Shown here: positions 1 to 64,000 of the stretch, one piece after another
Position numbering within the stretch: the first letter of the stretch is position 1
Layout: every line of letters begins with the position of its first letter
Virus record (IMG/VR): IMGVR_UViG_3300032018_000004
Coordinates: 16,975 to 80,974 of that record
Strand: one strand, 5' to 3'
DNA length: 64,000 nucleotides
From: a virus
Made by a program: the position numbers and the translations under genes
The notes under the pieces: generated by a model
Told to the model about the DNA's origin: nothing
What the model saw: the letters and a program-made list of their open reading frames with translations, nothing else
The model's database searches: none

Positions 1-566
1 TCATTCGCAAAATTAATACATCTCAAAATCCCATAGATATTAGGAGTTTTGGAAACAACATAGCTAAACGCCCAGTCAACATCGGGGGCTGACTTAATTA
101 CCTCTTTCAATTTCTCTTCATAATTATCCGTGAATGGGCGAAAATCAGCATGGCTAATCCGGCACCAAGTCACCTTATTTAATATTTCTGGTTTTATGTT
201 GTCCAGAGCAAGGCCATTGTCCACAAGACCAACTTCAATACCTGACTGGATAAAATACTCAATAATTTCATTAATATTAGGATGCAGACAAGGGCTTCCG
301 CCACCAGTAATCGTTACTGCTCTTGTTCCCAAATCCTTGCAAATGTCAATAATCTCCATCGCCTTAAACAAAGACATTTCAATTTCTCTGTCTTCGTTAG
401 CGCAACTACAGAATGGGCATTTGAGATTACATTTGTTTGTCGGGATAAATTGGATATGGATTGGGGGAATTTTTTTACTGTCATTGATGGAACTAATTAC
501 CCTTTCGTCACGCAATAACTTCACTGGTAGTGTATCAGCAGCGGTAAAACTTAACTTGTCAGACAT
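1..566 (-). CDS. Radical SAM enzyme, partial (C-terminus beyond window)
   Basis: Open frame of 188 codons from ATG at 566 to the left edge, so the C-terminus is missing. Residues near 45-52 carry the radical SAM cluster motif CxxxCxxC (C-NLK-C-PF-C), which binds a 4Fe-4S cluster and S-adenosylmethionine. About 40 residues later comes a glycine-rich TGGGSP, the usual SAM-contacting strand. The substrate cannot be told; QueE-like deazaguanine, peptide-modifying and tRNA-modifying enzymes share this core. A GGAGAG ribosome site precedes the ATG. It is the second gene after a sigma-28-like promoter at 764-790. Family call firm, role unknown. Confidence 0.85.
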   Translation of the reverse strand, partial: MSDKLSFTAADTLPVKLLRDERVISSINDSKKIPPIHIQFIPTNKCNLKCPFCSCANEDREIEMSLFKAMEIIDICKDLGTRAVTITGGGSPCLHPNINEIIEYFIQSGIEVGLVDNGLALDNIKPEILNKVTWCRISHADFRPFTDNYEEKLKEVIKSAPDVDWAFSYVVSKTPNIYGILRCINFAN

Positions 567-577
567 TTACTCTCCAT

Positions 578-754
578 TTATTTTCTGCACCTTTTAATTG
601 ACTTATTCAAGCGTTCTATCGCAGCATCTAACAATGCGGAATCAATGTTGGGGTTTTGCATTCTGACAAGTTTAGCATAATATAAAACTTCAAGCATAGC
701 ATTAACAGTATCATGACAACAAATATTGCATGGTGCTTCAAATTGTGAATCCAT
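578..754 (-). CDS. Small cysteine-containing protein, 58 aa
   Basis: ATG at 754 with AAGGA upstream; ends 12 bases before the radical SAM start. The N-terminal part carries a CxxCC group that could bind metal, the rest is helical and basic. First gene downstream of the sigma-28-like promoter at 764-790. Family not recognised; a partner of the radical SAM enzyme is only suggested by position. Confidence 0.55.
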   Translation of the reverse strand: MDSQFEAPCNICCHDTVNAMLEVLYYAKLVRMQNPNIDSALLDAAIERLNKSIKRCRK

Positions 755-763
755 CAATAATCC

Positions 764-790
764 TTATCGGAATATGATTAGAAAACTTTA
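764..790 (-). promoter_or_regulatory. Sigma-28 (FliA)-like promoter, copy A
   Basis: Read on the minus strand: TAAAGTTT, 11 bases, TCCGATAA, followed by GG. The flagellar sigma factor consensus is TAAAGTTT-N11-GCCGATAA. It points at the 58-aa gene and the radical SAM gene; its -35 box contains the stop codon of the preceding gene. One of seven similar sites in the window. Confidence 0.65.
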
Positions 791-1207
791 AGACTTTTGC
801 AAAATTATCTCATATTCTACTTGATATGTCCATTCCTTTACCACGTTGTCCCAAAATGGACCTAGCACGTTATATCTCTCTACTTTTATATCATTCCATC
901 CGGTTACTGTTATATCACAATTATCAAAATGAGATTTAAGGTATTCAAGAATTGTTCCAGCTTCCGAAGATGAATTTATGATATTAGAGTGAATGTTAAA
1001 AGCAACCTTGACAATTTCAAAGTTCGAAGCGTTTGTTGATTGGGCGTTTAGGTAATAATCTGGTTTGTCATGTATGAAGAAGTAGACAACGTATGGATAT
1101 ACAGCGGCATCTGCTGCTTTAACGAAGTAGAAACGATCAGCAATGGCTGTTTTAAAATTACTTGCAACTTGTGATCTTGAGTAGATTGCTGTAGAAAGCG
1201 CATTCAT
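788..1207 (-). CDS. Tail terminator / tail completion-like protein (DUF3168-like)
   Basis: 139 aa. Position (directly after the HK97 gp10-like gene, 4-base overlap), length and the YPYVVYFF segment near residue 37 resemble the DUF3168 tail-completion family, which caps the tail tube at the head-proximal end. No catalytic residues. Identity rests mostly on gene order. Confidence 0.5.
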   Translation of the reverse strand: MNALSTAIYSRSQVASNFKTAIADRFYFVKAADAAVYPYVVYFFIHDKPDYYLNAQSTNASNFEIVKVAFNIHSNIINSSSEAGTILEYLKSHFDNCDITVTGWNDIKVERYNVLGPFWDNVVKEWTYQVEYEIILQKS

Positions 1208-1665
1208 ATCTTATGTTTCTCGACTAGATTTAAGATTTCATCTTCTGCATCGTAAAGTGCTGGGCGAAGGAATGGGCGCTTATCTGGATTTGTACTTGTC
1301 CCTAATTCATGCCACAACCCTTTAGCTTCTTTGGTCCCTACATGCCCCACAGCCTCTTGCCCACTAGCAGGGGCATCAATCCCCTCAACATCGGATGCTG
1401 GACCCAACCCACCAGTTTTGCCGCTAGAGGTTGCATAGCTTATTGAATCCTTCAATTCTTCTGTGTCTGGGGCGGGAGGGGCAGGAGCTGCTGAAGCTTG
1501 GTGCATTCCACCACCAGGTCGCCTTGACCGATACATTTCACCCGTTCCCGCAACCATAGAATCTTTAGCTTTTTGAGTCACCAGTTCACAAGCATCCTCA
1601 ATGATAGCGTTTTCCGCCATTTGAACGGCACTTAAAACCGCTACATCATTCCAAACCGCTCTCAT
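1204..1665 (-). CDS. HK97 gp10-like head-tail joining protein
   Basis: 153 aa. The C-terminal block with GLWHELGTSTNP and then KRPFLRPAL is the hallmark of the HK97 gp10 family, which helps attach tails to filled heads. An Ala/Pro-rich linker (residues 50-70) is longer than usual. Overlaps both neighbours by 4 bases, consistent with translational coupling in the head-completion block. Confidence 0.8.
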   Translation of the reverse strand: MRAVWNDVAVLSAVQMAENAIIEDACELVTQKAKDSMVAGTGEMYRSRRPGGGMHQASAAPAPPAPDTEELKDSISYATSSGKTGGLGPASDVEGIDAPASGQEAVGHVGTKEAKGLWHELGTSTNPDKRPFLRPALYDAEDEILNLVEKHKI

Positions 1666-2084
1666 TTAAGCAATTTCTCCCCACCCACAACTGCCCCTGC
1701 ACCTAAAGCTGCCGCCGCAATCCCAGGAGCTACTAAAGCTGGAGCCAAGGCAGGAATGAACGGGGCAAGCGCCGTGGTCACAGCAGCCTTTACAGCCCCG
1801 TCAATTGCTTCTTTCAAAGCTCCAGAAGCAATTGCTTGCCCCTCAAAAGCTTTAACCCCCTGTTCGTTTAAATCAACTGTATAGTCATTACCTCTCTTTT
1901 CAATATGAGCCACAAGAGAAGAAATCTCCTTCCCGTTATCTACTACCACCTCGCAACAACTCATTTCTCCAGTCGTATGGTTTGTAACAAATGGTTTAAC
2001 TGAATAATGAGCAGTACCAGCGTTTTGAAGAGAAGCGCACCCACAAAATGTAAAAAGAAAAACAACAACAAGTATTTTCTTCAT
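1662..2084 (-). CDS. Phage lipoprotein, 140 aa
   Basis: Begins MKKILVVVFLFTF followed by CGC, a lipoprotein signal peptide with a cleavable lipobox, so the mature protein should be lipid-anchored at the inner or outer membrane. The C-terminal third (residues 95-135) is a Gly/Ala-rich hydrophobic stretch that could insert in membrane. It sits among head-completion genes with 4-base overlaps on both sides. Lipoproteins in phages often exclude superinfecting phage or block the receptor; here that is inference. Confidence 0.7.
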   Translation of the reverse strand: MKKILVVVFLFTFCGCASLQNAGTAHYSVKPFVTNHTTGEMSCCEVVVDNGKEISSLVAHIEKRGNDYTVDLNEQGVKAFEGQAIASGALKEAIDGAVKAAVTTALAPFIPALAPALVAPGIAAAALGAGAVVGGEKLLK

Positions 2085-2401
2085 TCTACTTTCCTCAGTG
2101 TTATTTGTAAAAATCTGTTCTTTAAAGCAACATCTTCTGGTTCTGCAATAATTTCATAAAGCTTCGCACCATTTCTGACGCGATCTTTAGTTGTAATATT
2201 CAACCCATCTTTATATTTCATCATCAGAATGTAAGTAGTTGAAACCCTTGTAGAATCACCAATAAATTTCTCCCACCCTTCAACCCTAGTCAATGTTCCC
2301 CTGATATTTTCTACATCAGTCCACACAGTTACAAATCCGCCAGCGCCGTCACTAGCATCCGTTCTTCTCTGAATTTGAAAAATCGCTTTTGGACCTGCCA
2401 T
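2081..2401 (-). CDS. Head-closure (head-tail joining) protein
   Basis: 106 aa, the usual size of the phage head-tail joining family (SPP1 gp16-like). Features fitting that family are the early QRRT segment, the DGAGGFVTVWTDV strand pair and a C-terminal RFLQITLRKVE strand. The protein forms the ring that closes the portal channel and contacts the tail. Order connector - closure - gp10 - tail terminator is the standard one. Confidence 0.75.
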   Translation of the reverse strand: MAGPKAIFQIQRRTDASDGAGGFVTVWTDVENIRGTLTRVEGWEKFIGDSTRVSTTYILMMKYKDGLNITTKDRVRNGAKLYEIIAEPEDVALKNRFLQITLRKVE

Positions 2402-3555
2402 TATACTTTAACCTTCCTATATTTAAAGAGAATTCTAATGACTTCTTTAGGAAGTGATTCTTCTTTATCAAATGATGCCCAAATATTGTGGGCGCGATAT
2501 TCTTTCAATCCAAAACTATCATCATCCCTCTTGTTATAAAAAAACTGAGCGAGAATCTTAACTGCAAGTTTCAAATCACTTGGCATATTCACTGAGGTGA
2601 ACCCAGCGGTGTAGTCAATATAAATATTTCCCGCTCCACAAGGCCATCCAGAATATTTTATCAACTGCCCTCTATCTAAATAGGTATCAAAATCAGAAAT
2701 TGGATTATCTGGTTTTTTTAAGTAGCACCAATTATTATCAATTGCACTTAACCCATATGTCTCAATCAATTCTGTGGACTTTACAGCCCCGTAGATGGAC
2801 GAATTAAGTTTTGCTTCCCACCCATTGCCAAGAAGGTTAATCGCAGCCACAATGGCGTTTAAGGTGGTGTTAGAGGTGAACGTGACAGTAGCATCGGCAA
2901 CACCATCAAACACAAGCCTCAACCCCGTAGGAAGAACAGAAACAGAAGCATATGAGTAAGTGTTTGTATTCTTTACACTAATCACATCTATCTCGCCAAT
3001 TGCAACCCTATCTATTGCCGTTACAGGGAAATTATCAATATTGAGAATTGGGCTTCCATTTCCATCATATTTTTCTTTCCTGTATGATGTTTCTTCAAAT
3101 GTCCTTCCACAATATTCTGAAGCAATCTGTTCTGCTGCATCCTTGATAGAAGAAACAACTTGACTAGGGTCTCCGGTTTCAATATCTGAAGTAATTGTCT
3201 GGGTGGCTGTTTTGCTTGCCGTGAATCCAACAGTTAGCCCAGCATCAGAAAGCGCATGATTATAGGCTATCGTTTTCCCAGTTCCGGCGTTTATGGAAAA
3301 TTTCATTGTTCCGGGGCTATACGTCACAGCAAAGATGATTGTCCCTGTTCCAGTTAGAGTGAGATTGGCATTCATTTTTGTTTGAATTTCTGTTGCTAAT
3401 CCAGTGCCATTATAATTCCCATCTGCTAAATTAATATCTACTGGTCCACCAGAAGACGAAGTTACATTTAGCGTGTTATTTGACGGAGTTATGATGAAAT
3501 ATGATGTCTCTATTCCCAAAAATTCAAGAACTTCATCAAGAGTGGTGATTGCCAT
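2401..3555 (-). CDS. Head-tail connector (gp6-like adaptor) with inserted beta-rich domains
   Basis: 384 aa, far longer than the ~100-200 aa of common gp6-like adaptors. The adaptor sequence starts at residues 1-16 (LDEVLEFLGIE), resumes near 137 with a helix and the EYCGRTFEETSYR segment, and ends with a helical part. Residues ~17-130 (Thr/Ser/Gly-rich, beta-like) and ~195-265 look like insertions. Directly upstream of the closure protein, overlapping by one base. The connector assignment comes from gene order and the helical blocks. Confidence 0.62.
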   Translation of the reverse strand: MAITTLDEVLEFLGIETSYFIITPSNNTLNVTSSSGGPVDINLADGNYNGTGLATEIQTKMNANLTLTGTGTIIFAVTYSPGTMKFSINAGTGKTIAYNHALSDAGLTVGFTASKTATQTITSDIETGDPSQVVSSIKDAAEQIASEYCGRTFEETSYRKEKYDGNGSPILNIDNFPVTAIDRVAIGEIDVISVKNTNTYSYASVSVLPTGLRLVFDGVADATVTFTSNTTLNAIVAAINLLGNGWEAKLNSSIYGAVKSTELIETYGLSAIDNNWCYLKKPDNPISDFDTYLDRGQLIKYSGWPCGAGNIYIDYTAGFTSVNMPSDLKLAVKILAQFFYNKRDDDSFGLKEYRAHNIWASFDKEESLPKEVIRILFKYRKVKV

Positions 3556-3562
3556 TTCCTAA

Positions 3563-3931
3563 TTACCTCAAGTAGATGATTGTTTTGCCACCCTTGTTGA
3601 TGCCAGCGTTGGTTACAGACAAAGACAAGGTGCTGTTCACGACAGCCCCTACGCCATGAGTATAGTCTTTGATAGTCGGAACTGCGTTTGAAAGATTAGC
3701 CCCAAGCCCATGGAGAACATCAACTCCGTCACTATCATTCACCACAACATCATAAAGAGTTGTTGGCTGTGTACCACCACCATCTGGAAGCTGAATTACC
3801 CTCTGAACCATTCCAGTAAACGGGCTGGTTGTGGTTGATGTAGCATTACCTGATCCATCTGAAAGCCAAGTAAATGCAACTTTTTTAACAGAAAAAACAG
3901 TTAGTTCTGATTTTGTCACTGTGCCAGCCAT
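3563..3931 (-). CDS. Virion structural protein, 122 aa (decoration-like)
   Basis: Ser/Thr/Gly-rich beta-type sequence with no cysteine and no charged helices, ending in a KGGKTIIYLR strand. Such small proteins between capsid and connector genes are often head decoration or minor structural proteins. Family not recognised. Confidence 0.5.
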   Translation of the reverse strand: MAGTVTKSELTVFSVKKVAFTWLSDGSGNATSTTTSPFTGMVQRVIQLPDGGGTQPTTLYDVVVNDSDGVDVLHGLGANLSNAVPTIKDYTHGVGAVVNSTLSLSVTNAGINKGGKTIIYLR

Positions 3932-3997
3932 ATATTTATCTCCTAATTTAATTTAACAAGCTATATAATTATATTTGGTTATGTTACCTAAATCCAT

Positions 3998-4801
3998 CTA
4001 ATTCTGTATTACCAATAAATGAAAAGCTATATCACACCTTGGGCTTCCGGTGATTACCGATGGAATAACCGAAGCCTTAATGAGGCTACCACCTGGACAT
4101 TTCTGAGAATGTATTTTTTTTTCACTGCTAGTATTTAGAGCAAGGTATATAATCGAATTAAAATGGTAAACTGAGCTGACAGTATGATCATCTGCAAATA
4201 CGGTTGCTCTTAGCCGTATATCCATATCTTGATTGATTGCCGATCCCCACCACCCAGTTAAATATGCAGAGTAGCCAGTTGGCACTTTGTATCTCCCAGA
4301 TAATGACCTATTTCCACCTGCTCGTATAAACTCAACCGTAGTTGCTTCTATAGCAACGCCATTCGTTGATGATATGGTTATGGCCCCTGCGCTAGTCTCT
4401 GCATTTCCAGTAAGACTCGCAACCTCCATCCACTGAATGAAGCTATAGCCTGCCCCGATGTTTACAGGCGTTGTGCCTGTTAAAGTTTTAGTTACTACTT
4501 GTTGATTGCCACTCACATCCAAGTACACAATTCGTACTGTTACAGCCCCGGCACCACCAGCCGCATCACTCGCTGATGTACTGACCAGATAATAAGTTGT
4601 GCCAGATAAGGGAGTATTCAACAGACTTTGCCCACCCACTAAATAATTACATATATCTTGAAACGTAGTGGCCGAATTAAAAGTAGTACGTCTCCCCAAA
4701 ATGGAAACCACATTGGCTATTTTCCCATTAAAATACCCTGTGTGTGAAATCTGAAAATCTTCACTGGCGATATCATTTCTTTCATTAAAAATGGTTGTCA
4801 T
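3998..4801 (-). CDS. Virion structural protein, 267 aa (spike or fibre-like)
   Basis: Beta-rich, low-charge protein with a Gly/Ala/Thr-rich middle (residues 75-150) and a C-terminal part that contains two cysteines. It overlaps nothing and abuts the 97-aa gene upstream. Composition fits a trimeric head spike or decoration protein. No named family recognised. Confidence 0.5.
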   Translation of the reverse strand: MTTIFNERNDIASEDFQISHTGYFNGKIANVVSILGRRTTFNSATTFQDICNYLVGGQSLLNTPLSGTTYYLVSTSASDAAGGAGAVTVRIVYLDVSGNQQVVTKTLTGTTPVNIGAGYSFIQWMEVASLTGNAETSAGAITISSTNGVAIEATTVEFIRAGGNRSLSGRYKVPTGYSAYLTGWWGSAINQDMDIRLRATVFADDHTVSSVYHFNSIIYLALNTSSEKKIHSQKCPGGSLIKASVIPSVITGSPRCDIAFHLLVIQN

Positions 4802-5095
4802 TTACTGACTCAACCTTACAGTTGCAACGCCGCTAACAAATTCTCCCAACTTAGTGCCAATGCGATAGAAAACACCAGCTTCTGGCTCAAATCCATATTC
4901 TTGGGCATTGCTAACAAAAGTCTTGACATCAAACCAAGTGTCTCCAGAGTCGAAACTTCTTTGAACTGTCAAAGTGGCACTCCATGTTCCAGAAATAGAT
5001 ACATTAAAATGACCAGTCAATTCAACGCTATCGGTAAATAAATTATCAGAGTTGATGACTCTATCTATTTTCTTTTTTGGTCTATTCAGAGCCAT
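4802..5095 (-). CDS. Small structural protein, 97 aa, Ig/Fn3-like
   Basis: Alternating hydrophobic strands, with the segment VQRSFDSGDTWFDVK typical of beta-sandwich modules found in phage surface proteins. Stop codon directly abuts the start of the 267-aa gene, so the two are probably coupled. The 213 bases upstream hold no minus-strand gene, only a terminator. Confidence 0.5.
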   Translation of the reverse strand: MALNRPKKKIDRVINSDNLFTDSVELTGHFNVSISGTWSATLTVQRSFDSGDTWFDVKTFVSNAQEYGFEPEAGVFYRIGTKLGEFVSGVATVRLSQ

Positions 5096-5260
5096 GTTTA
5101 CCCTCTTGGATTATTGGCTGAAAAACGTCGTTCAAAACCTTACCGCTTAAATCAAAATAAACTTTCCTCCGACCTCTTTGAAAAAAAGACAAAAGAAAGT
5201 TTACAATTTTATCAATCATATTTTTCATATTATTCTATTCAACTATTATTTTTATATCCC

Positions 5261-5293
5261 TATAAAGAAAAACAGGGAGGGTTTCCCCTCCCC
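5261..5293 (-). terminator. Rho-independent terminator
   Basis: On the minus strand GGGAGGG, loop GAAA, CCCTCCC (5275-5292), followed by TGTTTTTCTTT. It lies after the 145-aa gene and before the 97-aa gene, so it should cut or attenuate transcription from the capsid block. Confidence 0.8.
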
Positions 5294-5308
5294 ATCAAAT
5301 TCTAAAAA

Positions 5309-5746
5309 CTAAGCTTGTCTAGCCCAAATACCAACCATTTCCTGAATAATCCAACCATCAACGCCATCCGCAACAATCTTGATCATATCACCAAGTTTTG
5401 CAGTTGCCTTAGTATTGATAATTGCTTTATTATCAGCAGCGGTAATACCACAACCCTGGAACTTATCAATAGCAGCAGGAGCAACAGTCACTGCAACGGT
5501 ACCGTTTGCGCCAGCGTTTACAAAAGTATACGAAAGGCCAGCAGCGGTAGAGGGAAGAGTGATAGTCTTAGCATCAGTATCGATATATGTCCGATAGCCA
5601 CAATCGACAGCGGCTACGGTAGTGTCTGCACTGAGAGTCTGAACTTTTACAGCATCACTATCTTTTGAAACAGGTTTACCAGTTGCAACTACCTTGGTTA
5701 CAAGTTCACCAGCATTCCAAACACTTTTAACTTTAGTTACAGGCAT
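5309..5746 (-). CDS. Head decoration-like protein, 145 aa
   Basis: Ala/Thr/Val-rich beta sequence with a repeated pattern of short strands; starts MPVTKVKSVWNAG and ends IQEMVGIWARQA. Preceded by GGAGGA and followed directly by a strong terminator. Probably an abundant capsid-associated protein given its place next to the major capsid gene; family not recognised. Confidence 0.5.
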   Translation of the reverse strand: MPVTKVKSVWNAGELVTKVVATGKPVSKDSDAVKVQTLSADTTVAAVDCGYRTYIDTDAKTITLPSTAAGLSYTFVNAGANGTVAVTVAPAAIDKFQGCGITAADNKAIINTKATAKLGDMIKIVADGVDGWIIQEMVGIWARQA

Positions 5747-5794
5747 AATTTATCCTCCATGCGGATTTAACCGCTTATAGGGAGATGGTTCCCC

Positions 5795-6067
5795 CTATTT
5801 AATTTTCTTCGGCCTTCTAGCTTTCTTAACAGCTTTCGCTGATTTGTCAACTGGTGCTGCCGAAATCATTTTGTTATTAGGCGGTTCATCAATTGATTTT
5901 GTTTTAACCTCTTCTCTGAATCCCACAAAGTCTCCCACGAATTCAACGGTCCCTCTTCCTTTCAGTTCGTTTGCTTTCACTTCAATTATAGAAAGAAGAG
6001 AACCTTCTGGATTGCCCATCCATTCAGATAGAAATTTAACTTTTACAAATTTATTCTGCCTAATCAT
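5795..6067 (-). CDS. Hypothetical protein, 90 aa, basic C-terminal tail
   Basis: A compact N-terminal half followed by a Lys/Ala/Pro-rich tail (last ~20 residues) that could bind DNA or other capsid proteins. Sits between a terminator (6084-6116) and the decoration-like gene. The intergenic DNA below it (5747-5794) can form small hairpins. Function unknown. Confidence 0.5.
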   Translation of the reverse strand: MIRQNKFVKVKFLSEWMGNPEGSLLSIIEVKANELKGRGTVEFVGDFVGFREEVKTKSIDEPPNNKMISAAPVDKSAKAVKKARRPKKIK

Positions 6068-6083
6068 ATTTTACCTTTTAAAT

Positions 6084-6116
6084 TTTTAAAACTAGGGCTA
6101 CTCAGACGGTAGCCCC
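6084..6116 (-). terminator. Rho-independent terminator
   Basis: Minus-strand stem GGGCTAC / GTAGCCC (6095-6101 with 6109-6115), 7-base loop, then TAGTTTTAAAAA. It follows the 161-aa gene and could act as an attenuator within the capsid block. Confidence 0.65.
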
Positions 6117-6146
6117 ATCTCCTTCAAGTCTTGCTTGATGAGTTAA

Positions 6147-6632
6147 TTAAACAATTGCAGTTGGGGAAACTTCCTGAACAACACGGCCCTTGGAAAGCAG
6201 ACAGGTGATCGATCCACTAACCGGACTATTTACAACTTCAGTTGCTTTTACCCGAACATATTTATTAGTACCGCTAAGAGAAGCAGAATTCACTTCTACG
6301 GCGTATACCTGATCAGTCCCGGCAGTGGTGGTAAAGCCAGACGCGGTTGCAGTCTGCATATCACCCCAAGTGTCACCAGTAGTGCATACCCAATAAACAA
6401 AGGGAATTGCAGTTGCAGTGCCAGGAACAACGGTATCGCAAGACTCTACGGTAATGGTAGCGGTGCCAGTTGCACCAGCGGCCTTCTGAATGATAAAAGT
6501 TGCGTTCTCATACTTACCAAGATTGATAATGTCCGTTGCTGGAGTACCATTGAACAAGTCGTCATAAGCAGCCGCACTTGCAGCAGGAAGTGCATTTACC
6601 ACATGAACATTCTGAAAAAATCTTCCACCCAT
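6147..6632 (-). CDS. Capsid-associated structural protein, 161 aa
   Basis: Gly/Ala/Thr-rich beta protein with the pattern of a small Ig-like or decoration domain. It starts with MGGRFFQNVHVVNALPA after a GGAGGA site. First gene downstream of the major capsid gene, a usual place for decoration proteins. Assignment by position and composition only. Confidence 0.5.
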   Translation of the reverse strand: MGGRFFQNVHVVNALPAASAAAYDDLFNGTPATDIINLGKYENATFIIQKAAGATGTATITVESCDTVVPGTATAIPFVYWVCTTGDTWGDMQTATASGFTTTAGTDQVYAVEVNSASLSGTNKYVRVKATEVVNSPVSGSITCLLSKGRVVQEVSPTAIV

Positions 6633-6690
6633 AATTTATTCCTCCATATATTTTATAAAATTCTTTTTATTATTTACCCCAAATCAAACA

Positions 6691-6742
6691 GTGCGGAAAT
6701 CAGCCGGGAGAGTTGCTGACTTATCGGTTCCCCTATCCGCAC
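6691..6742 (-). promoter_or_regulatory. Structured intergenic RNA element after the capsid gene
   Basis: Perfect 7-bp arms GTGCGGA / TCCGCAC at 6691-6697 and 6736-6742 enclose a second small stem (TCAGC / GCTGA). No clear T-run follows, so it is more likely an mRNA processing or stability element than a terminator. It sits between the capsid gene and its neighbour. Confidence 0.5.
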
Positions 6743-6753
6743 CTAACTAAAAA

Positions 6754-8001
6754 CTATCGTGTTGCCAACGCCACAAACGGAGAAAGCGTATCGCTGGTAG
6801 CTTCAGGAGGTACCAATGCCTGTGGCATCCAACTTTGACCCGCAACATAAAATGCAAATCTAAATGCTTGCTGGTCATTTTCAAATTTAATATGCATAGA
6901 GGTATCAAAACGCATACCTTCACTACCAGCGAGCATACCAAGCAAATACTGCTTCATGTTGACAAGCATGATGTCGCCAACAGTACCAAGAGACTTAGCA
7001 TGATGGCTGAACACAATTGGCAATCCAAACAAGGTCGCGAAAGGAACGCCAGCCGCGCCATTTGCAGGCATAAAGACAGGAACTCCGCCTGTGCCGACAG
7101 CGAGGCTCATCGATGCAAGCTGGGGAAGGGTATTCGGATTGACAACCCAAACAGCATTAGAAGGGTCAAGACAACGAGAATACATCTTGATTACATTTTC
7201 CCAAAGAATGGTAGTTGAAGCTTGACCAGTTTCAGCAGTTACGGAAACTAGAGCAGGAGCATTGAGTACACCCTGAGGCTGACCTGCCCCAGTGCCCTTT
7301 AGAATTACCCGATTCATTTCATAGTTGAAGCCATCAACAAAACCCTCACGAAGAATGTTCTCCATAGACATCGGAGAAAACCGGAGAATTTCATCAGAAG
7401 CGTAGGCAAGGCCAGTTACTTTATGAAGGGTAAGGTTGATATAGCCAAGCTTGACACTCTTGGGAGTAAGAGCTTCTTCCTCGTCAGTCCAATTCCAAGC
7501 TACATTGCCATAAACCAAATTCCCGGATTTGTCGAAGCCATTGACATAGGGGATTTTAACAACATTGCTCTGCATGGGAATCTGAGTACAACGAGCCATC
7601 AGTTCATTCTTCTCACGGGAAGCAACAAGCAATTCCTGACGAAATTCTTCAGGAACTACATAGCCGCCAGATTCACCATCAGAAACATTCTGAGACGGGG
7701 TGCCAGCAGCCTTGGTACAAACAGACTCCCAATCGCCCAACTCTTTAGAAACCTTGCGAAAGCCACTTTGTGCAGCCTTTGCAACATCAAGGGCAAAGTG
7801 AGAGAAAGACTTGAATCCAGCCTTCTTATCCACCAATTTCTCGCCAACAACAATCCGCTTCTCTACTTCACCTACAGCTTCCTTAATCTTTGCATCAATC
7901 TCAGCAGCCATAGCCTCACGATCTTCAGCCATCACGCCCTTAACCGCCTCAACAGTGGTGTCCTTTACAAGGGCTTCAAATTCACTTTTTTCCATTGACA
8001 T
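6754..8001 (-). CDS. Major capsid protein, HK97 fold
   Basis: 415 aa. Residues 1-~105 are a charged helical delta (scaffolding) domain (KEAVGEVEKRI and similar). They are followed by the capsid body beginning at the conserved ESGGYVVPEEF segment with later PYVNGFDKS and the LFGLPIVFS strand. The delta domain is normally removed by the prohead protease, whose gene lies just upstream. Start chosen for the GGAGGAATAAAAT spacing. A sigma-28-like promoter inside the protease gene (8349-8376) points at it. Confidence 0.92.
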   Translation of the reverse strand: MSMEKSEFEALVKDTTVEAVKGVMAEDREAMAAEIDAKIKEAVGEVEKRIVVGEKLVDKKAGFKSFSHFALDVAKAAQSGFRKVSKELGDWESVCTKAAGTPSQNVSDGESGGYVVPEEFRQELLVASREKNELMARCTQIPMQSNVVKIPYVNGFDKSGNLVYGNVAWNWTDEEEALTPKSVKLGYINLTLHKVTGLAYASDEILRFSPMSMENILREGFVDGFNYEMNRVILKGTGAGQPQGVLNAPALVSVTAETGQASTTILWENVIKMYSRCLDPSNAVWVVNPNTLPQLASMSLAVGTGGVPVFMPANGAAGVPFATLFGLPIVFSHHAKSLGTVGDIMLVNMKQYLLGMLAGSEGMRFDTSMHIKFENDQQAFRFAFYVAGQSWMPQALVPPEATSDTLSPFVALATR

Positions 8002-8152
8002 ATTTTATTCCTCCAGATTTTTTGTTTTTATTTCAATCACTTACGGCCTAATATCTCTTAAATATCTCTAGCCAGATTGAATTTTTTATTGACATCCCCG
8101 CATATTTTATGTAATGTTAAATTGGGGATATATGCCTTTTGTTTTATTTATA

Positions 8153-9559
8153 TTAAAAAATGATGCCTTTTGCCTTTTTGATTCTTTCTTCTACGAGATC
8201 ACTAATTGATTGAGTTTTAGATTTTGCAGAGAGAACTGATTCGATTACCATCTTTTTAACATCTTCTGGTGTAAAATCCAGATCAATCGTTTGTTTTTTA
8301 ATTTCAAAATCAATTACATCTTTTTCTTTCACTTTCTCTGTATATACCTTATCGGCATTTTCTTCAGGAAACTTTAATGTTTTTTCAATCTTTTCGTCAA
8401 CATACGCACGAATTGATTTAATTTCTTCAAGAATTTCTTGGAATTTATCGATATCACTTTTGGTGGCAGTTTCTGTTTCTTTAGAATCGATTATCTTTTC
8501 TTCTGTATTATCTTCCTGATTATCAATAACCATGGTTTCTTTTGTTTCTTCCTGAACGTCCAATGATTTCTTCGTTGGCTTGTCGCAACCTTCATATTGG
8601 GGGCAATTTTCTCCATCACAACTACCGTCTTCCCCATCACAAGGCATAGCATCCTTTTCAGATTTTTCTTCCGCTGCATCTTCTACAACTTCAGTCATTT
8701 CTGTTTTTTCTTCGGTTGATTCTGTCTTTTCTTCGGATGATTCGTCAGAAAAGCTTCCCCAATCTTTCTCCATTGCTTTCCGCAATTTACTCTCTTCGTC
8801 TTTAAGGGCGAGAGAAATTTTTTCTTCCATGGCATCTCTCATCTTGGACATATTGCCTTCGCATTTTTGGGAAACGCTGAGGCTCCCATCCTCATTTTTG
8901 ACCAATGGCATATAGCCCTCGATATCAATATGACCAATTACTTTTGCTTTTTCTTCGGTGGGTTCGGAAGTAAGCTCGATGTATTCTTTTGAGTCTTTTA
9001 GTTTTTCAACCATTGATTTTACTTCAGCAGATTTGATTTCCCCCCTCTCTAGGGAGGCGACCATTGATTTAGCCCCGTTAATGATGGTCGCGGAGGGATT
9101 CGCTGGTATTGTTACACATGATAATTCGAGAAGTTCACACTCTTCATATACAGTACAAGGGACTTTCCCATTTTTATCAACATATTTCTGGCTCTTTTCA
9201 TTGTCATATATTCTAACTGGTCGAAATCCAACTGAAAAACTTGACATGAAACCATTTTTGTAAAGAGAATAAATCTCATTTCCCGCTTCCGTATCTGCGA
9301 ACTTGATTTTGAATTTCAAACCATTAGAGTCAGTCTTTTGCCAAATAGATTTCGCAACTGGGAGTGACCAGTAATCATGATTTACCAAAATTACTGGATT
9401 CATTCTATAATTCTTCAATCCTTCTTCCGTCCAAGCAGAAGCAAGAATCATTTCATTATGCCTATCGACCTCATTGGTAGATGCATAGCAAACAATTGAG
9501 TTTTCATCGTCCAACATTTCGCTTTTTTGTGCATACGCGAACATTTTATTTTCAGCCAT
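8153..9559 (-). CDS. Prohead protease with C-terminal scaffold-like extension
   Basis: 468 aa. Residues 1-~165 match the HK97 prohead protease (U35): VNHDYWS gives the catalytic His61, GFMSSFSVGF the Ser near 107-109, and ELLELSCVTIPANP the closing block. Residues ~165-468 are a highly charged Glu/Lys coiled-coil extension with a small Cys cluster near 305-325, probably a scaffold or capsid-interaction tail. Typical proteases of this family are under 250 aa. Cleaves the capsid delta domain inside the prohead. Confidence 0.85.
   Translation of the reverse strand: MAENKMFAYAQKSEMLDDENSIVCYASTNEVDRHNEMILASAWTEEGLKNYRMNPVILVNHDYWSLPVAKSIWQKTDSNGLKFKIKFADTEAGNEIYSLYKNGFMSSFSVGFRPVRIYDNEKSQKYVDKNGKVPCTVYEECELLELSCVTIPANPSATIINGAKSMVASLERGEIKSAEVKSMVEKLKDSKEYIELTSEPTEEKAKVIGHIDIEGYMPLVKNEDGSLSVSQKCEGNMSKMRDAMEEKISLALKDEESKLRKAMEKDWGSFSDESSEEKTESTEEKTEMTEVVEDAAEEKSEKDAMPCDGEDGSCDGENCPQYEGCDKPTKKSLDVQEETKETMVIDNQEDNTEEKIIDSKETETATKSDIDKFQEILEEIKSIRAYVDEKIEKTLKFPEENADKVYTEKVKEKDVIDFEIKKQTIDLDFTPEDVKKMVIESVLSAKSKTQSISDLVEERIKKAKGIIF
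8349..8376 (-). promoter_or_regulatory. Sigma-28-like promoter, copy G, inside the protease gene
   Basis: Minus strand TAAAGTTT, 12 bases, GCCGATAA, then GGTA. It lies near the 3' end of the protease coding region, about 350 bases upstream of the capsid start, and would give extra capsid mRNA. Because it must also code for protein, the match to six intergenic copies is notable. Confidence 0.6.
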
Positions 9560-9580
9560 CTAAATTCCTCCTATCTTACA

Positions 9581-9799
9581 TTAAAATAATTGCATTGAAT
9601 CAAATATGTAGTTTGATCTAATTTGTTTTATTACATTTCCTTGTTCAATGCCACAGCAATATTCTTCTCCGTTTTGACATACAGATTTTATTTGTTTGTC
9701 TTTATAAATAGGGCAAAAATCATGATTTACAGGCTCAAATTGCCCATGTGTGTTCATCTTTATTCTTACTAGGTGGTAAATTTGGGTTTTATTTGCCAT
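9581..9799 (-). CDS. Hypothetical protein, 72 aa
   Basis: Contains one Cys in a DFCP segment and a CCG pair, a possible metal site. Overlaps the start of nothing but abuts the 102-aa gene by one base. Preceded by the end of that gene, with no separate promoter seen. Function unknown. Confidence 0.5.
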   Translation of the reverse strand: MANKTQIYHLVRIKMNTHGQFEPVNHDFCPIYKDKQIKSVCQNGEEYCCGIEQGNVIKQIRSNYIFDSMQLF

Positions 9800-10107
9800 T
9801 AACTTCTTCTACATAGAAAATTCATCAAACGTCTTGAGATAGATATGATATTATCAAAATATCTCCAATCCCCTTTTAATTCTGGGACCACTAAATTTTC
9901 ATCTTCTTTAATTTCTACTAATTTAAATTTCTTAAATAGTTTTACCAATTCTCCATCTTTAATTTCTGGAGTGTCTGGATAGTATTCACATGAAATAGTC
10001 AACAAGCTATCAACTTCGCATTCCATATTGAATTTCTTACAACGCTTTGGTAACCCAAGAATTTTAATTAAATCAGTTACTTCTTTGCTATGCCCATTAA
10101 AAGCCAT
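9799..10107 (-). CDS. Hypothetical protein, 102 aa
   Basis: Small mixed alpha/beta sequence with an early GLPKRCKKFNMECEVD region and a basic C-terminus ending in CRRS. Lies between the phosphoesterase gene and the 72-aa gene, both within one or two bases, so part of the same transcript. No family recognised. Confidence 0.5.
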   Translation of the reverse strand: MAFNGHSKEVTDLIKILGLPKRCKKFNMECEVDSLLTISCEYYPDTPEIKDGELVKLFKKFKLVEIKEDENLVVPELKGDWRYFDNIISISRRLMNFLCRRS

Positions 10108-10108
10108 T

Positions 10109-10885
10109 TCAGTTCTCCCTCACCATTCTCATTTTCTCCAAAGTGGTTGTTTCCATGTCGAATCTTCCTGGCTTAAATGAATCAAGAAGCACTAACCCCT
10201 TCCAGTATTCAATTATCCGACCATGAATATAATCCTCTTCATCCTCAAAGAAACAACCAACAACCAGCACCTGTTGAAGATCATCCTGACCGTGACGCTT
10301 AAAATTTTCTTCTGCTTTACAATGCGTATGCGCGAATACAACACTACCAAACATTACTTGACTAACTTTCTTTGTTATATTAACACCAGAGATTTCTTTT
10401 GCCTTATTGAAAGGAATGTGGGTGAAGGCAATATCATTTATGTAGTAGTATTCACGATATGGAATAAATTTAATTCCACGCTCTCTCAATTTTAAGTCCT
10501 GATCTACGCTAACCAAACCCTCAAATGTTGGATCGCTCTCAAGGTATCTGTCGAGGCGATTCTCGTGATTTCCATTCAAATAAATAATTTCTGGCCGATA
10601 AATTTTTTCTTTATTTTTCCTTTGTCTATCTTGCAACTCATTCAATGGGTAAAAAATAATATCAAGTGCTTTATTTCCAGTATCGATTTCTTTCTTGTAC
10701 CTTTTCCCTTCCATTTTCATACGCTTATCTCTATCCCAACCAGACAAGCACTGAAAAGTTAAAAAATCCCCCATAAAAACAATATAATCCGGCTTTTTTT
10801 CGATGATATATTGACCTAGATATAAAAACCTATCCAAATCATCATCCGCTGAAACGTGACAGTCGCCTATCGGCAAAATTAACAA
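10109..10885 (-). CDS. Calcineurin-like metallophosphoesterase
   Basis: 258 aa. Ordered metal-binding motifs are visible: GDCH (residues 7-10), MGDF, NGNHENR, THIPF and AHTH. They are the standard di-metal phosphoesterase set used to hydrolyse phosphodiesters or nucleotides. Substrate unknown; phage members may act on DNA ends, cyclic nucleotides or bis-nucleotides. Overlaps the DUF1353 gene by 7 bases. Confidence 0.85.
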   Translation of the reverse strand: MLILPIGDCHVSADDDLDRFLYLGQYIIEKKPDYIVFMGDFLTFQCLSGWDRDKRMKMEGKRYKKEIDTGNKALDIIFYPLNELQDRQRKNKEKIYRPEIIYLNGNHENRLDRYLESDPTFEGLVSVDQDLKLRERGIKFIPYREYYYINDIAFTHIPFNKAKEISGVNITKKVSQVMFGSVVFAHTHCKAEENFKRHGQDDLQQVLVVGCFFEDEEDYIHGRIIEYWKGLVLLDSFKPGRFDMETTTLEKMRMVREN

Positions 10886-11337
10886 GTCTTTCTCTCCCTA
10901 TTAAGATTTAAATTGCTGAATCCAACCAATTGCTCTCTTGCAATTCTACTCGCATCATTCTTCCTGTAATTATTCCAAGCAACCCACCCTCCAATTCTTA
11001 AAGCCCTATAAATTACAGCTCTCTGCCATTTAGATACACCAAGGACATCCATTGCTTCTAACAGTAATTGGTCACTTGCTTTCTGCGACCCCAAAAGATT
11101 CGTTTTATAGAGATGATCATGTAGTACAGCGGCCTTGCCATATTGCCCCCAAGGAGAGAGGATGTTTTGGACTATTCCTGGTATGCTTGCGCCATCAGTG
11201 ATGAACCCAATCGGCACCTCTATAATCTGTTTAGAGAGCATTCCCCCGACACGGTAGCGGAAATGCTCTCTAAGATAGAAGGTTTCAGATTCTCCGTCAA
11301 CTGGGGTGAGGAGGAGTTGGGTTGTAAAACTAGACAT
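10879..11337 (-). CDS. DUF1353 family protein
   Basis: 152 aa. The block PIGFITDGASIPG followed by ALHD-like VLHDHLYKT is the signature of DUF1353, a small family common in phages and prophages with unknown function. Conserved His/Asp suggest metal binding. Lies between the HNH gene and the phosphoesterase. Confidence 0.75.
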   Translation of the reverse strand: MSSFTTQLLLTPVDGESETFYLREHFRYRVGGMLSKQIIEVPIGFITDGASIPGIVQNILSPWGQYGKAAVLHDHLYKTNLLGSQKASDQLLLEAMDVLGVSKWQRAVIYRALRIGGWVAWNNYRKNDASRIAREQLVGFSNLNLNRERKTC

Positions 11338-11340
11338 TAA

Positions 11341-12333
11341 TTAACATCCTTTATGATCATGGCAGTCTTCGCATGTTATCAGTTGATGTGACATGTTATC
11401 TGCCTCGCTTATGTATTTAGATACCATCATATTGTGATGGATAATTAATTCAGATTGCTGTTTCTCTTTTCCGCATTTATCGCAGAAATTATACCCGAAT
11501 TCGTCTGTCTGCAATTCAAGCAGTGCCTGACGATTTACGGGTTGGTTGCAACGAGCTTGTTTTGCTACGTTCCTTAAAGATTTAGGGGTGTTCACTGTTC
11601 CAAATATATCGCACTCCTGCTTGCACTTTTCAGAACAATAGAGTCTATTTTCTCCTCTTAAAACACCACTTAATGCACCTATTCTCCATCTAATTTCCGC
11701 ATTCGTTACGGGAAAATATTCCTTACAATGAGTGCACCTACACCATAATTCGTTATCCCCTACTAATATTGGCTCTTCTTCAATGGTTAATCTTACTGCA
11801 TATGTAGAATAATTTGCAATTTTATTTCTATGGTTTCTGTCTCTTTCTATTATAATTTCCCTATTCTTCTTCCGGTATTCCTTGGTCTTTACTTCTATTA
11901 TTTTTTTATTGTTATTATAATATTTGTTTGATTTATCTATAATTGCTTCAGAATTTCTTTGATAATACTCTTTTCTCCGCGCTACAAATTCTTTATCGTG
12001 TTTATTAATTAAATATTTTTTATTTAGTTTCTTTTTTATTATTTCCCTATTTTTAACCCGATATTTATTAAAACATTCTTTGCAAATATAGCAAAGCCCA
12101 TCTTTACTTCTATTGTCTTTATAAAATCTATTTATATTTTCAACTACATTGCAGCGACTGCATCTCTTCAATCCATCTGGTAAAATTTCTTTTGGTGGAT
12201 GCTTTCTTATTCTGGCATTACGGCACTGTTTACATTCATTTCTCCTTCCATCTTTTGAATCTTTCCTTTTATAAAATTCATTTAACCATTTTTCAATTTT
12301 ACACTTTCTACAAACTTTTACTTTCGTTTTCAT
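11341..12333 (-). CDS. Free-standing HNH endonuclease with zinc knuckles (paralogue 1)
   Basis: 330 aa. The N-terminal region has repeated CxxC pairs (CRKCKIEK, CKQCR, CSRC, CKEC). A very basic middle follows, and the C-terminal HNH-type block has FCDKCG, HHNMMVSK and CEDCHDHK. The last ~110 residues closely resemble the protein at 47129-47956. Such enzymes are free-standing homing nucleases that spread between phage genomes. It interrupts the portal-to-DUF1353 order and has its own GAGGT ribosome site. Confidence 0.8.
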   Translation of the reverse strand: MKTKVKVCRKCKIEKWLNEFYKRKDSKDGRRNECKQCRNARIRKHPPKEILPDGLKRCSRCNVVENINRFYKDNRSKDGLCYICKECFNKYRVKNREIIKKKLNKKYLINKHDKEFVARRKEYYQRNSEAIIDKSNKYYNNNKKIIEVKTKEYRKKNREIIIERDRNHRNKIANYSTYAVRLTIEEEPILVGDNELWCRCTHCKEYFPVTNAEIRWRIGALSGVLRGENRLYCSEKCKQECDIFGTVNTPKSLRNVAKQARCNQPVNRQALLELQTDEFGYNFCDKCGKEKQQSELIIHHNMMVSKYISEADNMSHQLITCEDCHDHKGC

Positions 12334-12437
12334 TATATACCTCTGTAGTATATTCTGATTAATTAAATGGTGGAAATTGGTTCAGAATACCAACTTGTCG
12401 GACGCCTCCTATCCACGCATTGCTCTAATTATAATCA

Positions 12438-13826
12438 TTATTTGTATTTTGTCAATAATTCCTTCATTTTTTCTGGGGAATGAATATTATTACCGCCAAT
12501 TGAGCCTTTAGTCACCCTGCTTAAAATTTCATCAATTACCGTTGTATTCAACTGGAGTAGAGGTTCATCAAAACGAGAATCAAACGGAATTTTCCCATCT
12601 TCTTTTCTAATTTCATTTATAGTTTCAAGACCATTTTGAACATATTTTACTTGTTTATTTAATTTAAACTCATCATCTTCTGGAACGCAATTATCAAACT
12701 TTACGAACAGGCGATCAGAGTACCTTGGAATTAATTTTTCATTCAACTTCTCTTGAAATCGTTGGAGCCTTGGCTGAATTGTAGAACTCAAGTAGAGCCA
12801 AGTAGCTCCTTGAAGGTTAGCTCTATTGCTATCTTTTGAGTACATAGACAAACTTATTCCATAACTATTCAAAATTTGCTCTTTTACGAACTCTCTTCCT
12901 CCAAGGTGGGCCATTTCCTTTGGGGACACAGACAAAGCCTTATATTTAAGTCCATGATCAAGCAACGGCTGTTTCCCGGCGTTTCTTGGTCCACTAAAAG
13001 CCTGTTGTATCTCGGTTTTCAACCGCTCGAACTCATGATCCCCAAGCTCTTGGTCTGTTTCAAATAACCCAGAGAGACTATTCCCGCCATTTCTAAACAT
13101 TGCTTCTTCATATTCATTAATTGACCTATCAAGTCCATATATATCAGACACAGAAGAAAATGGAGAATATCCATAATATTGACTTTTGGGATTCGCCATT
13201 TTAAAATGAATAACTTCTGATTCTTCTAATAAGACTTCATTTTGGCCTTTAATATATTTATAGCCAGAAATAAATTTTTGAGCATCAGGAATAATTTTGC
13301 AAAATTGAGGGGGGATTGTCCAAATTTCTTTAGGTGTCCCAAATTTATCTGAAAGAATATTCCAGTAGCAATTGCCTGTAAGTTCCTGCCAAAGTTGAGT
13401 CATTTCAAATAAATCGAATGTGTTCATGAACGGATTCACATTACGCATTAAAGTATGGTAAGGATGTTCTAGCACCTCTTCAAATTCTACTGCCTTCCTC
13501 ACAGCAGGAATATTGGACAAGAAGGCATTTTCCCTTATCCCAATCTCCTGAGCCTTACTTACTGCTCTAGTAGGATAACCTTTTAAACTTCCTTTATTGT
13601 TCTTTGCAACGTAGAGACGCAGGGGAACATTAGCCACCGTAGTCGCATTTTTTGAACTCGCTACATACACCCAACTTCTATAAGCATTTATCATGCTATA
13701 GAAGTCATCATCGCTATACAACCCCCTGCCGTATTGCCAACTATTCAATTGCGGCAATGGTGATTTTCTGACAGGATAGTTTCCCGCCTTCCTCGCCTTT
13801 ATCTCAAAATCAAACGGTGATCCCAT
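12438..13826 (-). CDS. Portal protein, HK97 family
   Basis: 462 aa. Recognisable blocks are SWVYVASSKNATTVANVPLR near residue 51, the TGNCYWNI strand, PKEIWTIPP, a VIHFKMANP strand and the NLQGATWLY segment near residue 345. The dodecamer forms the DNA entry channel and docks terminase. Length is in the normal range. Stop codon lies near the 330-aa HNH gene; the terminase and tRNA lie upstream. Confidence 0.9.
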   Translation of the reverse strand: MGSPFDFEIKARKAGNYPVRKSPLPQLNSWQYGRGLYSDDDFYSMINAYRSWVYVASSKNATTVANVPLRLYVAKNNKGSLKGYPTRAVSKAQEIGIRENAFLSNIPAVRKAVEFEEVLEHPYHTLMRNVNPFMNTFDLFEMTQLWQELTGNCYWNILSDKFGTPKEIWTIPPQFCKIIPDAQKFISGYKYIKGQNEVLLEESEVIHFKMANPKSQYYGYSPFSSVSDIYGLDRSINEYEEAMFRNGGNSLSGLFETDQELGDHEFERLKTEIQQAFSGPRNAGKQPLLDHGLKYKALSVSPKEMAHLGGREFVKEQILNSYGISLSMYSKDSNRANLQGATWLYLSSTIQPRLQRFQEKLNEKLIPRYSDRLFVKFDNCVPEDDEFKLNKQVKYVQNGLETINEIRKEDGKIPFDSRFDEPLLQLNTTVIDEILSRVTKGSIGGNNIHSPEKMKELLTKYK

Positions 13827-13831
13827 ATATT

Positions 13832-14164
13832 TTAAACCTCAAGAGCTTGATTTACTTTTACACGATTTCTCAAAAAATCTTCGTGAAATGATTTGTTCAA
13901 AAATTCTTTCTTTTCAATATCAAAATATTCGCAATGAATATAGAGTTTGCATTCGTTGAGTGTTGCTACTTTATTTATAAAATTTTCACTTGAAGAGTAG
14001 TCAAGGACATAAAATTCAATCCCATTATATTCAACCATCATCCCTCTTGGAAATGAGTATTGCAATGTCTCTTCATAGAATTTGAATTCCACTTTTCTTT
14101 CTTGAATTGGAAATAGGAGTGATCTTAAAATAAAGAAGATGTGTTTTAGAGATTGGAGATTCAT
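13832..14164 (-). CDS. Hypothetical protein, 110 aa
   Basis: Mixed alpha/beta sequence with a basic N-terminus and several aromatic strands (YNGIEFYVLDYSS). It has a good AAAGGA ribosome site and lies between tRNA-Thr and the portal gene. No family recognised. Confidence 0.55.
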   Translation of the reverse strand: MNLQSLKHIFFILRSLLFPIQERKVEFKFYEETLQYSFPRGMMVEYNGIEFYVLDYSSSENFINKVATLNECKLYIHCEYFDIEKKEFLNKSFHEDFLRNRVKVNQALEV

Positions 14165-14181
14165 TTTGTCCTTTAAAAAGT

Positions 14182-14257
14182 TGGAGCTGGCAGCAGGAAT
14201 CGAACCCGCGACAATCTACTTACAAGGCAGAGGCTCTACCGACTGAGCTATACCAGC
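14182..14257 (-). tRNA. tRNA-Thr (anticodon UGU)
   Basis: 76 nt on the minus strand. Acceptor GCTGGTA pairs with TGCCAGC, discriminator T and an encoded CCA follow, the T arm has TTCGATT, and the anticodon loop CTTGTAA gives UGU (reads ACA). It lies 3 bases from the large terminase stop, so it is co-transcribed and must be processed out of the late mRNA. It could also mark an attachment site, but no duplicated end was found here. Confidence 0.93.
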
Positions 14258-14260
14258 CAT

Positions 14261-15997
14261 TTATATTAGCCTTACCCTTGGTGTCGCTTGCTCATAGAAA
14301 CACATTCTTAAAGCAGCAAATTTATCGTCACTATTCCCATTTATTTTCTTCTTTACTGTCTTTTTATCGCTTACTTTAATTTTTCCAGAATTTTGATCTT
14401 CTCCATAGTCATATGCCATCATCTGCTCTTTCAATTCTGGATCATCTGGAATCATTGCGGAAGGCTCTTTCTTTAACCATTCGGCAACTTTCCACGCAAG
14501 CTCGTCGCGAATCAGACCAAATCTGCCTATATCACACTTCTTATCGCTTGGAGCAGAAACATAAATCTTTTTTACATTAAAGTGTTGACGAATCATTTCT
14601 TTATGACAAATTGGGCATTTAAAGAAATCTTCGTCTGTATATGTTTTATCAACACCTTCGCATTCAGAGTTACAGCATTTCCAGTAAAACATTCTGGAAA
14701 TTTTTGGAGGGATAGCAGCGCCAATTCCGTCGCTTTCTACATTGATCTGTTGACCGTCTAATTCAGCAGATATCTTTGCTATTTTGTCGGCAGATAAATC
14801 AACATCAATCCCACGCCACATGTCGAAGCCAGCGACATAGTTGCCATACTTCTTAGCTACACAACTATTGTCAGTTCCTTCATCTGCTATATCACAACCA
14901 AGAATTGGCTTGATTCCCTTAATTGCATCTTTCCCGTATTGAGCGGTATATAATTTCCATCTTGTTACCGCATTATCAATATCGGTTTCGGAGAATAGAG
15001 AATTTGCAGTGCTGGTGGGATACAGGCCCAACACTTTATACGAAAATGCAGAATTAATTATCCTGCGCCATCCACCTTCAAGCGGTGGATACTCTTTGCC
15101 AGATGGAGATATGGCAATACAACCAACTAAAAATTCCGGTACTTCAAAACAAGATGAATCTGGCTCTTCATCTTCCTTTAGAGGAATTGTCCAATCGTAA
15201 ATACGCTCTACTGTTTTATCTCTCGAAACAGCCCCAGGAATTACATTTTCTCCGGTCATGACATTCGGATGAGCGAACGCGCTCAGGATTATTACATTTG
15301 CCCTTTGGTTCTTTACTTGATCATATATCCATCCAGAGCGTCTTTTAGGGTTATAAAGATTTAACTGCCTACTCCCATCACCTGATAAACAACCATCTTC
15401 CCCTCTAAATACCTCATTCGGGATGGCATCGCATTCATCATTCACAAAAAGTAAAAATGGGGCGTGAGAACCTGAGAATTTAGACTCTCTCTCCTCTTCG
15501 CTGCCGGAAGTAGGAACAGTCTTACCAAGAATAAAATGTTTGTTACTTCCTTCTGATTCTTCACCTTCTTTGTAACTTACATCATCTGTTATTTTAAGAG
15601 TGAGAATTTTATCTGTCTTGAAAAGTTTTCTGTTGGCAAGAACCATATCATTGATTTCGCTAAACAGTTTGCTTTTCAAATTCTCCTCTGGTGGTGCAGC
15701 AGTAGCAATTACCTGTGACTGTGGGAAGCACTTGTACCACCATGCAGAAACAGCGGCAGCGATGTACGTCTTCCCAACTCCCGTGGCTGATTGGCAAACA
15801 GTTACTTTGTTGTCCCTGACCGACTCTGCAATGATGACAAGATCAGGAGGGATATTTGCAATCCCTAATTCCTCTCTAAAGAATCCAACGGGATCGCTCT
15901 GGTATTGTGTTAGATCATTTCCAAGAGAGTTTTTAATCTCATCTTCGCCAAATGCCTTAATCAAGCTATCTAAGGCGGCATCGTCAAATTCAGTCAT
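14261..15997 (-). CDS. Terminase large subunit with zinc-binding insertion
   Basis: 578 aa. The ATPase part has a Walker A-like QSATGVGKT (69-77) and a Walker B FLLFVNDECD (181-190). The RNase-H-type nuclease acidic residues are seen at D369 (ILGCDIADEGTDNS), D423 (VESDGIG) and the C-terminal NSDDKFAA. Between them residues 441-464 hold a Cys cluster (CCxxxC ... CPIC) that looks like a zinc ribbon inserted in the nuclease domain. Packages and cuts concatemeric DNA at the portal. Confidence 0.9.
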   Translation of the reverse strand: MTEFDDAALDSLIKAFGEDEIKNSLGNDLTQYQSDPVGFFREELGIANIPPDLVIIAESVRDNKVTVCQSATGVGKTYIAAAVSAWWYKCFPQSQVIATAAPPEENLKSKLFSEINDMVLANRKLFKTDKILTLKITDDVSYKEGEESEGSNKHFILGKTVPTSGSEEERESKFSGSHAPFLLFVNDECDAIPNEVFRGEDGCLSGDGSRQLNLYNPKRRSGWIYDQVKNQRANVIILSAFAHPNVMTGENVIPGAVSRDKTVERIYDWTIPLKEDEEPDSSCFEVPEFLVGCIAISPSGKEYPPLEGGWRRIINSAFSYKVLGLYPTSTANSLFSETDIDNAVTRWKLYTAQYGKDAIKGIKPILGCDIADEGTDNSCVAKKYGNYVAGFDMWRGIDVDLSADKIAKISAELDGQQINVESDGIGAAIPPKISRMFYWKCCNSECEGVDKTYTDEDFFKCPICHKEMIRQHFNVKKIYVSAPSDKKCDIGRFGLIRDELAWKVAEWLKKEPSAMIPDDPELKEQMMAYDYGEDQNSGKIKVSDKKTVKKKINGNSDDKFAALRMCFYEQATPRVRLI

Positions 15998-16003
15998 AAA
16001 ATC

Positions 16004-16213
16004 CTATAGTCTGTTCGCAACTAAATATGCGCCGCGCTTAATTACCTTAACACAATCACTGGCTTTCTGAATTGTTCTATGACCACCAACACAATCGCAC
16101 AATGGGATAACATCTTCCTCTGTTACAAAGAAAGCCCTAAAATAATTCATCGAGAAATTATCACCGAAATGAAAACATCGGATTAGAAAATCTATCCCAA
16201 GATCAGAGTACAT
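16004..16213 (-). CDS. Hypothetical protein, 69 aa
   Basis: Starts at the last base of the preceding 62-aa gene. Contains a CDCVGGHRT segment that could bind metal. Lies between terminase subunit genes, so it may be a packaging accessory factor; no family recognised. Confidence 0.5.
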   Translation of the reverse strand: MYSDLGIDFLIRCFHFGDNFSMNYFRAFFVTEEDVIPLCDCVGGHRTIQKASDCVKVIKRGAYLVANRL

Positions 16214-16401
16214 TATTTATTCTCTTTAATTTCTGAAGAATCATCACGAAGAAAAGTAGGAATTACATTCTCCATCTTAGCAAAATGCAAGAAATTATTA
16301 TCCGTGGTATGAAATGTCATTATTCCCTTTTTCCACATCTCCCAATCTTGTTCAACTTCAAGATATAGAATCCTATCAGTTCCTTTTTCAAAAAATCTCA
16401 T
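16213..16401 (-). CDS. Hypothetical protein, 62 aa
   Basis: GGTGGAAAT ribosome site before ATG 16401, overlapping the small terminase stop by 4 bases. Aromatic, acidic sequence with an FFEKG start. Part of the terminase transcript; function unknown. Confidence 0.5.
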   Translation of the reverse strand: MRFFEKGTDRILYLEVEQDWEMWKKGIMTFHTTDNNFLHFAKMENVIPTFLRDDSSEIKENK

Positions 16402-17084
16402 TTATTTCCACCTATGCGCCTAGCTAACGAGACCCGAATGTTGTCTTGTGTTTCTTGGGGGAGCATTGCAAGAAACTGCTTAAAATCGACTGGCAATGTT
16501 CTCTCTGCATCTTTATCAAATAACCCTAAATTCTTGGAAAGAGCATCAAGGCCATAATTCTTCTGGAGCAATCGATAACTTTTTGGATTCCCCTTTCGGT
16601 CATATACAATATCTTGGATTGCTGCTGCTTGTTCGCGTGTCAATTTCTGTATTGGCTTTAGAACACCTTCTTCATCATAATAATCTTGGAGATTGCTATA
16701 GGCAACCGAAGCATATTCAGTTAAGACACGCTCTTGAGTGATTTGAAGCTTCTTGGTGATCTTCTTCTGCCTATTCTCAATTTCCCGTTTCACACGCGGG
16801 ATTGTGAGAAGCCTTCGTCCAAACACAGCGGCGTTCCAAATAGGCCATCCAGCCTCTTGCGCTGCCTTTTCCTCGTTGTAGTGAATCACATATTCATTAC
16901 AGAATCGCTCAACCTTGAAGGGGAGTTCATCCTTGTCTGTGATGCCATCTAATTCTTTGACTGCTGCAATATATTCTTCAGGTTCGTATGGTTGAGTTTG
17001 AATTATCTCTAATTCAGTGTCAATATATTCTTGTTTTACAGCAGTTTTTTCTTTTTTAGAGACTCTTTTTGGTTTTTCAATCAT
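16398..17084 (-). CDS. Terminase small subunit
   Basis: About 228 aa. The DNA-recognition block ERFCNEYVIHYNEEKAAQEA with the following GRRLLTIPRVKREI helix matches the Terminase_2 family, whose N-terminal helix-turn-helix binds the packaging site. I chose ATG 17084 because it overlaps the end of the upstream 59-aa gene by 8 bases (translational coupling). A TTG at 17096 is the alternative start. Works with the large subunit two genes downstream. Confidence 0.82.
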   Translation of the reverse strand: MIEKPKRVSKKEKTAVKQEYIDTELEIIQTQPYEPEEYIAAVKELDGITDKDELPFKVERFCNEYVIHYNEEKAAQEAGWPIWNAAVFGRRLLTIPRVKREIENRQKKITKKLQITQERVLTEYASVAYSNLQDYYDEEGVLKPIQKLTREQAAAIQDIVYDRKGNPKSYRLLQKNYGLDALSKNLGLFDKDAERTLPVDFKQFLAMLPQETQDNIRVSLARRIGGNK

Positions 17085-17256
17085 TAAATTCTTCAATTAT
17101 CTCTTTTAAAACGTCGATAAATCCCTCAAATTCTTCCTTTCTAATCATAGCAATCGCTTCTGATTCAGGAAAAAACTCAATAAATTCTTCCATTTTTACG
17201 ATTTCTTCTTCGTAATTTTCGATTGTTTCTTCTATTTTTTCTAAAATTTCGTTCAT
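17077..17256 (-). CDS. Small acidic helical protein, 59 aa
   Basis: Glu/Ile/Phe-rich, almost wholly helical, strongly acidic. First gene after the sigma-28-like promoter at 17301-17328 and overlapping the small terminase start by 8 bases. A GGAGGA lies about 20 bases upstream of the ATG, rather far. Function unknown; an acidic partner of DNA-binding terminase is possible. Confidence 0.55.
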   Translation of the reverse strand: MNEILEKIEETIENYEEEIVKMEEFIEFFPESEAIAMIRKEEFEGFIDVLKEIIEEFND

Positions 17257-17300
17257 CTTATTTAAGTTTTCACACTTCCTCCGTTAAATTTATATATATC

Positions 17301-17328
17301 TTATCGGCATTTTACTTAAAAAACTTTA
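17301..17328 (-). promoter_or_regulatory. Sigma-28-like promoter, copy B
   Basis: Minus strand TAAAGTTT, 12 bases, GCCGATAA. It precedes the 59-aa gene and the terminase-to-capsid operon, making it the main candidate promoter for virion genes. No sigma-70 boxes as good are visible here. Confidence 0.7.
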
Positions 17329-17360
17329 ATAATTTGTTGTATTTATGTTATATGAGCTTT

Positions 17361-17552
17361 TTACCAATGAATATGATCAAGACTTCCTTCATGGTAATCA
17401 GAGGTATAATCATATTCTACCATTTTTCTTCTATGACACTTAGGAATTCTTGAACCATTACTCGTTTTAGTTTTTCTGCACTGCTCGCAAATAAAAATAT
17501 TCCCGATTAAATGAGCGTCTGAACCATCGAACAATTGATCAAAACTTTTCAT
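17361..17552 (-). CDS. Small Cys/His protein, 63 aa
   Basis: ATG 17552 preceded by GGGAAGGAAG; ATGA overlap with the upstream 57-aa gene. Contains ICEQCRKTKTSNGSRIPKCH, a likely zinc knuckle. Last gene of a three-gene unit transcribed from the promoter at 18159-18186. Function unknown. Confidence 0.6.
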   Translation of the reverse strand: MKSFDQLFDGSDAHLIGNIFICEQCRKTKTSNGSRIPKCHRRKMVEYDYTSDYHEGSLDHIHW

Positions 17553-17722
17553 ATCTCTTCCTTCCCTCGTTCAAAATCTTTTAAAATCCTAAGAGAATCT
17601 TCTTCCTCAAACCTACTCTTTCTCGATTTTCCAAATCTGTCTCTAATTTTGATCTTTTTCTTTGATTTATTGCTATGATCTCTTTTCTCTCTTGCATCTT
17701 CCTCAAAATCTTCCTGAAACAT
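17549..17722 (-). CDS. Highly charged small protein, 57 aa
   Basis: ATG 17722 with a GGAGATTAG site; stop overlaps the next start (ATGA). Dominated by Lys/Arg/Glu/Asp with the basic run KKKIKIRDRFGKSRKSR, so it may bind nucleic acid. No family recognised. Confidence 0.6.
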   Translation of the reverse strand: MFQEDFEEDAREKRDHSNKSKKKIKIRDRFGKSRKSRFEEEDSLRILKDFERGKEEI

Positions 17723-17723
17723 C

Positions 17724-18068
17724 CTAATCTCCTGAAATATTATTCTCTTCTCCGATATTTACATTGCATTCCTTATTCCCATCCCAAATCATTGTCCCAT
17801 ATTCCCAATCACCTTGGTTTAGGTAGTGGCAAAATCCATTCTGCTCTTGAGGCTTCTTTAAGACTAAACTCCAGTACGGGCAATAGTGCGTTTCTTGGCT
17901 ATACGATGAAACTGAGTGGGTGAAATAGCATTTTGTCCCAAGTGGGATGTAGGTTGGGTTTGATTCGATAGAAGTTTTAATGTTTTTATCTCTTCCTGGG
18001 CATGTATTACAATCTGAGTGGTCATAGTATGGGTCATTTCTATTAAAGCATTGTCTTGTGCAGGACAT
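17724..18068 (-). CDS. Cysteine-rich protein, 114 aa
   Basis: Nine cysteines, most in the N-terminal half (MSCTRQCF, DCNTCPGRD), suggesting metal binding. GGAGG site before ATG 18068. First gene after the sigma-28-like promoter at 18159-18186. Not recognised. Confidence 0.6.
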   Translation of the reverse strand: MSCTRQCFNRNDPYYDHSDCNTCPGRDKNIKTSIESNPTYIPLGTKCYFTHSVSSYSQETHYCPYWSLVLKKPQEQNGFCHYLNQGDWEYGTMIWDGNKECNVNIGEENNISGD

Positions 18069-18158
18069 TTAAATCCTCCAGTTCAATTTCACATACTATA
18101 ATCACAATATATTCTTTTGTCAAGTCGTTTAAATATCTTTTCTAGCCTATACAATCAC

Positions 18159-18186
18159 TTATCGGAATATTTCATTAAAAACTTTA
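18159..18186 (-). promoter_or_regulatory. Sigma-28-like promoter, copy C
   Basis: Minus strand TAAAGTTT, 12 bases, TCCGATAA. It drives the three-gene unit 18068-17361 and is divergent from copy D, 52 bases away. Confidence 0.65.
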
Positions 18187-18237
18187 ATTTATTTTGTTTC
18201 TTTAGTTGACTTTTCTAGCCTAGTGATTACTTTTCGT

Positions 18238-18264
18238 TTAAGTTTTCGGTAGAAATGCCGATAA
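18238..18264 (+). promoter_or_regulatory. Sigma-28-like promoter, copy D
   Basis: Plus strand TTAAGTTT, 11 bases, GCCGATAA, then GG. The -35 box has one mismatch to the shared pattern. Transcription should begin near 18271, at the left edge of the structured RNA candidate. Confidence 0.6.
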
Positions 18265-18270
18265 GGTGTA

Positions 18271-18600
18271 GAAATCCATCATTCCTTGTACTTAATGGTG
18301 AACAGACGGTTCTTGATTTTAACTTACTGATCCGTACCACGCCGGAAGTGGTGAAAAAGTAATGCGAGGTTGCGCTTATCCGGCAAAAGAATCACACAGC
18401 CCTCAAGACGTAATATGGGACGGGGTTACGGAAGAGATAATCAGCAAATAGCTGGTGTTAAATCCAAAACAGGCTTACGTATACGATGCCGTGAAAGCGG
18501 TGAGTGCTTGGGACACTTTAAAAACTCGCCTGATAATTCGTGTGATTCTTTCTTAGCTTGTTGACTTCTATTCCTATCGGAAGGGATAACAAGGAGTTCT
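18271..18600 (+). ncRNA. Candidate large structured non-coding RNA
   Basis: No credible gene, clearly higher GC than its flanks, and dense potential base pairing. A 9-bp closing stem joins 18281-18289 (ATTCCTTGT) to 18589-18597 (ACAAGGAGT). Hairpin 18336-18352 (ACCAC/GTGGT) has a 7-base loop whose GCCGGA is complementary to TCCGGC at 18379-18384, a possible pseudoknot. Further hairpins are 18409-18430 (CGTAA/TTACG), 18442-18454 (CAGC/GCTG), 18489-18500, 18503-18517 and 18571-18582 (TTCC/GGAA). A sigma-28-like promoter ends just upstream. The 143 bases after it are AT-rich without a gene. RNA class unknown. Confidence 0.6.
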
Positions 18601-18743
18601 TAATTAGTCGTTGTATAAATAATATAGGTTGTATAGTAAAAGAATATAAACTACTATCTACTTAATATTATATACATCGGTGCGTAAGTCCCGAAATAGG
18701 TTTAAAATTAGATAATAACAAATACTAAAAGAAAGAGAAGTAT

Positions 18744-19355
18744 ATGGCAAAGTGGAAAACTAAGGAAGATAGACAAAAATTTTATAACTCTATAGAATGG
18801 AAAGCTATCAAGGAGAATCTGTTTTCTGTAAGAGGACGGAAATGTGAAATTTGCGGGAAGACAGAATCAATCCAAGTTCACCACTTAACTTATGACAGGT
18901 TTGGCGGAAACGAAGAATTAACCGACCTAAAAATATTGTGTGGGTTTCATCACATGGAAGAGCATGGACTTATTTTCAATAACAATAGTCGCTGTGTTAG
19001 CCTTGGGTTAATGTACGTTGACATTGTTGACGATCTAGTTGCTGGATTGTTGTTGTCTCAAATTATTTATTGGCATCTACCAGGGAAAACCGGCCAAACA
19101 AAATTAAGAATCCTGAAAGAAGACAGGAAATGGCTTGCTAAAAGAAGACAAGATTGGTTTGATGAATGTAGAATAACTATTCGTCAATATGTCAGAGCAA
19201 TTAAAATCTTGGAAGATATGAATATTGTTGTGACAAAGATTTTTAAATTTAACGGAGAGCCAACCGTACACATTTCATTAAATCAAGATATATTTTTAGG
19301 GTTAGTAGAAAAGTATTTAAACAACCAACCAGTTGAGAATGACGATGGCGAATAA
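18744..19355 (+). CDS. HNH endonuclease fused to a winged-helix-like domain
   Basis: 203 aa. Residues ~35-80 form an HNH/zinc unit (CEICGKTESIQVHHLTY, ILCGFHHMEEHG). Residues ~85-195 resemble the winged-helix domain of phage and plasmid replication or regulatory proteins (LSQIIYWHLPGK ... EWFDE-like block with SIRQYV-like helix). Good GAAAGAGAAG site. It lies directly downstream of the structured RNA and upstream of a second HNH gene whose N-terminus is a paralogue. Confidence 0.75.
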   Translation: MAKWKTKEDRQKFYNSIEWKAIKENLFSVRGRKCEICGKTESIQVHHLTYDRFGGNEELTDLKILCGFHHMEEHGLIFNNNSRCVSLGLMYVDIVDDLVAGLLLSQIIYWHLPGKTGQTKLRILKEDRKWLAKRRQDWFDECRITIRQYVRAIKILEDMNIVVTKIFKFNGEPTVHISLNQDIFLGLVEKYLNNQPVENDDGE

Positions 19356-19737
19356 GTTTTACGACAGCAAAGAGTGGGCAGTTATAAAGAATGACCTTTT
19401 CATGATAAGAGGGAAGAAGTGCGAGATTTGTGGGAGCACTGTGAGAATAAATGTCCACCACTTGAGTTATAAGAATTTTGGCGGGAATGAAGAACCAGAA
19501 GATTTGATCGTTCTATGCAGGATATGTCATGAAGGCGAACATGGGATTGTAAGACCAACTACAATTAGTAAAACTGCTAAAAGGAAAGCAGCGAGAAGAG
19601 AACGGCTTCGCCTTAAAAGAATACGGCAAAGAGAAGGCCGTGCTGAATGGGAATTGTCGCAAGAAGTTAAGAGAAAGAGATTTGAAACGAAACTAATTAT
19701 AAGAAGAGTTGGATCAGACGATATAATTAGAAAATAG
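19345..19737 (+). CDS. HNH endonuclease, 130 aa
   Basis: Start at ATG 19345, which aligns with the start region of the preceding HNH protein; an upstream TTG is less likely. Residues ~10-65 hold CEICGSTVRINVHHLSY and LCRICHEGEHG, the same HNH type as the gene before it. The rest is a strongly basic helix. Overlaps the previous gene by 11 bases. Likely a free-standing homing-type nuclease. Confidence 0.75.
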   Translation: MANKFYDSKEWAVIKNDLFMIRGKKCEICGSTVRINVHHLSYKNFGGNEEPEDLIVLCRICHEGEHGIVRPTTISKTAKRKAARRERLRLKRIRQREGRAEWELSQEVKRKRFETKLIIRRVGSDDIIRK

Positions 19738-19745
19738 GAGGCACT

Positions 19746-19853
19746 ATGTTTAACTACCTATGCAGAAAATGTAATACAGTGTTTAGTTCAGTCCAAGGAA
19801 CAATAGCTAATATCTGCCCATGTTGTGGTGGAGATGCAGTGAGGGTGGAATGA
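19746..19853 (+). CDS. Zinc-ribbon microprotein, 35 aa
   Basis: ATG 19746 with TAGGAGGC upstream. Two metal knuckles (CRKC and CPCC) separated by ~20 residues make a rubredoxin-like zinc ribbon. Overlaps the next start by 4 bases. Function unknown. Confidence 0.6.
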   Translation: MFNYLCRKCNTVFSSVQGTIANICPCCGGDAVRVE

Positions 19854-20066
19854 AAACTAAAATAATACCACTCCTTATTTTTACTATTTGCCTTAAACCT
19901 AAATCAAGAACCCTTGGATGCCTCTTCTCAATTCTATCTTCCACGGTCAAAGCAAGAAAATAAGAAACAAATGGCGATCTATCCGAATTTCACGCTTGAC
20001 ATTTCTGAAATAAATGGTAATACTGAGTTGACTGGTGGTAGCATAAGATTAAGCTTTAGATTTTAG
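19850..20066 (+). pseudogene. Exported small protein interrupted by a +1 frameshift
   Basis: ATG 19850 opens a signal-peptide-like start (MKTKIIPLLIFTICL), then the frame runs into an unlikely sequence and stops. Skipping one base at CTTAAAC gives a continuous ~71-residue protein ending in GSIRLSFRF at 20066. Either a one-base insertion (natural or sequencing) or a +1 recoding site. The mature product would be periplasmic or secreted. Sits directly before the methyltransferase gene. Confidence 0.5.
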
Positions 20067-20073
20067 GATAATT

Positions 20074-21096
20074 ATGGACGAAGGAATTAATGTTTTAAGT
20101 TTGTTTGACGGAATGAGTTGTGGGCAGATAGCATTAGAAAGGGCGGGAATAAAAGTTAAAAATTATTTTGCTAGTGAAATTGATAAATACGCTATTAAGG
20201 TAACTCAATCTAATTACCCAAATACAATTCAGCTAGGAGATGTGACAAAAGTAGATAGTTCTAATTTACCTAAAATTGATTTGTTAATTGGTGGCAGCCC
20301 ATGCCAGGGATTTAGCTTTGCTGGAAAACAACTGAATTTCGAGGATGTTAGGAGTAAGCTCTTCTTTGAATATGTTCGTCTTTTGAAAGAATTAAATCCT
20401 AGATATTTCTTGCTTGAAAATGTTAGGATGAAAAAAGAAAGTAAAGATATTATTTCTGAATATTTAGGATTTGAACCGATTGAAATAAATTCTGCATTGG
20501 TTTCTGCGCAAAATAGAAAAAGATTATATTGGACGAATATACCTAATGTTGAGCAACCGGAAGATAATGGTATTTTTCTTAAAGACATTATTGAGAATGG
20601 GCTTATTGATAGAGATAAAAGCTATTGCGTAGATGCAAATTATTTTAAAAGGGGGAATCTGAAAAGTAACTTTTCAGATTGTAGAAGGCAATTAGTTTTT
20701 GAGAAACCTCATGGATGGAATAAGGGTGGAGTACAAGAGAAGGATAAATTTGGTTCTCTGAGGGAATGCACTAACGGAAATTATGCTGTATATGATAGCC
20801 AACGATGCGTCCAAACAGGAGAAGCCGACTTAAATGGATTTGACTGTATAAAAAGAACTTACGATATTTCTGGTAAGTGTCCGACACTTACCACTATGAC
20901 AGGAGGACATAGAGAACCTAAGATAACTTTATCAGAAATGAAGTGGCGTAAATTAACCCCAATCGAGTGCGAAAGATTACAAACAGTGCCAGATAATTAC
21001 ACAAATTATGTTTCAAATGCTCAAAGATATAAAATGCTAGGGAATGGTTGGACGGTAAACGTAATTGTGCATATTTTTAAAAACATAGAGATTTGA
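20074..21096 (+). CDS. DNA cytosine-C5 methyltransferase
   Basis: 340 aa. Motif I SLFDGMSCGQ, motif IV GGSPCQGFSF with catalytic Cys77, motif VI LLENV (residues 113-117), motif VIII SAQNRKRLYW, and C-terminal LTPIECERLQTVPDNYT plus MLGNGWTV are all present in order. It transfers methyl from SAM to C5 of cytosine in a specific site; no cognate restriction enzyme is adjacent, so it likely protects phage DNA. Followed after one base by a deaminase gene. Confidence 0.93.
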   Translation: MDEGINVLSLFDGMSCGQIALERAGIKVKNYFASEIDKYAIKVTQSNYPNTIQLGDVTKVDSSNLPKIDLLIGGSPCQGFSFAGKQLNFEDVRSKLFFEYVRLLKELNPRYFLLENVRMKKESKDIISEYLGFEPIEINSALVSAQNRKRLYWTNIPNVEQPEDNGIFLKDIIENGLIDRDKSYCVDANYFKRGNLKSNFSDCRRQLVFEKPHGWNKGGVQEKDKFGSLRECTNGNYAVYDSQRCVQTGEADLNGFDCIKRTYDISGKCPTLTTMTGGHREPKITLSEMKWRKLTPIECERLQTVPDNYTNYVSNAQRYKMLGNGWTVNVIVHIFKNIEI

Positions 21097-21097
21097 T

Positions 21098-21403
21098 ATG
21101 AGTAAGTGTGTTAAACAAGATGTCGTAGCAATTATAAAGAATAGAAATAAAATATTTATAGGAATTAATTCTTGTAATAATCCTCAATTTGTTTGCCCAA
21201 GAGACAATATGCCGTCTGGCATTGGATATGAGTTATGCAAATCTATATGTAGGCAAACTAATCATGCTGAAGTAAACGCTTGTATAAATGCAGGAGAATA
21301 TGCTAGTGGGGCTACCTTATATTTAATTGGGCATTCTTATTGTTGTGATGATTGCTTGCAAATAATGAAAGAGTATGGTATTAAGGAAATTATAATTCTA
21401 TGA
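21098..21403 (+). CDS. Compact cytidine/deoxycytidylate deaminase-fold protein
   Basis: 101 aa. HAE at residues 56-58 (zinc His and proton-shuttle Glu) and CxxC at 83-86 (YCCDDC) give the full zinc site of the cytidine deaminase superfamily. It is shorter than T4-type dCMP deaminases (~190 aa). It may deaminate dCMP for nucleotide supply or act on another base. Begins one base after the methyltransferase stop, so co-translated with it. Confidence 0.8.
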   Translation: MSKCVKQDVVAIIKNRNKIFIGINSCNNPQFVCPRDNMPSGIGYELCKSICRQTNHAEVNACINAGEYASGATLYLIGHSYCCDDCLQIMKEYGIKEIIIL

Positions 21404-21412
21404 GGTTCTAAA

Positions 21413-21838
21413 ATGAAAAAATTATTAACCCTTATATTTTTCCTGAACGCAACTATCGCCCATGCAAGTGGCTATGGAGACCTGAATGATGTCGAGTACG
21501 TAAAAAATTACGATGGAGATACAATCACATTCAACATCAAATCAGTCCATCCTATAATTGGAGACAAAATCCCAATCAGGGTAAATGGCATTGACACTCC
21601 AGAGATTAAAGGAAAATGCGAGAAAGAATCTATACTTGCAAAAAAAGTTAAGGAATTTGTGAAACAGGAAATGAAACAAGCCAAGACCATTAACCTAAGA
21701 AATATCAACAGGGAAAAGTATTTCAGAATCCTTGCAGATGTTGAATATGACAATAAACTTCTTTCACAAGAATTGATTAAAAGAAATATGGCTGTTGAGT
21801 ATCACGGCGAAACAAAACTTAAAAACTGGTGTGAATGA
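21413..21838 (+). CDS. Secreted thermonuclease-like nuclease (SNase family)
   Basis: 141 aa with an N-terminal signal peptide (MKKLLTLIFFLNATIAHA). Core motifs follow: YDGDTITF, IPIRVNGIDTPEI and NREKYFRILADVEY, matching the staphylococcal nuclease fold with its acidic calcium site and catalytic Arg. It would degrade DNA or RNA in the periplasm or outside the cell. Such enzymes in phages may destroy competing DNA. Confidence 0.82.
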   Translation: MKKLLTLIFFLNATIAHASGYGDLNDVEYVKNYDGDTITFNIKSVHPIIGDKIPIRVNGIDTPEIKGKCEKESILAKKVKEFVKQEMKQAKTINLRNINREKYFRILADVEYDNKLLSQELIKRNMAVEYHGETKLKNWCE

Positions 21839-21839
21839 G

Positions 21840-22022
21840 ATGGGAATAGGATGCAAATATCTAGGTGGAACAAAACTTCTGAAATATGTTGTTCATAGGA
21901 ATAAATACAAATGGGATTTAAAACCTAAGTATCAACCTGACAAAGATGATAAAGAACCAACCTTGTGGCCTCTTGTATGGGCTTTACTTGGATTTATATT
22001 CCTAATCTCACTCTTAAAATAA
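21840..22022 (+). CDS. Small tail-anchored membrane protein, 60 aa
   Basis: ATG 21840, one base after the nuclease stop. Basic N-terminal part, then a C-terminal membrane segment (WPLVWALLGFIFLISLLK). Function unknown; co-transcribed with the nuclease. Confidence 0.5.
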   Translation: MGIGCKYLGGTKLLKYVVHRNKYKWDLKPKYQPDKDDKEPTLWPLVWALLGFIFLISLLK

Positions 22023-22024
22023 TC

Positions 22025-22053
22025 TTGACATAATCCAGAACATTTCCTATAAT
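22025..22053 (+). promoter_or_regulatory. Consensus sigma-70 promoter
   Basis: TTGACA, exactly 17 bases, TATAAT: a perfect match to the housekeeping consensus. Points to the small genes at 22078 onward. A strong early promoter by sequence. Confidence 0.85.
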
Positions 22054-22077
22054 CAGAACAAATAGGGGGTGGTAGTA

Positions 22078-22191
22078 ATGCTAGGATTCACATATAGGCA
22101 AATGAACAAGAACATTCAAAATCCTTCTCCTCCAATGCCAGGGTGGTTGAAGGCTATATTATGGATATTGGCGATCATAGAATTATTATGA
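22078..22191 (+). CDS. Membrane microprotein, 37 aa
   Basis: GGGGGTGG site before ATG 22078, 25 bases after a consensus promoter. The second half is one hydrophobic helix (WLKAILWILAIIELL). Overlaps the next gene out of frame. Probably expressed immediately after infection; role unknown. Confidence 0.5.
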   Translation: MLGFTYRQMNKNIQNPSPPMPGWLKAILWILAIIELL

Positions 22192-22445
22192 CAAAACTAA
22201 ATGAAGTACACGTTGATATTAGCATTGATGATAGGATTCAGAGAAAGGAAACTTTCTGTTGCCCTAATTGTAAACACTCATGCTTGTATACAAATGGAGT
22301 CCAAAAAAATACAGAGCGTGGATTTTTCAATGTGGAGTCTTTCGCTGAACGAAATATGGGGACATTTATAGAACAACACTATGTTTATGGGTGCCCAAAC
22401 TGTAAAATGTTATTTCATAGTTTTATGCCTATTCCGAGCATTTGA
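22161..22445 (+). CDS. Zinc-finger protein, ~94 aa
   Basis: Two knuckles (FCCPNCKHSC and GCPNCKML) near residues 35 and 80 suggest a treble-clef or ribbon fold. Start uncertain: ATG 22161 has AAGG upstream, while ATG 22188 overlaps the previous stop (ATGA). Function unknown. Confidence 0.55.
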   Translation: MDIGDHRIIMTKLNEVHVDISIDDRIQRKETFCCPNCKHSCLYTNGVQKNTERGFFNVESFAERNMGTFIEQHYVYGCPNCKMLFHSFMPIPSI

Positions 22446-22526
22446 ACTTTTTCAACCAGAAAATAAATATTATAATATTTTGACATCCAGTATTCAGAAT
22501 CTGGTTTATTTCCTACGTTAAGACCC

Positions 22527-22550
22527 ATACCCATGGATAAGATTGGGTAT
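22527..22550 (+). other. Intergenic hairpin
   Basis: ATACCCA / TGGGTAT, 7 bp perfect with a 10-base loop, not followed by a T-run. Lies in the 165-base gap before the 84-aa gene; may be a leader or operator structure. Confidence 0.4.
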
Positions 22551-22610
22551 AACCTGTATATTATATTTGTTTAATGATTTTATAATGAATGTGTTATGAA
22601 AAGGATTATT

Positions 22611-22865
22611 ATGGCAAGAAGTCCAATTGAAATGATGATAGATAAGGGTTGTGGGTTGGAAATTGGATGGGAACTAAAAATACCTCCCAGTGATCTCGTA
22701 ACACTTTGTTGTCCTATTTGTAAAAAAGAAAAGATGGTTGATAGAGAAGACCATGATTTGCCAGGAACTGTTGTAGTAGAAGTATATTGTCGGGATTGCC
22801 CTATGGATGGATTCGAGGAAGTTCATTGTTACCGTTTAGACGGCACGGAGATTTTAGATGGGTAG
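22611..22865 (+). CDS. Zinc-binding protein, 84 aa
   Basis: ATG 22611 chosen because AAAAGGAT precedes it at good spacing; an ATG at 22596 is in frame. CCPICKK and CRDCPMDG knuckles bracket the middle. Last plus-strand gene before the non-coding GC-rich region. Function unknown. Confidence 0.5.
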   Translation: MARSPIEMMIDKGCGLEIGWELKIPPSDLVTLCCPICKKEKMVDREDHDLPGTVVVEVYCRDCPMDGFEEVHCYRLDGTEILDG

Positions 22866-22980
22866 TAATGTTATTACTTGAAAAAAGATTTTATAACATC
22901 CGGTTAAGGTAGTTACCGAGATTGAAGTGTTTTGAATTTGAAAATATAAAATGGTGTGAATAATGCCGAGCCTCCCATAT

Positions 22981-23020
22981 AGGGGGTGGGGTGTTCGGTA
23001 AATAAAGCCCCATACCCCCT
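22981..23020. other. Strong GC hairpin in non-coding region
   Basis: AGGGGGTGGGG at 22981-22991 pairs with CCCC-AT-ACCCCCT at 23008-23020 (11 bp, 2-base bulge). Neither strand has a T-run after it. The stretch 22866-23287 has no plus-strand gene and is much richer in GC than the genome around it. Confidence 0.5.
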
Positions 23021-23182
23021 GATACCCTGCCTCCCCACAGGAGGTTACAGGAGCGTCACCACGCCACGTTTACACCTCTAGCCATACATCCCTACACTAT
23101 AGCCCTAGCACGTCACCTTGCACGCTCTATGATCCCTAGAACGCGATACGCCCCTGTATGCCCTGCTATTGCTATACACTAG

Positions 23183-23288
23183 TCATGCACTCATGCACTC
23201 ATGCACTCATGCACTCATGCACTCATGCACTCATGCACTCATGCACCTAGCATCATGCACCTAGCATCATGCACCTAGCATCATGCAC
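23183..23288. repeat. Tandem iterons: eight TCATGCAC units then three 14-bp units
   Basis: Eight perfect head-to-tail copies of TCATGCAC (23183-23246) are followed by three copies of CTAGCATCATGCAC (23247-23288), each containing the same 8-mer. The array ends exactly at the stop codon of a minus-strand small gene. Iterated sites of this kind occur in replication origins and partition or regulator binding sites. Confidence 0.85.
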
Positions 23289-23449
23289 TATCCTAGCAAC
23301 GCCCTAAACAAAGGTTCATATACCACCACTATACGCTTGGCCCCTTCCTTGCTCATGCCTAGCTTCATCAACCGTGCCCATATATGCAGCGGGTTGGTAT
23401 AGTGACGTACTGTATCGAGTGTGCTTATGTGTAGTGTTGTAGTTGTCAT
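23288..23449 (-). CDS. Small minus-strand protein, 53 aa
   Basis: ATG 23449 has a strong GGAGGGAAACGCC site. The product is basic and helical (LMKLGMSKEGAKRIVVVYEP). It lies against the direction of its neighbours with unusually GC-rich codons, and its stop abuts the iteron array. It could encode the iteron-binding protein or be a recent arrival; function unknown. Confidence 0.5.
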   Translation of the reverse strand: MTTTTLHISTLDTVRHYTNPLHIWARLMKLGMSKEGAKRIVVVYEPLFRALLG

Positions 23450-23683
23450 GGCGTTTCCCTCCTTTCTTTGTGTGATCTAATACATCTCTTTATTTTATTA
23501 TATTAAATGATACATACTTTGTCAATGGGTAGTAGCGTTATTAAACTTATTCAATGATATTGCATACTTAATTTAATTCTACAAAATAAATGCATTTAAT
23601 AAATAAAAATGCTTGACTCTATATATGGATATGGTAAAAAGAAGGCAAGAGCATTAAATATTACTAAATAAGGAGATAAGGCA

Positions 23684-23839
23684 ATGGAAGCATATGACCG
23701 AGTAAAACAGGCAAGGATTGAAGGGAAGGCCACTTATCTCAATGGAGCCAACTATGTTGATTGCCCTTACCCTGCACACACTGCTGAGTGGAGAGCATGG
23801 AGAGAGTTTTACCGCATGGCAAAACGTGGGCGTATTTAG
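23684..23839 (+). CDS. Ribosome modulation factor-like (Rmf/CrpP-like) protein, 51 aa
   Basis: AAGGAGATAAGGCA before ATG 23684. The layout A..G.....G, then CPYP, then W+.W...Y resembles the Rmf family (residues 11-42), which dimerises ribosomes in stationary phase. It could alter host translation, though small phage Rmf-like proteins are mostly uncharacterised. First of a tight run of small genes. Confidence 0.5.
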   Translation: MEAYDRVKQARIEGKATYLNGANYVDCPYPAHTAEWRAWREFYRMAKRGRI

Positions 23840-23889
23840 TTATATTAAACAATGGATGTGGTAAAACGTAGTCAAGAGGAGAGACGACA

Positions 23890-23967
23890 ATGCTTAAATT
23901 GATCCTGGCAGTGGTAGCAGTTGGCGCATGGGCAGATGTAATCGCATTACTCAATAAAATGTTTTAA
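23890..23967 (+). CDS. Hydrophobic microprotein, 25 aa
   Basis: GAGGAGAGACGACA before ATG 23890. Nearly all of it is one membrane-type helix (LILAVVAVGAWADVIALL). Supported by its ribosome site and conserved spacing in the run of small genes; function unknown. Confidence 0.45.
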   Translation: MLKLILAVVAVGAWADVIALLNKMF

Positions 23968-23979
23968 GGAGATACGGCA

Positions 23980-24180
23980 ATGAGCAGAGCAAAGGCAAAG
24001 ATAGCTAAACAGGATAATGGGACGTTTCTTGTCAGGCTGTATGTCAATGGAGTCTGCTCCCCCTACTCTGACACTATATGTAACACCCTTGAGGAAGCAC
24101 AAAAGGCAGCTGGGAACATGGAAGAGAGAAGCAAGCGGCACGATACATACAGGAAGAACAAACACGGAAGGAGGTACTAG
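23980..24180 (+). CDS. Hypothetical protein, 66 aa
   Basis: AAGGAGATACGGCA precedes the ATG, nearly the same leader as the gene at 23684. Sequence begins with a basic helix then a beta pair (TFLVRLYVNGVCSPYSDT) and a basic C-terminus; it looks like a small DNA- or RNA-binding protein. No family recognised. Confidence 0.6.
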   Translation: MSRAKAKIAKQDNGTFLVRLYVNGVCSPYSDTICNTLEEAQKAAGNMEERSKRHDTYRKNKHGRRY

Positions 24181-24182
24181 AA

Positions 24183-24338
24183 ATGCCGAACCATTGCACT
24201 TACAAGAATTGCCCAAAATATCTTGTTTGCTCAGTTAAGATCGAGCCGGGATGTGTTCCGGTATGTAAGCCGGTAGAGAATAGGGAGTTGGTGAACATTG
24301 CAGCTCAAATATTAACCTTGCTGTACATTGCAGAATAG
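24183..24338 (+). CDS. Cysteine-rich small protein, 51 aa
   Basis: Starts 3 bases after the previous stop. Five cysteines within the first 30 residues (CTYKNC, VC, CVPVC) suggest metal binding; the C-terminal third is a hydrophobic helix. Function unknown. Confidence 0.5.
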   Translation: MPNHCTYKNCPKYLVCSVKIEPGCVPVCKPVENRELVNIAAQILTLLYIAE

Positions 24339-24347
24339 GGGGAGAAA

Positions 24348-24500
24348 ATGAAAAGCCGATACTACCAGGCCAGGATAAAAGGTACAGATATATGGATTCG
24401 ACTATTGACGTATTTCCCGGATTCTGATAAATATCTATGTAGGACGGGAAAGCGAAAAGAGTTTTTCTGGTCAGACGAATTAACAGACTTTTGCGATTAA
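24348..24500 (+). CDS. Hypothetical protein, 50 aa
   Basis: GGGGGAG site before ATG 24348. Basic and aromatic, with single cysteines near residue 31 and 49. No family recognised. Confidence 0.5.
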   Translation: MKSRYYQARIKGTDIWIRLLTYFPDSDKYLCRTGKRKEFFWSDELTDFCD

Positions 24501-24523
24501 AAACAAATTAAGGAGATTGAGAG

Positions 24524-24805
24524 ATGGAAAGGATCACAGAGAAGATGCTACAAATGAGAATTGACAGACTAAACACGATAACCGAAAACCCGCTTACGCC
24601 ATACAGCAAGGGCGAGGACGGGAAACACCGGGCAAACGTGGGAAACTATCGCCTTGATATTGCTTATGGTGGTTATGCACTGGAACAAATGTGCAATGAC
24701 GGGGGCGGAGTCAATAGCGTCTTGAGTAGGGGAACAAAGAGGGAATTGTTTGACAAGCTTTGCGCTCTTATCCGAGGCATTGAGATTGGAAGAGGCCAAC
24801 AATGA
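24524..24805 (+). CDS. Hypothetical protein, 93 aa
   Basis: AAGGAGATTGAGAG before the ATG. The N-terminus is a helix (ITEKMLQMRIDRLNTITE), followed by GNYRLDIAYGGYALEQM. This arrangement is common in small phage proteins of unknown role. Stop overlaps the next ATG. Confidence 0.6.
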   Translation: MERITEKMLQMRIDRLNTITENPLTPYSKGEDGKHRANVGNYRLDIAYGGYALEQMCNDGGGVNSVLSRGTKRELFDKLCALIRGIEIGRGQQ

Positions 24806-24939
24806 TCTACCCACTATCAATAATAATCATCATTGGATTTTTTGTATTGCTCGACCTAATGCTATACGCCGCTGAAGTATTCCAGAAAAACCAGGACTGG
24901 AAAAACGGGGTGCGGCAATGTGGGCGCTGGAAGTGGTAG
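24802..24939 (+). CDS. Small single-pass membrane protein, 45 aa
   Basis: ATGA overlap with the previous gene. Residues 4-22 are a membrane helix (PLSIIIIIGFFVLLDLML); the rest is basic with WKW at the end. Possibly a membrane-perturbing early protein. Confidence 0.5.
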   Translation: MIYPLSIIIIIGFFVLLDLMLYAAEVFQKNQDWKNGVRQCGRWKW

Positions 24940-24989
24940 CATTTTGTAATATTAAATAAATATTTTGTACACTAAATGAGGTGGCAATT

Positions 24990-25232
24990 ATGAAACAGCT
25001 TTTAAAGGAAAACGGTTTTCCCACAAAATACGGCTACGCCTGCGGGTATGGAAAGGAAGAATGGTCAGAAGATAAAAAAAGGAGAAAAACAATCTTTGAG
25101 GATGATTCCCATAATTGTATAAACGTGAGGTGGGAAGATGATAGTGGCTATCACTGGGAACAGTTTTTTTACTGGGACGGAGCAGGGGCAGCAAAGAGAG
25201 CGGAAAAACTCTATAAAAGTATTAAAATGTAA
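24990..25232 (+). CDS. Hypothetical protein, 80 aa
   Basis: ATG 24990 preferred because GAGGTGG lies 5 bases upstream; a GTG at 24981 overlaps that site. Aromatic and charged, with CINVRWEDDSGYHWEQFFYW in the middle. Preceded by two copies of an ATTTTGTA-type motif. Function unknown. Confidence 0.55.
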   Translation: MKQLLKENGFPTKYGYACGYGKEEWSEDKKRRKTIFEDDSHNCINVRWEDDSGYHWEQFFYWDGAGAAKRAEKLYKSIKM

Positions 25233-25244
25233 TAAGGGGGCAAT

Positions 25245-25316
25245 ATGAGAACCGAAACGACAACCAGAACATTGTACTTTTTCAATGAATTTACAGAAGA
25301 TGGAAAACTCGCATAA
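25245..25316 (+). CDS. Microprotein, 23 aa
   Basis: AAGGGGGCA before ATG 25245; Thr-rich start (MRTETTTRTLYFF). Only the ribosome site and position support it. Confidence 0.3.
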   Translation: MRTETTTRTLYFFNEFTEDGKLA

Positions 25317-25338
25317 CTAACAAATAAAGGGGAAGAAA

Positions 25339-25572
25339 ATGAAAAAAGAGTATTCATTATCTACACAAATAGGATGGAAGGAAACAACTTTCGAGAAGGC
25401 AGAAGATGCATATTATACAAATAACACACACTTCCCGGCGCAGATAAACAATGACCTGCTGCAATCTCTAATCGAGCTAATTGACAAGATAAAGTATTTC
25501 CCTGGGGAGTTGTCCAAGGATCATTATGCGGTGAAACGTGCCGAAAAATTAATTGATAGCATTGGAGGGTGA
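25339..25572 (+). CDS. Hypothetical protein, 77 aa
   Basis: GGGGAAG before the ATG. Helical C-terminal half ending KRAEKLIDSIGG, similar in style to the end of the 80-aa gene at 24990 (AKRAEKLYKSI), so the two may share a short module. Function unknown. Confidence 0.55.
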   Translation: MKKEYSLSTQIGWKETTFEKAEDAYYTNNTHFPAQINNDLLQSLIELIDKIKYFPGELSKDHYAVKRAEKLIDSIGG

Positions 25573-25577
25573 AGAAA

Positions 25578-25778
25578 ATGAGACAAGACATTTGTAATAT
25601 ATGCGGGAAAGATAAATACAATCCATATCGCTCATATGACGAGAAAGGGAACATTGTACAAGGTTGCGTATCTTCCTTCCACGACAATTCGCTTGTTCCT
25701 TGTAGCAATAATTCATATTGGCATAACAGGAAAGAGGCAAAGGCGATTAGAAAAAACCTAAAGAAATATGGTTGCTAA
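25578..25778 (+). CDS. Zinc-finger-like protein, 66 aa
   Basis: ATG 25578 chosen for its GGAGG; an overlapping GTG at 25569 is possible. Begins with CNICGKDKYNPYRSYD, then single cysteines near 36 and 48, consistent with a metal knuckle. Last gene before a terminator. Confidence 0.55.
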   Translation: MRQDICNICGKDKYNPYRSYDEKGNIVQGCVSSFHDNSLVPCSNNSYWHNRKEAKAIRKNLKKYGC

Positions 25779-25792
25779 ACAAAACAATCATG

Positions 25793-25830
25793 GCCCCTCA
25801 GCTTGACGGATGAGGGGCTTCCTTTTATTT
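25793..25830 (+). terminator. Rho-independent terminator
   Basis: GCCCCTCA / TGAGGGGC (8 bp perfect) with a 10-base loop, then TTCCTTTTATTT. Ends the small-gene unit begun at 23684. Confidence 0.85.
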
Positions 25831-25898
25831 CCTATAGGTAGATATGGCAATAGACAAAGACTGCTGATACAAGCCTTCCTGTACGTTTTATAAGGGTA

Positions 25899-25963
25899 TA
25901 GTTTCCAGCTATCCGGTGCAAGGCCGGTGAAGTGGTGCATTAAAATTGCTGCACTGGAAACTA
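25899..25963. other. Structured inverted-repeat element
   Basis: Perfect 10-bp arms TAGTTTCCAG (25899-25908) and CTGGAAACTA (25954-25963) enclose CCGG/CCGG and GTGCA/TGCAC pairs. Its GTGCAGCAATTTT segment (minus strand) recurs in the opposite sense near 26110, giving a second long-range pairing option. The 985-base gap 25779-26764 contains no credible gene. Confidence 0.55.
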
Positions 25964-26173
25964 AAGTATACAATTCTATTGTTTTACCCTCAAGCAACAT
26001 CCCTAATTGATCTATTCCATTTCGTATAACTAATTCCAAAAGACATAACTACATTCGTGTGAATTGTTTTTGGAATTACATAACTGATTGTGTGTGAATT
26101 TTTCCGGGGTGCAGCAATTTTGCTTCAGTGCATCAAAAAGTATGCAACATAACGGGAAGTGTGTGGCCTGCCC

Positions 26174-26270
26174 TATACACTAAATCATTACACTATATTA
26201 CACTATATTACAGGATTTCTTCGCCTGAATTTAGGGAAGCATATACACTAAATTACAGGATCATTACAGG
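26174..26270. repeat. Short direct repeats in AT-rich non-coding DNA
   Basis: TATACACTAAAT occurs twice (26174 and 26242), with repeated ATTACACTAT and ATTACAGGA between. They lie in a ~700-base AT-rich gene-free stretch (26040-26757), which also repeats GAATTTAG. Such DNA could be an unwinding region or regulatory region. Confidence 0.5.
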
Positions 26271-26764
26271 TAAAAGATTCTTACTGACAACCTGAATTAA
26301 TGAACTCTATAACGCCATTCTTTTCCCTCTTAATAGAACATTACACACTATCTCTCTATGGTTCAATCATACCTATTCCCCTTCCTAGTTATCCTATTGT
26401 GATATTCTTCTATTTTGTATTACATTATCTCTTGCATTTTGTTTTAATTAAATATACAATATATCTATGTTGCGTTTAGTGGAATGATTTAGTTTTATTG
26501 TTGTCTTAAATGCAATGGTATAGGTTTACCTTACTTTTTAAAATTAGTGGGGAATTGGGGAATTAAGTGGTAATTTGTGCCAGAATAGTTGAAAGAATAG
26601 AAATTAGTTTTTGTAAGTTATTGATTTTATTGAAAATGAATTTAGTTTTAGAATATTCAATTTAGTTTTAGGAAATGTATTGCAAAATGAATTTAGATTT
26701 TGTATATTGAAATTGTAAATAGGATTTAGTTATTTAAAATAGATTTGGAGGATTGAAATGAAAA

Positions 26765-27280
26765 ATGAAATTAGAAATGGGTAACAAATACTTGGTAGTA
26801 AACGTAGCTCCTTACAATCCTTATACTGGGCATTCTAAAGTCGAGCCTAAGTTCCTTGAACTGACCGTCTTCGAGGAACGTACAGATGCCAACGGCGAGT
26901 TCACTGGCGAAGTCGGTACTGGCTATCTAGCCCGTGGAAGTGATGGAAAGATATATGGTTTAAACTACCCAACCGTCAATGAAGGATACGGGGATACATC
27001 TTGGCGCAGATATTGTACCGACAAAGATTTCCTTGCATTGACTGAGGGACAGAAGGAACAATTCATCATTGACTTATACTGGCGTGACGTAACATACTAC
27101 CAGTGTCCAGCAGAACCAGATTTTGTGAAAGGCCATGACTACTTGGCTTTTTGTAATGTTCACCAAATACTCCACTACAAACGTGATTCTTGCTTCTACT
27201 GCCAAATTAAACCAGAAATGCGGAGAAAAGTTGAAATGAATATGAACGAACATAAGTGGGTAGGATGGTATGCGGAATAA
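26765..27280 (+). CDS. Hypothetical protein, 171 aa
   Basis: GGAGG lies 13 bases upstream of the chosen ATG; a shorter-spaced ATG at 26758 opens only a 9-codon frame. The C-terminal part has CNVHQILHYKRDSCFYC, a possible zinc site. N-terminal part is beta-rich. First gene after the AT-rich region; function unknown. Confidence 0.6.
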   Translation: MKLEMGNKYLVVNVAPYNPYTGHSKVEPKFLELTVFEERTDANGEFTGEVGTGYLARGSDGKIYGLNYPTVNEGYGDTSWRRYCTDKDFLALTEGQKEQFIIDLYWRDVTYYQCPAEPDFVKGHDYLAFCNVHQILHYKRDSCFYCQIKPEMRRKVEMNMNEHKWVGWYAE

Positions 27281-27368
27281 ATCCTTGATTTTCTCAGCCT
27301 CATTTTGTATACTTAAATCATGGAAAAGGAATTTAGATTTTGTTAAATTAAATAGGAGGGATTTAGAC

Positions 27369-27833
27369 ATGTTTTCTATCATTAGCGAAACAAAAATTGA
27401 AAAGGGTATTTTCTTCAGATCACCGATCCAGAAAGTTCAAGTGGAAACGTATTTAGGGGAAGCTTATTCCTGGGTAGATAATGCAAAGCGTCTTGTTATC
27501 CCATACCTACTCAATATGGACAAATACAGTCATTTTAAAGAGATTATTGAAGATGACGACCTTGCTGGTCTTGTCGTTAGGGTTTTTGCCTCCCCAATAT
27601 ATTTCAAGCGTTATGTTCGGACAGCAATTCACAAGTTCAAAAATCATCCCGATGGTTTGCTTGAGATTCGAGTTTTTGGAGAAGAACCCTTTAAGAATAA
27701 TTGCTCTGGTGCATGTATCTGTGAAAAGGCCATTTTTGTTTTCGACAACGAGAAGAAAGAAACAGTCAAGACTTATGGCTCATTTCACTATTACTACAAA
27801 CATGTTGTAGAAGCTGAATTCGGAATTAAATAA
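27369..27833 (+). CDS. Hypothetical protein, 154 aa
   Basis: ATG 27369 with AGGAGGGATTTAG, preferred over upstream in-frame codons that lack a ribosome site. Contains a CSGACICEKAIF segment near residue 117. Preceded by the ATTTTGTATA-type motif at 27302. No family recognised. Confidence 0.6.
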   Translation: MFSIISETKIEKGIFFRSPIQKVQVETYLGEAYSWVDNAKRLVIPYLLNMDKYSHFKEIIEDDDLAGLVVRVFASPIYFKRYVRTAIHKFKNHPDGLLEIRVFGEEPFKNNCSGACICEKAIFVFDNEKKETVKTYGSFHYYYKHVVEAEFGIK

Positions 27834-27847
27834 TAGAGGATTCAACC

Positions 27848-28150
27848 ATGAAAAAATCTAAATTCAATTGCATAAACATGAATAAGGAATTGTTTGAAGT
27901 CTCTGGCTATGTCTCTGAGCATTTCGGGATTCATAAAGTTAGCATCAGAGGTGGAACATTGTGGGATGTAACACATCTTAAAACAGGTGGGGCAATTGTT
28001 CCATTTGAATTAAAGAAGAAAGCCAGGGAGTTTGTTGGCAGGCTGGAAAATGAAACACCTACAATCCCCTGGCAGGATATGACTCTTGAGAATTGTTACA
28101 TGAACACAGAAATTATTCGCCAGAACAGAGATATTGTCTTGGGTTATTGA
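27848..28150 (+). CDS. Hypothetical protein, 100 aa
   Basis: ATAGAGGATTCAACC before the ATG. Alpha/beta sequence with a conserved-looking GGTLWDVTHLKTGGAIVPF block, reminiscent of small nucleic-acid-binding phage proteins. No family recognised. Confidence 0.55.
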   Translation: MKKSKFNCINMNKELFEVSGYVSEHFGIHKVSIRGGTLWDVTHLKTGGAIVPFELKKKAREFVGRLENETPTIPWQDMTLENCYMNTEIIRQNRDIVLGY

Positions 28151-28184
28151 AAACAAACATAACAATCAAATAGGAGATAAAAGA

Positions 28185-28865
28185 ATGAAACTCTACAAAT
28201 TGACAAAACAAGATGGCACTACTCATGATGGATATAAATATGGAATTATTGGTAAAATTCATAAAAAAGAAGAAAAACATAACCCCCGACTTTGTTCTTC
28301 TGACGTCTTTCACGCCTACAAGAATATTAATTTAGCTTTTCTATTAAATTCCAACCATGCCAATATTAATAACCCTGTTTTGTGGGAGATTGAAGGAGAT
28401 ATTTGTTGCGAAGATTTTGGGAAGGTTGGTTCTTTCCAACAAAAAGTTATTGGTAAAATAAATTATCCCAAATGGGTGAATTCCGATAGAGATAATAAAG
28501 TCAGAGTTTTATTTGCTATTCTCTGCGCTGAATCAGTTTATCCTTTATGGGAAAAATATAATGGAAAAGATAAGCGGGTTTTGGAGGCTATTTTAGCAGC
28601 ACGGGAATATCTAAAAAACCCAAGCAGCGCTGCTGCTGCTGCTGCTGCTGCTGCTTATGCTGCTGCTGCTGCTGCTGCTTATGCTTATGCTGCTGCTGCT
28701 GCTTATGCTGCTGCTTATGCTGCTGCTGCTGCTTATGCTTATGCTGCTTATGCTGATGCTGCTGCTGCTGCTGCTGCTGCTGATGCTGCTTATGCTTATG
28801 CAGCTTATGAGATCGACTTCTGTGAATTGGCAGATAGATCGGTTATTGAAAATGGATTTACATAA
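28185..28865 (+). CDS. DUF7666-like protein with Ala/Tyr repeat tail
   Basis: 226 aa; TAGGAGAT before ATG 28185. Residues 1-~145 resemble a widespread phage/bacterial domain: MKLYKLTKQDGTTHDGYKYG, an LCSSDVFHAY segment and NPVLWEIEGD. Residues ~146-210 are a run of Ala with Tyr and Asp at intervals, coded by GCT/TAT/GAT triplets (28624-28806), predicted helical. The triplet tract may change length by slippage without breaking the frame. Role unknown. Confidence 0.65.
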   Translation: MKLYKLTKQDGTTHDGYKYGIIGKIHKKEEKHNPRLCSSDVFHAYKNINLAFLLNSNHANINNPVLWEIEGDICCEDFGKVGSFQQKVIGKINYPKWVNSDRDNKVRVLFAILCAESVYPLWEKYNGKDKRVLEAILAAREYLKNPSSAAAAAAAAAYAAAAAAAYAYAAAAAYAAAYAAAAAYAYAAYADAAAAAAAADAAYAYAAYEIDFCELADRSVIENGFT

Positions 28866-28901
28866 CTATATCATGTGAATTTTTTAGAAAAGGAGACCAA
28901 A

Positions 28902-29393
28902 ATGGGCGTTTCAGCAAAGATAATCACAAATGCAAAATATAATGCGGAAGATGTAGAAACCATTCTTGAGAATATGGATGGAGTGGCTAATCTAAAAATG
29001 CGATCAACGCATGCTTGCTCATACACAATCCTAGATTTTGAATTTAAGCAATATGAAGATAGCGAAGTTGAACAACGCCAGATGAACATTTTCACAAACT
29101 CAAATGAATACGGGTTGCCACACACAATGATTGATCTTGGAGCATGGGGAAGTGCCGAATTCATCCTTGAAAAGATTTGGAAGGTTCTTGGTGGGTTTTA
29201 TTGCAAGAATGATTGTAAAGACGTTTGGGAGAATTGTGCTGGCTCTTTATCAGAGACAAATGGATTTCCGTACTTCATCAAAAAAGCATTATTGAGTGGA
29301 ACAATGAAGAATGAAAATGATGGGAAGGGCTTGATCCAGTTTATTTCTGACTGGAAAGAAAGAATTGGGCATGGAACTAATGTTGTATTTTGA
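28902..29393 (+). CDS. Hypothetical protein, 163 aa
   Basis: AAGGAGACCAAA before ATG 28902. Mixed alpha/beta, with CKNDCKDVWENC near residue 103 as a possible metal site. Co-directional with flanking genes; function unknown. Confidence 0.6.
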   Translation: MGVSAKIITNAKYNAEDVETILENMDGVANLKMRSTHACSYTILDFEFKQYEDSEVEQRQMNIFTNSNEYGLPHTMIDLGAWGSAEFILEKIWKVLGGFYCKNDCKDVWENCAGSLSETNGFPYFIKKALLSGTMKNENDGKGLIQFISDWKERIGHGTNVVF

Positions 29394-29396
29394 TCT

Positions 29397-29425
29397 TGAC
29401 ATTTAAATATACAAAATGTAAAATG
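29397..29425 (+). promoter_or_regulatory. Sigma-70-type promoter
   Basis: TTGACA, 17 bases, TAAAAT. It starts at the end of the preceding gene and points at the gene at 29464. Confidence 0.65.
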
Positions 29426-29463
29426 GATTTCTAAATACTGGACTGAGAATTAAGGAGGTTAAT

Positions 29464-29775
29464 ATGAATTATATCATTTCTATTCAAGGGAAGATAATGG
29501 TGAATGATCCTTTCGTTATTTATCAATGCGAAAATATCGTCTTAGTTTCTCTTGATTTAAAAAGCAAATATGCCGAATTGGATTATATCGGTGCGGACAA
29601 TAACATCCCATTTGTTATTTTGAAATCTACAGAATCAACAATTAACGAGAACCAAGAAGTAAGTCTTGGTAATTATACGGAAATTCAATTTCCAGATTTG
29701 GATGGTTGGGACATATGGGCGACTTCTATTGGGGGATATACACTTAATATTTGTTTTGTAAAAGAAAAGGAATAA
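29464..29775 (+). CDS. Hypothetical protein, 103 aa
   Basis: AAGGAGGTTAAT before the ATG, a near-ideal site. Beta-rich, acidic, no cysteine-rich motif. First gene after the promoter at 29397. Confidence 0.6.
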   Translation: MNYIISIQGKIMVNDPFVIYQCENIVLVSLDLKSKYAELDYIGADNNIPFVILKSTESTINENQEVSLGNYTEIQFPDLDGWDIWATSIGGYTLNICFVKEKE

Positions 29776-29779
29776 CCAA

Positions 29780-30019
29780 ATGCAAACCACAATTAAAGAA
29801 ATGGCAAACACATTTTCAATCAATGGGATAATCCCCAACAAGGCAGAGCTAGGAATCCTCCTGAAATTCGCACAAGCCTCTGGAGAGGCGAAGGTTGCAG
29901 GACACGAACCTAATTTTGGAAGAAAGGGAAGGCCGGGAATTGTGTGGGAGATTTCAAACAATCTGAATTTCAAGATCGTTAAACGTGGGAAGTTGATGCC
30001 TAAGAAGAAGGAGAAGTGA
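29780..30019 (+). CDS. Hypothetical protein, 79 aa
   Basis: AAAGGAATAACCA before the ATG. Helical N-terminus then basic C-terminus (GRKGRPGIVWEISNNLNFK ... KKKEK); the GxGRP-like part suggests DNA binding. Function unknown. Confidence 0.55.
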   Translation: MQTTIKEMANTFSINGIIPNKAELGILLKFAQASGEAKVAGHEPNFGRKGRPGIVWEISNNLNFKIVKRGKLMPKKKEK

Positions 30020-30021
30020 AG

Positions 30022-30639
30022 ATGCATTGTCATTGTGAAGTTATTATGCCCCCGACAAACGACATTCAAAAAACCATAACTGAAATTCTCGAACCGTTTA
30101 ATGAGAAAAACGAGGAGAATTCATCCGGGCATCCATTCTTCAATTGGTTTGTTATCGGAGGAAAATGGGCCGGGACAAAAGAGACATGTAGATATGATAC
30201 CGACAAAATCGACTTGTTTTGTAAACGATTGGAGGAAGCGAAGGTAACTGTTTCTGGAATTCAATTTGGAAAGCAAGAATTATCTTCCAAAAGTCAGATA
30301 CCTATTGTTGACAAGATGTGGAACGATCTTTTCCCCACGGAGAATGGGGAAATAACGCCCTGCCCTATTTGTATGTTTGATGAAATCCCGGATAGTCTTT
30401 CATGTTCGCGGGTAATTATTGCTGCTCCTTCTCATAACGGAGAATCTATTGAGGCAAAATTTATGATTTGTGAAGATCAGTGGAATGGAGTAAACCACAT
30501 GCCTATCGAGTGGGATGGGAAAGTAAAACAAGCAATTAAGATGTTCACTGATAAATTCAAAACATACAGTCCTGAATATGTGAAGACAATAATGCCACAA
30601 TCGAACTGGATATGTGTCACGATTGACTATCATTCATAA
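30022..30639 (+). CDS. Hypothetical protein, 205 aa
   Basis: ATG 30022 chosen for GGAG 9 bases upstream. Starts MHCHCEVIMPP and carries CPICMFDEI near residue 114. The FFNWFVIGGKWAG segment resembles a family of phage proteins of unknown role seen near small zinc proteins. No enzyme motif identified. Confidence 0.6.
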   Translation: MHCHCEVIMPPTNDIQKTITEILEPFNEKNEENSSGHPFFNWFVIGGKWAGTKETCRYDTDKIDLFCKRLEEAKVTVSGIQFGKQELSSKSQIPIVDKMWNDLFPTENGEITPCPICMFDEIPDSLSCSRVIIAAPSHNGESIEAKFMICEDQWNGVNHMPIEWDGKVKQAIKMFTDKFKTYSPEYVKTIMPQSNWICVTIDYHS

Positions 30640-30654
30640 ATAGGAGAAGTGATA

Positions 30655-30735
30655 ATGGATAATGAAATTCTAATCTTAAAGGAAGATGGAAAGGCCAAGG
30701 TCAAAATAACCAATGCGAAATTAAAGCTGGGATGA
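30655..30735 (+). CDS. Microprotein, 26 aa
   Basis: TAGGAGAAGTGATA before ATG 30655. Lys-rich with alternating hydrophobics. Overlaps the next small frame by 4 bases. Confidence 0.35.
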   Translation: MDNEILILKEDGKAKVKITNAKLKLG

Positions 30736-30812
30736 GAGGTGGATTTGTAATAACAAGCCAAATTGATAAGGAATATCCCGACTTATTTTGCTCAGAGCCA
30801 TATGTTGATTAA
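30732..30812 (+). CDS. Microprotein, 26 aa
   Basis: ATG overlaps the previous stop (ATGA), suggesting coupling. The two 26-residue frames could also be one gene split by an indel. No function seen. Confidence 0.3.
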   Translation: MRGGFVITSQIDKEYPDLFCSEPYVD

Positions 30813-30885
30813 GTCCCTTTGATATTGTGAATGGTGGGGTTTATAAAGGAAATGTAGTAGGATGGCTTTAATTACGATTTAACCC

Positions 30886-30914
30886 TTGACAAAACACAAA
30901 ACATTTCTTAGAAT
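30886..30914 (+). promoter_or_regulatory. Sigma-70-type promoter
   Basis: TTGACA, 17 bases, TAGAAT, with a TATAAT overlapping two bases further on. Followed by a GGGC/GCCC hairpin leader and the gene at 30993. Confidence 0.65.
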
Positions 30915-30992
30915 ATAATTAAAGGGCAATATAGCCCCATGTAGTGCCAGCAGTTTAAAAACGTCAAACTCAATCTATAAGGAGGAAAAGTC

Positions 30993-31352
30993 ATGACGAA
31001 TCTGGCAGTAGTCGAAAGAACCATTGAGCAGGTAAATGAAGCAAAGATCAACAACAAATTCCGGCTCACTCCTGGGAGATTGAATGAGGTTTTTGAATTT
31101 CTGAAAATCCCGTACAAGACTTCCAGCCGTAAGATCGGGAAAGGAAGTAGGGTGTACGAATTGGAGAACAAGAAGGGCACAACCATTGCTTTCAATTCCA
31201 TGAAGGATTTGCTCTATTCTACTCCAATTGCAAAAGCCATTCAGAAGAGGGCGAAGGCTCAGATGACCATTGTGGAGAACTTCTTCGCTGATCTGAATGG
31301 GGAGAAGAAGCACAGGAAGGTTAGAAAGCCTTCTCTGGTGAAAGCTGCATAG
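30993..31352 (+). CDS. Basic protein upstream of a structured RNA, 119 aa
   Basis: AAGGAGGAAAAGTC before the ATG. Basic, helical, with a central winged-helix-like stretch (RLNEVFEFLKIPYKTSSRK) and a C-terminal Lys/Arg tail. Could bind DNA or RNA. Its stop is directly followed by a folded RNA and terminator. Confidence 0.6.
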   Translation: MTNLAVVERTIEQVNEAKINNKFRLTPGRLNEVFEFLKIPYKTSSRKIGKGSRVYELENKKGTTIAFNSMKDLLYSTPIAKAIQKRAKAQMTIVENFFADLNGEKKHRKVRKPSLVKAA

Positions 31353-31497
31353 GTTTAGAGTTTGTCTGGTGGGAGCGCCCAAGCTGGCGGCGGTGATGTC
31401 TAGTCAACATTGCGATGAAGTGTGACAGCTTCTACTCCAACCTGACAATTTGTTTAATGCCGTTCTTGGAGAAATCTTTGGGCGGCATTTTTATTTT
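31353..31497 (+). ncRNA. Compact structured RNA with its own terminator
   Basis: A long closing stem pairs 31362-31375 with 31435-31448: TTGTC/GACAA, GGT/ACC and GGAG/CTCC, separated by two 1x1 mismatches. Inside are three small hairpins: GCC/GGC, ATGT/ACAT and GAAG/CTTC. The terminator at 31456-31497 follows. This reads as a four-way-junction-like RNA of ~90 nt made as the 3' part of the upstream transcript. Class unknown; not a tRNA (no T-arm consensus). Confidence 0.6.
31456..31497 (+). terminator. Rho-independent terminator
   Basis: AATGCCG / CGGCATT stem (31456-31462 with 31483-31489) overlapping a TTTTTATTTT tail. The 20-base loop is longer than usual. Confidence 0.75.
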
Positions 31498-31585
31498 CAA
31501 AATTAGATTTTGTTGTTGATTTGAGGATTAACATTTTGTATATTGAATTATAGATTTTAGATTATTTGACGATAAGGAGAAGGAA

Positions 31586-31990
31586 ATGAAAAAGAAAATT
31601 GATCCAAACATTTACCCAATAATCGAACAAGCAATCGACAAAGCGGCAGAAATTAGTTCCAAAATCAAACAACTCGAAAAAGAAATCGAGCCATTGAAGA
31701 AAGAGATTGAAAAATTCGTGAGGGATAACTACACAGATAGGGAAATTCTGGTTGGTGTAACTCTTTCAGGTCAAAACGGAATTGATAAGATTGCAGGATC
31801 AGAAAAACGAGCAGACGCAAAACCTGACGCTGTTTTTGAGTACCTGGATAAGAAAGGATTGGGAGATCGGTTCCTCGATTTGGTGAAGGTCCAAGTAAAA
31901 TGTCTTGATGATCTCGTTGGTGCTGAGAAGTCTCATGAGTTCCGGCCAGTTATTGGGATTCAGATGCGCCAATCATTGAGTTTGAAATAA
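31586..31990 (+). CDS. Coiled-coil hypothetical protein, 134 aa
   Basis: ATAAGGAGAAGGAA before the ATG. Residues 15-50 are a coiled coil (KIKQLEKEIEPLKKEIEKF), followed by a mixed domain. The gap before it (31498-31585) holds an ATTTTGTATATTGAATT motif. Function unknown. Confidence 0.55.
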   Translation: MKKKIDPNIYPIIEQAIDKAAEISSKIKQLEKEIEPLKKEIEKFVRDNYTDREILVGVTLSGQNGIDKIAGSEKRADAKPDAVFEYLDKKGLGDRFLDLVKVQVKCLDDLVGAEKSHEFRPVIGIQMRQSLSLK

Positions 31991-32015
31991 CATAACTATT
32001 AAAAGGAGAAATAAA

Positions 32016-32618
32016 ATGAGAACTTTGGTTTTGACAGAAAAGGATTTTAAGAAAAGAGAAGATGGCTATAAAGAGTATAATGGGAATGAAGATTTTTCTA
32101 AATTTGAGGGGAATCTTGAGATTGAAACTAGTGGATGTTTCTTCTTTAAGGAGATATTCGTATCAGGCCATTTATGGATTAAAGCCGGTGGTTCCATTAA
32201 AGCCGGTGGTTCCATTAAAGCCGGTGGTTCCATTGAAGCCGGTGGTTCCATTGAAGCCGGTGGTTCCATTGAAGCCGGTGATTCCATTAAAGCCGGTGAT
32301 TCCATTAAAGCCGGTGATTCCATTAAAGCCGGTGATTACATTGAAGCCGCAAGAGGTGGGATTTGTTGTGGGCTGACGATAACCTGTAATGGAATTTTGA
32401 AATTTGCATTGAAATTATTCGCCGGGGTTTCCCCTCATTCTTGGAATTCAAATTGCAAAAATACCGTGACTTGCGGGAAGCTTGAAGGTAATGTTGTTTA
32501 TGGAACAGTTGTTGAAACAGGGATTAAGGTAGAAAAAGAAACCATTAATATCGGAGGAAATGTTTATGAAGTCACGGAAGAATTGAAAAATGCTTTGGAA
32601 AATTTGAAGAAGATTTGA
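32016..32618 (+). CDS. Hexapeptide-repeat protein (beta-solenoid-like), 200 aa
   Basis: AAAAGGAGAAATAAA before the ATG. Residues 55-112 are about ten tandem hexads of the form I-K/E-A-G-G/D-S, coded by an 18-base DNA repeat. This resembles left-handed helix or bactofilin-like solenoids that form filaments or scaffolds. A C-terminal Cys-containing domain follows. Unusual in phages; function unknown. Confidence 0.6.
   Translation: MRTLVLTEKDFKKREDGYKEYNGNEDFSKFEGNLEIETSGCFFFKEIFVSGHLWIKAGGSIKAGGSIKAGGSIEAGGSIEAGGSIEAGDSIKAGDSIKAGDSIKAGDYIEAARGGICCGLTITCNGILKFALKLFAGVSPHSWNSNCKNTVTCGKLEGNVVYGTVVETGIKVEKETINIGGNVYEVTEELKNALENLKKI
32178..32348 (+). repeat. 18-bp coding tandem repeat
   Basis: Unit ATTAAAGCCGGTGGTTCC, about nine copies with variants (G for A in codon 2, A for G giving GAT). 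Lies inside the 200-aa gene and preserves the frame, so copy number can vary without loss of the protein. Confidence 0.85.
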
Positions 32619-32645
32619 AGTAACATAACTACAAGGATGTGAATC

Positions 32646-32852
32646 ATGTTCAAACTCATAAACCAAAACGAAAATCATGACTTCTATTATGAACCAGAAG
32701 GACCACTCTTCAATATTGTCCCGAAAGGCGATCCGTGCGGATTCGGTGGATATAAATCATGCGTGACGGTTATGAAGAAGTTTGGGTATGATGCAAATTG
32801 GTCAAGAGAAATTGCAGCTAGGGAAAAATTCATGGGGATTAAGAAGAAATAA
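32646..32852 (+). CDS. Hypothetical protein, 68 aa
   Basis: AAGGATGTGAATC before the ATG. Contains NIVPKGDPCGFGGYKSC and a basic helix (REIAAREKFMGIKKK). No family recognised. Confidence 0.5.
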   Translation: MFKLINQNENHDFYYEPEGPLFNIVPKGDPCGFGGYKSCVTVMKKFGYDANWSREIAAREKFMGIKKK

Positions 32853-33009
32853 CTAGAGTAGGCAGAATTTAGAGGTATAGAGCCTCGTATTTGGACGATT
32901 GATGGGTAAGTAATAGGGAAGGATATTAATCTCTGAAGTCGGCTAATTTGAGCGTGTATGATAGCTTAAATTTGATTTCCTTTAAAACATTAGGAAAATG
33001 AGGCAAAAC

Positions 33010-33303
33010 ATGAGACTACTTGAAGACGAATTCAATCGCCGTGGCTTTAGATATAAATTAATTTGCAAGAATTCTAAGGCTTTTTGCTATCAGATCAGTG
33101 ATGGAAATGATCTAAGAGGATTTGAAGTTTTCAAGAAAAAGATTTCTAAACCAGCAACAACCGTTATGAATGGCGTTGAAATTAGTTTTGAAGAATGTGA
33201 ACGATTTCCTGGGAATAATGATTTTGGTTCATGGGCTTGGAGTTATATCACATTGCCTTATGCTATGAAACGATTTGAATCAATTAAAATTGGGGAGAAA
33301 TAA
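33010..33303 (+). CDS. Hypothetical protein, 97 aa
   Basis: ATG 33010 preferred: GAGG lies 6 bases upstream, while the in-frame ATG 32998 has its AGGA too close. Basic N-terminus and aromatic strands. The 145-base gap before it has no gene. Function unknown. Confidence 0.5.
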   Translation: MRLLEDEFNRRGFRYKLICKNSKAFCYQISDGNDLRGFEVFKKKISKPATTVMNGVEISFEECERFPGNNDFGSWAWSYITLPYAMKRFESIKIGEK

Positions 33304-33304
33304 A

Positions 33305-33514
33305 ATGAGTAAAATAAAATGTTGCGATGATTGCGATCGTTTTTTGGAAGTAGAAAAAATAGGAGAAGAGGGTTTTTCTGAAGGAATATGCCAAAGATTT
33401 CCTCCTGTCTTGGTTTATGCAGACACTCATCTTTATCCTGACGGATGGGAACAACCTATGGTTAGAGGGAATTGCCGTTGTGGGGAATTTTTAGAGAAGG
33501 CGGCTGGGATTTGA
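33305..33514 (+). CDS. Cysteine-rich protein, 69 aa
   Basis: Starts one base after the previous stop. CCDDCDRF at the start and GNCRCGEF near the end form paired knuckles. Overlaps the helicase start (ATTTGA). Similar Cys patterns occur in iron-sulfur or zinc accessory proteins. Confidence 0.55.
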   Translation: MSKIKCCDDCDRFLEVEKIGEEGFSEGICQRFPPVLVYADTHLYPDGWEQPMVRGNCRCGEFLEKAAGI

Positions 33515-34872
33515 AAATCTCCCTAAAAAGAATTGACCCAACATGCCTTCAAATACTTTCTGGATTAGATCAAATCAAGGAGTGTCTTTCCTATAAGTCT
33601 GAAATATGGGTTAAGGGTCCGTTCAAAAAACACAAGAAAATCATAACTAAAGATTTTGTATACGGAAAGAAAGAAAAATTCGTATATGCAGGATTTGAAA
33701 ATAGAATTTCAGATTATGCAAAGAGAAGAGATATTGAATTTGAAGTGATTGGGGAAAGAGAAATCCTGACTCCGGTAAGGAAGCCGGAATTGGAGGGGAT
33801 AACTCTAAGAGACTACCAATTACAGGCTGTAGAAGAAGCATTTAGACATCAGCAAGGGATCATACAAGCCGGGACGGGCACAGGCAAGAGCTATATGGCG
33901 ATGGCAATTTGTTCCCGTCTTAAAAATCCAAGCGTTCTTTTTCTTGTTCCGAATCTTGATCTTGCTACACAAATCACTAATGATTTCAAGAAGTTCGGAT
34001 ATGATGTTTCTAAGTTGGGTGGTGGAGAAAAAGAAATCAAACATCATATTGTTGTTTCTACCATCCAAACATATTCCAGATTAAATTTAGTAGAATTATC
34101 TTGCAATTATGATTTAGTAATTGTGGATGAAGTTCATCTTGCTTCTGCGAAGAACGCGACCCTAGAAAAAATACTAAGCACATGCCTTGCTCCAATGAGG
34201 ATTGCTTTTTCCGCAACCGTTCCAAAAGAGAATGAAAGGAAACTTGTGCTGGAGGGGTTGTTTGGTCCGATTATATTTGATATGGGTATTAAAAAAGGAA
34301 TTGAAATGGATATATTAGCAACCCCAACCTTAAAGTTGTTAAGAATCCCAATTAGCAAATCTATAGATGAAAAAATAAGTCAAGAGAAAACTTACAAAGC
34401 TGCCTATAAATACGGGATTGTTGAGAATGATTCTCGGAATAGAATTATTGCTAGCACAGCGAAGTTGTTGACAGATGAGGGGAAGATTTGTATAATTTAT
34501 GTGAATGAAATAGAACACTTAAATAGAATCTCCAGAGAATTGGACAAGTTGGGGGTTATTCATAAAAAAGTTCAGGGTGTTTTAGAGGGAAGTGATAGAG
34601 AAACAATTATCTCTAATTTTAAATCTAGGAGATTGAAGTGTGTTGTGGCAACCATATGGAAAGAAGGGACTGATATTCCAGTATTGGATGTGGTAATGTT
34701 GGCCGGTGGAGGAAAAGCCGAAAGAACTCAATTGCAAATATTTGGTCGTGGATTCAGGAAGGCAGAAGGGAAGGATGGGGTTTTGATTTACGATTGTGTT
34801 GACTGTTATAAATATCTGGCTGTTCATTTTGCAATTAGGATCAATTTATATTTGGAACTAGGTTGGATTTAG
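33511..34872 (+). CDS. SF2 DNA helicase (UvsW / type III res-subunit-like)
   Basis: 453 aa from a TTG that overlaps the previous stop. Motif I AGTGTGKS, motif II DEVH (LVIVDEVHLAS), motif III FSATVP, motif V ATIWKEGTDIP and motif VI QIFGRGFR are all present in order. The N-terminal ~95 residues resemble the UvsW substrate-recognition region. Likely branch migration or R-loop unwinding in replication and recombination, cytoplasmic. Confidence 0.88.
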   Translation: MKISLKRIDPTCLQILSGLDQIKECLSYKSEIWVKGPFKKHKKIITKDFVYGKKEKFVYAGFENRISDYAKRRDIEFEVIGEREILTPVRKPELEGITLRDYQLQAVEEAFRHQQGIIQAGTGTGKSYMAMAICSRLKNPSVLFLVPNLDLATQITNDFKKFGYDVSKLGGGEKEIKHHIVVSTIQTYSRLNLVELSCNYDLVIVDEVHLASAKNATLEKILSTCLAPMRIAFSATVPKENERKLVLEGLFGPIIFDMGIKKGIEMDILATPTLKLLRIPISKSIDEKISQEKTYKAAYKYGIVENDSRNRIIASTAKLLTDEGKICIIYVNEIEHLNRISRELDKLGVIHKKVQGVLEGSDRETIISNFKSRRLKCVVATIWKEGTDIPVLDVVMLAGGGKAERTQLQIFGRGFRKAEGKDGVLIYDCVDCYKYLAVHFAIRINLYLELGWI

Positions 34873-34920
34873 AGTTGACAACCGGAAAGATATTTAGTTC
34901 GATATCTAAAGAGAAGAAAT

Positions 34921-35076
34921 ATGGAACAACCAAAATTGACCAAGAAAGAGTGGGAGCAGTTGCTTGAGTATGTTGAAAGGGCCAATGGGTGGTATTATCC
35001 TGATTTGAGAGGTGGGTTCTGGACTCGCCACCACAGAATTCTTGATTTTGTAACCCGTATGACAAAGGGAGAATAA
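34921..35076 (+). CDS. Hypothetical protein, 51 aa
   Basis: AAAGAGAAGAAAT before ATG 34921. Aromatic, with a KEWEQLLEYVERANGWYYP block. Function unknown. Confidence 0.5.
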   Translation: MEQPKLTKKEWEQLLEYVERANGWYYPDLRGGFWTRHHRILDFVTRMTKGE

Positions 35077-35135
35077 ATGAATAAAAATCAGTGGGATGAA
35101 ATTAAAGTAGCTCTCAACAAGGGAGGAGAAAAATT

Positions 35136-35309
35136 ATGATGACTGAAGAGGAAAAAGAATTGTACGATAGTTTTAGGGAAGAGGTAGAAAAATGTTATGA
35201 AGTTGCAAATTCTTTATGCCAGATAAATCCAGAAATTTATGGGACTTGGGTTGGTTCCCCAAGTGAAAGAATAAAGGCACAACTTAAATTTATGAACATT
35301 CTTAAATAG
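35136..35309 (+). CDS. Small acidic protein, 57 aa
   Basis: GGGAGGAGAAAAATT before ATG 35136. Glu-rich helix then a short Pro/Trp region. A 20-residue frame at 35077-35139 overlaps its start and may be a coupling leader. Confidence 0.5.
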   Translation: MMTEEEKELYDSFREEVEKCYEVANSLCQINPEIYGTWVGSPSERIKAQLKFMNILK

Positions 35310-35319
35310 AGGAGTAAAC

Positions 35320-35511
35320 ATGCCAGTTTGGGACATCTACACCTACACAATGCTAGTCTACACAATTTTCGGGTTCTTATGGGGAATGAAGCTTGTACCA
35401 TTGGCAAAAACACAAGGGCAAAGATGGATAACATTAGGAGTTGGAGGACCGCTAATTTGGATTTTGTTTATGTATTACTTGACACGTGTGGTGATATTTG
35501 ATAAGAAGTAG
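35320..35511 (+). CDS. Two-pass small membrane protein, 63 aa
   Basis: GAGGAGTAAAC before the ATG. Two hydrophobic segments (residues ~9-24 and ~40-56) separated by KTQGQRW. Could be a holin or membrane-remodelling protein by topology; no other sign. Confidence 0.55.
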   Translation: MPVWDIYTYTMLVYTIFGFLWGMKLVPLAKTQGQRWITLGVGGPLIWILFMYYLTRVVIFDKK

Positions 35512-35521
35512 GTAAGAGTTT

Positions 35522-35629
35522 GAGATTGGTAATGCAACGGAGCATCTTTGTGTACACACTGGCTATGGCAGATAAACGAATGCGTTGATTTCTGCGAAAG
35601 TTTGCAGGTTCGAGTCCTGCCCAATCTCA
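35522..35629 (+). tRNA. Atypical tRNA-like element, ~108 nt, anticodon not assignable
   Basis: GAGATTGG at 35522 pairs with CCAATCTC at 35621-35628 (8 bp). The T-arm is canonical: GCAGG TTCGAGT CCTGC. A D-like hairpin ATGC/GCAT follows the acceptor. The central part (~57 nt) is far longer than an anticodon plus variable arm. It can pair as CTTT/AAAG enclosing GCAGA/TCTGC, and no standard anticodon loop is seen. CCA is not encoded. Could be a tRNA with an insertion, a degenerate tRNA or a tRNA mimic. Confidence 0.55.
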
Positions 35630-35655
35630 ATTTTAATTAAACGAGGGTAATTGTA

Positions 35656-36081
35656 ATGAAATTTTATGATTCAAATGGGGTTTTAGATAAATTAAAAACT
35701 TCAATTTTCAATAAAACTTCGACAAATAAAGAATGCTCGGGTTTGATTTTTTATGATAACGATGGGAACCAATTCGCCCCATTTGATGTAGAAAAAAGAA
35801 TGAAGAAACTTGAAAGCAAAATATTGAATGAGGAAATAAAAATGAAAAAGATTATTTTGAACGGCAGTACAGACGAGGTTCATATTAAAGATGTTGATGT
35901 GAATAGGCCGATTTTTGTGAAGAAGGATGGGCGATTGATTGGAATTGTATGTAAGGAAATTCATACCACTCATTGTGGAATTTATAATGGGAGGAGCAAT
36001 GCTTGTTCTTCTCACTATAATCTTCATGATCTTATTCAGAACTATTCACAGTATGGCTATACCTTTCATGTGGAGGACTGA
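35656..36081 (+). CDS. Hypothetical protein, 141 aa
   Basis: GAGGGTAATTGTA before the ATG. A coiled region (residues 45-65) separates a short N-terminal part from a C-terminal beta domain with CKEIHTTHCG and CSSHYNLH, a possible metal site. Function unknown. Confidence 0.55.
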   Translation: MKFYDSNGVLDKLKTSIFNKTSTNKECSGLIFYDNDGNQFAPFDVEKRMKKLESKILNEEIKMKKIILNGSTDEVHIKDVDVNRPIFVKKDGRLIGIVCKEIHTTHCGIYNGRSNACSSHYNLHDLIQNYSQYGYTFHVED

Positions 36082-36083
36082 AA

Positions 36084-36350
36084 ATGGAAACACTATTTAT
36101 TGCAGCGATCATTGCACTACTACCGGCGTATATCGCACAATCTAAGGGATATGTCGCGTGGAAATGGTATTTGTACGGCTTCCTTCTCTGGATTATCGCC
36201 TTTCCCCATTCATTATTTCTGAAGAGGAATCTTGAAGTCATGGCGGAAGAAGATGGGTTGGTGAAATGCCCGTATTGCGCTGAGTTCGTCAAGAAGGAGG
36301 CAATCAAGTGCAGGCATTGTCAGAGTGATTTGGTGGAGAAGGTGGCGTGA
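36084..36350 (+). CDS. Membrane protein with zinc ribbon, 88 aa
   Basis: GTGGAGGACTGAAA before the ATG. Two membrane segments (residues 2-18 and 27-45) then CPYCAEFVKKEAIKCRHC, the common short zinc ribbon of bacterial membrane proteins. Probably cytoplasmic-facing ribbon; function unknown. Confidence 0.65.
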   Translation: METLFIAAIIALLPAYIAQSKGYVAWKWYLYGFLLWIIAFPHSLFLKRNLEVMAEEDGLVKCPYCAEFVKKEAIKCRHCQSDLVEKVA

Positions 36351-36565
36351 TGGAAGACAATTTTCGAGAAAGAATATTTTCGGGTTGGGTTGAAAAGTAC
36401 AGGGATAAATTCAATGACGCAACTATATTTGGAATTCCAATCTCCGAATTGAATGAAGACGAGCTGAGAGCGTCAATTTGTTTTCAAATGGATGATGGAA
36501 AGCAGAAAGCAGAAAGCAAAAGTAGAGAACGCGAAATGTGGAAATTATTTAATAGGAGAAAATAG
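36350..36565 (+). CDS. Hypothetical protein, 71 aa
   Basis: ATG overlaps the previous TGA. Charged, C-terminal basic helix (KQKAESKSREREMWKLFNRRK). No family recognised. Confidence 0.5.
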   Translation: MEDNFRERIFSGWVEKYRDKFNDATIFGIPISELNEDELRASICFQMDDGKQKAESKSREREMWKLFNRRK

Positions 36566-36566
36566 G

Positions 36567-36872
36567 ATGAGCAATTTTTGGAATTGTAATAGAGAAATTG
36601 TGATTAAGCATGTTGTAGATATGGAATCACTAGAAAGGAAAATCAAAAGTATCGAAACTCGACTTCTGCAACTTGAATGCAGTCATCCAGAAGTCGAGTT
36701 TTATAGAGAGAGAAATGAGTATAATTGGAGTATTTTCCACTTTTATAAAAAATGCAAGAGATGTGATAAGGTTTTGATGTCAACTAATTATGAGAAGGAA
36801 TGGCTGGTTGAGAAAGCAGGAGATTTAGAAAAGAAGCAGAATGCTATCATGAATCAAATTAACGGGATGTAA
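36567..36872 (+). CDS. Coiled-coil zinc protein, 101 aa
   Basis: ATTTAATAGGAGAAAATAGG before ATG 36567, chosen over upstream in-frame codons. ESLERKIKSIETRLLQLEC is a coiled coil; CKRCDKVL follows. Function unknown. Confidence 0.55.
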   Translation: MSNFWNCNREIVIKHVVDMESLERKIKSIETRLLQLECSHPEVEFYRERNEYNWSIFHFYKKCKRCDKVLMSTNYEKEWLVEKAGDLEKKQNAIMNQINGM

Positions 36873-36873
36873 A

Positions 36874-37824
36874 ATGGTAGAAGATTACGAATTCCATACT
36901 GAAATTAATGAATTGAAAAGCAGAATCGAGAGTCTTGAGTATAAAGTCGAAGATTTGCAGAGAGATATCTTAAACAGGCAAGAAGAACCAATAGCAGATT
37001 TAACACAACCAACACCAGATTTAACACAACTAACACCTAAATTGAATAGAAAGATAAAACCACTTGCCACAAAGAAACCTAAACCCGTTGCCAAAGTTCC
37101 AGAAGATGTTCAAAAGATAATCAATTTCTGGAACAGTCTTGGATTGCGGCAGCACTCTAACCCAAATGCCAAAATTTATCTTGAAATTGTTAAGATGCTA
37201 AAAAAGTTGATGAATGCAAAATTCTTTGAATCAACTTCGCCATATGCAAAATATGCCGGAACTGAATTCACACCAAAACAAATTATGGATTCAATTCACC
37301 AATTCTCATTTGCTGCTCTTAATTTTAATTACAAACCACAAGGATCATTTAAGGAAACTCTAAAGAAGACAAGCCTCCAGGATTTTTTATATAATAATAG
37401 GATTGACAAATCCTTCTTTATTGAGTACCATGAAAATGAAGCTAAGTTATTGGCTGAATCAGATAAGATGGTTGATGATCCCGATCCAGAACAAACCATG
37501 ATTCTGAAAGATGTTTGGGTGAAACAAATTTTGAAGGATATTGCTCCCAATTCATGGTCAACATTCCAGGAGCGTGATTTCAGGAAATGCTCAAAAGAAA
37601 TTGGTGTTTGGTTCGGTAATAATGGAAAGAAGATCGGGAATTATTGGAACGTGAATGGCGATACGGTCATGCACAAGAGGAAGAGGGCAGAACTTTTGAT
37701 GAGTTGCTTGTTGAGTTCAGTGAATGAGGATGTTACAAAATTAACCGTTTCTCATTTAGCATATCCAAGCACATTTAATGAGAAATTTCCGAAGTACTTG
37801 AATCAACAGGGGGTTTTGGAATGA
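36874..37824 (+). CDS. Hypothetical protein with N-terminal coiled coil, 316 aa
   Basis: Starts 2 bases after the previous stop. Residues 1-38 are a coiled coil (INELKSRIESLEYKVEDLQR), 40-75 a Pro/Thr/Lys linker, and the remainder an alpha-helical domain rich in Lys/Asn and aromatic residues. The layout recalls phage replication accessory proteins (loader or initiator types), but no motif decides it. Confidence 0.55.
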   Translation: MVEDYEFHTEINELKSRIESLEYKVEDLQRDILNRQEEPIADLTQPTPDLTQLTPKLNRKIKPLATKKPKPVAKVPEDVQKIINFWNSLGLRQHSNPNAKIYLEIVKMLKKLMNAKFFESTSPYAKYAGTEFTPKQIMDSIHQFSFAALNFNYKPQGSFKETLKKTSLQDFLYNNRIDKSFFIEYHENEAKLLAESDKMVDDPDPEQTMILKDVWVKQILKDIAPNSWSTFQERDFRKCSKEIGVWFGNNGKKIGNYWNVNGDTVMHKRKRAELLMSCLLSSVNEDVTKLTVSHLAYPSTFNEKFPKYLNQQGVLE

Positions 37825-38021
37825 TTGAGAAAAAATGTCATGCTGTTTTATATCATGGGCCAGGGCACCAAAGCAGCACAAAATGCCAAATAACTGGACC
37901 TCATTCAATACATAGGGCAGAGTATGGAGGCTATAGACAGGTGGCGTATTGGATCGGTGATGAAAAATTTACTGGGTATTTTGATGAGCCACCAACAGAG
38001 CCAGAATGGGATTATGAATAG
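37821..38021 (+). CDS. Hypothetical protein, 66 aa
   Basis: ATGA overlap with the previous gene. Cys/His in CHAVLYHGPGHQSSTKCQ suggest a metal site; aromatic C-terminus. Function unknown. Confidence 0.55.
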   Translation: MIEKKCHAVLYHGPGHQSSTKCQITGPHSIHRAEYGGYRQVAYWIGDEKFTGYFDEPPTEPEWDYE

Positions 38022-38155
38022 CCCTCAAGGAACAAGATAGAGATACCCGCCATGCTTGTGCGGAAGCGGTTATTGGACTATCAGAGCGTCAATTTGGTGG
38101 TGAGATAAATAAAAGTGAAGCACACGCTGCATGTATGAATGCGATTGCTTTATAA
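38018..38155 (+). CDS. Small helical protein, 45 aa, apparent ATA start
   Basis: Good codons from 38018 to 38155, with RDTRHACAEAV and SEAHAACMNAI blocks of a kind common in small phage proteins. No ATG/GTG/TTG lies in frame; the first codon after an in-frame stop is ATA, which overlaps the preceding TAG. Either a non-standard start or a gene that lost its start codon. Confidence 0.35.
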   Translation: MALKEQDRDTRHACAEAVIGLSERQFGGEINKSEAHAACMNAIAL

Positions 38156-38268
38156 AGGAGAGGGTATTATGTTCATCATGAAGTAATTAATGATTTGGTT
38201 TTAGAAGCAATTAAGAAAAGTAAACCTATTTTCACAAGCATTCAAGGTACTTATTGTAGGTGAAAAAT

Positions 38269-38352
38269 ATGAAAAGTAGAACTAAATGGCTGACATTTCT
38301 AACTGCACTTTGGTTTGTGATAATAATGACTCTTTTGTGGTTGGCTAAATAG
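38269..38352 (+). CDS. Membrane microprotein, 27 aa
   Basis: TAGGTGAAAAAT before ATG 38269. One helix, WLTFLTALWFVIIMTLLWL. Lies a few hundred bases upstream of the endolysin, so it could be a holin-like or antiholin-like peptide. Confidence 0.45.
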   Translation: MKSRTKWLTFLTALWFVIIMTLLWLAK

Positions 38353-38361
38353 GAGGGGAAC

Positions 38362-38502
38362 ATGCCTATAGATATATTTGTAGAGAAAATTGTTCTATCA
38401 TTAGTATTTTGTGGGTTTGGTATATATTGTTTGCATTTGACCAGGGGCAATAATGGGATGTGGCAAACAATATTAAGGCTTGCAATTATATGGTTTTCCT
38501 AA
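38362..38502 (+). CDS. Membrane microprotein, 46 aa
   Basis: GGAGGGGAAC before ATG 38362. One or two hydrophobic helices (IVLSLVFCGFGIYCL and a shorter C-terminal one). With the 27-aa gene it is a holin candidate for the SleB-like endolysin downstream. Confidence 0.5.
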   Translation: MPIDIFVEKIVLSLVFCGFGIYCLHLTRGNNGMWQTILRLAIIWFS

Positions 38503-38514
38503 ATAGGAGAAAAA

Positions 38515-38724
38515 ATGGAGATTAGTAAAGAATGCATTGAAAACTTAATTAATGGGGCAGCGCTGAACGGGCCTGGAATATTAAGCCATTATGAAGCAAG
38601 CTTAATTTTTAAGATTGCACTAGAAAGAATATCGCCCGACAAAAATATAGGTGAATTGGCTATTGAAATCTTGAGGGAGTTATTTCCGGCCACAAGACCA
38701 ATAGGAATATTGAATAATGACTAG
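38515..38724 (+). CDS. Hypothetical protein, 69 aa
   Basis: AATAGGAGAAAAA before the ATG. Helical; overlaps the endolysin start by 8 bases. Function unknown, perhaps a lysis regulator by position. Confidence 0.5.
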   Translation: MEISKECIENLINGAALNGPGILSHYEASLIFKIALERISPDKNIGELAIEILRELFPATRPIGILNND

Positions 38725-39271
38725 CCAAAATCAAAAATCTCTCTGGCTCTTTGGAATCGCTTTCTACATTCTAATTGCAATTGGATTCATGCAAGCAGAG
38801 AAGAAGGCCGATAAGCTCCAAGAGCAAGTAGATACACTAACAAATGAACTAAGTGGGAATTATAACCTTGACTTTTACTGGACAGATAATGTAAAATTAT
38901 CAGCACCAGAAGAACATATCCTCGCTAAGAACATTTATTACGAATCTGGGGTTGAAGGATATGATGGAAAGCTTGCTGTTGCCCAGGTGACATTAAACAG
39001 ACTAGAATCTGGAAAATGGGGGAATACGATAAAGGAAGTCGTGTATTCCCCAAACCAGTTTTCCTGGACATTGAAGAAGAAACAGGAAGAGCCGAATGGG
39101 GTGTTGTGGGAAGAGAGTAAGCGTGTTGCTAGAGACTTCAATAGGGGATTAAGGATTAAGGAATTGGATTCAGCAACATCATATCATTCTGATTCGGTTA
39201 AGCCTGGGTGGGCTGTTTATGGTGAGCCAATCATTAAGATTGGAAAGCACATTTTTTATAGACAGTCATAA
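38717..39271 (+). CDS. SleB-type cell-wall hydrolase (endolysin) with N-terminal membrane anchor
   Basis: 184 aa. Residues 8-26 are hydrophobic (LWLFGIAFYILIAIGFM), then a coiled linker. From ~68 the Hydrolase_2/SleB block appears: EHILAKNIYYESG with catalytic Glu, AVAQVTLNR and VYSPNQFSW. It cuts peptidoglycan glycan strands. The N-terminal helix is consistent with a signal-anchor-release endolysin that reaches the periplasm without a holin. Convergent with the TnpB-like gene, one base apart. Confidence 0.82.
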   Translation: MTSQNQKSLWLFGIAFYILIAIGFMQAEKKADKLQEQVDTLTNELSGNYNLDFYWTDNVKLSAPEEHILAKNIYYESGVEGYDGKLAVAQVTLNRLESGKWGNTIKEVVYSPNQFSWTLKKKQEEPNGVLWEESKRVARDFNRGLRIKELDSATSYHSDSVKPGWAVYGEPIIKIGKHIFYRQS

Positions 39272-39272
39272 A

Positions 39273-40391
39273 TTATCGAAATAATTCACTTTCTTTGTTA
39301 GAGGAACTATAAATGCCTCTATTGTGGATATTAATAGCGCCGTTTGACTTATCAACTACGCCACATGAAGAACAGGTTTGGCTTGTATATGCTGGATCAA
39401 CGGAGAGAAGATAGAAACCTTCTTCTTCAGACCGTAATGCCAGTTTAGCCAGAACCTGCTTGTAAGACCAATATTGAAGTCTGTTTTTAAATTTAGTATT
39501 TAGTTTCGATTTGTATTTTACATTCTTAAGGTCTTCAACCACTACGAGATTATACGACCCAAGGTCGATGTTGTTTACAATTTGGTTAGTGAGATTTTTC
39601 TTGTGGATTAGTAGCTGTTTATAGTTCTTAGAGCCTCGTTTTTTGTCGGCAAGTTTTGCATAAATCTGTTTTAATTCCTCACCATAGTGAAAGCCATTTG
39701 AATCAGAAATTAACTTATTATAGCCGCAATCCAACCCGATTGATTTGCCATGTTGTTTTACTTGTGCTTGTTCTTTCTCATAGAAAAATGTGACGTAGAA
39801 ATTTCCATTGATTTTAGATAATTGAATAGTATTTTTTCGAGTCCAATCTTTAAATTTCAAACTATTCTTGTGCTGTTTAATTGGGACATTAATTGTTTGG
39901 TATAGGCGCTTATCTTTCTTATACGGAGTAGTTATCCTAATAAATGAGTCAAATGAACTGCTTTCCTTAATGTTCCATAAATGATATCCTAAATTTATTG
40001 AAATAGTTTTTACGTCAATTTTAATACGTTTCAAATAATTAATGTTTAGTTCTGAATATTTCTTATTTAAAAACGATTGATGGATATCCTTTATCTTACA
40101 CTTGGTATAAAGTTTCTGATATCGCTTGAATGTTTTGTTTTTTGTGTATTTTAGATTTGAGCGGATTATTTCAGAAGCTGTTTTATAGGATAACTCTTTC
40201 CACGAACTATATTCAAAAACATCATTATGGAGATCTTTGCATGACATTAACTTCTTGAGTGGCAACTCGCCTTTGACGATGAGATCGATATACAAAATTA
40301 CACACTGCTTAAAGTCCTCATGAATCTTTTCGAGGAGGGCAAGTTTGCGTTTATTTGCGAATTTAAGAGTATGTTTAGATGATCTTATCAT
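39273..40391 (-). CDS. tnpB: TnpB/OrfB-family protein lacking RuvC-III and half of the zinc ribbon
   Basis: 372 aa. RuvC-I Asp221 (GLDCGYNK) and RuvC-II Glu286 (LVVVEDLKNV) are kept, as is the first zinc pair C340/C343 (SQTCSSCG). After KSN the sequence jumps to GAINIHNRG. The second Cys pair and the RuvC-III Asp, normally between them, are missing, as from an in-frame deletion of ~20-25 residues. The RNA-guided nuclease should thus be impaired or dead. No TnpA or clear transposon ends are seen. Driven by a sigma-28-like promoter at 40431-40458. Confidence 0.82.
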   Translation of the reverse strand: MIRSSKHTLKFANKRKLALLEKIHEDFKQCVILYIDLIVKGELPLKKLMSCKDLHNDVFEYSSWKELSYKTASEIIRSNLKYTKNKTFKRYQKLYTKCKIKDIHQSFLNKKYSELNINYLKRIKIDVKTISINLGYHLWNIKESSSFDSFIRITTPYKKDKRLYQTINVPIKQHKNSLKFKDWTRKNTIQLSKINGNFYVTFFYEKEQAQVKQHGKSIGLDCGYNKLISDSNGFHYGEELKQIYAKLADKKRGSKNYKQLLIHKKNLTNQIVNNIDLGSYNLVVVEDLKNVKYKSKLNTKFKNRLQYWSYKQVLAKLALRSEEEGFYLLSVDPAYTSQTCSSCGVVDKSNGAINIHNRGIYSSSNKESELFR

Positions 40392-40430
40392 AATTATGTT
40401 GACTTTGGTTGAATTAATTATTATAGTATC

Positions 40431-40458
40431 TTATCGGCATAATTAACTAAAAACTTTA
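40431..40458 (-). promoter_or_regulatory. Sigma-28-like promoter, copy E
   Basis: Minus strand TAAAGTTT, 12 bases, GCCGATAA. It ends 40 bases before the TnpB-like start, so this gene is under the same signal as the virion operon. Confidence 0.65.
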
Positions 40459-40482
40459 ATGAAATTAGAAAAGGAAATAACT

Positions 40483-40842
40483 ATGGGCTTGTCGTGCTCG
40501 TGTCCAGATTGGGATGGTGATGGGTGGTATTACATTCCAGCCAGTGAAGATTTCACAAAACTAAATACTAAAACTCGCAAACGGTGTTGTTCCTGTAAAG
40601 AGTTAATTGATGTTGGGGCTGATAGTTTGAAATTCAAGCGTTGTCGTGGGCCAATTTCCGATGTTGAAGAGCGTATTTGTGGAGATGAGGTTAGAATTGC
40701 CCCTTGGTATATGTGTGAGAAGTGTGGTGAGCAATACATGAATTTGGAAGACTTGGGCTATTGTATTTATATTGGAGACAATATGTTCCAGTTGTTGGAA
40801 GAATATAAGGAAATGCAGAAATGGAGGAGTGAAAATGCTTAA
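40483..40842 (+). CDS. Cysteine-rich protein, 119 aa
   Basis: AGAAAAGGAAATAACT before ATG 40483, preferred over an upstream in-frame ATG. Many cysteines: CSCPDWDGDG, RCCSCKEL, CEKCGEQY. The pattern is that of a two-zinc phage protein; family not recognised. Confidence 0.6.
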   Translation: MGLSCSCPDWDGDGWYYIPASEDFTKLNTKTRKRCCSCKELIDVGADSLKFKRCRGPISDVEERICGDEVRIAPWYMCEKCGEQYMNLEDLGYCIYIGDNMFQLLEEYKEMQKWRSENA

Positions 40843-41104
40843 ATACCTAACATTTTTCTTCTTGCTATTTCTGCTAATTTTGTGTATACCTTATTTATCA
40901 AATGCCCAGACATACACAGAGCCGGATGAATACTACCAGAACATCCCTAAATTGAAAGACTGTCAAGAAATTGTAATTGATGAGCGTTTTATTGGTGGAA
41001 AACTGAGCAAGAAAACTATATGCTTTTGGGAAGTTAAGATTGCTTCTGGAGTTATGACATTCTGGAAGGAAATTGGGAAAGACCATTACGGATTTTGTGA
41101 ATAG
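40835..41104 (+). CDS. Exported protein with signal peptide, 89 aa
   Basis: GGAGGAGTGAAA before ATG 40835; overlaps the previous gene by 8 bases. Residues 1-24 are a signal peptide ending in LSNA, so the mature ~65-residue protein (two Cys, likely a disulfide) is periplasmic. Function unknown. Confidence 0.6.
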   Translation: MLKYLTFFFLLFLLILCIPYLSNAQTYTEPDEYYQNIPKLKDCQEIVIDERFIGGKLSKKTICFWEVKIASGVMTFWKEIGKDHYGFCE

Positions 41105-41113
41105 GGGAATGAG

Positions 41114-41320
41114 ATGAAGAGTTGGATTGTTCGCAATGTTCCAGAGTTCCCGAAGCTAATGAAAATGAATAGCTGTGGATGTGTTGTCCTATTTATTAAT
41201 AATTCTAAAGGGTTTGTAGTAAAATCTGATTTTGACGTGATTGATGATTACATGTATGAGGTTGGACATGAAAGTGACGAGTGGGAGATTTCTCAGTTTG
41301 TTTTTTTGACGGAATTATAA
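41114..41320 (+). CDS. Hypothetical protein, 68 aa
   Basis: AGGGGAATGAG before the ATG. Mixed strands with an SCGCVV segment and an acidic C-terminus. The following 166 bases contain only short broken frames (41367-41475). Confidence 0.5.
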   Translation: MKSWIVRNVPEFPKLMKMNSCGCVVLFINNSKGFVVKSDFDVIDDYMYEVGHESDEWEISQFVFLTEL

Positions 41321-41486
41321 AACTACAGAATTGAGAAATAATAATTTTGTGAATAGGAGAGTGGGATGGTAGAAACAGTTTTATCTCTTGCTTTGGAAAT
41401 GGGGAAATGCCTTCTACATATATGATGCTGAAATTTAAGAAATATCTTGAGAGTGTCGTGATTGAAAACATATAAAGGTAAACACT

Positions 41487-41939
41487 ATGAATGAAATTCT
41501 TTTCCTACTAATTTTAGGCCATTTGTTTGGAGATTATTTGCTCCAGTCATATTGTCTTGCCGTCAATAAGAAGAAATATTCATTGATTGGTTGGAGTTCT
41601 GCAACTTATCATTGCCTTATTTATACCACTACAATTTATGGATTTTTATTAATTGAGGGAATTAAATTAAATTTCATTCAATGCCTCTTAATTTTCCTGT
41701 CACATTTTATCATTGACAAGTTTCCAGTTATTGAATACTATATGAAAGTGATGGATATTAGAAGTTGGGATAGAGAGCTTCCTAAAACAGGCAATGGTGT
41801 AGATTTTGAAAATAAAGAACCAATTACAATTATTCAATTAGTTACGACATCGTTTGGGTCGTTTGTTTATATTATGTGTGATAATACATTTCATTTATTC
41901 TTTATGTATTTAATTCTGAAATTCAGTATTGGAGTATAA
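41487..41939 (+). CDS. DUF3307 family membrane protein
   Basis: 150 aa. The N-terminal ILGHLFGDYLLQSYCLAVNK and the helix with LSHFIIDKF are the DUF3307 signature; 3-4 membrane helices. In phages this family is of unknown role, often next to nucleotide metabolism genes. Confidence 0.75.
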   Translation: MNEILFLLILGHLFGDYLLQSYCLAVNKKKYSLIGWSSATYHCLIYTTTIYGFLLIEGIKLNFIQCLLIFLSHFIIDKFPVIEYYMKVMDIRSWDRELPKTGNGVDFENKEPITIIQLVTTSFGSFVYIMCDNTFHLFFMYLILKFSIGV

Positions 41940-41940
41940 A

Positions 41941-42858
41941 ATGAAGGTAGTATATCCTGGCACATTTAACCCATTCACAATTGGACATAAATATGTTCTT
42001 GATCAGACGTGTCGTATGTTTGGTGGTGAAAATGTGACAATCTTATTGGCAGAGAATACAGAAAAAGATCAAGGATATTTTAAGTCCAGGAAAAGGCATA
42101 TTGTCCCGGTACACAATAATGTCGATTGTTATAAAGGTCTTACTACAGGTTATTGTTTTAAGAATGAAATAGAATTGATTGTTCGCGGGGTGAGAAATCA
42201 ATCGGATTTCCAGAATGAATACAATATGTCAAGTTGGAACAATGAACTATCAGATAATGATGTCAAGACTATTTTAATTCCATGCCCACCAAAATTGCAG
42301 AATATATCTAGCAGCGCCATTAGAACCTTATATGATTGCGATGTAGACGTTAAAAAATATTTCTGCAATGATTATTCATATCATAGGTGGACAGTCAAGG
42401 AACCTAAATACAAAATTTATTTTGGCAAGATGGCAGTTGGCAAATCTAGCTTATTGAGTGGGGAAAAATATGTAGATTTTGACAAATTCATTTATAGCCA
42501 ATTTTCTGTAGAGGAAGAGTCAAGATATAGGGAATTATTTTCTGATGCTATTAGAAAAAGAGATCATACTCAATATAATTTTGCAATTGATTCAATGTCT
42601 TTAAATATAGATAAAGTCAAATTATTCAAGGATGCTTTTAAAATTTCCAACACATTTGAAATATCGGCAATTGGGTCGTGGTTTGATGAAATTCCTATAG
42701 GAATCATAAGAGATGCAGAAATTATTAAGGTCGAATGTTCAGAAGAGGAACGGGTAAATAGGGCAATCAAAAGGGGCATAAGTATGGAAGATTTTGAAAA
42801 TTTTAATTCTTTTTATAAAGACCCACCATTTTGGGACAGGACAATAGTTAGTGAATAA
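41941..42858 (+). CDS. CoaD-like nucleotidyltransferase fused to a P-loop kinase-like domain
   Basis: 305 aa. Residues 1-~125 follow phosphopantetheine adenylyltransferase: YPGTFNPFTIGHK (T/HxGH motif), VRGVRNQSDFQNEYNM and ISSSAIRTL. Residues ~155-305 begin with FGKMAVGKSS, a Walker A, and resemble a small-molecule kinase such as dephospho-CoA kinase. The two-domain order matches bifunctional CoA synthase, but NadR-type NMN adenylyltransferase plus kinase is an alternative. ATG 41941 chosen over an earlier TTG. Confidence 0.72.
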   Translation: MKVVYPGTFNPFTIGHKYVLDQTCRMFGGENVTILLAENTEKDQGYFKSRKRHIVPVHNNVDCYKGLTTGYCFKNEIELIVRGVRNQSDFQNEYNMSSWNNELSDNDVKTILIPCPPKLQNISSSAIRTLYDCDVDVKKYFCNDYSYHRWTVKEPKYKIYFGKMAVGKSSLLSGEKYVDFDKFIYSQFSVEEESRYRELFSDAIRKRDHTQYNFAIDSMSLNIDKVKLFKDAFKISNTFEISAIGSWFDEIPIGIIRDAEIIKVECSEEERVNRAIKRGISMEDFENFNSFYKDPPFWDRTIVSE

Positions 42859-43762
42859 TTTTGATTTTCTAAAATACTTCTCTGATAAAGACCTAAGATA
42901 TAAGACTTCTGGAAAAAATATCGGGGGAGACTGGGCGGCACTTTCGGACTGTTTTTTTTGTGGTAAAGAAAATTATCACCTAGCCGTGAATCAAAAAAAA
43001 CAACAAATAAGTTGCTGGGTGTGCGGAAAACACACTACGACTGAACTAATAAAAGCAATCGAAAATTGTTCCTGGCAAAAAGCAAAACAAATCCTAGAAC
43101 AATATTCCCTCACTCCAGACTCTATACTGGATCAAGAGGAAGAGATTGAAATTGTAAGGCCAAATTCTTACAAACTTCCACAAGAATTTACAGAGCTATT
43201 TCCAAAAGAAGCTAAGGATTATCTGGTAAGGAGAAGATACGATTTTCTGACGCTGAGAAAAAAATACGGAATTCTATGGTCAGAAAATTTTGGAAGAGGC
43301 AAATTTAGAATTATCTTTCCTGTCTTTGAAAATAACAAAATTGTGAATTGGGTTGGAAGAGATATCACTGGCAATAAATCAATCATGCCATATATGTTTG
43401 AGAAGAACGAAGTGGCTTTAGTCCCAAGGAATGAGCTAATCTATAATCTTGATAACGTAAAAAATGAAAAGTGTGTGCTATTTGAAGGTTTGTTTAATGT
43501 ATTAAGATTTGGGAATAATTCATTAGCTCTTTTGAGTCAGCAATTCACGAAACAACAGATCGTGAAATTGAAAAATAAAGGAATAAAGAAATTCTATATT
43601 TGTTTTGACAATGAAGAGAAGGCCCAGGAGAAAGCGAAATTGCTGGAAGGGTATCTCACCTGGGCAGATGAAATAAATTATATTGATTTACCAGAAAACG
43701 TGAATGATTTTGACGAGTTAGATGACGAATCGGTAAATTATATTAAAAGGATGATATTTTGA
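42851..43762 (+). CDS. DNA primase, DnaG-like (CHC2 zinc finger plus TOPRIM)
   Basis: 303 aa from GTG 42851, overlapping the previous stop. CFFCGKENYHLAV with later CWVCGKHTT is the zinc finger. LRKKYGILWSE is the N-terminal catalytic-domain helix, and VLFEGLFNVLRFG plus YICFDNEEKAQEKA are the TOPRIM Glu and Asp motifs. It makes primers at the fork with the DnaB-like helicase encoded at 45599. Shorter than cellular DnaG (~580 aa); the helicase-binding domain is absent. Confidence 0.85.
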   Translation: MNNFDFLKYFSDKDLRYKTSGKNIGGDWAALSDCFFCGKENYHLAVNQKKQQISCWVCGKHTTTELIKAIENCSWQKAKQILEQYSLTPDSILDQEEEIEIVRPNSYKLPQEFTELFPKEAKDYLVRRRYDFLTLRKKYGILWSENFGRGKFRIIFPVFENNKIVNWVGRDITGNKSIMPYMFEKNEVALVPRNELIYNLDNVKNEKCVLFEGLFNVLRFGNNSLALLSQQFTKQQIVKLKNKGIKKFYICFDNEEKAQEKAKLLEGYLTWADEINYIDLPENVNDFDELDDESVNYIKRMIF

Positions 43763-44127
43763 AAACACCATATAGAGTAATGAAAGTTAATGAGTGGAAG
43801 AATCAACCCGCAATCACCCATAGAGTTGCCTGTATGTGCGGAAGCAAGGACTGCGATATGACGATTGATTTTGAGATTGACCATGGGTATTTAACACTTA
43901 ATCTCTACAAACGAATGATTTTCAATACTTATGTTTGGGGAGAAAATAGATTTATCAGTTTTCTCAAAACATGGAAAAAGAAAATTGTAACTATTTTCAA
44001 GATTTTGTTCTATGGTTATCTTGAAACTGAAGAGTGTTTGATTCTTCAAGGAGAAGATCATATTCAAGGGTTTATTGATGCTCTTGAGGAAGGAAGACAA
44101 TTCATTGCTGAGAATAGGGAGAAATAG
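43759..44127 (+). CDS. Hypothetical protein, 122 aa
   Basis: TTG 43759 overlaps the primase stop; ATG 43780 is an alternative. CMCGSKDCDM is a likely metal knuckle; a basic hydrophobic stretch lies in the middle. Function unknown. Confidence 0.5.
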   Translation: MKTPYRVMKVNEWKNQPAITHRVACMCGSKDCDMTIDFEIDHGYLTLNLYKRMIFNTYVWGENRFISFLKTWKKKIVTIFKILFYGYLETEECLILQGEDHIQGFIDALEEGRQFIAENREK

Positions 44128-44129
44128 AA

Positions 44130-44351
44130 ATGGAATACAAAATCACGCCAATTGCTTATTCAGTTCATAATGCAAAAGAAAATCCTATTTATAGTGAAAC
44201 AGCAATTCATGTTAAGATGGAAGATGAAGGGGCTGGGCCATTTATTGTGATAACTCAAGATGGGAGTGAAGAAAAAGAAATTCGTGTTGAGGTTGAGGAA
44301 TTGGAGAAGATTCTTGAAGCTTCTAGGATGCTGTGTGGAGAGGGGAAATGA
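44130..44351 (+). CDS. Hypothetical protein, 73 aa
   Basis: ATAGGGAGAAATAGAA before the ATG. Beta strands then an acidic helix (VEVEELEKILEASRML). No family recognised. Confidence 0.5.
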   Translation: MEYKITPIAYSVHNAKENPIYSETAIHVKMEDEGAGPFIVITQDGSEEKEIRVEVEELEKILEASRMLCGEGK

Positions 44352-44353
44352 TC

Positions 44354-44639
44354 ATGGAGATGAAAAAACCAAAGCCCTGCCCGTTCTGTAATGCCATACC
44401 TCACACTTTTGAAGGTATGGGTGGAACATGTGTACTGTTGGAATGAAGATGGTAGTTGCGGTCATCGTGGTATCATTATGACGTTGGGGGAATGGAACAC
44501 CCGCACCCAACCAAAATATAAATGGAAAGACCAATATGAATGGATGAATGCCCACACCAAAATGTATAGAGGCGATAACGCGTCTGATTGTATGATGAAT
44601 GCATTTAACGCTGGACGAGAATTAAAGGAGAATAAATGA
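44354..44639 (+). pseudogene. Lar-like zinc protein broken by a +1 frameshift
   Basis: ATG 44354 begins MEMKKPKPCPFCNAIPH, the start of Lar-type restriction-alleviation proteins. That frame stops early, while the +1 frame continues with HVYCWNEDGSCGHRG and GEWNTR, the rest of the same domain. The break lies near CACACTTTTG. An intact relative is encoded at 49692-49958. Lar proteins blunt type I restriction; here the gene is inactive unless recoded. Confidence 0.6.
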
Positions 44640-45259
44640 AAATTTTTGTAGGCAAATATTGTTCGTGGTGGGGAGCGTATCAGATTGCCGATCTCTTGCA
44701 GCATTTAGGAGTATCAGAAGATAGATGCTATAAAATTGGGGAATGGCTTTCCAACACCAAACTCCAGACTTTTCTTGAATGGATTGATTCTAAAAAGAAG
44801 AGAGCAATAAATATTCATATTCACGACTACGACATTTGGAGCGCAGATCATACCCTTTCCATTATCATATTGCCAATGCTCAAAATGATTCAAGAGGACA
44901 AGCATGGAGCACCATTTGTGGATGATGAGGACGTTCCAGATGAATTGAAGTCAACCAATGCCCCACCTAAAAATAATGAATGGGATGTAGATTTGTTATG
45001 GTTCCAACGCTGGGACTGGGTGCTGGACGAGATGATTTTTGCGATGTCCTCAATTTTAGATGATTCGTGGGAGGAAAAATTTCATTCTGGTAACATGGAT
45101 TTAGTTTGGGAAAAGTGCGAGGGTTCTGATTTGTCTGAAATGAAGGATGGGCCAAATAATACCCATGTCTTTGATGCGGTAGGGTATAAAATTTATGCAG
45201 ACAGAATTCAAAATGGGTGTAGGCTTTTGGGACGATATTTTCGCTCACTTTGGACCTGA
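44636..45259 (+). CDS. Conserved phage protein, 207 aa
   Basis: Overlaps the previous frame by 4 bases. HIHDYDIWSADHTLS, a long LPMLKMIQEDKHGAP helix and RWDWVLDEMIFAM form a pattern shared by many large phages. The His/Asp-rich first part may bind metal. Function unknown. Confidence 0.6.
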   Translation: MKIFVGKYCSWWGAYQIADLLQHLGVSEDRCYKIGEWLSNTKLQTFLEWIDSKKKRAINIHIHDYDIWSADHTLSIIILPMLKMIQEDKHGAPFVDDEDVPDELKSTNAPPKNNEWDVDLLWFQRWDWVLDEMIFAMSSILDDSWEEKFHSGNMDLVWEKCEGSDLSEMKDGPNNTHVFDAVGYKIYADRIQNGCRLLGRYFRSLWT

Positions 45260-45287
45260 TTTATTTCACTACTACACTTAAAATCGT

Positions 45288-45315
45288 TAAAGTTTTGATA
45301 CATTTATGCCGATAA
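45288..45315 (+). promoter_or_regulatory. Sigma-28-like promoter, copy F
   Basis: Plus strand TAAAGTTT, 12 bases, GCCGATAA, then GGTA. Points at the winged-helix regulator and the DnaB-like helicase. Confidence 0.7.
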
Positions 45316-45336
45316 GGTATATGAAGGAGGAAGGAT

Positions 45337-45543
45337 ATGACACCTATTACAAGGCTGTTATTTGAGTTTATTAAACAAAATAGAGATAGCAACAATCAAC
45401 TCAAACTCAGCAATGAAGAGATTTCGGGTAAGCTTGAAGTGAACAAATCAAGTGTCTCCCGATGCGTGAAGCTGCTGAAATTAGAGGGGGTGATTTCAAC
45501 GGCATACGATGATGACTTGAGGAGGACTATCACGGTCCTCTAA
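45337..45543 (+). CDS. Winged helix-turn-helix DNA-binding protein, 68 aa
   Basis: GAAGGAGGAAGGAT before the ATG. LSNEEISGKLEVNKSSVSRC and the following VKLLKLEGVIST are a classic HTH plus wing. It probably regulates its own operon or nearby phage promoters; it lies right after the sigma-28-like promoter copy F. Confidence 0.75.
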   Translation: MTPITRLLFEFIKQNRDSNNQLKLSNEEISGKLEVNKSSVSRCVKLLKLEGVISTAYDDDLRRTITVL

Positions 45544-45598
45544 GAGATGAGGGGGTGGATGGGAAAGAAACTTAAAACAAGGAGAACTGTGATATCTT

Positions 45599-47125
45599 AT
45601 GACCGTTTCAATTAGGCCCAGATCAATCGATCAAAATTCAGAAAAAAGCATTATCACTCAAATCATAACAGATACTGAATTCTGCTGCGCTATCCTCCCA
45701 ATTGCCAAACAAGAATATTTTGAAATTAAATATGCAAAAATTATTTTTGGATGGTGCAAAGATTATTATGATAAATATGAATCCGCTCCTGGGAAATATA
45801 TCACTGATATTTTTAATACGAAGAAGAAAAAGCTCTCATCTGAGGATATAGAACTCTTAGAAGATTTCTTACAGGGTTTGTCAGGGAAGTATATTGAAGA
45901 TGGGGAAAAAAGAAACAATAAATTTTATATTGAAGAAGCTATAATTTATCTTAAAAAACAATCATATATGCGCTTGTCTGAAAATCTTGCTAGTTATGCG
46001 AAGCTTGGGGAAGTTGCAGAGTGTGAGAATCAATTAGTCAATCACAAAAAAGTAGAAGTATCTACTTCTATCGCCGTTAATTTGAATGATCCAGAAGTAG
46101 CAAAAAATATTTTAAAGAAGAGTGGGGAAAATAAACTATTTTCTCTTCCTGGCGCTATCGGCAAATTACTTGGAAATTTTGAATCTTCGAGGACATATGT
46201 TGTATTGGCTAAGAGCGGAATTGGCAAAAGCTGGTTCTTAACCGAATTGGCCCTTTGCGCTGCAATGAATAGAATTAAAGTAGTTATGGCAAATTGGGAA
46301 ATGTCTCAAGAACAAGTAGCCAGTAGGTATTATAAGAGACTTACGGGGCTTGGGGATTCTGCTCAAAACTGGAACTACCCTTGCATTGATTGCCAAAAAT
46401 CACAGATGGGCACTTGTAATATAAAAAGTAATAGAATCCCCCTTGTAAATTCTTCTGGAGAAATTCCATCATTTGAAGATTCAATATCTTCTGGATATGA
46501 GCCATGTAGTAAGTGTAGAAATGATCTAGATTTCAAGGCTGCTGTTTGGCATGAAAGTATTTACAGAGATGCTTTAAATACGGAGAAATTGACAAAAACA
46601 CTTAGCGGGTTTGATTTAATGTTTGGGAAAGATATGGTTAGGTCAATCTGCTTCCCAAAGTTTTCTGCAACCATTTCTGATCTCGAAAGAGAAATTCTAT
46701 CTCTCCAGTATAGGGAGGGATTTTTCCCGTCAGTGATTACCATCGACTACGATGCCCTGGTGCTCCCAGAAAGGTTTTACAGCGAACAAAGACACAACTC
46801 TGACGAAGTGTTTAAAAGCATTGGCAAACTATCTCACAAGTACGGTATTTGCATTTTTGTAGCCAGCCAAGTGAACCGTGAGGGTGCAAAAATGAAGTCG
46901 GCAAAAGTCACATCAATAGGGGATGATTGGAGAAAAGTGCAACATGCAGATGGAATTTTTATTTTAAATCAGTCTGATGAGGAAAAACGTAATAAAATAA
47001 TTAGGATAGGGCTTGGCAAAATGCGTGATGGGGAATGGAATGCTGAAAATGAAGTCATAGTTATGCAAAATCTAGGGACAGGACAAAGTTTACTAGACTC
47101 TGAAATTGTTAGAAGTGGTCGTTAG
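45599..47125 (+). CDS. Replicative DNA helicase, DnaB-like, with zinc insertion
   Basis: 508 aa. An N-terminal helical domain, then a RecA core: Walker A AKSGIGKS (204-211), Walker B VITIDYDAL, and VASQVNREG. Between the Walker motifs a ~60-residue insertion carries CIDC (262-265), C273 and CSKC (303-306), a probable zinc site not present in DnaB. Unwinds DNA ahead of the fork with the primase. First enzyme after promoter F and the HTH gene. Confidence 0.85.
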   Translation: MTVSIRPRSIDQNSEKSIITQIITDTEFCCAILPIAKQEYFEIKYAKIIFGWCKDYYDKYESAPGKYITDIFNTKKKKLSSEDIELLEDFLQGLSGKYIEDGEKRNNKFYIEEAIIYLKKQSYMRLSENLASYAKLGEVAECENQLVNHKKVEVSTSIAVNLNDPEVAKNILKKSGENKLFSLPGAIGKLLGNFESSRTYVVLAKSGIGKSWFLTELALCAAMNRIKVVMANWEMSQEQVASRYYKRLTGLGDSAQNWNYPCIDCQKSQMGTCNIKSNRIPLVNSSGEIPSFEDSISSGYEPCSKCRNDLDFKAAVWHESIYRDALNTEKLTKTLSGFDLMFGKDMVRSICFPKFSATISDLEREILSLQYREGFFPSVITIDYDALVLPERFYSEQRHNSDEVFKSIGKLSHKYGICIFVASQVNREGAKMKSAKVTSIGDDWRKVQHADGIFILNQSDEEKRNKIIRIGLGKMRDGEWNAENEVIVMQNLGTGQSLLDSEIVRSGR

Positions 47126-47128
47126 GCT

Positions 47129-47956
47129 ATGAAAATTTGTAGAGATTGTGGGATAAGTAAAGAATTAGACGAATTCGGAAATGAAAAAAGACAAAAAGAT
47201 GGTAAAACATTATCATGTAAGGAATGTAGTGGAATAAAAAGACGAGAACATTATGCCCAAAATAAAGAAAAATATAAAGAAAGGAATAGATTATATTATT
47301 TAACAAATAAGGAAGATGTTGATGCTAGAAATGTAGCTTATTATAAAAAACATAAAGAAGAAATAGCTGGATACAAAAATCAGTGGTATGAGAATAATAA
47401 AGAAAGAAACAAAGCAACGAAGAAAAAATGGACTGCCGAAAATGAAGAAAGGCTAAAAGAAAAAAGAAATAGTCCAGCGCCATTCAGTTTGTATGGACAC
47501 CAATTAACCATTGAGGAAGACCCCATAGAGGGAGAAAATGGGCTGATGCTTTGTAGATGCGCTAAATGTAATGAATACCATTATCCAAAGGCGCATTTGA
47601 TTTGGAATAGAATAAAAGCTATAAATGGTAAGCATCGAACTGGTGATTCGAGACTATATTGTTCTGATAAATGTAGGCAAGAGTGTGATGTGTACAATGC
47701 TTGGTTATTACCGAGGCATATGAGAGATATTAGGGATAGGGTTCGGTGTCACCAACCTACTAATAGAAAAGCACTGTTAGATTTACAAGTGGATGAATTT
47801 GGATATAATTTCTGTGAGAAGTGTGGGAAGAAAGAAAAATCTTCTAAATTATTCCTCCATCATAATATCATGGTTTCAAAAGATATGTCAGAGGCGGATA
47901 ACATGAGCCATCAATTGATATGTTGTTCTGATTGCCACGAACATAAAGATTGTTGA
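47129..47956 (+). CDS. Free-standing HNH endonuclease with zinc knuckles (paralogue 2)
   Basis: 275 aa, three bases after the helicase stop. Same plan as the protein at 11341-12333: N-terminal CRDCGISKE and CKECSGIK, basic middle, then FGYNFCEKCG, HHNIMVSK and CCSDCHEHKD. The near-identical C-terminal ends show recent duplication or exchange. Likely homing-type nuclease. Confidence 0.8.
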   Translation: MKICRDCGISKELDEFGNEKRQKDGKTLSCKECSGIKRREHYAQNKEKYKERNRLYYLTNKEDVDARNVAYYKKHKEEIAGYKNQWYENNKERNKATKKKWTAENEERLKEKRNSPAPFSLYGHQLTIEEDPIEGENGLMLCRCAKCNEYHYPKAHLIWNRIKAINGKHRTGDSRLYCSDKCRQECDVYNAWLLPRHMRDIRDRVRCHQPTNRKALLDLQVDEFGYNFCEKCGKKEKSSKLFLHHNIMVSKDMSEADNMSHQLICCSDCHEHKDC

Positions 47957-48066
47957 CCACAAATAAAAACCCTTTACACCACACCCAATATTAAGTAAAC
48001 TAGAAGAACTAGACAACTTAAACACTTGAATTGGAGGAATTATGGAAACTGAAGTTGTCAGTTATA

Positions 48067-48249
48067 ATGGCAGAGATAGCGAAGTGTCAGCCTGCTCACT
48101 TTAAAGATAGCGGGAATACTGTTGCAGCGATGTACCTACCTTCAGAATCAATCGGAGTAATTATTTGCCAAGCTGCTGCAATGCGCCTTGAGTTATCCCG
48201 AAAGGATTCCGAAATTGAGAGGCTAGCTTCTTTGGAAGAGGATGATTGA
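48067..48249 (+). CDS. Hypothetical protein, 60 aa
   Basis: Frame is open from a TTG at 48031; ATG 48067 chosen as start, though it has no clear ribosome site. A good GGAGGAATT precedes ATG 48042 in another frame, which opens only 20 codons and may couple translation. Helical, with an Ala-rich AICQAAAM-like part. Function unknown. Confidence 0.4.
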   Translation: MAEIAKCQPAHFKDSGNTVAAMYLPSESIGVIICQAAAMRLELSRKDSEIERLASLEEDD

Positions 48250-48251
48250 AT

Positions 48252-48515
48252 ATGAATTTAGAAAACAGATACACGGTGCTGAAGAATAAAGATATTGCTG
48301 AATCTCTTTCAACCATTGAAATTGGAAGACTGGATTTTATTTGCTTTACAATCGATAAATGTAGAATTTATAATAGAAGAGGCAAGTTTAAATGCATTGT
48401 GATTGAAGAAGATTGGCCGGAATATGAAATTGTTCTTGAGATGTTAAAGAAAAGAATTAATGAAGAGTTAGAAATCAGTGAAGGTCAAAAGACATATTGT
48501 GGACAGGATATCTAA
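48252..48515 (+). CDS. Hypothetical protein, 87 aa
   Basis: GAGGATGATTGAAT before ATG 48252. Mixed alpha/beta, acidic and basic, with CFTIDKCRIYNRRGKFKC. Function unknown. Confidence 0.55.
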   Translation: MNLENRYTVLKNKDIAESLSTIEIGRLDFICFTIDKCRIYNRRGKFKCIVIEEDWPEYEIVLEMLKKRINEELEISEGQKTYCGQDI

Positions 48516-48671
48516 ATGAACGAAGCTACCAAAGATCAAATAGCCTCTGTAATGCTTCAACTTGGCACACCAGAACAGCAAGAAGAAGCATTGAGATATA
48601 TTCAAGCTACTGAAATGTTTAACGACCCTGATGTATATGAAAATTTAGATATTGATGGAGTGGAGATATGA
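48516..48671 (+). CDS. Small helical protein, 51 aa (paralogue of 49462-49707)
   Basis: ATG directly follows the previous stop. The YIQATEMFNDPDVYENLDIDG block is nearly repeated in the 81-aa protein at 49462. Together with the Lar-like pair this suggests local duplication. Overlaps the next start by 4 bases. Confidence 0.5.
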   Translation: MNEATKDQIASVMLQLGTPEQQEEALRYIQATEMFNDPDVYENLDIDGVEI

Positions 48672-48847
48672 GTGAAGAAGAGTTGTCAGAACAAAGATCA
48701 AGCTTTGAATCTTGGATTGTTGCTCAATTCAAAGTGGAGAAAACACAACTCGCAAGAGGCGAAGACGGTAGTTATATCGGTCCAGACCTGCTTGACGCTA
48801 TGTTTATAGCATTTTGTGCTGGGTGGGAGTTGAGCCATGAGCGATAA
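48668..48847 (+). CDS. Hypothetical protein, 59 aa
   Basis: ATGA overlap at 48668. FESWIVAQFKVEK and AFCAGWELS are typical of short phage proteins of unknown role. Overlaps the following gene by 11 bases. Confidence 0.5.
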   Translation: MSEEELSEQRSSFESWIVAQFKVEKTQLARGEDGSYIGPDLLDAMFIAFCAGWELSHER

Positions 48848-49124
48848 TTGGGGAGAAGGCTTTTGTGATAAGCTGAAAAAGATGTCATCAAAGGACCAGC
48901 CATTGAAAACACTTGGGAATAGGCTGGCAGAGATTCTTGATGATGACCAGTGGGCACAATGCGAAGGACTGCTACTTGAGGTGTTGGACATGTACGCTCC
49001 ACCAGAATACAAATATCCTACATTTGAAGACTGGTGGACTAAATTTGGTAAAATATTTGATTATGATATTGAGGAAGAACAAAGCATCTGTGGATTTTTT
49101 AAAGCATTTCGTGAATTAAAATAA
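48837..49124 (+). CDS. Hypothetical protein, 95 aa
   Basis: GGGAGTTGAGCC before the ATG. The EYKYPTFEDWW motif near residue 60 recurs at the end of the Lar-like protein at 49692 (EYKYPTFEDWR) and, altered, in the broken gene at 44354, so it is a shared mobile module. Function unknown. Confidence 0.55.
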   Translation: MSDNWGEGFCDKLKKMSSKDQPLKTLGNRLAEILDDDQWAQCEGLLLEVLDMYAPPEYKYPTFEDWWTKFGKIFDYDIEEEQSICGFFKAFRELK

Positions 49125-49133
49125 AACCAAGTC

Positions 49134-49412
49134 ATGAAAATAAATGAATTGAATTGTAAGATTATGATCCGAATTATAAACCATAATGACGCAATGGAAT
49201 ACATCGAATGTCCAGTGTGTAGTGGCAATCAAAATGAAGACAATATAGAAGATCTTAAAAGAATATGTAGAGAGGCTGGACAGAATGGAGAAAGGTGTAA
49301 TTCTAGTGGTCGGCAACTAAAATTCAGCGCAACTGGAGAAAAGTGGCTAACTATTTATAACATGTGTAATTCCTGTGATTATATTAAAATTAAAGAATTT
49401 TTAGGAAAATAA
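49134..49412 (+). CDS. Zinc-binding protein, 92 aa
   Basis: CPVCSGN near residue 27 and CNSCDYI near 82 make paired knuckles. No good ribosome site before ATG 49134; an internal start is possible. Function unknown. Confidence 0.45.
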   Translation: MKINELNCKIMIRIINHNDAMEYIECPVCSGNQNEDNIEDLKRICREAGQNGERCNSSGRQLKFSATGEKWLTIYNMCNSCDYIKIKEFLGK

Positions 49413-49461
49413 ATGAAAATTAAAATGCTTGCCAGAATTTGATGGATTTTAAGGAGGAAAT

Positions 49462-49707
49462 ATGGAAACCACAACAATAGATAAATTATTTCTTGAACTC
49501 TCTCAGTTTACGAAAGCCAAGACAAGCAGAGAAATTGAATTAGAATATAATTACAACGAATTGATAATGGCAGTGCAGCGTAAGCACCACGGAGAAACAC
49601 GCCATCAAACGGCGTTGATGTATATCCAAGCTACTGAAATACTTAATAATCCTACCGTATACGAGAATTTAGATATCAATGGAGTTGAGCTATGGAAGAA
49701 GATATGA
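49462..49707 (+). CDS. Hypothetical protein, 81 aa
   Basis: AAGGAGGAAAT before the ATG. The C-terminal half repeats the module of 48516-48671 (YIQATEILNNPTVYENLDING). Overlaps the Lar-like gene by 16 bases. Confidence 0.55.
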   Translation: METTTIDKLFLELSQFTKAKTSREIELEYNYNELIMAVQRKHHGETRHQTALMYIQATEILNNPTVYENLDINGVELWKKI

Positions 49708-49958
49708 CCTGTCCATTCTGTGGGCGGTTATCGTACCACCCGACGAGAATCAAAAAGAATAAAACTATAACCTGTTGCGCGAACAACAAGTGCAAAATAT
49801 TTGGGGTCAATATGACGTTGAAGACATGGAATACCCGCACCCTATCAGAATACAAATATCCTACATTTGAAGACTGGAGAGATAATAGCGGCTACCCAAA
49901 ACACTTTATAAATGATGATATAGAAATAGGATTTTCAGTATCCCGTGAATTAAAATAA
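49692..49958 (+). CDS. Lar-like restriction-alleviation zinc protein, 88 aa
   Basis: GGAGTTGAGCT before ATG 49692. CPFCGRLSYHP, then CCANNKCKIFG and TLKTWNTRT match the small two-knuckle Lar family, which reduces host type I restriction. A C-terminal EYKYPTFEDWR extension follows. Intact counterpart of the broken gene at 44354. Confidence 0.6.
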   Translation: MEEDMTCPFCGRLSYHPTRIKKNKTITCCANNKCKIFGVNMTLKTWNTRTLSEYKYPTFEDWRDNSGYPKHFINDDIEIGFSVSRELK

Positions 49959-49977
49959 CCAACCAAAAGGAAAATAA

Positions 49978-50109
49978 ATGCACGAACCAATCTACTCCAG
50001 CCGTTACGTTTCATCTTTATTTGGAAAGAATTACGATTTTAATGGACGTTTTAAAGAATGGATGTTATATAGTCAAGCATATTTAATTCTCGAATTTGAT
50101 GTGAGGTGA
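49978..50109 (+). CDS. Hypothetical protein, 43 aa
   Basis: AAAAGGAAAATAA before ATG 49978. Aromatic, ends DVR, where GAGGTGA (also the next gene's ribosome site) encodes the last residues. Function unknown. Confidence 0.45.
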   Translation: MHEPIYSSRYVSSLFGKNYDFNGRFKEWMLYSQAYLILEFDVR

Positions 50110-50112
50110 GAT

Positions 50113-50328
50113 ATGTTTGGTATATCATTAGAGAGGTCCACAAATGTCAAGAGGAGTGAAATAATTGCCTATAAATCAATGCCCCATGGGATTCTTCAAC
50201 TTGTAACAGAATCAAAAGAAGAGGCAATAGAAAGACAAAACTCAGATAGTCACATTTGCCAAGAAATCTTAAAAATGAGAGAAATTGGTCGTTTCGATAT
50301 TTACAAAATTATTGAGGATGTGAGGTGA
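50113..50328 (+). CDS. Hypothetical protein, 71 aa
   Basis: Ribosome site GAGGTGAGAT lies in the 3' end of the previous gene. Helical C-terminus ending IIEDVR. Function unknown. Confidence 0.55.
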   Translation: MFGISLERSTNVKRSEIIAYKSMPHGILQLVTESKEEAIERQNSDSHICQEILKMREIGRFDIYKIIEDVR

Positions 50329-50331
50329 AAT

Positions 50332-50598
50332 ATGAATAAAGTTTACATTGTGATAGGATCGGTTGACTATGAAGGAATGGGGATTGTAAGGTGTTTTAAT
50401 TCAGAAGAAGATGCAGAAAATCTTTGTGAGCAAATCAGAGAATACGAGAAAGCTAGAGTAAATTCCCCAGAGATGGATGCTTCAGATGAAGAATGGGATG
50501 AATATTGGGAATGGGAGAAAACATTTCTTGAAGATCATCCTCTGAGCGGTGAAGATATTTATGATAGTTATTATGTCCTAGAGATGGATGCGAGGTGA
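50332..50598 (+). CDS. Acidic hypothetical protein, 88 aa
   Basis: Ribosome site GAGGTGAAAT overlaps the preceding gene. N-terminal alpha/beta fold (VYIVIGSVDYEGMG) with a strongly acidic aromatic middle (EEWDEYWEWEK). Acidic phage proteins of this kind can mimic DNA, but that is inference. Confidence 0.55.
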   Translation: MNKVYIVIGSVDYEGMGIVRCFNSEEDAENLCEQIREYEKARVNSPEMDASDEEWDEYWEWEKTFLEDHPLSGEDIYDSYYVLEMDAR

Positions 50599-50601
50599 GA
50601 A

Positions 50602-50823
50602 ATGTCAAATCCAGAAAGTGACAGGGGAAAACTAAAAACACTAGAAGGTAAGAACGCTAAAAATATTTATTCTGATGCAATTAGAGAGCTAAAAGATGCA
50701 ATGATATTTAGGCTTGAATACGCACAAATAACAGCAAAGATTCACAAAACTAAATTTGATGCCCTAGTAAAAGAAGGCTTCAGTGAATCCCAAGCACTTG
50801 AATTGTGCAAGAATATTGGTTGA
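50602..50823 (+). CDS. Hypothetical protein, 73 aa
   Basis: Ribosome site GAGGTGAGAA in the previous gene. Helical and basic; the FDALVKEGFSESQALELC end is a pattern of small phage proteins. Function unknown. Confidence 0.55.
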   Translation: MSNPESDRGKLKTLEGKNAKNIYSDAIRELKDAMIFRLEYAQITAKIHKTKFDALVKEGFSESQALELCKNIG

Positions 50824-50827
50824 CAAA

Positions 50828-52156
50828 ATGCACAACAAAATAATCAAAACGCTCTGTGATAATGGATACAATGCTCATATTGTAGGCGGGGCAGTCCGTG
50901 ATATTCTTTTGGGAGAAAACCCTAAAGATATCGATATCGTCACAAACGCCATTCCAGAACAAATCATTTCTCTATTCCCTGAGAATAAGATTGATCTGGT
51001 GGGGGCGAATTTTCAAGTTGTTATGATTGATGGCATTGAAGTAGCCACATATAGGTTTGATTGTTATGATGGGTTTAATCTAGCGGAAACGGTTGTAGCT
51101 TCTACAATCAATGAAGATTTGTCCCGTAGAGACTTGACGATCAATTCCCTTGCCATGTGTCCAGTCAGTGGGGACATTATCGATTTGTTCGGTGGAATTA
51201 ATGATCTGAAAAATAGAATTATCAAGTTCACGGGAAATCCTAATGACAGAATTAAGGAAGACCCGTGTAGGATTTTGAGGGCTTGTAGATTTCTTGCAAA
51301 GATTGATGGTGAACTTGATGAAGAAACAGAATTTGCTTTGTTAGAAAATCGCCATTTGGTTAAAAATATAGCTCCAGAAAGAATTAGAATAGAAATAATG
51401 AAGTTGATGAATTGTAAGAATCCTTCATTATTCTTTGAAATCGCTTCCGATATTGGCATTTTAGAATTAATTCTCCCCAATCTCGATTTTTGCCTTGGAT
51501 TTGACGGAGGTCCACACCATGAGGAATCGGTATTTCAGCATTGCATGATTGCCGGAGATTCCATTTCTAATAAATTCCCTTTATTGAAGCTTGCCGGATA
51601 TCTACATGATATTGGGAAATACCAATCATCTGCTTATGATGAAGAGGGGTTTATTACATTCCATGGGCATGAGAAGATTGGATCAGAAATTGTAGAGCAA
51701 GAATTAAAAGCATTAAAATTCAGTAATGATGAAATTGAATATATAAAGAATTTGGTTGAATTTCATATGCGAAGTCTAAAAGATATTTCGCCAAGATCAA
51801 TGAGGCGTTTAATCTCAAAGATGTATGAGAAAAATATAAGTCATAAAGATTTTCTTAGGTTGAAAATTGCTGACAGAAAGGCCAATCTGAAGAAGGAACC
51901 ATTTACTTTTCAAGAAATTAAGCATATGGTTAAATTGTTCCAGATTGAATTCAATGCAGAAATCCCTAATGCGTTTTCAATTAAGGACTTGACTATTGAT
52001 GGAAATGATGTTATTCAAATATTTGCGATAAAACAAGGACCGATTGTGGGAAATATTTTGAAAGATATTTTTGAAATGGTTCTTGATGATCCAGAATTGA
52101 ATGAAAGAGAAATGCTACTTGTGATAGTGGAGGGAAGAAAATGTCGAACATTGTAA
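50828..52156 (+). CDS. cca: tRNA nucleotidyltransferase (CCA-adding type) with HD domain
   Basis: 442 aa from ATG 50828. Class II head domain: HIVGGAVRDILLGENPKDIDIVT (GG and DxD), then RRDLTINSLA and the DRIKEDPCRILRACRF block. An HD phosphohydrolase domain follows (LLKLAGYLHDIGK, FHGHEKIGSE). It repairs or completes tRNA 3' ends with CCA; the HD part removes phosphates. It opens an RNA-repair set with the RlaP-like and RNA-ligase genes. Confidence 0.85.
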   Translation: MHNKIIKTLCDNGYNAHIVGGAVRDILLGENPKDIDIVTNAIPEQIISLFPENKIDLVGANFQVVMIDGIEVATYRFDCYDGFNLAETVVASTINEDLSRRDLTINSLAMCPVSGDIIDLFGGINDLKNRIIKFTGNPNDRIKEDPCRILRACRFLAKIDGELDEETEFALLENRHLVKNIAPERIRIEIMKLMNCKNPSLFFEIASDIGILELILPNLDFCLGFDGGPHHEESVFQHCMIAGDSISNKFPLLKLAGYLHDIGKYQSSAYDEEGFITFHGHEKIGSEIVEQELKALKFSNDEIEYIKNLVEFHMRSLKDISPRSMRRLISKMYEKNISHKDFLRLKIADRKANLKKEPFTFQEIKHMVKLFQIEFNAEIPNAFSIKDLTIDGNDVIQIFAIKQGPIVGNILKDIFEMVLDDPELNEREMLLVIVEGRKCRTL

Positions 52157-53031
52157 AAATGAAGAAAAAGAATCTAGTCAATCCCCCTGGTTTTGTTGTG
52201 GATGGCTTGCAATATGAAACCATTATGGGTAGTCAATCATATGGAGTCTCTAGTGACAATTCGGATGTGGATGTTTATGGATTCTGCATTCCACACAAAG
52301 ACATGGTTTTCCCGCACTTAAAGGGTGAAATTTTCGGATTCGGACAGCAAACACAGCGATTTGAACAATTCCAGCAGCATCACGTAAAAGACACAAGTTC
52401 TGGAAAAGAATACGATTTTTCTATTTATTCAATTGTAAAATATTTTCAATTATGCATGGAGAATAACCCCAACATGATTGATTCTCTCTTTACTCCAAGG
52501 GTATGTGTCACTCATTCAACTAGAATTGGGGAAATGGTTAGAGAGAATCGTAGGTCTTTTCTTCATAAAGGGTGTTGGCACAAGTTCAAAGGATACAGCT
52601 ACAGCCAGATGCATAAAATGAGGATTAAGAACCCAGAAGAGGGGAGCAAACGATACGAAAGTGTAAAGCAGCATGGGTATGATCTAAAATTCGCGTATCA
52701 TGTTGTTCGACTCCTTTCAGAAGTAGAAATGATTCTCGTTGAAGGTGATCTTGATTTAAGAAGAAACAGAGAACAGTTAAAAGCAATTAGGCGTGGTGAA
52801 TGGGAACTAGAAGAGATTGAAGAATATTTTAGCTCTAAGGAAAAATCTTTAGAGGAAATTTATTTATCTTCAACACTTCCATATAAGCCAAATGAAGAGG
52901 CAATTAAACAATTGCTTATTGATTGCCTGGAAGAACATTTTGGCTCATTGGGTGGATGTATTGTTGTTCAGAATCAAACTGAATTGATCTTAAACGATCT
53001 TCAAAATATTATTAATAAATTCAAATCTTGA
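52141..53031 (+). CDS. RlaP-like predicted nucleotidyltransferase
   Basis: 296 aa, overlapping the previous gene by 16 bases. GSQSYGVSSDNSDVDVYGF is the polymerase-beta-type nucleotidyltransferase motif (GS...D-x-D) of the RlaP/NrdC.11 family associated with RNA ligases. Acts presumably on RNA ends; substrate unknown. Sits immediately before an RNA ligase gene. Confidence 0.75.
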   Translation: MSNIVKMKKKNLVNPPGFVVDGLQYETIMGSQSYGVSSDNSDVDVYGFCIPHKDMVFPHLKGEIFGFGQQTQRFEQFQQHHVKDTSSGKEYDFSIYSIVKYFQLCMENNPNMIDSLFTPRVCVTHSTRIGEMVRENRRSFLHKGCWHKFKGYSYSQMHKMRIKNPEEGSKRYESVKQHGYDLKFAYHVVRLLSEVEMILVEGDLDLRRNREQLKAIRRGEWELEEIEEYFSSKEKSLEEIYLSSTLPYKPNEEAIKQLLIDCLEEHFGSLGGCIVVQNQTELILNDLQNIINKFKS

Positions 53032-53131
53032 CAATTCACACAACAATCAGCAGCCATTGCCCTTACAAAAATTAAGAATGTGATTTATTCAAATGAGTTT
53101 CAAAGCTACACTTGGGAGAGGAGGTAGAGTT

Positions 53132-54154
53132 ATGGAATTAATTAAATTTCCATCAATTGAACAATTCAGGAATGTTATCAAGAACGTCAAACATAAGACT
53201 CATTGGCAAGGAGTTGATGAGAATGGTGATGCCATCTTTGATCGCACTAGACCACTGCCTAAATTGAAATACCAGGGAGCCATTAAACTTCATGGGACTA
53301 ATGCTTCTATTGTGTTTGGAGAGAGCGTAGATGATGTCTATTTTCAATCGAGAGAAAGAATTATTACCCCACTGGATGACAATGCAGGATTTGCATTCTG
53401 GGCAGACAATAATAAAGAAATTTTAAACGATTTGTGCGGATCGGTTATTTCTACTTCTTACCTGTATAGAACTCCTACTATCCTCTATGGGGAGTGGTGT
53501 GGAGGGAACATCCAGAAAGGGGTTGCCATTAATGGCCTTTCTAAGATGTTTGTCATCTTCAAAATTAGAGCAGGGAATGATTGGCTTGACATGAGGGAAT
53601 ATTCTCATATCGAATCTCCAGAATATGGCATTTACAACATCCAAAACTTCAAAACATACGAATTGGAGATTGATTTCAATTGTCCACATGAAGTCCAAAA
53701 TGAGTTAATCAGAATCACCAAAGAGGTGGAAGAGAAATGCCCCGTTGGAGATCATTTCGGGAATATCGGGGTTGGGGAAGGTGTAGTATGGTCATGTGTT
53801 GACCCAGAGTGGAATGATAGTGCTTATACATTCAAGGTTAAGGGAGAAAAACATTCTGTTTCTAAAGTTAAGAAATTGGCATCTGTAGATATTGAGAAAG
53901 TGAATAGTATTAAAGAATTTGTGGATATGGTTGTCACAGAAAATAGACTAAATCAAGGACTTGCACATTTGAATGAAATGAAGTTGGATTTTGATGTGAC
54001 AAATACAGGTTCATTTTTGAAGTGGTTATATCAAGATGTGGTGAAAGAAGAGTCAGACACAATTTTCAAGTCTGGACTGGAGCCAAAAGAAATTGGTTCG
54101 GCTATTAGTGCTGCCGGAAAGAAGTGGTATTTTGAACAATTGAACGGGAGATAG
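53132..54154 (+). CDS. RNA ligase, Rnl2-like
   Basis: 340 aa; GGAGAGGAGGTAGAG before ATG 53132. Motif I IKLHGTNASIVF (Lys adenylated by ATP), then VYFQSRERIITP, the LYGEWCGG motif and a later VWSCVDPEW/FKVKGEKHS block complete the nucleotidyltransferase core. Reseals broken RNA such as tRNAs cut by host anticodon nucleases. Works with the preceding CCA and RlaP-like genes. Confidence 0.82.
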   Translation: MELIKFPSIEQFRNVIKNVKHKTHWQGVDENGDAIFDRTRPLPKLKYQGAIKLHGTNASIVFGESVDDVYFQSRERIITPLDDNAGFAFWADNNKEILNDLCGSVISTSYLYRTPTILYGEWCGGNIQKGVAINGLSKMFVIFKIRAGNDWLDMREYSHIESPEYGIYNIQNFKTYELEIDFNCPHEVQNELIRITKEVEEKCPVGDHFGNIGVGEGVVWSCVDPEWNDSAYTFKVKGEKHSVSKVKKLASVDIEKVNSIKEFVDMVVTENRLNQGLAHLNEMKLDFDVTNTGSFLKWLYQDVVKEESDTIFKSGLEPKEIGSAISAAGKKWYFEQLNGR

Positions 54155-54156
54155 TC

Positions 54157-54396
54157 ATGATTCGATTTGGATATTATGAATGGCGTGAAGGTGAGCATGG
54201 CTTTAAAAAGAAACATACTGTTGAACTCCGCCCTTGGGAAATCACTGGCAAATACATGGAAGTAAATGGTGAGATGTCAGTAGAGGTTAAGATTGAGGAG
54301 TGGCACTTGTTCTCTAAACCCACATTCAATACTTTTTATGTTAATGAATCTGATTTCTGGTTTGAAGATATCCAGTATTTTAATTGCAAGGAATAA
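54157..54396 (+). CDS. Hypothetical protein, 79 aa
   Basis: AACGGGAGATAGTC before the ATG. Aromatic beta-rich protein with FGYYEWREGEHGFKKKHT at the start. Function unknown; co-transcribed with the RNA ligase. Confidence 0.5.
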   Translation: MIRFGYYEWREGEHGFKKKHTVELRPWEITGKYMEVNGEMSVEVKIEEWHLFSKPTFNTFYVNESDFWFEDIQYFNCKE

Positions 54397-54399
54397 CAA

Positions 54400-54612
54400 A
54401 TGCCAGTTTTTATATATACCTGTAGTAATTGCGACTTCATGTGTCAAGAGAACGAGAAAATTAAATGCTCTTGTGGATGTGGTGGAGAGACATTTGAATG
54501 TGAGTGTGGCGGTACTATTGGTCTAAAATGTGAATGCTTACATGGATCATGCCACTGTATGGACGATCCAGATGAATTGAATGATGATATTAATGGCTGG
54601 TGGGAGAATTGA
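54400..54612 (+). CDS. Very cysteine-rich small protein, 70 aa
   Basis: About 14 cysteines in 70 residues (YTCSNCDFMC, CSCGCGG, CECGG, CECLHGSCHC), a likely multi-zinc or iron-sulfur protein. Ends in acidic DELNDDINGWWEN. No family recognised. Confidence 0.55.
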   Translation: MPVFIYTCSNCDFMCQENEKIKCSCGCGGETFECECGGTIGLKCECLHGSCHCMDDPDELNDDINGWWEN

Positions 54613-54613
54613 T

Positions 54614-54991
54614 ATGAAAATTACAACTGTGAAGACAATCATTCATTTTAAAAAGAATGGAATTTCTGTATGTGGGACTACAAGATCAGGAATGTCATCT
54701 CATTGCGCTAAAGATGTGACTTGCAAAAGATGTTTAAGTAAAATAAATAAAGATAAGGAAAAAAGTAAAATGAACAAGCGAAAAGATAATAAAAAGCAAT
54801 CCCAGATTGATAAAGCGAACCTAATATCTGAATATTGCTCTAGGTGTTACATATTTTTTAAACGATCTAGCAACGATTATTTTTATTTAGAGGCATATAA
54901 TGAAGAAGGAGAAGAATTAAAGATCAAAGGTGTTAAATGTCCGTATTGTGGGCATAAAGGAAGGGCATTGGAATATTTTGAAGAGAAATAG
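54614..54991 (+). CDS. Zinc-binding protein, 125 aa
   Basis: GGGAGAATTGAT before ATG 54614. CAKDVTCKRC, CSRCYIF and KCPYCGHKG give three knuckles; a Lys-rich linker lies between. Function unknown. Confidence 0.5.
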   Translation: MKITTVKTIIHFKKNGISVCGTTRSGMSSHCAKDVTCKRCLSKINKDKEKSKMNKRKDNKKQSQIDKANLISEYCSRCYIFFKRSSNDYFYLEAYNEEGEELKIKGVKCPYCGHKGRALEYFEEK

Positions 54992-55048
54992 GCAAATTGG
55001 AATATAATGAACTATTAATTTTCGGGAGGAAGGAGATAGTGATGAAGG

Positions 55049-56203
55049 ATGAAAAAGATAAAGTTTAGTGAAGAACAGGCAGCGGAAATTTGTAGACTAT
55101 ATGTGGAGGAGGCATATGGGGCAGATAATATTGGGAAAATTTTCAGTGTTGGTGGCTCTCCAATCAGACGGATTTTAAAAGAAAATAATATCAAAGCAAA
55201 CAAAATAAAAACTAAGTACGAAGTTGTTTTAGGGAATGAATATGGTAGGCTGACAATCATAAAGGAAGAAGAGAGAGATGATCGCCGAAGGCGGCAAGTG
55301 TCCGCTCAATGTTCTTGTGATGGGAATATAAGACTATACAACTGGCTTTGTGTCGCTAGAGGAGATACAAAATCTTGCGGTTGCTATAATCAAGAAAAAC
55401 GATCTGAAAGAGCAAAAGCGAGGGCAAAGAATGTCATTGGTAAAAAGTATAACAGGATGACTATTTTAGAAGAAACAGAAAAACAAAATGGGATGAGGTA
55501 TGTCATTGCTGAATGTGAATGTGGGAAAATTAAAAAATGCCAATTAAGTCATATAAGAAGTGGCAATATCAAATCTTGTGGTTGTTGGTCAATAGAAGAG
55601 TTAAAATCAAGAGATAGGACAGAACAAGCAAACAAAAGAAGATATTCTGCGGATGATTATAAAAAATTACATCCATTCTTTTATGAAGTAGAGGAAATTA
55701 GAGATTCTGAATATGGTGGCATTGAAGTAAAATGCAAACTTTTCTCTTGCCAAAAATGGTTCAAGCCAACACATACTCAGATAAGAAAAAGAATTGATGC
55801 TCTCGATGGGAAGAAAGGCAACGGAGAAAGTAATCTTTATTGTTCAGAAAATTGCAAGCATGTTTGTCCTTTATATAATCTAAACTCAAATTCTATCATT
55901 TATAATAATTTATACCGCACTACAATCGAAAATAAATTCACCGTAAACGAACTTAGTATTTTTAGTCAAGAAGTTAGACATCGGCAGTTCTTAGAGTTCG
56001 GTTATAATTTTTGTGAATATGGAGATTGTAAGAATGAAGGACCATATCATGTTCATCATGAGCGTCCTAAATCAGTAGAGTGGATATTTGGGTTAGACCC
56101 CGATAATGGAATAGTATTTTGCGAAGAACATCATTACTCTATCGGTCATAGTGGAGAGTGCTCTACTGGTGCATTAGCATATAATAAATGTAAGAAAGGG
56201 TAA
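55049..56203 (+). CDS. Modular HNH-type homing endonuclease, 384 aa
   Basis: Two tandem zinc-ribbon modules (about residues 65-120 and 130-190), each ending SCGC(Y/W), are DNA-binding repeats seen in phage homing nucleases. The C-terminal ~110 residues resemble the other window HNH proteins (LYCSENC, FGYNFCEYG, HHERPKSVEW, EEHHYSIGH). It stands directly before the broken polymerase gene, the usual place for such an element. Confidence 0.65.
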   Translation: MKKIKFSEEQAAEICRLYVEEAYGADNIGKIFSVGGSPIRRILKENNIKANKIKTKYEVVLGNEYGRLTIIKEEERDDRRRRQVSAQCSCDGNIRLYNWLCVARGDTKSCGCYNQEKRSERAKARAKNVIGKKYNRMTILEETEKQNGMRYVIAECECGKIKKCQLSHIRSGNIKSCGCWSIEELKSRDRTEQANKRRYSADDYKKLHPFFYEVEEIRDSEYGGIEVKCKLFSCQKWFKPTHTQIRKRIDALDGKKGNGESNLYCSENCKHVCPLYNLNSNSIIYNNLYRTTIENKFTVNELSIFSQEVRHRQFLEFGYNFCEYGDCKNEGPYHVHHERPKSVEWIFGLDPDNGIVFCEEHHYSIGHSGECSTGALAYNKCKKG

Positions 56204-56204
56204 G

Positions 56205-57161
56205 ATGAAAAAGAAAATAGACACATATACGCACCTTCATGTCCATTCAACCCTGTCCTTGCTCGATGGTTATGGATTGCCAGATGATATTGCCAAAAGA
56301 GCGAGTGAAATTGGTTACTCACACTTGGCTTTGACAGATCACGCTACATCTTCGGGGCTTATTAAGTTCCAGAGGGCTTGCGATAAATATAATATTTCTC
56401 CCGTTCATGGGGTTGAATTTTATATTGTTCCAAATGCTGAGATAAAAGAAAAAGGAGAAAAAAGAGGGCATATCACGGCATGGGCTAAGAACGAGGTTGG
56501 GTATCAGAACATTTTAAAGATGCTAACTCTTGCCAATTTAAACTTTTTCTATCATAGGCCAAGAATAGACTTTAATACTCTCTTATCTCACGCGAATGGC
56601 TTGTGTATAGGAACAGCCTGCTCCGCGTCTTTCGTTCACCTAGAAGGAGGCATTGAGTTTTTTGGACAACTTAACAATAAAATCGGAGAAGATTTATATT
56701 GTGAATTGATGCCATTTGATTATGCTGAACAAATAAATACATCAAATATTGTTCTCGACTTATCTGAAAAATATGGTAGAAAGATTATCGGATCAAATGA
56801 CACACATTACATTTTTTCCGATGATGCTGAGACGCACGAGGTTTTGTTAGCGTGCCAGATTAAGAAAAAATGGGATGATTTGACGAGATGGAGGTTCAAC
56901 TGCGATGGATTATATCTTTGTGGGCCAGAATTTATGGTGGAGAGATTTAAAAAGCAAGGTGTTCTGACAGATTCAGAAATCTCTCAAGCAATGCTCACAA
57001 CTACGGAGATTGCAAAAAAATGCGAAGGCTTTAGGATTGAAAAGAAAGATGTCTCTCTCCCGATGCCTCCTCAGTATGCAGGAAGGGATGAGGAGGAAGT
57101 CTTCAAAGAAATGATTACTCTGGGGTTTAAAAAGAGATTTGGAGTAGATTTGTGCCTATAG
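56205..57161 (+). CDS. dnaE: DNA polymerase III alpha (DnaE-type), piece 1: PHP domain
   Basis: 318 aa. The first ~270 residues are the PHP domain of bacterial polymerase III alpha: HLHVHSTLSLLDG, LALTDHATSSG, HGVEFYIV and GSNDTHY. The frame stops (TAG) ten bases into a second frame that holds the polymerase palm. The continuation is piece 2 in the -1 frame. Piece boundaries fall between PHP and palm. Confidence 0.8.
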   Translation: MKKKIDTYTHLHVHSTLSLLDGYGLPDDIAKRASEIGYSHLALTDHATSSGLIKFQRACDKYNISPVHGVEFYIVPNAEIKEKGEKRGHITAWAKNEVGYQNILKMLTLANLNFFYHRPRIDFNTLLSHANGLCIGTACSASFVHLEGGIEFFGQLNNKIGEDLYCELMPFDYAEQINTSNIVLDLSEKYGRKIIGSNDTHYIFSDDAETHEVLLACQIKKKWDDLTRWRFNCDGLYLCGPEFMVERFKKQGVLTDSEISQAMLTTTEIAKKCEGFRIEKKDVSLPMPPQYAGRDEEEVFKEMITLGFKKRFGVDLCL

Positions 57162-57463
57162 ATATTGAAGAATACAAAAAACAAATTCAAGAAGAATTTG
57201 AACTAATTAAAGAAAAGGGTTTTATCAAATATTTTCTTATCGTGGCAGACCTGATTCAATGGGCCAAATCTGAAGGGATTCTAATAGGTTGTGGTCGTGG
57301 TTCGGTAACAGGAAGCACCATTGCTTATCTTTTGGGAATTACGGATATTGATGCTATAGTTCATAAAACAAACTTCTCTAGATTCCTAAATGCTGGAAGG
57401 GGAAAAGACTCCATGCCGGATATCGATATTGACGCGCCCGATAACAAAAGGGAAGATTTGTAG
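57152..57463 (+). CDS. dnaE: DNA polymerase III alpha, piece 2: palm with catalytic DxD
   Basis: 103 aa from GTG 57152, overlapping piece 1. GFIKYFLIVADLIQWAK, GCGRGSVTGSTIAYLLG and MPDIDIDAPD (the catalytic Asp pair) are clear. The frame ends at TAG (57461-57463), directly after KREDL. Sense reading resumes in the same frame with NRLKTLYG. Alignment to E. coli DnaE here needs no gap, so the TAG replaces exactly one residue. Confidence 0.8.
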   Translation: MPIDIEEYKKQIQEEFELIKEKGFIKYFLIVADLIQWAKSEGILIGCGRGSVTGSTIAYLLGITDIDAIVHKTNFSRFLNAGRGKDSMPDIDIDAPDNKREDL

Positions 57464-57469
57464 AATCGG

Positions 57470-59509
57470 TTGAAAACCTTATACGGCTCTAATTCAATTG
57501 CGCAACTTACGACTTTTCTAAAGATCGAAGAACGGACTGCCATTCGGGATGTTGCAAGAGTTTTTGATGTTCCTCTAAAAGAAGCCGATATGTTTTCTAA
57601 ACTTATTGGAGATGACGATATTGAAACAGCAATGGAGAAGGCAGAAGGAAGAATCTTTGCAGATAGATATCCTCATGTAATCAAACACGCCCTTAAATTA
57701 AGGGGGCAATACAGAAGTCTAGGTCGCCATGCAGCAGCACAAATTATTTCAAGTGAAGATTTGACACTTGGGACGAGAGCATCATTGGCGGATAGGAACG
57801 GAGCTGTTGCAGTTTCTTTAGACATGGAAGATGCGGAGTACGCAGGGCTTTTGAAGCTGGATTTACTTTCTCTCTCGAACCTCACAGTAATAGCGGACTG
57901 CTTAGAATTAATAAAACAAAATCATGGGAAAAGTATTGATCTTGTAAATATTGATTTAACTAATAAAAAGATATTCAAGGAATTGAGTCTTTCGAATACT
58001 GTTGGTATTTTTCAGTTTAATACATATGCAATGTCTCGGCTTTCTAAAGAAATGGGAATAGACAGCTTTAGTGATATGGTAGCGGCTTTAGCCCTTGTCC
58101 GTCCTGGACCTATGGACTCTGGAATGACAGCACAATACATTCAAAGAAAGAAGACGAAAACATGGGACAAAAAGCATGATGTGTTCGAGTCCATAACCGA
58201 AGACACCTACGGTATCAATATTTTCCAGGAACAGGTTCTTGAAATTTTTGTTCAAATTGCGGGATTAGAACCGCAAGTGGCTGATAAGATTAGAAAAGTT
58301 ATCGGGAAAAAGCGCGATGCTGCCGAATTCGAACCTTACCGAATCCAGTTTATTGAGGGGTGTAAAAAAGTTGGATATTTTTCTGAAAAGGAAGCGGATA
58401 ATTTCTGGAGGGAACTCCAAGCATACGCTCGATATGGCTTCTCCAAGAATCACGCAGTTGCATATGCAAAGATAGCTTACGATTGTTGTTTTCTTCGTGA
58501 GTATTATTCTAGCGAATTTCTTTGTTCATGTTTGACATATGGTTCTGAAGGAGAAAAGGCCAAGTTATTGGCCGAGGCTCAACGCCTCGGCCTCTCCATC
58601 CTCCCCCCGAAAATCGCAACTTCCCATCCTACAAAGTGGGAGGCGCGAGACGGGATTTTAAGCATTCCGTTCATTGAAATTAAAGGACTTGGACAACGCT
58701 CAGTAGAAACTATAGCACAATACCAACAATCCCTTCAACCCGGATTCTTCACCTCCGAGGCTCCAGTGATTAAAGGGAAATTAAAAACTATTCTGGATAA
58801 CATCGGAGCTTTCACAGAAGAGGTGCCGGATACAATAGATGACTACTTCCCAGATTTAGGAATTTCTCTAAAGCCTAAAAGCAAATACAAAAAGCTATAT
58901 GAGCTGGTTGGAGAGAACACAAAATGGGATTCCAGCAAGCTACTGACTGGTGATTTCATTGGAGGACATTTTGGAAGGGAGATTAGCAAATCCAATCCCA
59001 TCCCTAAACTTTTCTCATGTACAAATTGTGATTTGAGAAATACGAACGAAATTCCTGTGATTCCAATTGTGGGAAAATACAACATAGCAATTGTAAATGA
59101 AGCGCCACATTGGGATCAGAAACCGGAGAAGTTTTTATTCAAAGAGCTTCAAAAATATGGGTTTGAGAAAAGTGATTTTTATTATACAAATTTAATGAAA
59201 TGTGCTTGCAAGAAACCATCTATTGAGAATATTAAAACTTGCGGAGAATGGCTGAAGCAAGAAATAAAAGAGAAAAAGATATTTTTGATCTTGACACAGG
59301 GCAGTAGTAATGTTACACTATTCTCTAATGACGATCAAGGTGTCATGAGGAAGAATGGAAGTTGTGAATGGAATGAAGAGTATGGATGTTGGGTTGTGTA
59401 TTCCATTGGGGCGAATTTGGCCTTGTGGAAACCTGAAATGAAATCTAAATTTGAAGAAAGCATTAAATTATTTGTTCAGAAATGTGAGCAATTGGGAGGG
59501 TTGGTGTGA
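57470..59509 (+). CDS. dnaE: DNA polymerase III alpha, piece 3: fingers, HhH and UDG-like C-terminal domain
   Basis: 679 aa from TTG, in frame with piece 2 beyond the amber codon. Contains AIRDVARVF, LALVRPGPMDSG, RKVIGKKRDA and YARYGFSKNHAVAYA (palm/fingers) and a helix-hairpin-helix IKGLGQRSVETI. From residue ~500 it carries an added domain: CTNCDLR, IAIVNEAPHWD, TNLMKCACKKPS and ILTQGSSNV. This resembles family-4/5 uracil-DNA glycosylases with an iron-sulfur Cys pattern. OB and tau-binding parts of cellular DnaE are missing. Confidence 0.8.
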   Translation: MKTLYGSNSIAQLTTFLKIEERTAIRDVARVFDVPLKEADMFSKLIGDDDIETAMEKAEGRIFADRYPHVIKHALKLRGQYRSLGRHAAAQIISSEDLTLGTRASLADRNGAVAVSLDMEDAEYAGLLKLDLLSLSNLTVIADCLELIKQNHGKSIDLVNIDLTNKKIFKELSLSNTVGIFQFNTYAMSRLSKEMGIDSFSDMVAALALVRPGPMDSGMTAQYIQRKKTKTWDKKHDVFESITEDTYGINIFQEQVLEIFVQIAGLEPQVADKIRKVIGKKRDAAEFEPYRIQFIEGCKKVGYFSEKEADNFWRELQAYARYGFSKNHAVAYAKIAYDCCFLREYYSSEFLCSCLTYGSEGEKAKLLAEAQRLGLSILPPKIATSHPTKWEARDGILSIPFIEIKGLGQRSVETIAQYQQSLQPGFFTSEAPVIKGKLKTILDNIGAFTEEVPDTIDDYFPDLGISLKPKSKYKKLYELVGENTKWDSSKLLTGDFIGGHFGREISKSNPIPKLFSCTNCDLRNTNEIPVIPIVGKYNIAIVNEAPHWDQKPEKFLFKELQKYGFEKSDFYYTNLMKCACKKPSIENIKTCGEWLKQEIKEKKIFLILTQGSSNVTLFSNDDQGVMRKNGSCEWNEEYGCWVVYSIGANLALWKPEMKSKFEESIKLFVQKCEQLGGLV

Positions 59510-59916
59510 TTGTTGAATTTGTACAAACAAAGGAACTCAAAACTCAGTTTTTCAAAGAAGATGTTTATAAACTCAGGAAAGATAGGCCATATCTTTGGTT
59601 ACAGAAAATATGTTGTTGGACAATGAAGAAGTTGGAAGCGTTTGATGTCGGAGAAGAAATTAGCTATACAAGACACACTATAGATACAGAATCTTTTATT
59701 GATCGTTTATTCAAGCAGCAAGACCATATACGGGGATATTTTAACCGTCGCCCAACTCGCTTATTGATCGGAGCAGAAGACTTCGCTGCGCTGATGGGCA
59801 CAGAGGAAATACGGCAGATGCTCAACTTCCGTGCCGAGTATGGATATAACAAAGAAATAATGGGGTTGATGGTCGAGGTTGTCCCGTGGATGCGTGGTAT
59901 TTTAGTAATGCCATAA
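59506..59916 (+). CDS. Hypothetical protein, 136 aa
   Basis: ATGA-like overlap with the polymerase stop (GTGTGATT). Helical with RDRPYLWLQKICCWTMKK and a NRRPTRLLIGAEDFAAL block similar in style to phage structural proteins. Function unknown. Confidence 0.55.
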   Translation: MIVEFVQTKELKTQFFKEDVYKLRKDRPYLWLQKICCWTMKKLEAFDVGEEISYTRHTIDTESFIDRLFKQQDHIRGYFNRRPTRLLIGAEDFAALMGTEEIRQMLNFRAEYGYNKEIMGLMVEVVPWMRGILVMP

Positions 59917-59998
59917 TAAACCGGCAAAGCCTTAACACAAAATTAGTCTAACTATAAAGTATCATTAAACAAACATCGGCAATAGGATCGGTAGAAAG

Positions 59999-60199
59999 AT
60001 GATTAAAACAGATAAAACAGAAGACCTTATTTTAGACTGCGTAAAAGGGCTGAAATTAGAAGGTCTATCACTACAAGAAAATCAGTCCAAGAGGGTGCTC
60101 CAGATAGAATCTCTGAGCAGCCTTCACTTCCAGTATGAAACTAATCCAGAATCGACATGTTCAATCAATCCTGTCTCAGCCGGAATATTCAGGTCATGA
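59999..60199 (+). CDS. Doubtful small protein, 66 aa
   Basis: GGATCGGTAGAAAG before ATG 59999. It overlaps the ligase fragment by 65 bases in another frame, and neither frame contains the missing ligase motif I. May be the leftover of a rearranged ligase 5' end. Confidence 0.25.
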   Translation: MIKTDKTEDLILDCVKGLKLEGLSLQENQSKRVLQIESLSSLHFQYETNPESTCSINPVSAGIFRS

Positions 60200-60887
60200 T
60201 GGAGAAATTATTGTCGGAGAGCCAAATGATCTAAATGCCTTTGCCAATACAACTGGCGCAGTTCGTAGATTTGATGGAGAACCGAATTTCAAGTATTATG
60301 TATTTGACAAATGGGATATTAAATCTCCATATTCTGAAAGACTTGAACAGTTAAAAAGCCACGGAGTTATGGAAGTTATAAAGCAAGAAACCTTATATTC
60401 CCCAGAAGATGTTATCCAATATACAAATTGGTGTACAGAACAGGGGTATGAAGGAGCAATGATCCGTTCAATGGATGGGGCGTATAAAGAAGGAAGATGC
60501 ACACCCAGAGAATTGAATATCTTTAAGCGAAAACCCGTAGCCGATGATGAATGTGAAATCTTATCCTTTGAACAGCAATTCGAAAACCAAAATGATTCAT
60601 TCACAAATGAATTGGGGAATAGTACCAGATCATCCCATAAAGAGAATATGGTTGGTAAAGGAACACTTGGAGTGTTCATTGTCAAATCCAAGAAGTGGAA
60701 TGATGTATTCAAGATTGGCACAGGTGAAGGGCTGACAGAAGAATTGAGAAGTGAAATTTGGAACAACAAAGAGAAATATCTAGGGAAAATTATCACATAT
60801 AAATACCAGGAATATGGTTCAATAAATGCGCCAAGGCAACCAATCATGAAGGGATTCAGAGAAAAATCTGATCTTACTAATTATTGA
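60135..60887 (+). CDS. ATP-dependent DNA ligase, N-terminally truncated
   Basis: 250 aa. Begins in the middle of a T7-like ligase: KLIQNRHVQSIL, then motif III GHDGEIIV, motif IV YEGAMIRS, motif V FKRKP and the OB-fold end KIITYKYQEYG. The N-terminal ~40-50 residues with the adenylated Lys (motif I, KxDG) are absent, and no upstream frame supplies them. Ribosome site is poor. Without motif I it cannot form the ligase-adenylate, so it is a pseudogene or needs a partner. Confidence 0.65.
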   Translation: MKLIQNRHVQSILSQPEYSGHDGEIIVGEPNDLNAFANTTGAVRRFDGEPNFKYYVFDKWDIKSPYSERLEQLKSHGVMEVIKQETLYSPEDVIQYTNWCTEQGYEGAMIRSMDGAYKEGRCTPRELNIFKRKPVADDECEILSFEQQFENQNDSFTNELGNSTRSSHKENMVGKGTLGVFIVKSKKWNDVFKIGTGEGLTEELRSEIWNNKEKYLGKIITYKYQEYGSINAPRQPIMKGFREKSDLTNY

Positions 60888-60916
60888 TTGACAAGCGATT
60901 AAATAGTTATTATAAA
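60888..60916 (+). promoter_or_regulatory. Sigma-70-type promoter
   Basis: TTGACA, 17 bases, TATAAA, at the end of the ligase gene. Drives the PRPP-synthetase / macrodomain / NAMPT operon. Confidence 0.75.
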
Positions 60917-60947
60917 GGATAGAAGATAAATAATTTAGGAGGTTGAT

Positions 60948-61709
60948 GTGATTAAATTAAATAATAGAGAGGTATATTTCGGAGAGTTTCCAAACAAGGA
61001 AATGAATCTTCCACTAGAAGCCCTTGAAATTAAAGAAAACAATTCAATATTCATGGCATACGAAGATGATTCCGATTTCATGAAACTCGCCATGTTGAAA
61101 GGCGCTATAGATGACTTCTCAGGGGAAGCATCTCTGTATCTAACATACATGCCATATTCAAGGATGGATAGGCCAAACGGCCATTATTCGGTTAGTTTGA
61201 AAGCAGCTTGCAACCTTATTAACGCAATGAATTTTATCACGGTAGAGGTGAGAGAGCCACATTCACAAGTGACATTAGACCTACTCAACAATTCATTTCC
61301 AGATAATTGGTCTTATGCCATGATGGAGCGAGTTATTGGGGAAGGAAATTTTGAATCAATTTTCTTTCCAGACATGGGAGCGAAGACAAGATACAATTAT
61401 CTTGGAAAATTGCCAACTGCATATGGGAAGAAGGGGCGAGATTTCCTAACAGGTAAAATTACTGGACTCGCCGTTTCTGGAGAAGTGTCAGAGAATGTTC
61501 TAATTGTGGATGATTTGTGCAGCCGGGGAGGAACATTTGTAGAAGCAGCCAAAATTTTAAGAGGAAAAGGGGCAAAGAGAATTGGGTTATTGGTTGCATA
61601 TTGTGAACACAATGTTTATAATGGAGAAATATTTGATCATGTAGACATGATCTATACAAGCAGCGAAAACAATTTGAAATATCATCCACGAATCACTAAA
61701 TTAAACTAA
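60948..61709 (+). CDS. PRPP synthetase-like (ribose-phosphate diphosphokinase family) protein
   Basis: 253 aa from GTG with AGGAGGTTGAT. LYLTYMPYSRMDRPN and the PRPP-loop LIVDDLCSRGGTF identify the ribose-phosphate diphosphokinase / phosphoribosyl fold. It either makes PRPP or, as in phage NAD+ reconstitution pathway 1, pyrophosphorylates ADP-ribose. Shorter than cellular Prs (~315 aa). First gene of an operon with a macrodomain and a NAMPT-like enzyme. Confidence 0.82.
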   Translation: MIKLNNREVYFGEFPNKEMNLPLEALEIKENNSIFMAYEDDSDFMKLAMLKGAIDDFSGEASLYLTYMPYSRMDRPNGHYSVSLKAACNLINAMNFITVEVREPHSQVTLDLLNNSFPDNWSYAMMERVIGEGNFESIFFPDMGAKTRYNYLGKLPTAYGKKGRDFLTGKITGLAVSGEVSENVLIVDDLCSRGGTFVEAAKILRGKGAKRIGLLVAYCEHNVYNGEIFDHVDMIYTSSENNLKYHPRITKLN

Positions 61710-61718
61710 GGCATAATT

Positions 61719-62183
61719 ATGAAAACGATAAATGGGGATTTAGTCCAGTTGGCGTTGGCTGGAGAGTTTGATGTTATTATTCACGGGTGTAACTGCCTCT
61801 GCACTATGGGTTCTGGAATAGCAAAAACGATCAGAGAGTATTTCCCAAAAGCGTATGAGATAGATCAGGAAACAATTAAGGGAGATAAAAATAAATTAGG
61901 GAAATACTCCTGCATTAAGATTGAAAGAAATGACTTAAAATATTTACATATCGTAAATGCCTATACTCAATACAAGTACGCGAACCGCAATATTCAAAAT
62001 GCAGATTATGATGCAATTAGAAGCGTTATGAAGAAAATTAAAGAAGATTTTACAGGGCTGAGAATTGGGTATCCTAAAATTGGCGCTGGATTAGCTGGCG
62101 GTGATTGGAATATTATTTCTAAAATTATAGATGAAGAATTAGACGGCGAAAACCACACTTTGGTAATTTTCAACAAAATTTAA
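61719..62183 (+). CDS. Macrodomain (ADP-ribose-1''-phosphatase-like) protein
   Basis: 154 aa. GDLVQLALAG, HGCNCLCTMGSGIAK and YPKIGAGLAGGDW are the ADP-ribose-binding loops of Poa1p/TARG1-type macrodomains. Such proteins bind or dephosphorylate ADP-ribose derivatives. Its place between a PRPP-synthetase-like and a NAMPT-like gene suggests ADP-ribose handling in NAD+ metabolism. Confidence 0.85.
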   Translation: MKTINGDLVQLALAGEFDVIIHGCNCLCTMGSGIAKTIREYFPKAYEIDQETIKGDKNKLGKYSCIKIERNDLKYLHIVNAYTQYKYANRNIQNADYDAIRSVMKKIKEDFTGLRIGYPKIGAGLAGGDWNIISKIIDEELDGENHTLVIFNKI

Positions 62184-62192
62184 GGAGAAAAA

Positions 62193-63650
62193 ATGACAAC
62201 CCCAGCAACCCTACTTTGTGACTTTTACAAGATTTCTCATCGTGAGCAGTACCCAGAAGGCACGGAAATTGTTTATTCAACTTGGACTCCACGGGCTAAT
62301 AAGCATCACCCCACATCTGATAAAGTAGTTGTTTTTGGTATCCAGGCGTTTGTTAAGAAGTATCTGATTAAGTATTTTGACGATAATTTCTTTTCTCGGC
62401 CACTTGAAGATGTGATTGCTGAATATGAACGCATTATTAAATTTGCGCTTGGTGTGGCAATTCCGTACACTAAGCATATTGAAGAACTTCATGAGTTAGG
62501 ATATCTGCCGTTGAAGCTACGGGCATTGCCAGAAGGGTCTACCGTCCCATTGCGTGTTCCGATGATGACGATTGAGAATACAGATTCACGTTTCTTTTGG
62601 TTGACTAATTTTGTAGAAACTCTATTGTCTGCTGAACTGTGGCAACCGTCCACTTCTGCGACAATAGCAAAAGAATATCGTGATTTGCTTGATGCGTATG
62701 CTGAAGAGACTGGCGATCCTGGTTTTGTTCAGTTCCAAGGGCATGATTTCTCCATGCGTGGAATGGGTTGTGTAGAATCTGCTGCATCTAGTGGGGCAGG
62801 ACACTTGCTATCGTTTGTCGGCACTGATACAATTCCGGCAATTTGTCACCTTGAAGAATACTACAATGCGAATGTTGAAAACGAAATTGTAGGTACAAGT
62901 ATTCCGGCGACTGAACATTCTGTGATGTGTGCTGGGAGTAAGGATGGAGAGTTTGCTACATACAAGCGCCTGATCACAGAAGTATATCCCAGTGGCTTTG
63001 TAAGTATTGTTTCTGATACTTGGGATTTGTGGTCTTGCATTGGCAATATTATCAAACCGATGAAGAATGAAATTATGGCAAGGGATGGACGTGTTGTTAT
63101 CCGTCCAGATAGTGGTGATCCAGTTAAAATTATCTGTGGCGATCCGCTATCGAGCAACCCAATGGCGAATAAAGGTTTGATTGAATGCCTCTGGGATATT
63201 TTTGGTGGGACTGTTAATGATAAAGGATTTAAAGTCATTGATTTTCATATAGGTGCAATCTATGGTGATTCTATTACACTGGACAGGTGCAAGAGGATTT
63301 GTGAAGGGTTAAAAAATAAAGGGTTCTCATCCACCAATATGGTTTATGGTATCGGGAGTTATACCTATCAGCACAATACTAGAGACTCATTTGGCTTTGC
63401 CTTGAAATCTACCATGTGTGTGATTGACGGTAAGCAAAAAAATATCTACAAAAATCCAGCTACAGATGATGGGACGAAGAAATCCAACACCGGCGTAGTG
63501 GCCGTTCAGGATTGTCAGGGCGAATTAATCTGTGTTGATGGGCTACTCATTAAACATTTTGTAGATGATCTAATGCGCGATGTATTTGTAGATGGTGAAC
63601 TTATGGTTGATGATACCCTTGCTAAAATTAGAGCGAGGTTGGCAAACTAA
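62193..63650 (+). CDS. Nicotinamide phosphoribosyltransferase (NAMPT-like)
   Basis: 485 aa; AAGGAGAAAAA before the ATG. DFYKISHREQYP, the FQGHDFSMRGM block, SIPATEHSVM, and VIRPDSGDP match NAMPT family type II phosphoribosyltransferases throughout. It joins nicotinamide to PRPP (or to ADP-ribose pyrophosphate in phage pathway 1). Full length. With the two upstream genes it forms an NAD+ restoration operon; a CoaD/NadR-like adenylyltransferase also lies at 41941. Confidence 0.9.
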   Translation: MTTPATLLCDFYKISHREQYPEGTEIVYSTWTPRANKHHPTSDKVVVFGIQAFVKKYLIKYFDDNFFSRPLEDVIAEYERIIKFALGVAIPYTKHIEELHELGYLPLKLRALPEGSTVPLRVPMMTIENTDSRFFWLTNFVETLLSAELWQPSTSATIAKEYRDLLDAYAEETGDPGFVQFQGHDFSMRGMGCVESAASSGAGHLLSFVGTDTIPAICHLEEYYNANVENEIVGTSIPATEHSVMCAGSKDGEFATYKRLITEVYPSGFVSIVSDTWDLWSCIGNIIKPMKNEIMARDGRVVIRPDSGDPVKIICGDPLSSNPMANKGLIECLWDIFGGTVNDKGFKVIDFHIGAIYGDSITLDRCKRICEGLKNKGFSSTNMVYGIGSYTYQHNTRDSFGFALKSTMCVIDGKQKNIYKNPATDDGTKKSNTGVVAVQDCQGELICVDGLLIKHFVDDLMRDVFVDGELMVDDTLAKIRARLAN

Positions 63651-63651
63651 G

Positions 63652-63846
63652 ATGAAATTTGAATTGACAGAAGGACAGTTGGAGAAGTTCAAAGAATGGG
63701 ATAGCACCCATGATTGCGATGGCGCTGCTGGCGCAATAGGAGGAAAGGTTGGCTTTAAATTCATTCCAACGGGGCTAGGAATGATATTTCAAGCGGAATG
63801 TATTTGTGGAGAAAAACTGCAATTGACAGAATCGGAGAATTGGTGA
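63652..63846 (+). CDS. Hypothetical protein, 64 aa
   Basis: ATG 63652 one base after the NAMPT stop. Alternating strands with a HDCDGAAGAIGG segment and CICGEKL. Function unknown, but it follows the NAD+ genes in one transcript. Confidence 0.5.
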   Translation: MKFELTEGQLEKFKEWDSTHDCDGAAGAIGGKVGFKFIPTGLGMIFQAECICGEKLQLTESENW

Positions 63847-63847
63847 T

Positions 63848-64000
63848 ATGCTCAATCCATCAGAAGACATTAAAATAAATCGCTTCAGGCTAGATGAAGA
63901 GGCCGCAAGCATTTCAAGCCTAATCTATGAATATGACAGAAAATGGTGCGATGCCTTCTCAAGGCTCGAAAAATTGAATAGCCAGATAGAAAATTTAAAT
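63848..64000 (+). CDS. Coiled-coil protein, partial at right edge
   Basis: ATG 63848 just after the previous stop; 51 codons to the window end. Charged helical start (MLNPSEDIKINRFRLDEEA) of a type seen at the N-terminus of conserved phage coiled-coil proteins. Cannot be identified further. Confidence 0.5.
   Translation, partial: MLNPSEDIKINRFRLDEEAASISSLIYEYDRKWCDAFSRLEKLNSQIENLN

Follow-up and report, generated by a model that had tools for sequence, protein, structure and literature searches.

The virus contig analysed here carries an operon in which a macrodomain gene lies between genes very probably encoding Adps (ADP-ribose pyrophosphate synthetase) and Namat (nicotinamide ADP-ribose transferase), the two enzymes of NAD+ reconstitution pathway 1 (NARP1), and comparison with other viral loci indicates that macrodomains have been recruited into NARP1 loci repeatedly. 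We read the operon, with about even confidence, as a three-gene anti-defence module in which the macrodomain widens the intake of NARP1. The window, by which we mean the whole stretch of DNA that was analysed (G000:C1:16975-80974), covers the final 64 kb of an IMG/VR virus record of 80,974 bases, and its end is the end of the contig. A 12-kb stretch of the window had no near-identical match among phage records.

Three intact, co-directional open reading frames fill positions 60948–63650 and encode, in order, a Prs-like protein, a macrodomain protein and a NAMPT-like protein (Table 1), located as a first-pass annotation of the letters alone had placed them. The gaps on either side of the macrodomain gene are 9 bases each, GGAG-like or AAGG-like sequences are found upstream of the gene starts, and the two enzyme genes, on the same strand, are parted by the macrodomain gene alone. 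The ORF that begins 1 base past the Namat stop had no match in the phage collection searched and weak matches in loci L211 and L196. Elsewhere in the contig, head genes such as that for the maturation protease are on the minus strand. The same annotation had placed a strong sigma-70-type promoter ahead of the operon, a claim that we do not retain: the letters TTGACA (60888–60893) and TATAAA (60911–60916) are present with a 17-base spacer, the −10 element being without its final T, but the site is absent from the list returned by a promoter scanner, and the number of promoter-like sites (22, versus 16.4 with an sd of 3.9 in shuffled sequence) is not above chance.

Table 1. Features of the operon and its flanks (window positions).
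Feature	Positions	Strand	Basis
Possible sigma-70-like promoter, TTGACA-17-TATAAA	60888..60916	+	Read from the letters; weak
Probable Adps, Prs-like, 253 aa; GTG start with AGGAGG ahead	60948..61709	+	Phylogeny, identity, PHROG 619
Macrodomain protein, 154 aa; candidate hydrolase of 1''-ADP-ribose derivatives	61719..62183	+	PF01661, PHROG 335, AlphaFold2 model, Poa1p alignment, adjacency statistics
Probable Namat, NAMPT-like, 485 aa	62193..63650	+	PF04095/PF18127, PHROG 448, identity, structure-sequence scores, motifs
64-aa ORF, possibly on the same transcript as Namat	63652..63846	+	Begins 1 base past the Namat stop

The Prs-like protein was matched by PHROG 619 in a profile search (3.7e-59), while PF00156 was barely above its cut-off and TIGR01251 fell below its own. 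It carries the signatures YMPYSRMDR (residues 67–75), PHS, FFPD-GA, RDF-TG and DDLCSRGGTF. On a tree of 136 rows, it was placed in a 50-row clade (SH-aLRT 99) that contains both assayed Adps proteins, those of Bacillus phage SPbetaL1 and Paenibacillus foliorum, and that includes rows L171 and L115; the Prs of E. coli and other true Prs proteins sit elsewhere, on a branch of their own (support 100, length 2.51). Its identity is 40–42% to the SPbetaL1 and P. foliorum enzymes and 53% to the corresponding protein of locus L002.

The NAMPT-like protein was matched by PF04095, PF18127 and PHROG 448 (the last at 1.3e-196), shares 61.8% identity with SPbetaL1 Namat, and scored 705 bits against the structures of that protein (9w5x/9w5w) versus 210 bits against human NAMPT. 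Its residues F186, R189, D212, H242, R304 and D306 correspond to the catalytic residues F189, R192, D215, the catalytic His, R306 and D308 of SPbetaL1; at the NAD+-contacting positions that were checked, A362 is replaced by Ser360 and Y396 by His394. Namat is set apart from NAMPT by an adenine clamp, formed by a helix of the type GSX-Phi-X-Phi-X-Phi-TRD, whose third and seventh positions are aromatic, together with a loop that contains either Arg, or Lys/Tyr with a stacking residue after it (PMC12774641). The corresponding helix in the window protein, GSYTYQHNTRD (388–398), has Tyr at position 3 and, as a point against our reading, His rather than Tyr or Phe at position 7 (the Y396 position); the same His is found in the Adps-linked loci L063, L066 and L125. 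The clamp loop has K37-H38 at the R40 position, which fits the rule of Lys plus a stacking residue.

The aromatic clamp residue is present in 152 of 177 homologues. The remaining 25 are mainly Pasteurellaceae NadV proteins (including that of the H. ducreyi locus) and phage NAMPTs; the former have no Prs-like gene nearby, and where the clamp-less phage loci have such a gene, it is a true Prs. Within the Namat-like set, the proteins without the aromatic are a fragment (L065) and those of L079, L130 and L135. The aromatic residue goes with an Adps-type partner in this sample, a few fragments and odd cases apart. Since the Namat tree alone does not cleanly split the Pasteurellaceae NadV proteins from Namat, the assignment rests at that point on the clamp motif together with the Adps-type partner.

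These observations bear directly on whether the pair might instead be an ordinary Prs and NAMPT that act in PRPP/NMN salvage, as their Prs and NAMPT folds and the PRPP activity that Namat keeps in vitro (PMC12774641) would allow. We rejected that explanation, which we consider highly improbable, on the basis of the tree and the clamp motif: the Prs-like protein belongs to the Adps clade, and the clamp aromatics are absent from NadV and NAMPT. In addition, no NMN adenylyltransferase was recognised among the ORFs scanned (part of the set), and the sole HIGH-type nucleotidyltransferase found matches phosphopantetheine adenylyltransferase. The pair is thus very probably Adps and Namat, and a genuine NARP1, as the first-pass annotation had proposed; clustering with ordinary Prs and NAMPT, the contrary outcome that it had named, did not occur.

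The same two enzymes, in the same order and the same clades and with the same catalytic residues and adenine clamp, make up the NARP1 systems of SPbetaL1, Paenibacillus foliorum and ICP1 (NrsAB). The SPbetaL1 system consists of two genes with no macrodomain between them, whereas a macrodomain gene is inserted in the window operon. The direction of that difference is suggested by L002, the sister of the window operon (Namat 70% identical, Adps as given above), in which a DNA ligase gene precedes Adps and Namat, and the gene behind these shares 58% identity over 50 residues with the gene past the window operon. Because L002 has this same next gene without the macrodomain, the simplest reading of the macrodomain gene and the 64-residue ORF is that both were inserted in the lineage of the window.

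The pairing of a macrodomain with NARP1, put forward in the first-pass annotation for this one operon, recurs in many unrelated phages. We fetched 80 viral loci by Namat similarity alone, of which 66 remained after the removal of near-copies and 64 contained an Adps-like gene; because the scans put the loci most similar to the window first, the counts describe relatives of the window operon rather than all phages. These 64 distinct viral NARP1 loci held 11 macrodomains, 8 of which lie between the enzymes or no more than 250 bases from the unit, against a uniform expectation of 7% each (binomial p about 1e-7). When neighbours of the pair were grouped by similarity, macrodomains were the commonest add-on (18 loci, in a set partly chosen by macrodomain). 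Macrodomain relatives were gathered by profile scan; scans for close relatives with the macrodomain or Adps protein gave few loci. The order Adps, macrodomain, Namat is shared by the window with L012, L028, L078, L088–L090, L215, L224, L225, L229, L235 and L239, and the macrodomain follows Namat in L008, L029, L033, L037, L057 and Acinetobacter phage P1.

On a tree of the macrodomains, the label 'NARP1-adjacent' must have been gained or lost no fewer than 10 times along branches with good support. The GAGLAGGDW type found in the window is distinct from a Poa1p-like clade (100/99), most of whose members are of the NSGLFNVPW type. The number of label changes and the distinctness of the clades indicate that the association arose repeatedly, with macrodomains drawn from at least two subfamilies, and such repeated independent gain points to selection for the pairing. 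Most of the closest relatives of the window macrodomain, within its own subclade, are not near NARP1. In L211, whose Prs is a true one, and in L237, where no Prs-like gene was seen, members of the same macrodomain family also lie 3 bases from a NAMPT gene of the PRPP type; because of that adjacency, the pairing may reflect NAD salvage at large and not the feeding of Adps.

Gene sets of this kind have been deposited before. Prs-like, NAMPT-like and macrodomain genes occur together in Rheinheimera phage Barba19A (gp033-035), in Acinetobacter phage vB_AbaM_P1 (genes 144-147) and in the IMG/VR contigs L088–L090, with a gene order in the two named phages that differs from that of the window; the macrodomains are only distantly like that of the window (35–47% identity for L088 and L174). 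Pseudomonas phage Adele combines NARP1 with a Poa1p-like macrodomain, PaAdele_020, in which Ser30 is replaced by Thr as in the window (PMC12846349); its gene is downstream and, by gene number, not directly adjacent, whereas that of the window lies between Adps and Namat. The overall interpretation given in the first pass thus holds for the NARP1 assignment and the macrodomain link, is not supported for the strong promoter, and is less new than it implied, such gene sets being already deposited (from Barba19A and the Acinetobacter saclayviruses) and the feeding idea having been published for Adele as speculation. The present analysis adds figures for how often the pairing recurs, the finding that several macrodomain subfamilies take part, a direction for the insertion relative to L002 and a list of other add-ons.

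The macrodomain protein was matched by PF01661 (Macro; 5.8e-8, 33.1 bits versus a cut-off of 22) and by PHROG 335 (1.5e-53), and is the only macrodomain in the contig, in which no NADAR was found. A scan for RyR likewise gave no hit in the contig, but it gave none in its control genomes either. An AlphaFold2 model (pLDDT 93.9) displays the macro fold, with TARG1, DarG, BT1257 and Poa1p as its nearest Foldseek matches (∼18–24% identity). In an alignment with yeast Poa1p, an ADP-ribose-1''-phosphatase with which it shares the fold and, by structural alignment, 18–21% identity, residues H22, N25 and T29 align with H23, N26 and S30 (T29 being a conservative replacement), and the position of Poa1p F152 is occupied by A126. 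The ADP-ribose loop is kept. The position of the TARG1/DarG catalytic lysine, which we take to be K84 in TARG1 and K80 in DarG, is R39 in the window protein (from a motif alignment made by eye) and Lys in many of its relatives. Taken together, the active-site residues weakly favour hydrolysis at the 1'' position over the route used by TARG1 and DarG.

That route would correspond to a different function, in which the macrodomain protects the phage by stripping ADP-ribose off DNA, RNA or proteins that host toxins (DarT-like or CmdT-like) have modified, and shares with NARP1 the setting of ADP-ribose-based defence, as opposed to feeding Adps. The proximity of the model to TARG1 and DarG, the weak matches to DarG profiles (NCBIfam and PADLOC) and the placement in L211 and L237 beside NAMPT genes of the PRPP type, which would fit a general role in defence and explain both settings, all lean in that direction. 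We nonetheless judge this function unlikely, given the Arg39 substitution, the alignment of TARG1 D125 with A126, the absence of the DarG C-terminal domain and a score of 36.9 bits against a cut-off of 250 for the DarG antitoxin profile (NF048014).

The retention of the macro fold and its ADP-ribose loop would also suit a sponge for cyclic ADP-ribose signals, or for the ADP-ribose, of Thoeris-type systems. Phage sponges for such signals are described in PMC12043709, and PMC13232231 mentions binding-only forms among RyR-domain homologues. The catalytic-type His, Asn and Thr would be needless in a pure sponge, however, and sequestering ADP-ribose would compete with Adps, which makes a sponge improbable. 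Quite improbable, too, is a role in RNA repair, in which the macrodomain removes the ADP-ribose phosphate that a 2'-phosphotransferase leaves behind, its position next to NARP1 being incidental. The contig does encode a CCA-adding enzyme, an RlaP-family polymerase and an RNA ligase (50783–54154), and the Prs-like gene of Acinetobacter phage vB_AbaM_P1 has an RNA ligase gene directly upstream; but that cassette is ∼6.8 kb from the operon, KptA/Tpt1 was not found in the contig (the record may be incomplete), and incidental placement is unlikely when 8 of 11 macrodomains are adjacent.

We therefore return to the macrodomain as a hydrolase that widens the intake of NARP1, the likeliest of the roles considered but one that we assign tentatively and at somewhat less than even confidence. 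NAD-depleting host defences destroy NAD+, which Adps and Namat would rebuild, Adps by forming ADPR-PP from ADP-ribose and ATP and Namat by turning ADPR-PP into NAD+; the macrodomain would hydrolyse 1''-linked ADP-ribose derivatives, ADP-ribose-1''-phosphate included, to free ADP-ribose that Adps could use, to the benefit of the phage during infection. The ADP-ribose-1''-phosphate would come from RES-type NAD+ phosphorylases or from the removal of RNA 2'-phosphates, and further substrates could be O-acyl-ADP-ribose and perhaps ADP-ribosyl groups on macromolecules. Poa1p itself yields ADP-ribose by hydrolysing the ADP-ribose phosphate that remains once a 2'-phosphate has been taken off tRNA (PMC8883491). 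The paper on the Adele genome proposes that the phage's macrodomain supplies ADP-ribose to NARP1, and comments that the known substrates of the Poa1p-like protein had not been found in bacteria (PMC12846349). That objection is removed by bacterial RES toxins such as NatT of P. aeruginosa, since they make ADP-ribose-1''-phosphate (PMC11535050; PMC8883491), although no link between such toxins and defence against phages had been made (PMC11535050).

A precedent for an added enzyme that acts on an ADP-ribose derivative is found in mycobacteriophage DyoEdafos, where RyDEP is inserted in the NARP1 operon as the macrodomain is here (PMC13232231). RyDEP is a RyR-domain glycosidase for 2'/3'cADPR, with a fold unrelated to that of a macrodomain; it converts these cADPR isomers to ADP-ribose, and its coupling to Adps and Namat has been reconstituted in vitro (PMC13232231). 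It is conceivable, if rather unlikely, that NARP1 has an accessory slot that is repeatedly loaded with enzymes freeing ADP-ribose from different blocked forms, and that the form dealt with here would be ADP-ribose-1''-phosphate, allowing NAD+ to be recovered after phosphorolysis and implying a part for RES-type NAD+ phosphorylases in phage defence.

If the macrodomain does feed Adps, then NARP1 would not be limited to countering NADases that release plain ADP-ribose, the genes added to NARP1 operons would tell which ADP-ribose derivatives are made by host defences, and whether RES-type toxins act against phages would become testable.

Some operons of NAD+ reconstitution pathway 1 (NARP1) carry additional genes beside Adps and Namat, among which macrodomains are the commonest and a small protein of ∼140 amino acids ranks second. 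In 13 viral loci, comparison loci L005, L013, L025, L027, L059 and L061 among them, the gene for this small protein either separates the Adps and Namat genes or lies next to them. It contains DDT and DDR motifs and, judged by eye from its sequence, looks like a HAD-type phosphatase; a Pfam scan of two members gave no match. NADAR and Nuc_deoxyri_tr2 proteins are possible additional add-ons of the ADP-ribose type.

Features of the window and of NARP1 operons in comparison loci
Feature	Position	Strand	Detail
NADAR domain	L015:7473-7958		downstream of Namat
NADAR domain	L034:7672-8217		downstream of Namat
Nuc_deoxyri_tr2 protein	L026:5331-5795		between Adps and Namat
Nuc_deoxyri_tr2 protein	L005:5559-5975		between Adps and Namat
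Transposase-like ORF	window 39276-40391	minus	PHROG 12300/506
Phosphopantetheine-adenylyltransferase-like domain, then C-terminal P-loop region	window 41929-42858		single protein; GKMAVGKSS
RNA-repair cassette	window 50783-54154		CCA-adding enzyme, RlaP-family nucleotidyltransferase, RNA ligase
Three successive ORFs	window 56205-59509		overlapping or almost abutting
DNA ligase ORF	window 60135-60887 (region 59999-60887)		N-terminal catalytic part missing

Within the window, the DNA ligase ORF is preceded by a short ORF in a different frame, and the gene may be decayed, split or frameshifted. The three successive ORFs together appear by eye to make up one DNA polymerase III alpha-like protein, with frameshifts, a split gene or assembly errors as alternative explanations for the breaks. 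The adenylyltransferase-like protein resembles, on visual inspection, a phage-borne CoaD-CoaE fusion. The transposase-like ORF sits within a plus-strand region.

The NadV proteins of Pasteurellaceae (loci L135-L170), which are placed within the Namat side of a quick tree, do not have the aromatic residues of the adenine-clamp helix that mark Namat and have no Adps nearby; they possibly represent a Namat ancestor that reverted to PRPP use. Separately, in a group of phages (L211, L231, L234, L241, L243 and L266), a single region encodes a macrodomain together with a true Prs and a NAMPT of the PRPP type; this combination is the canonical-salvage equivalent of the pairing of a macrodomain with NARP1.
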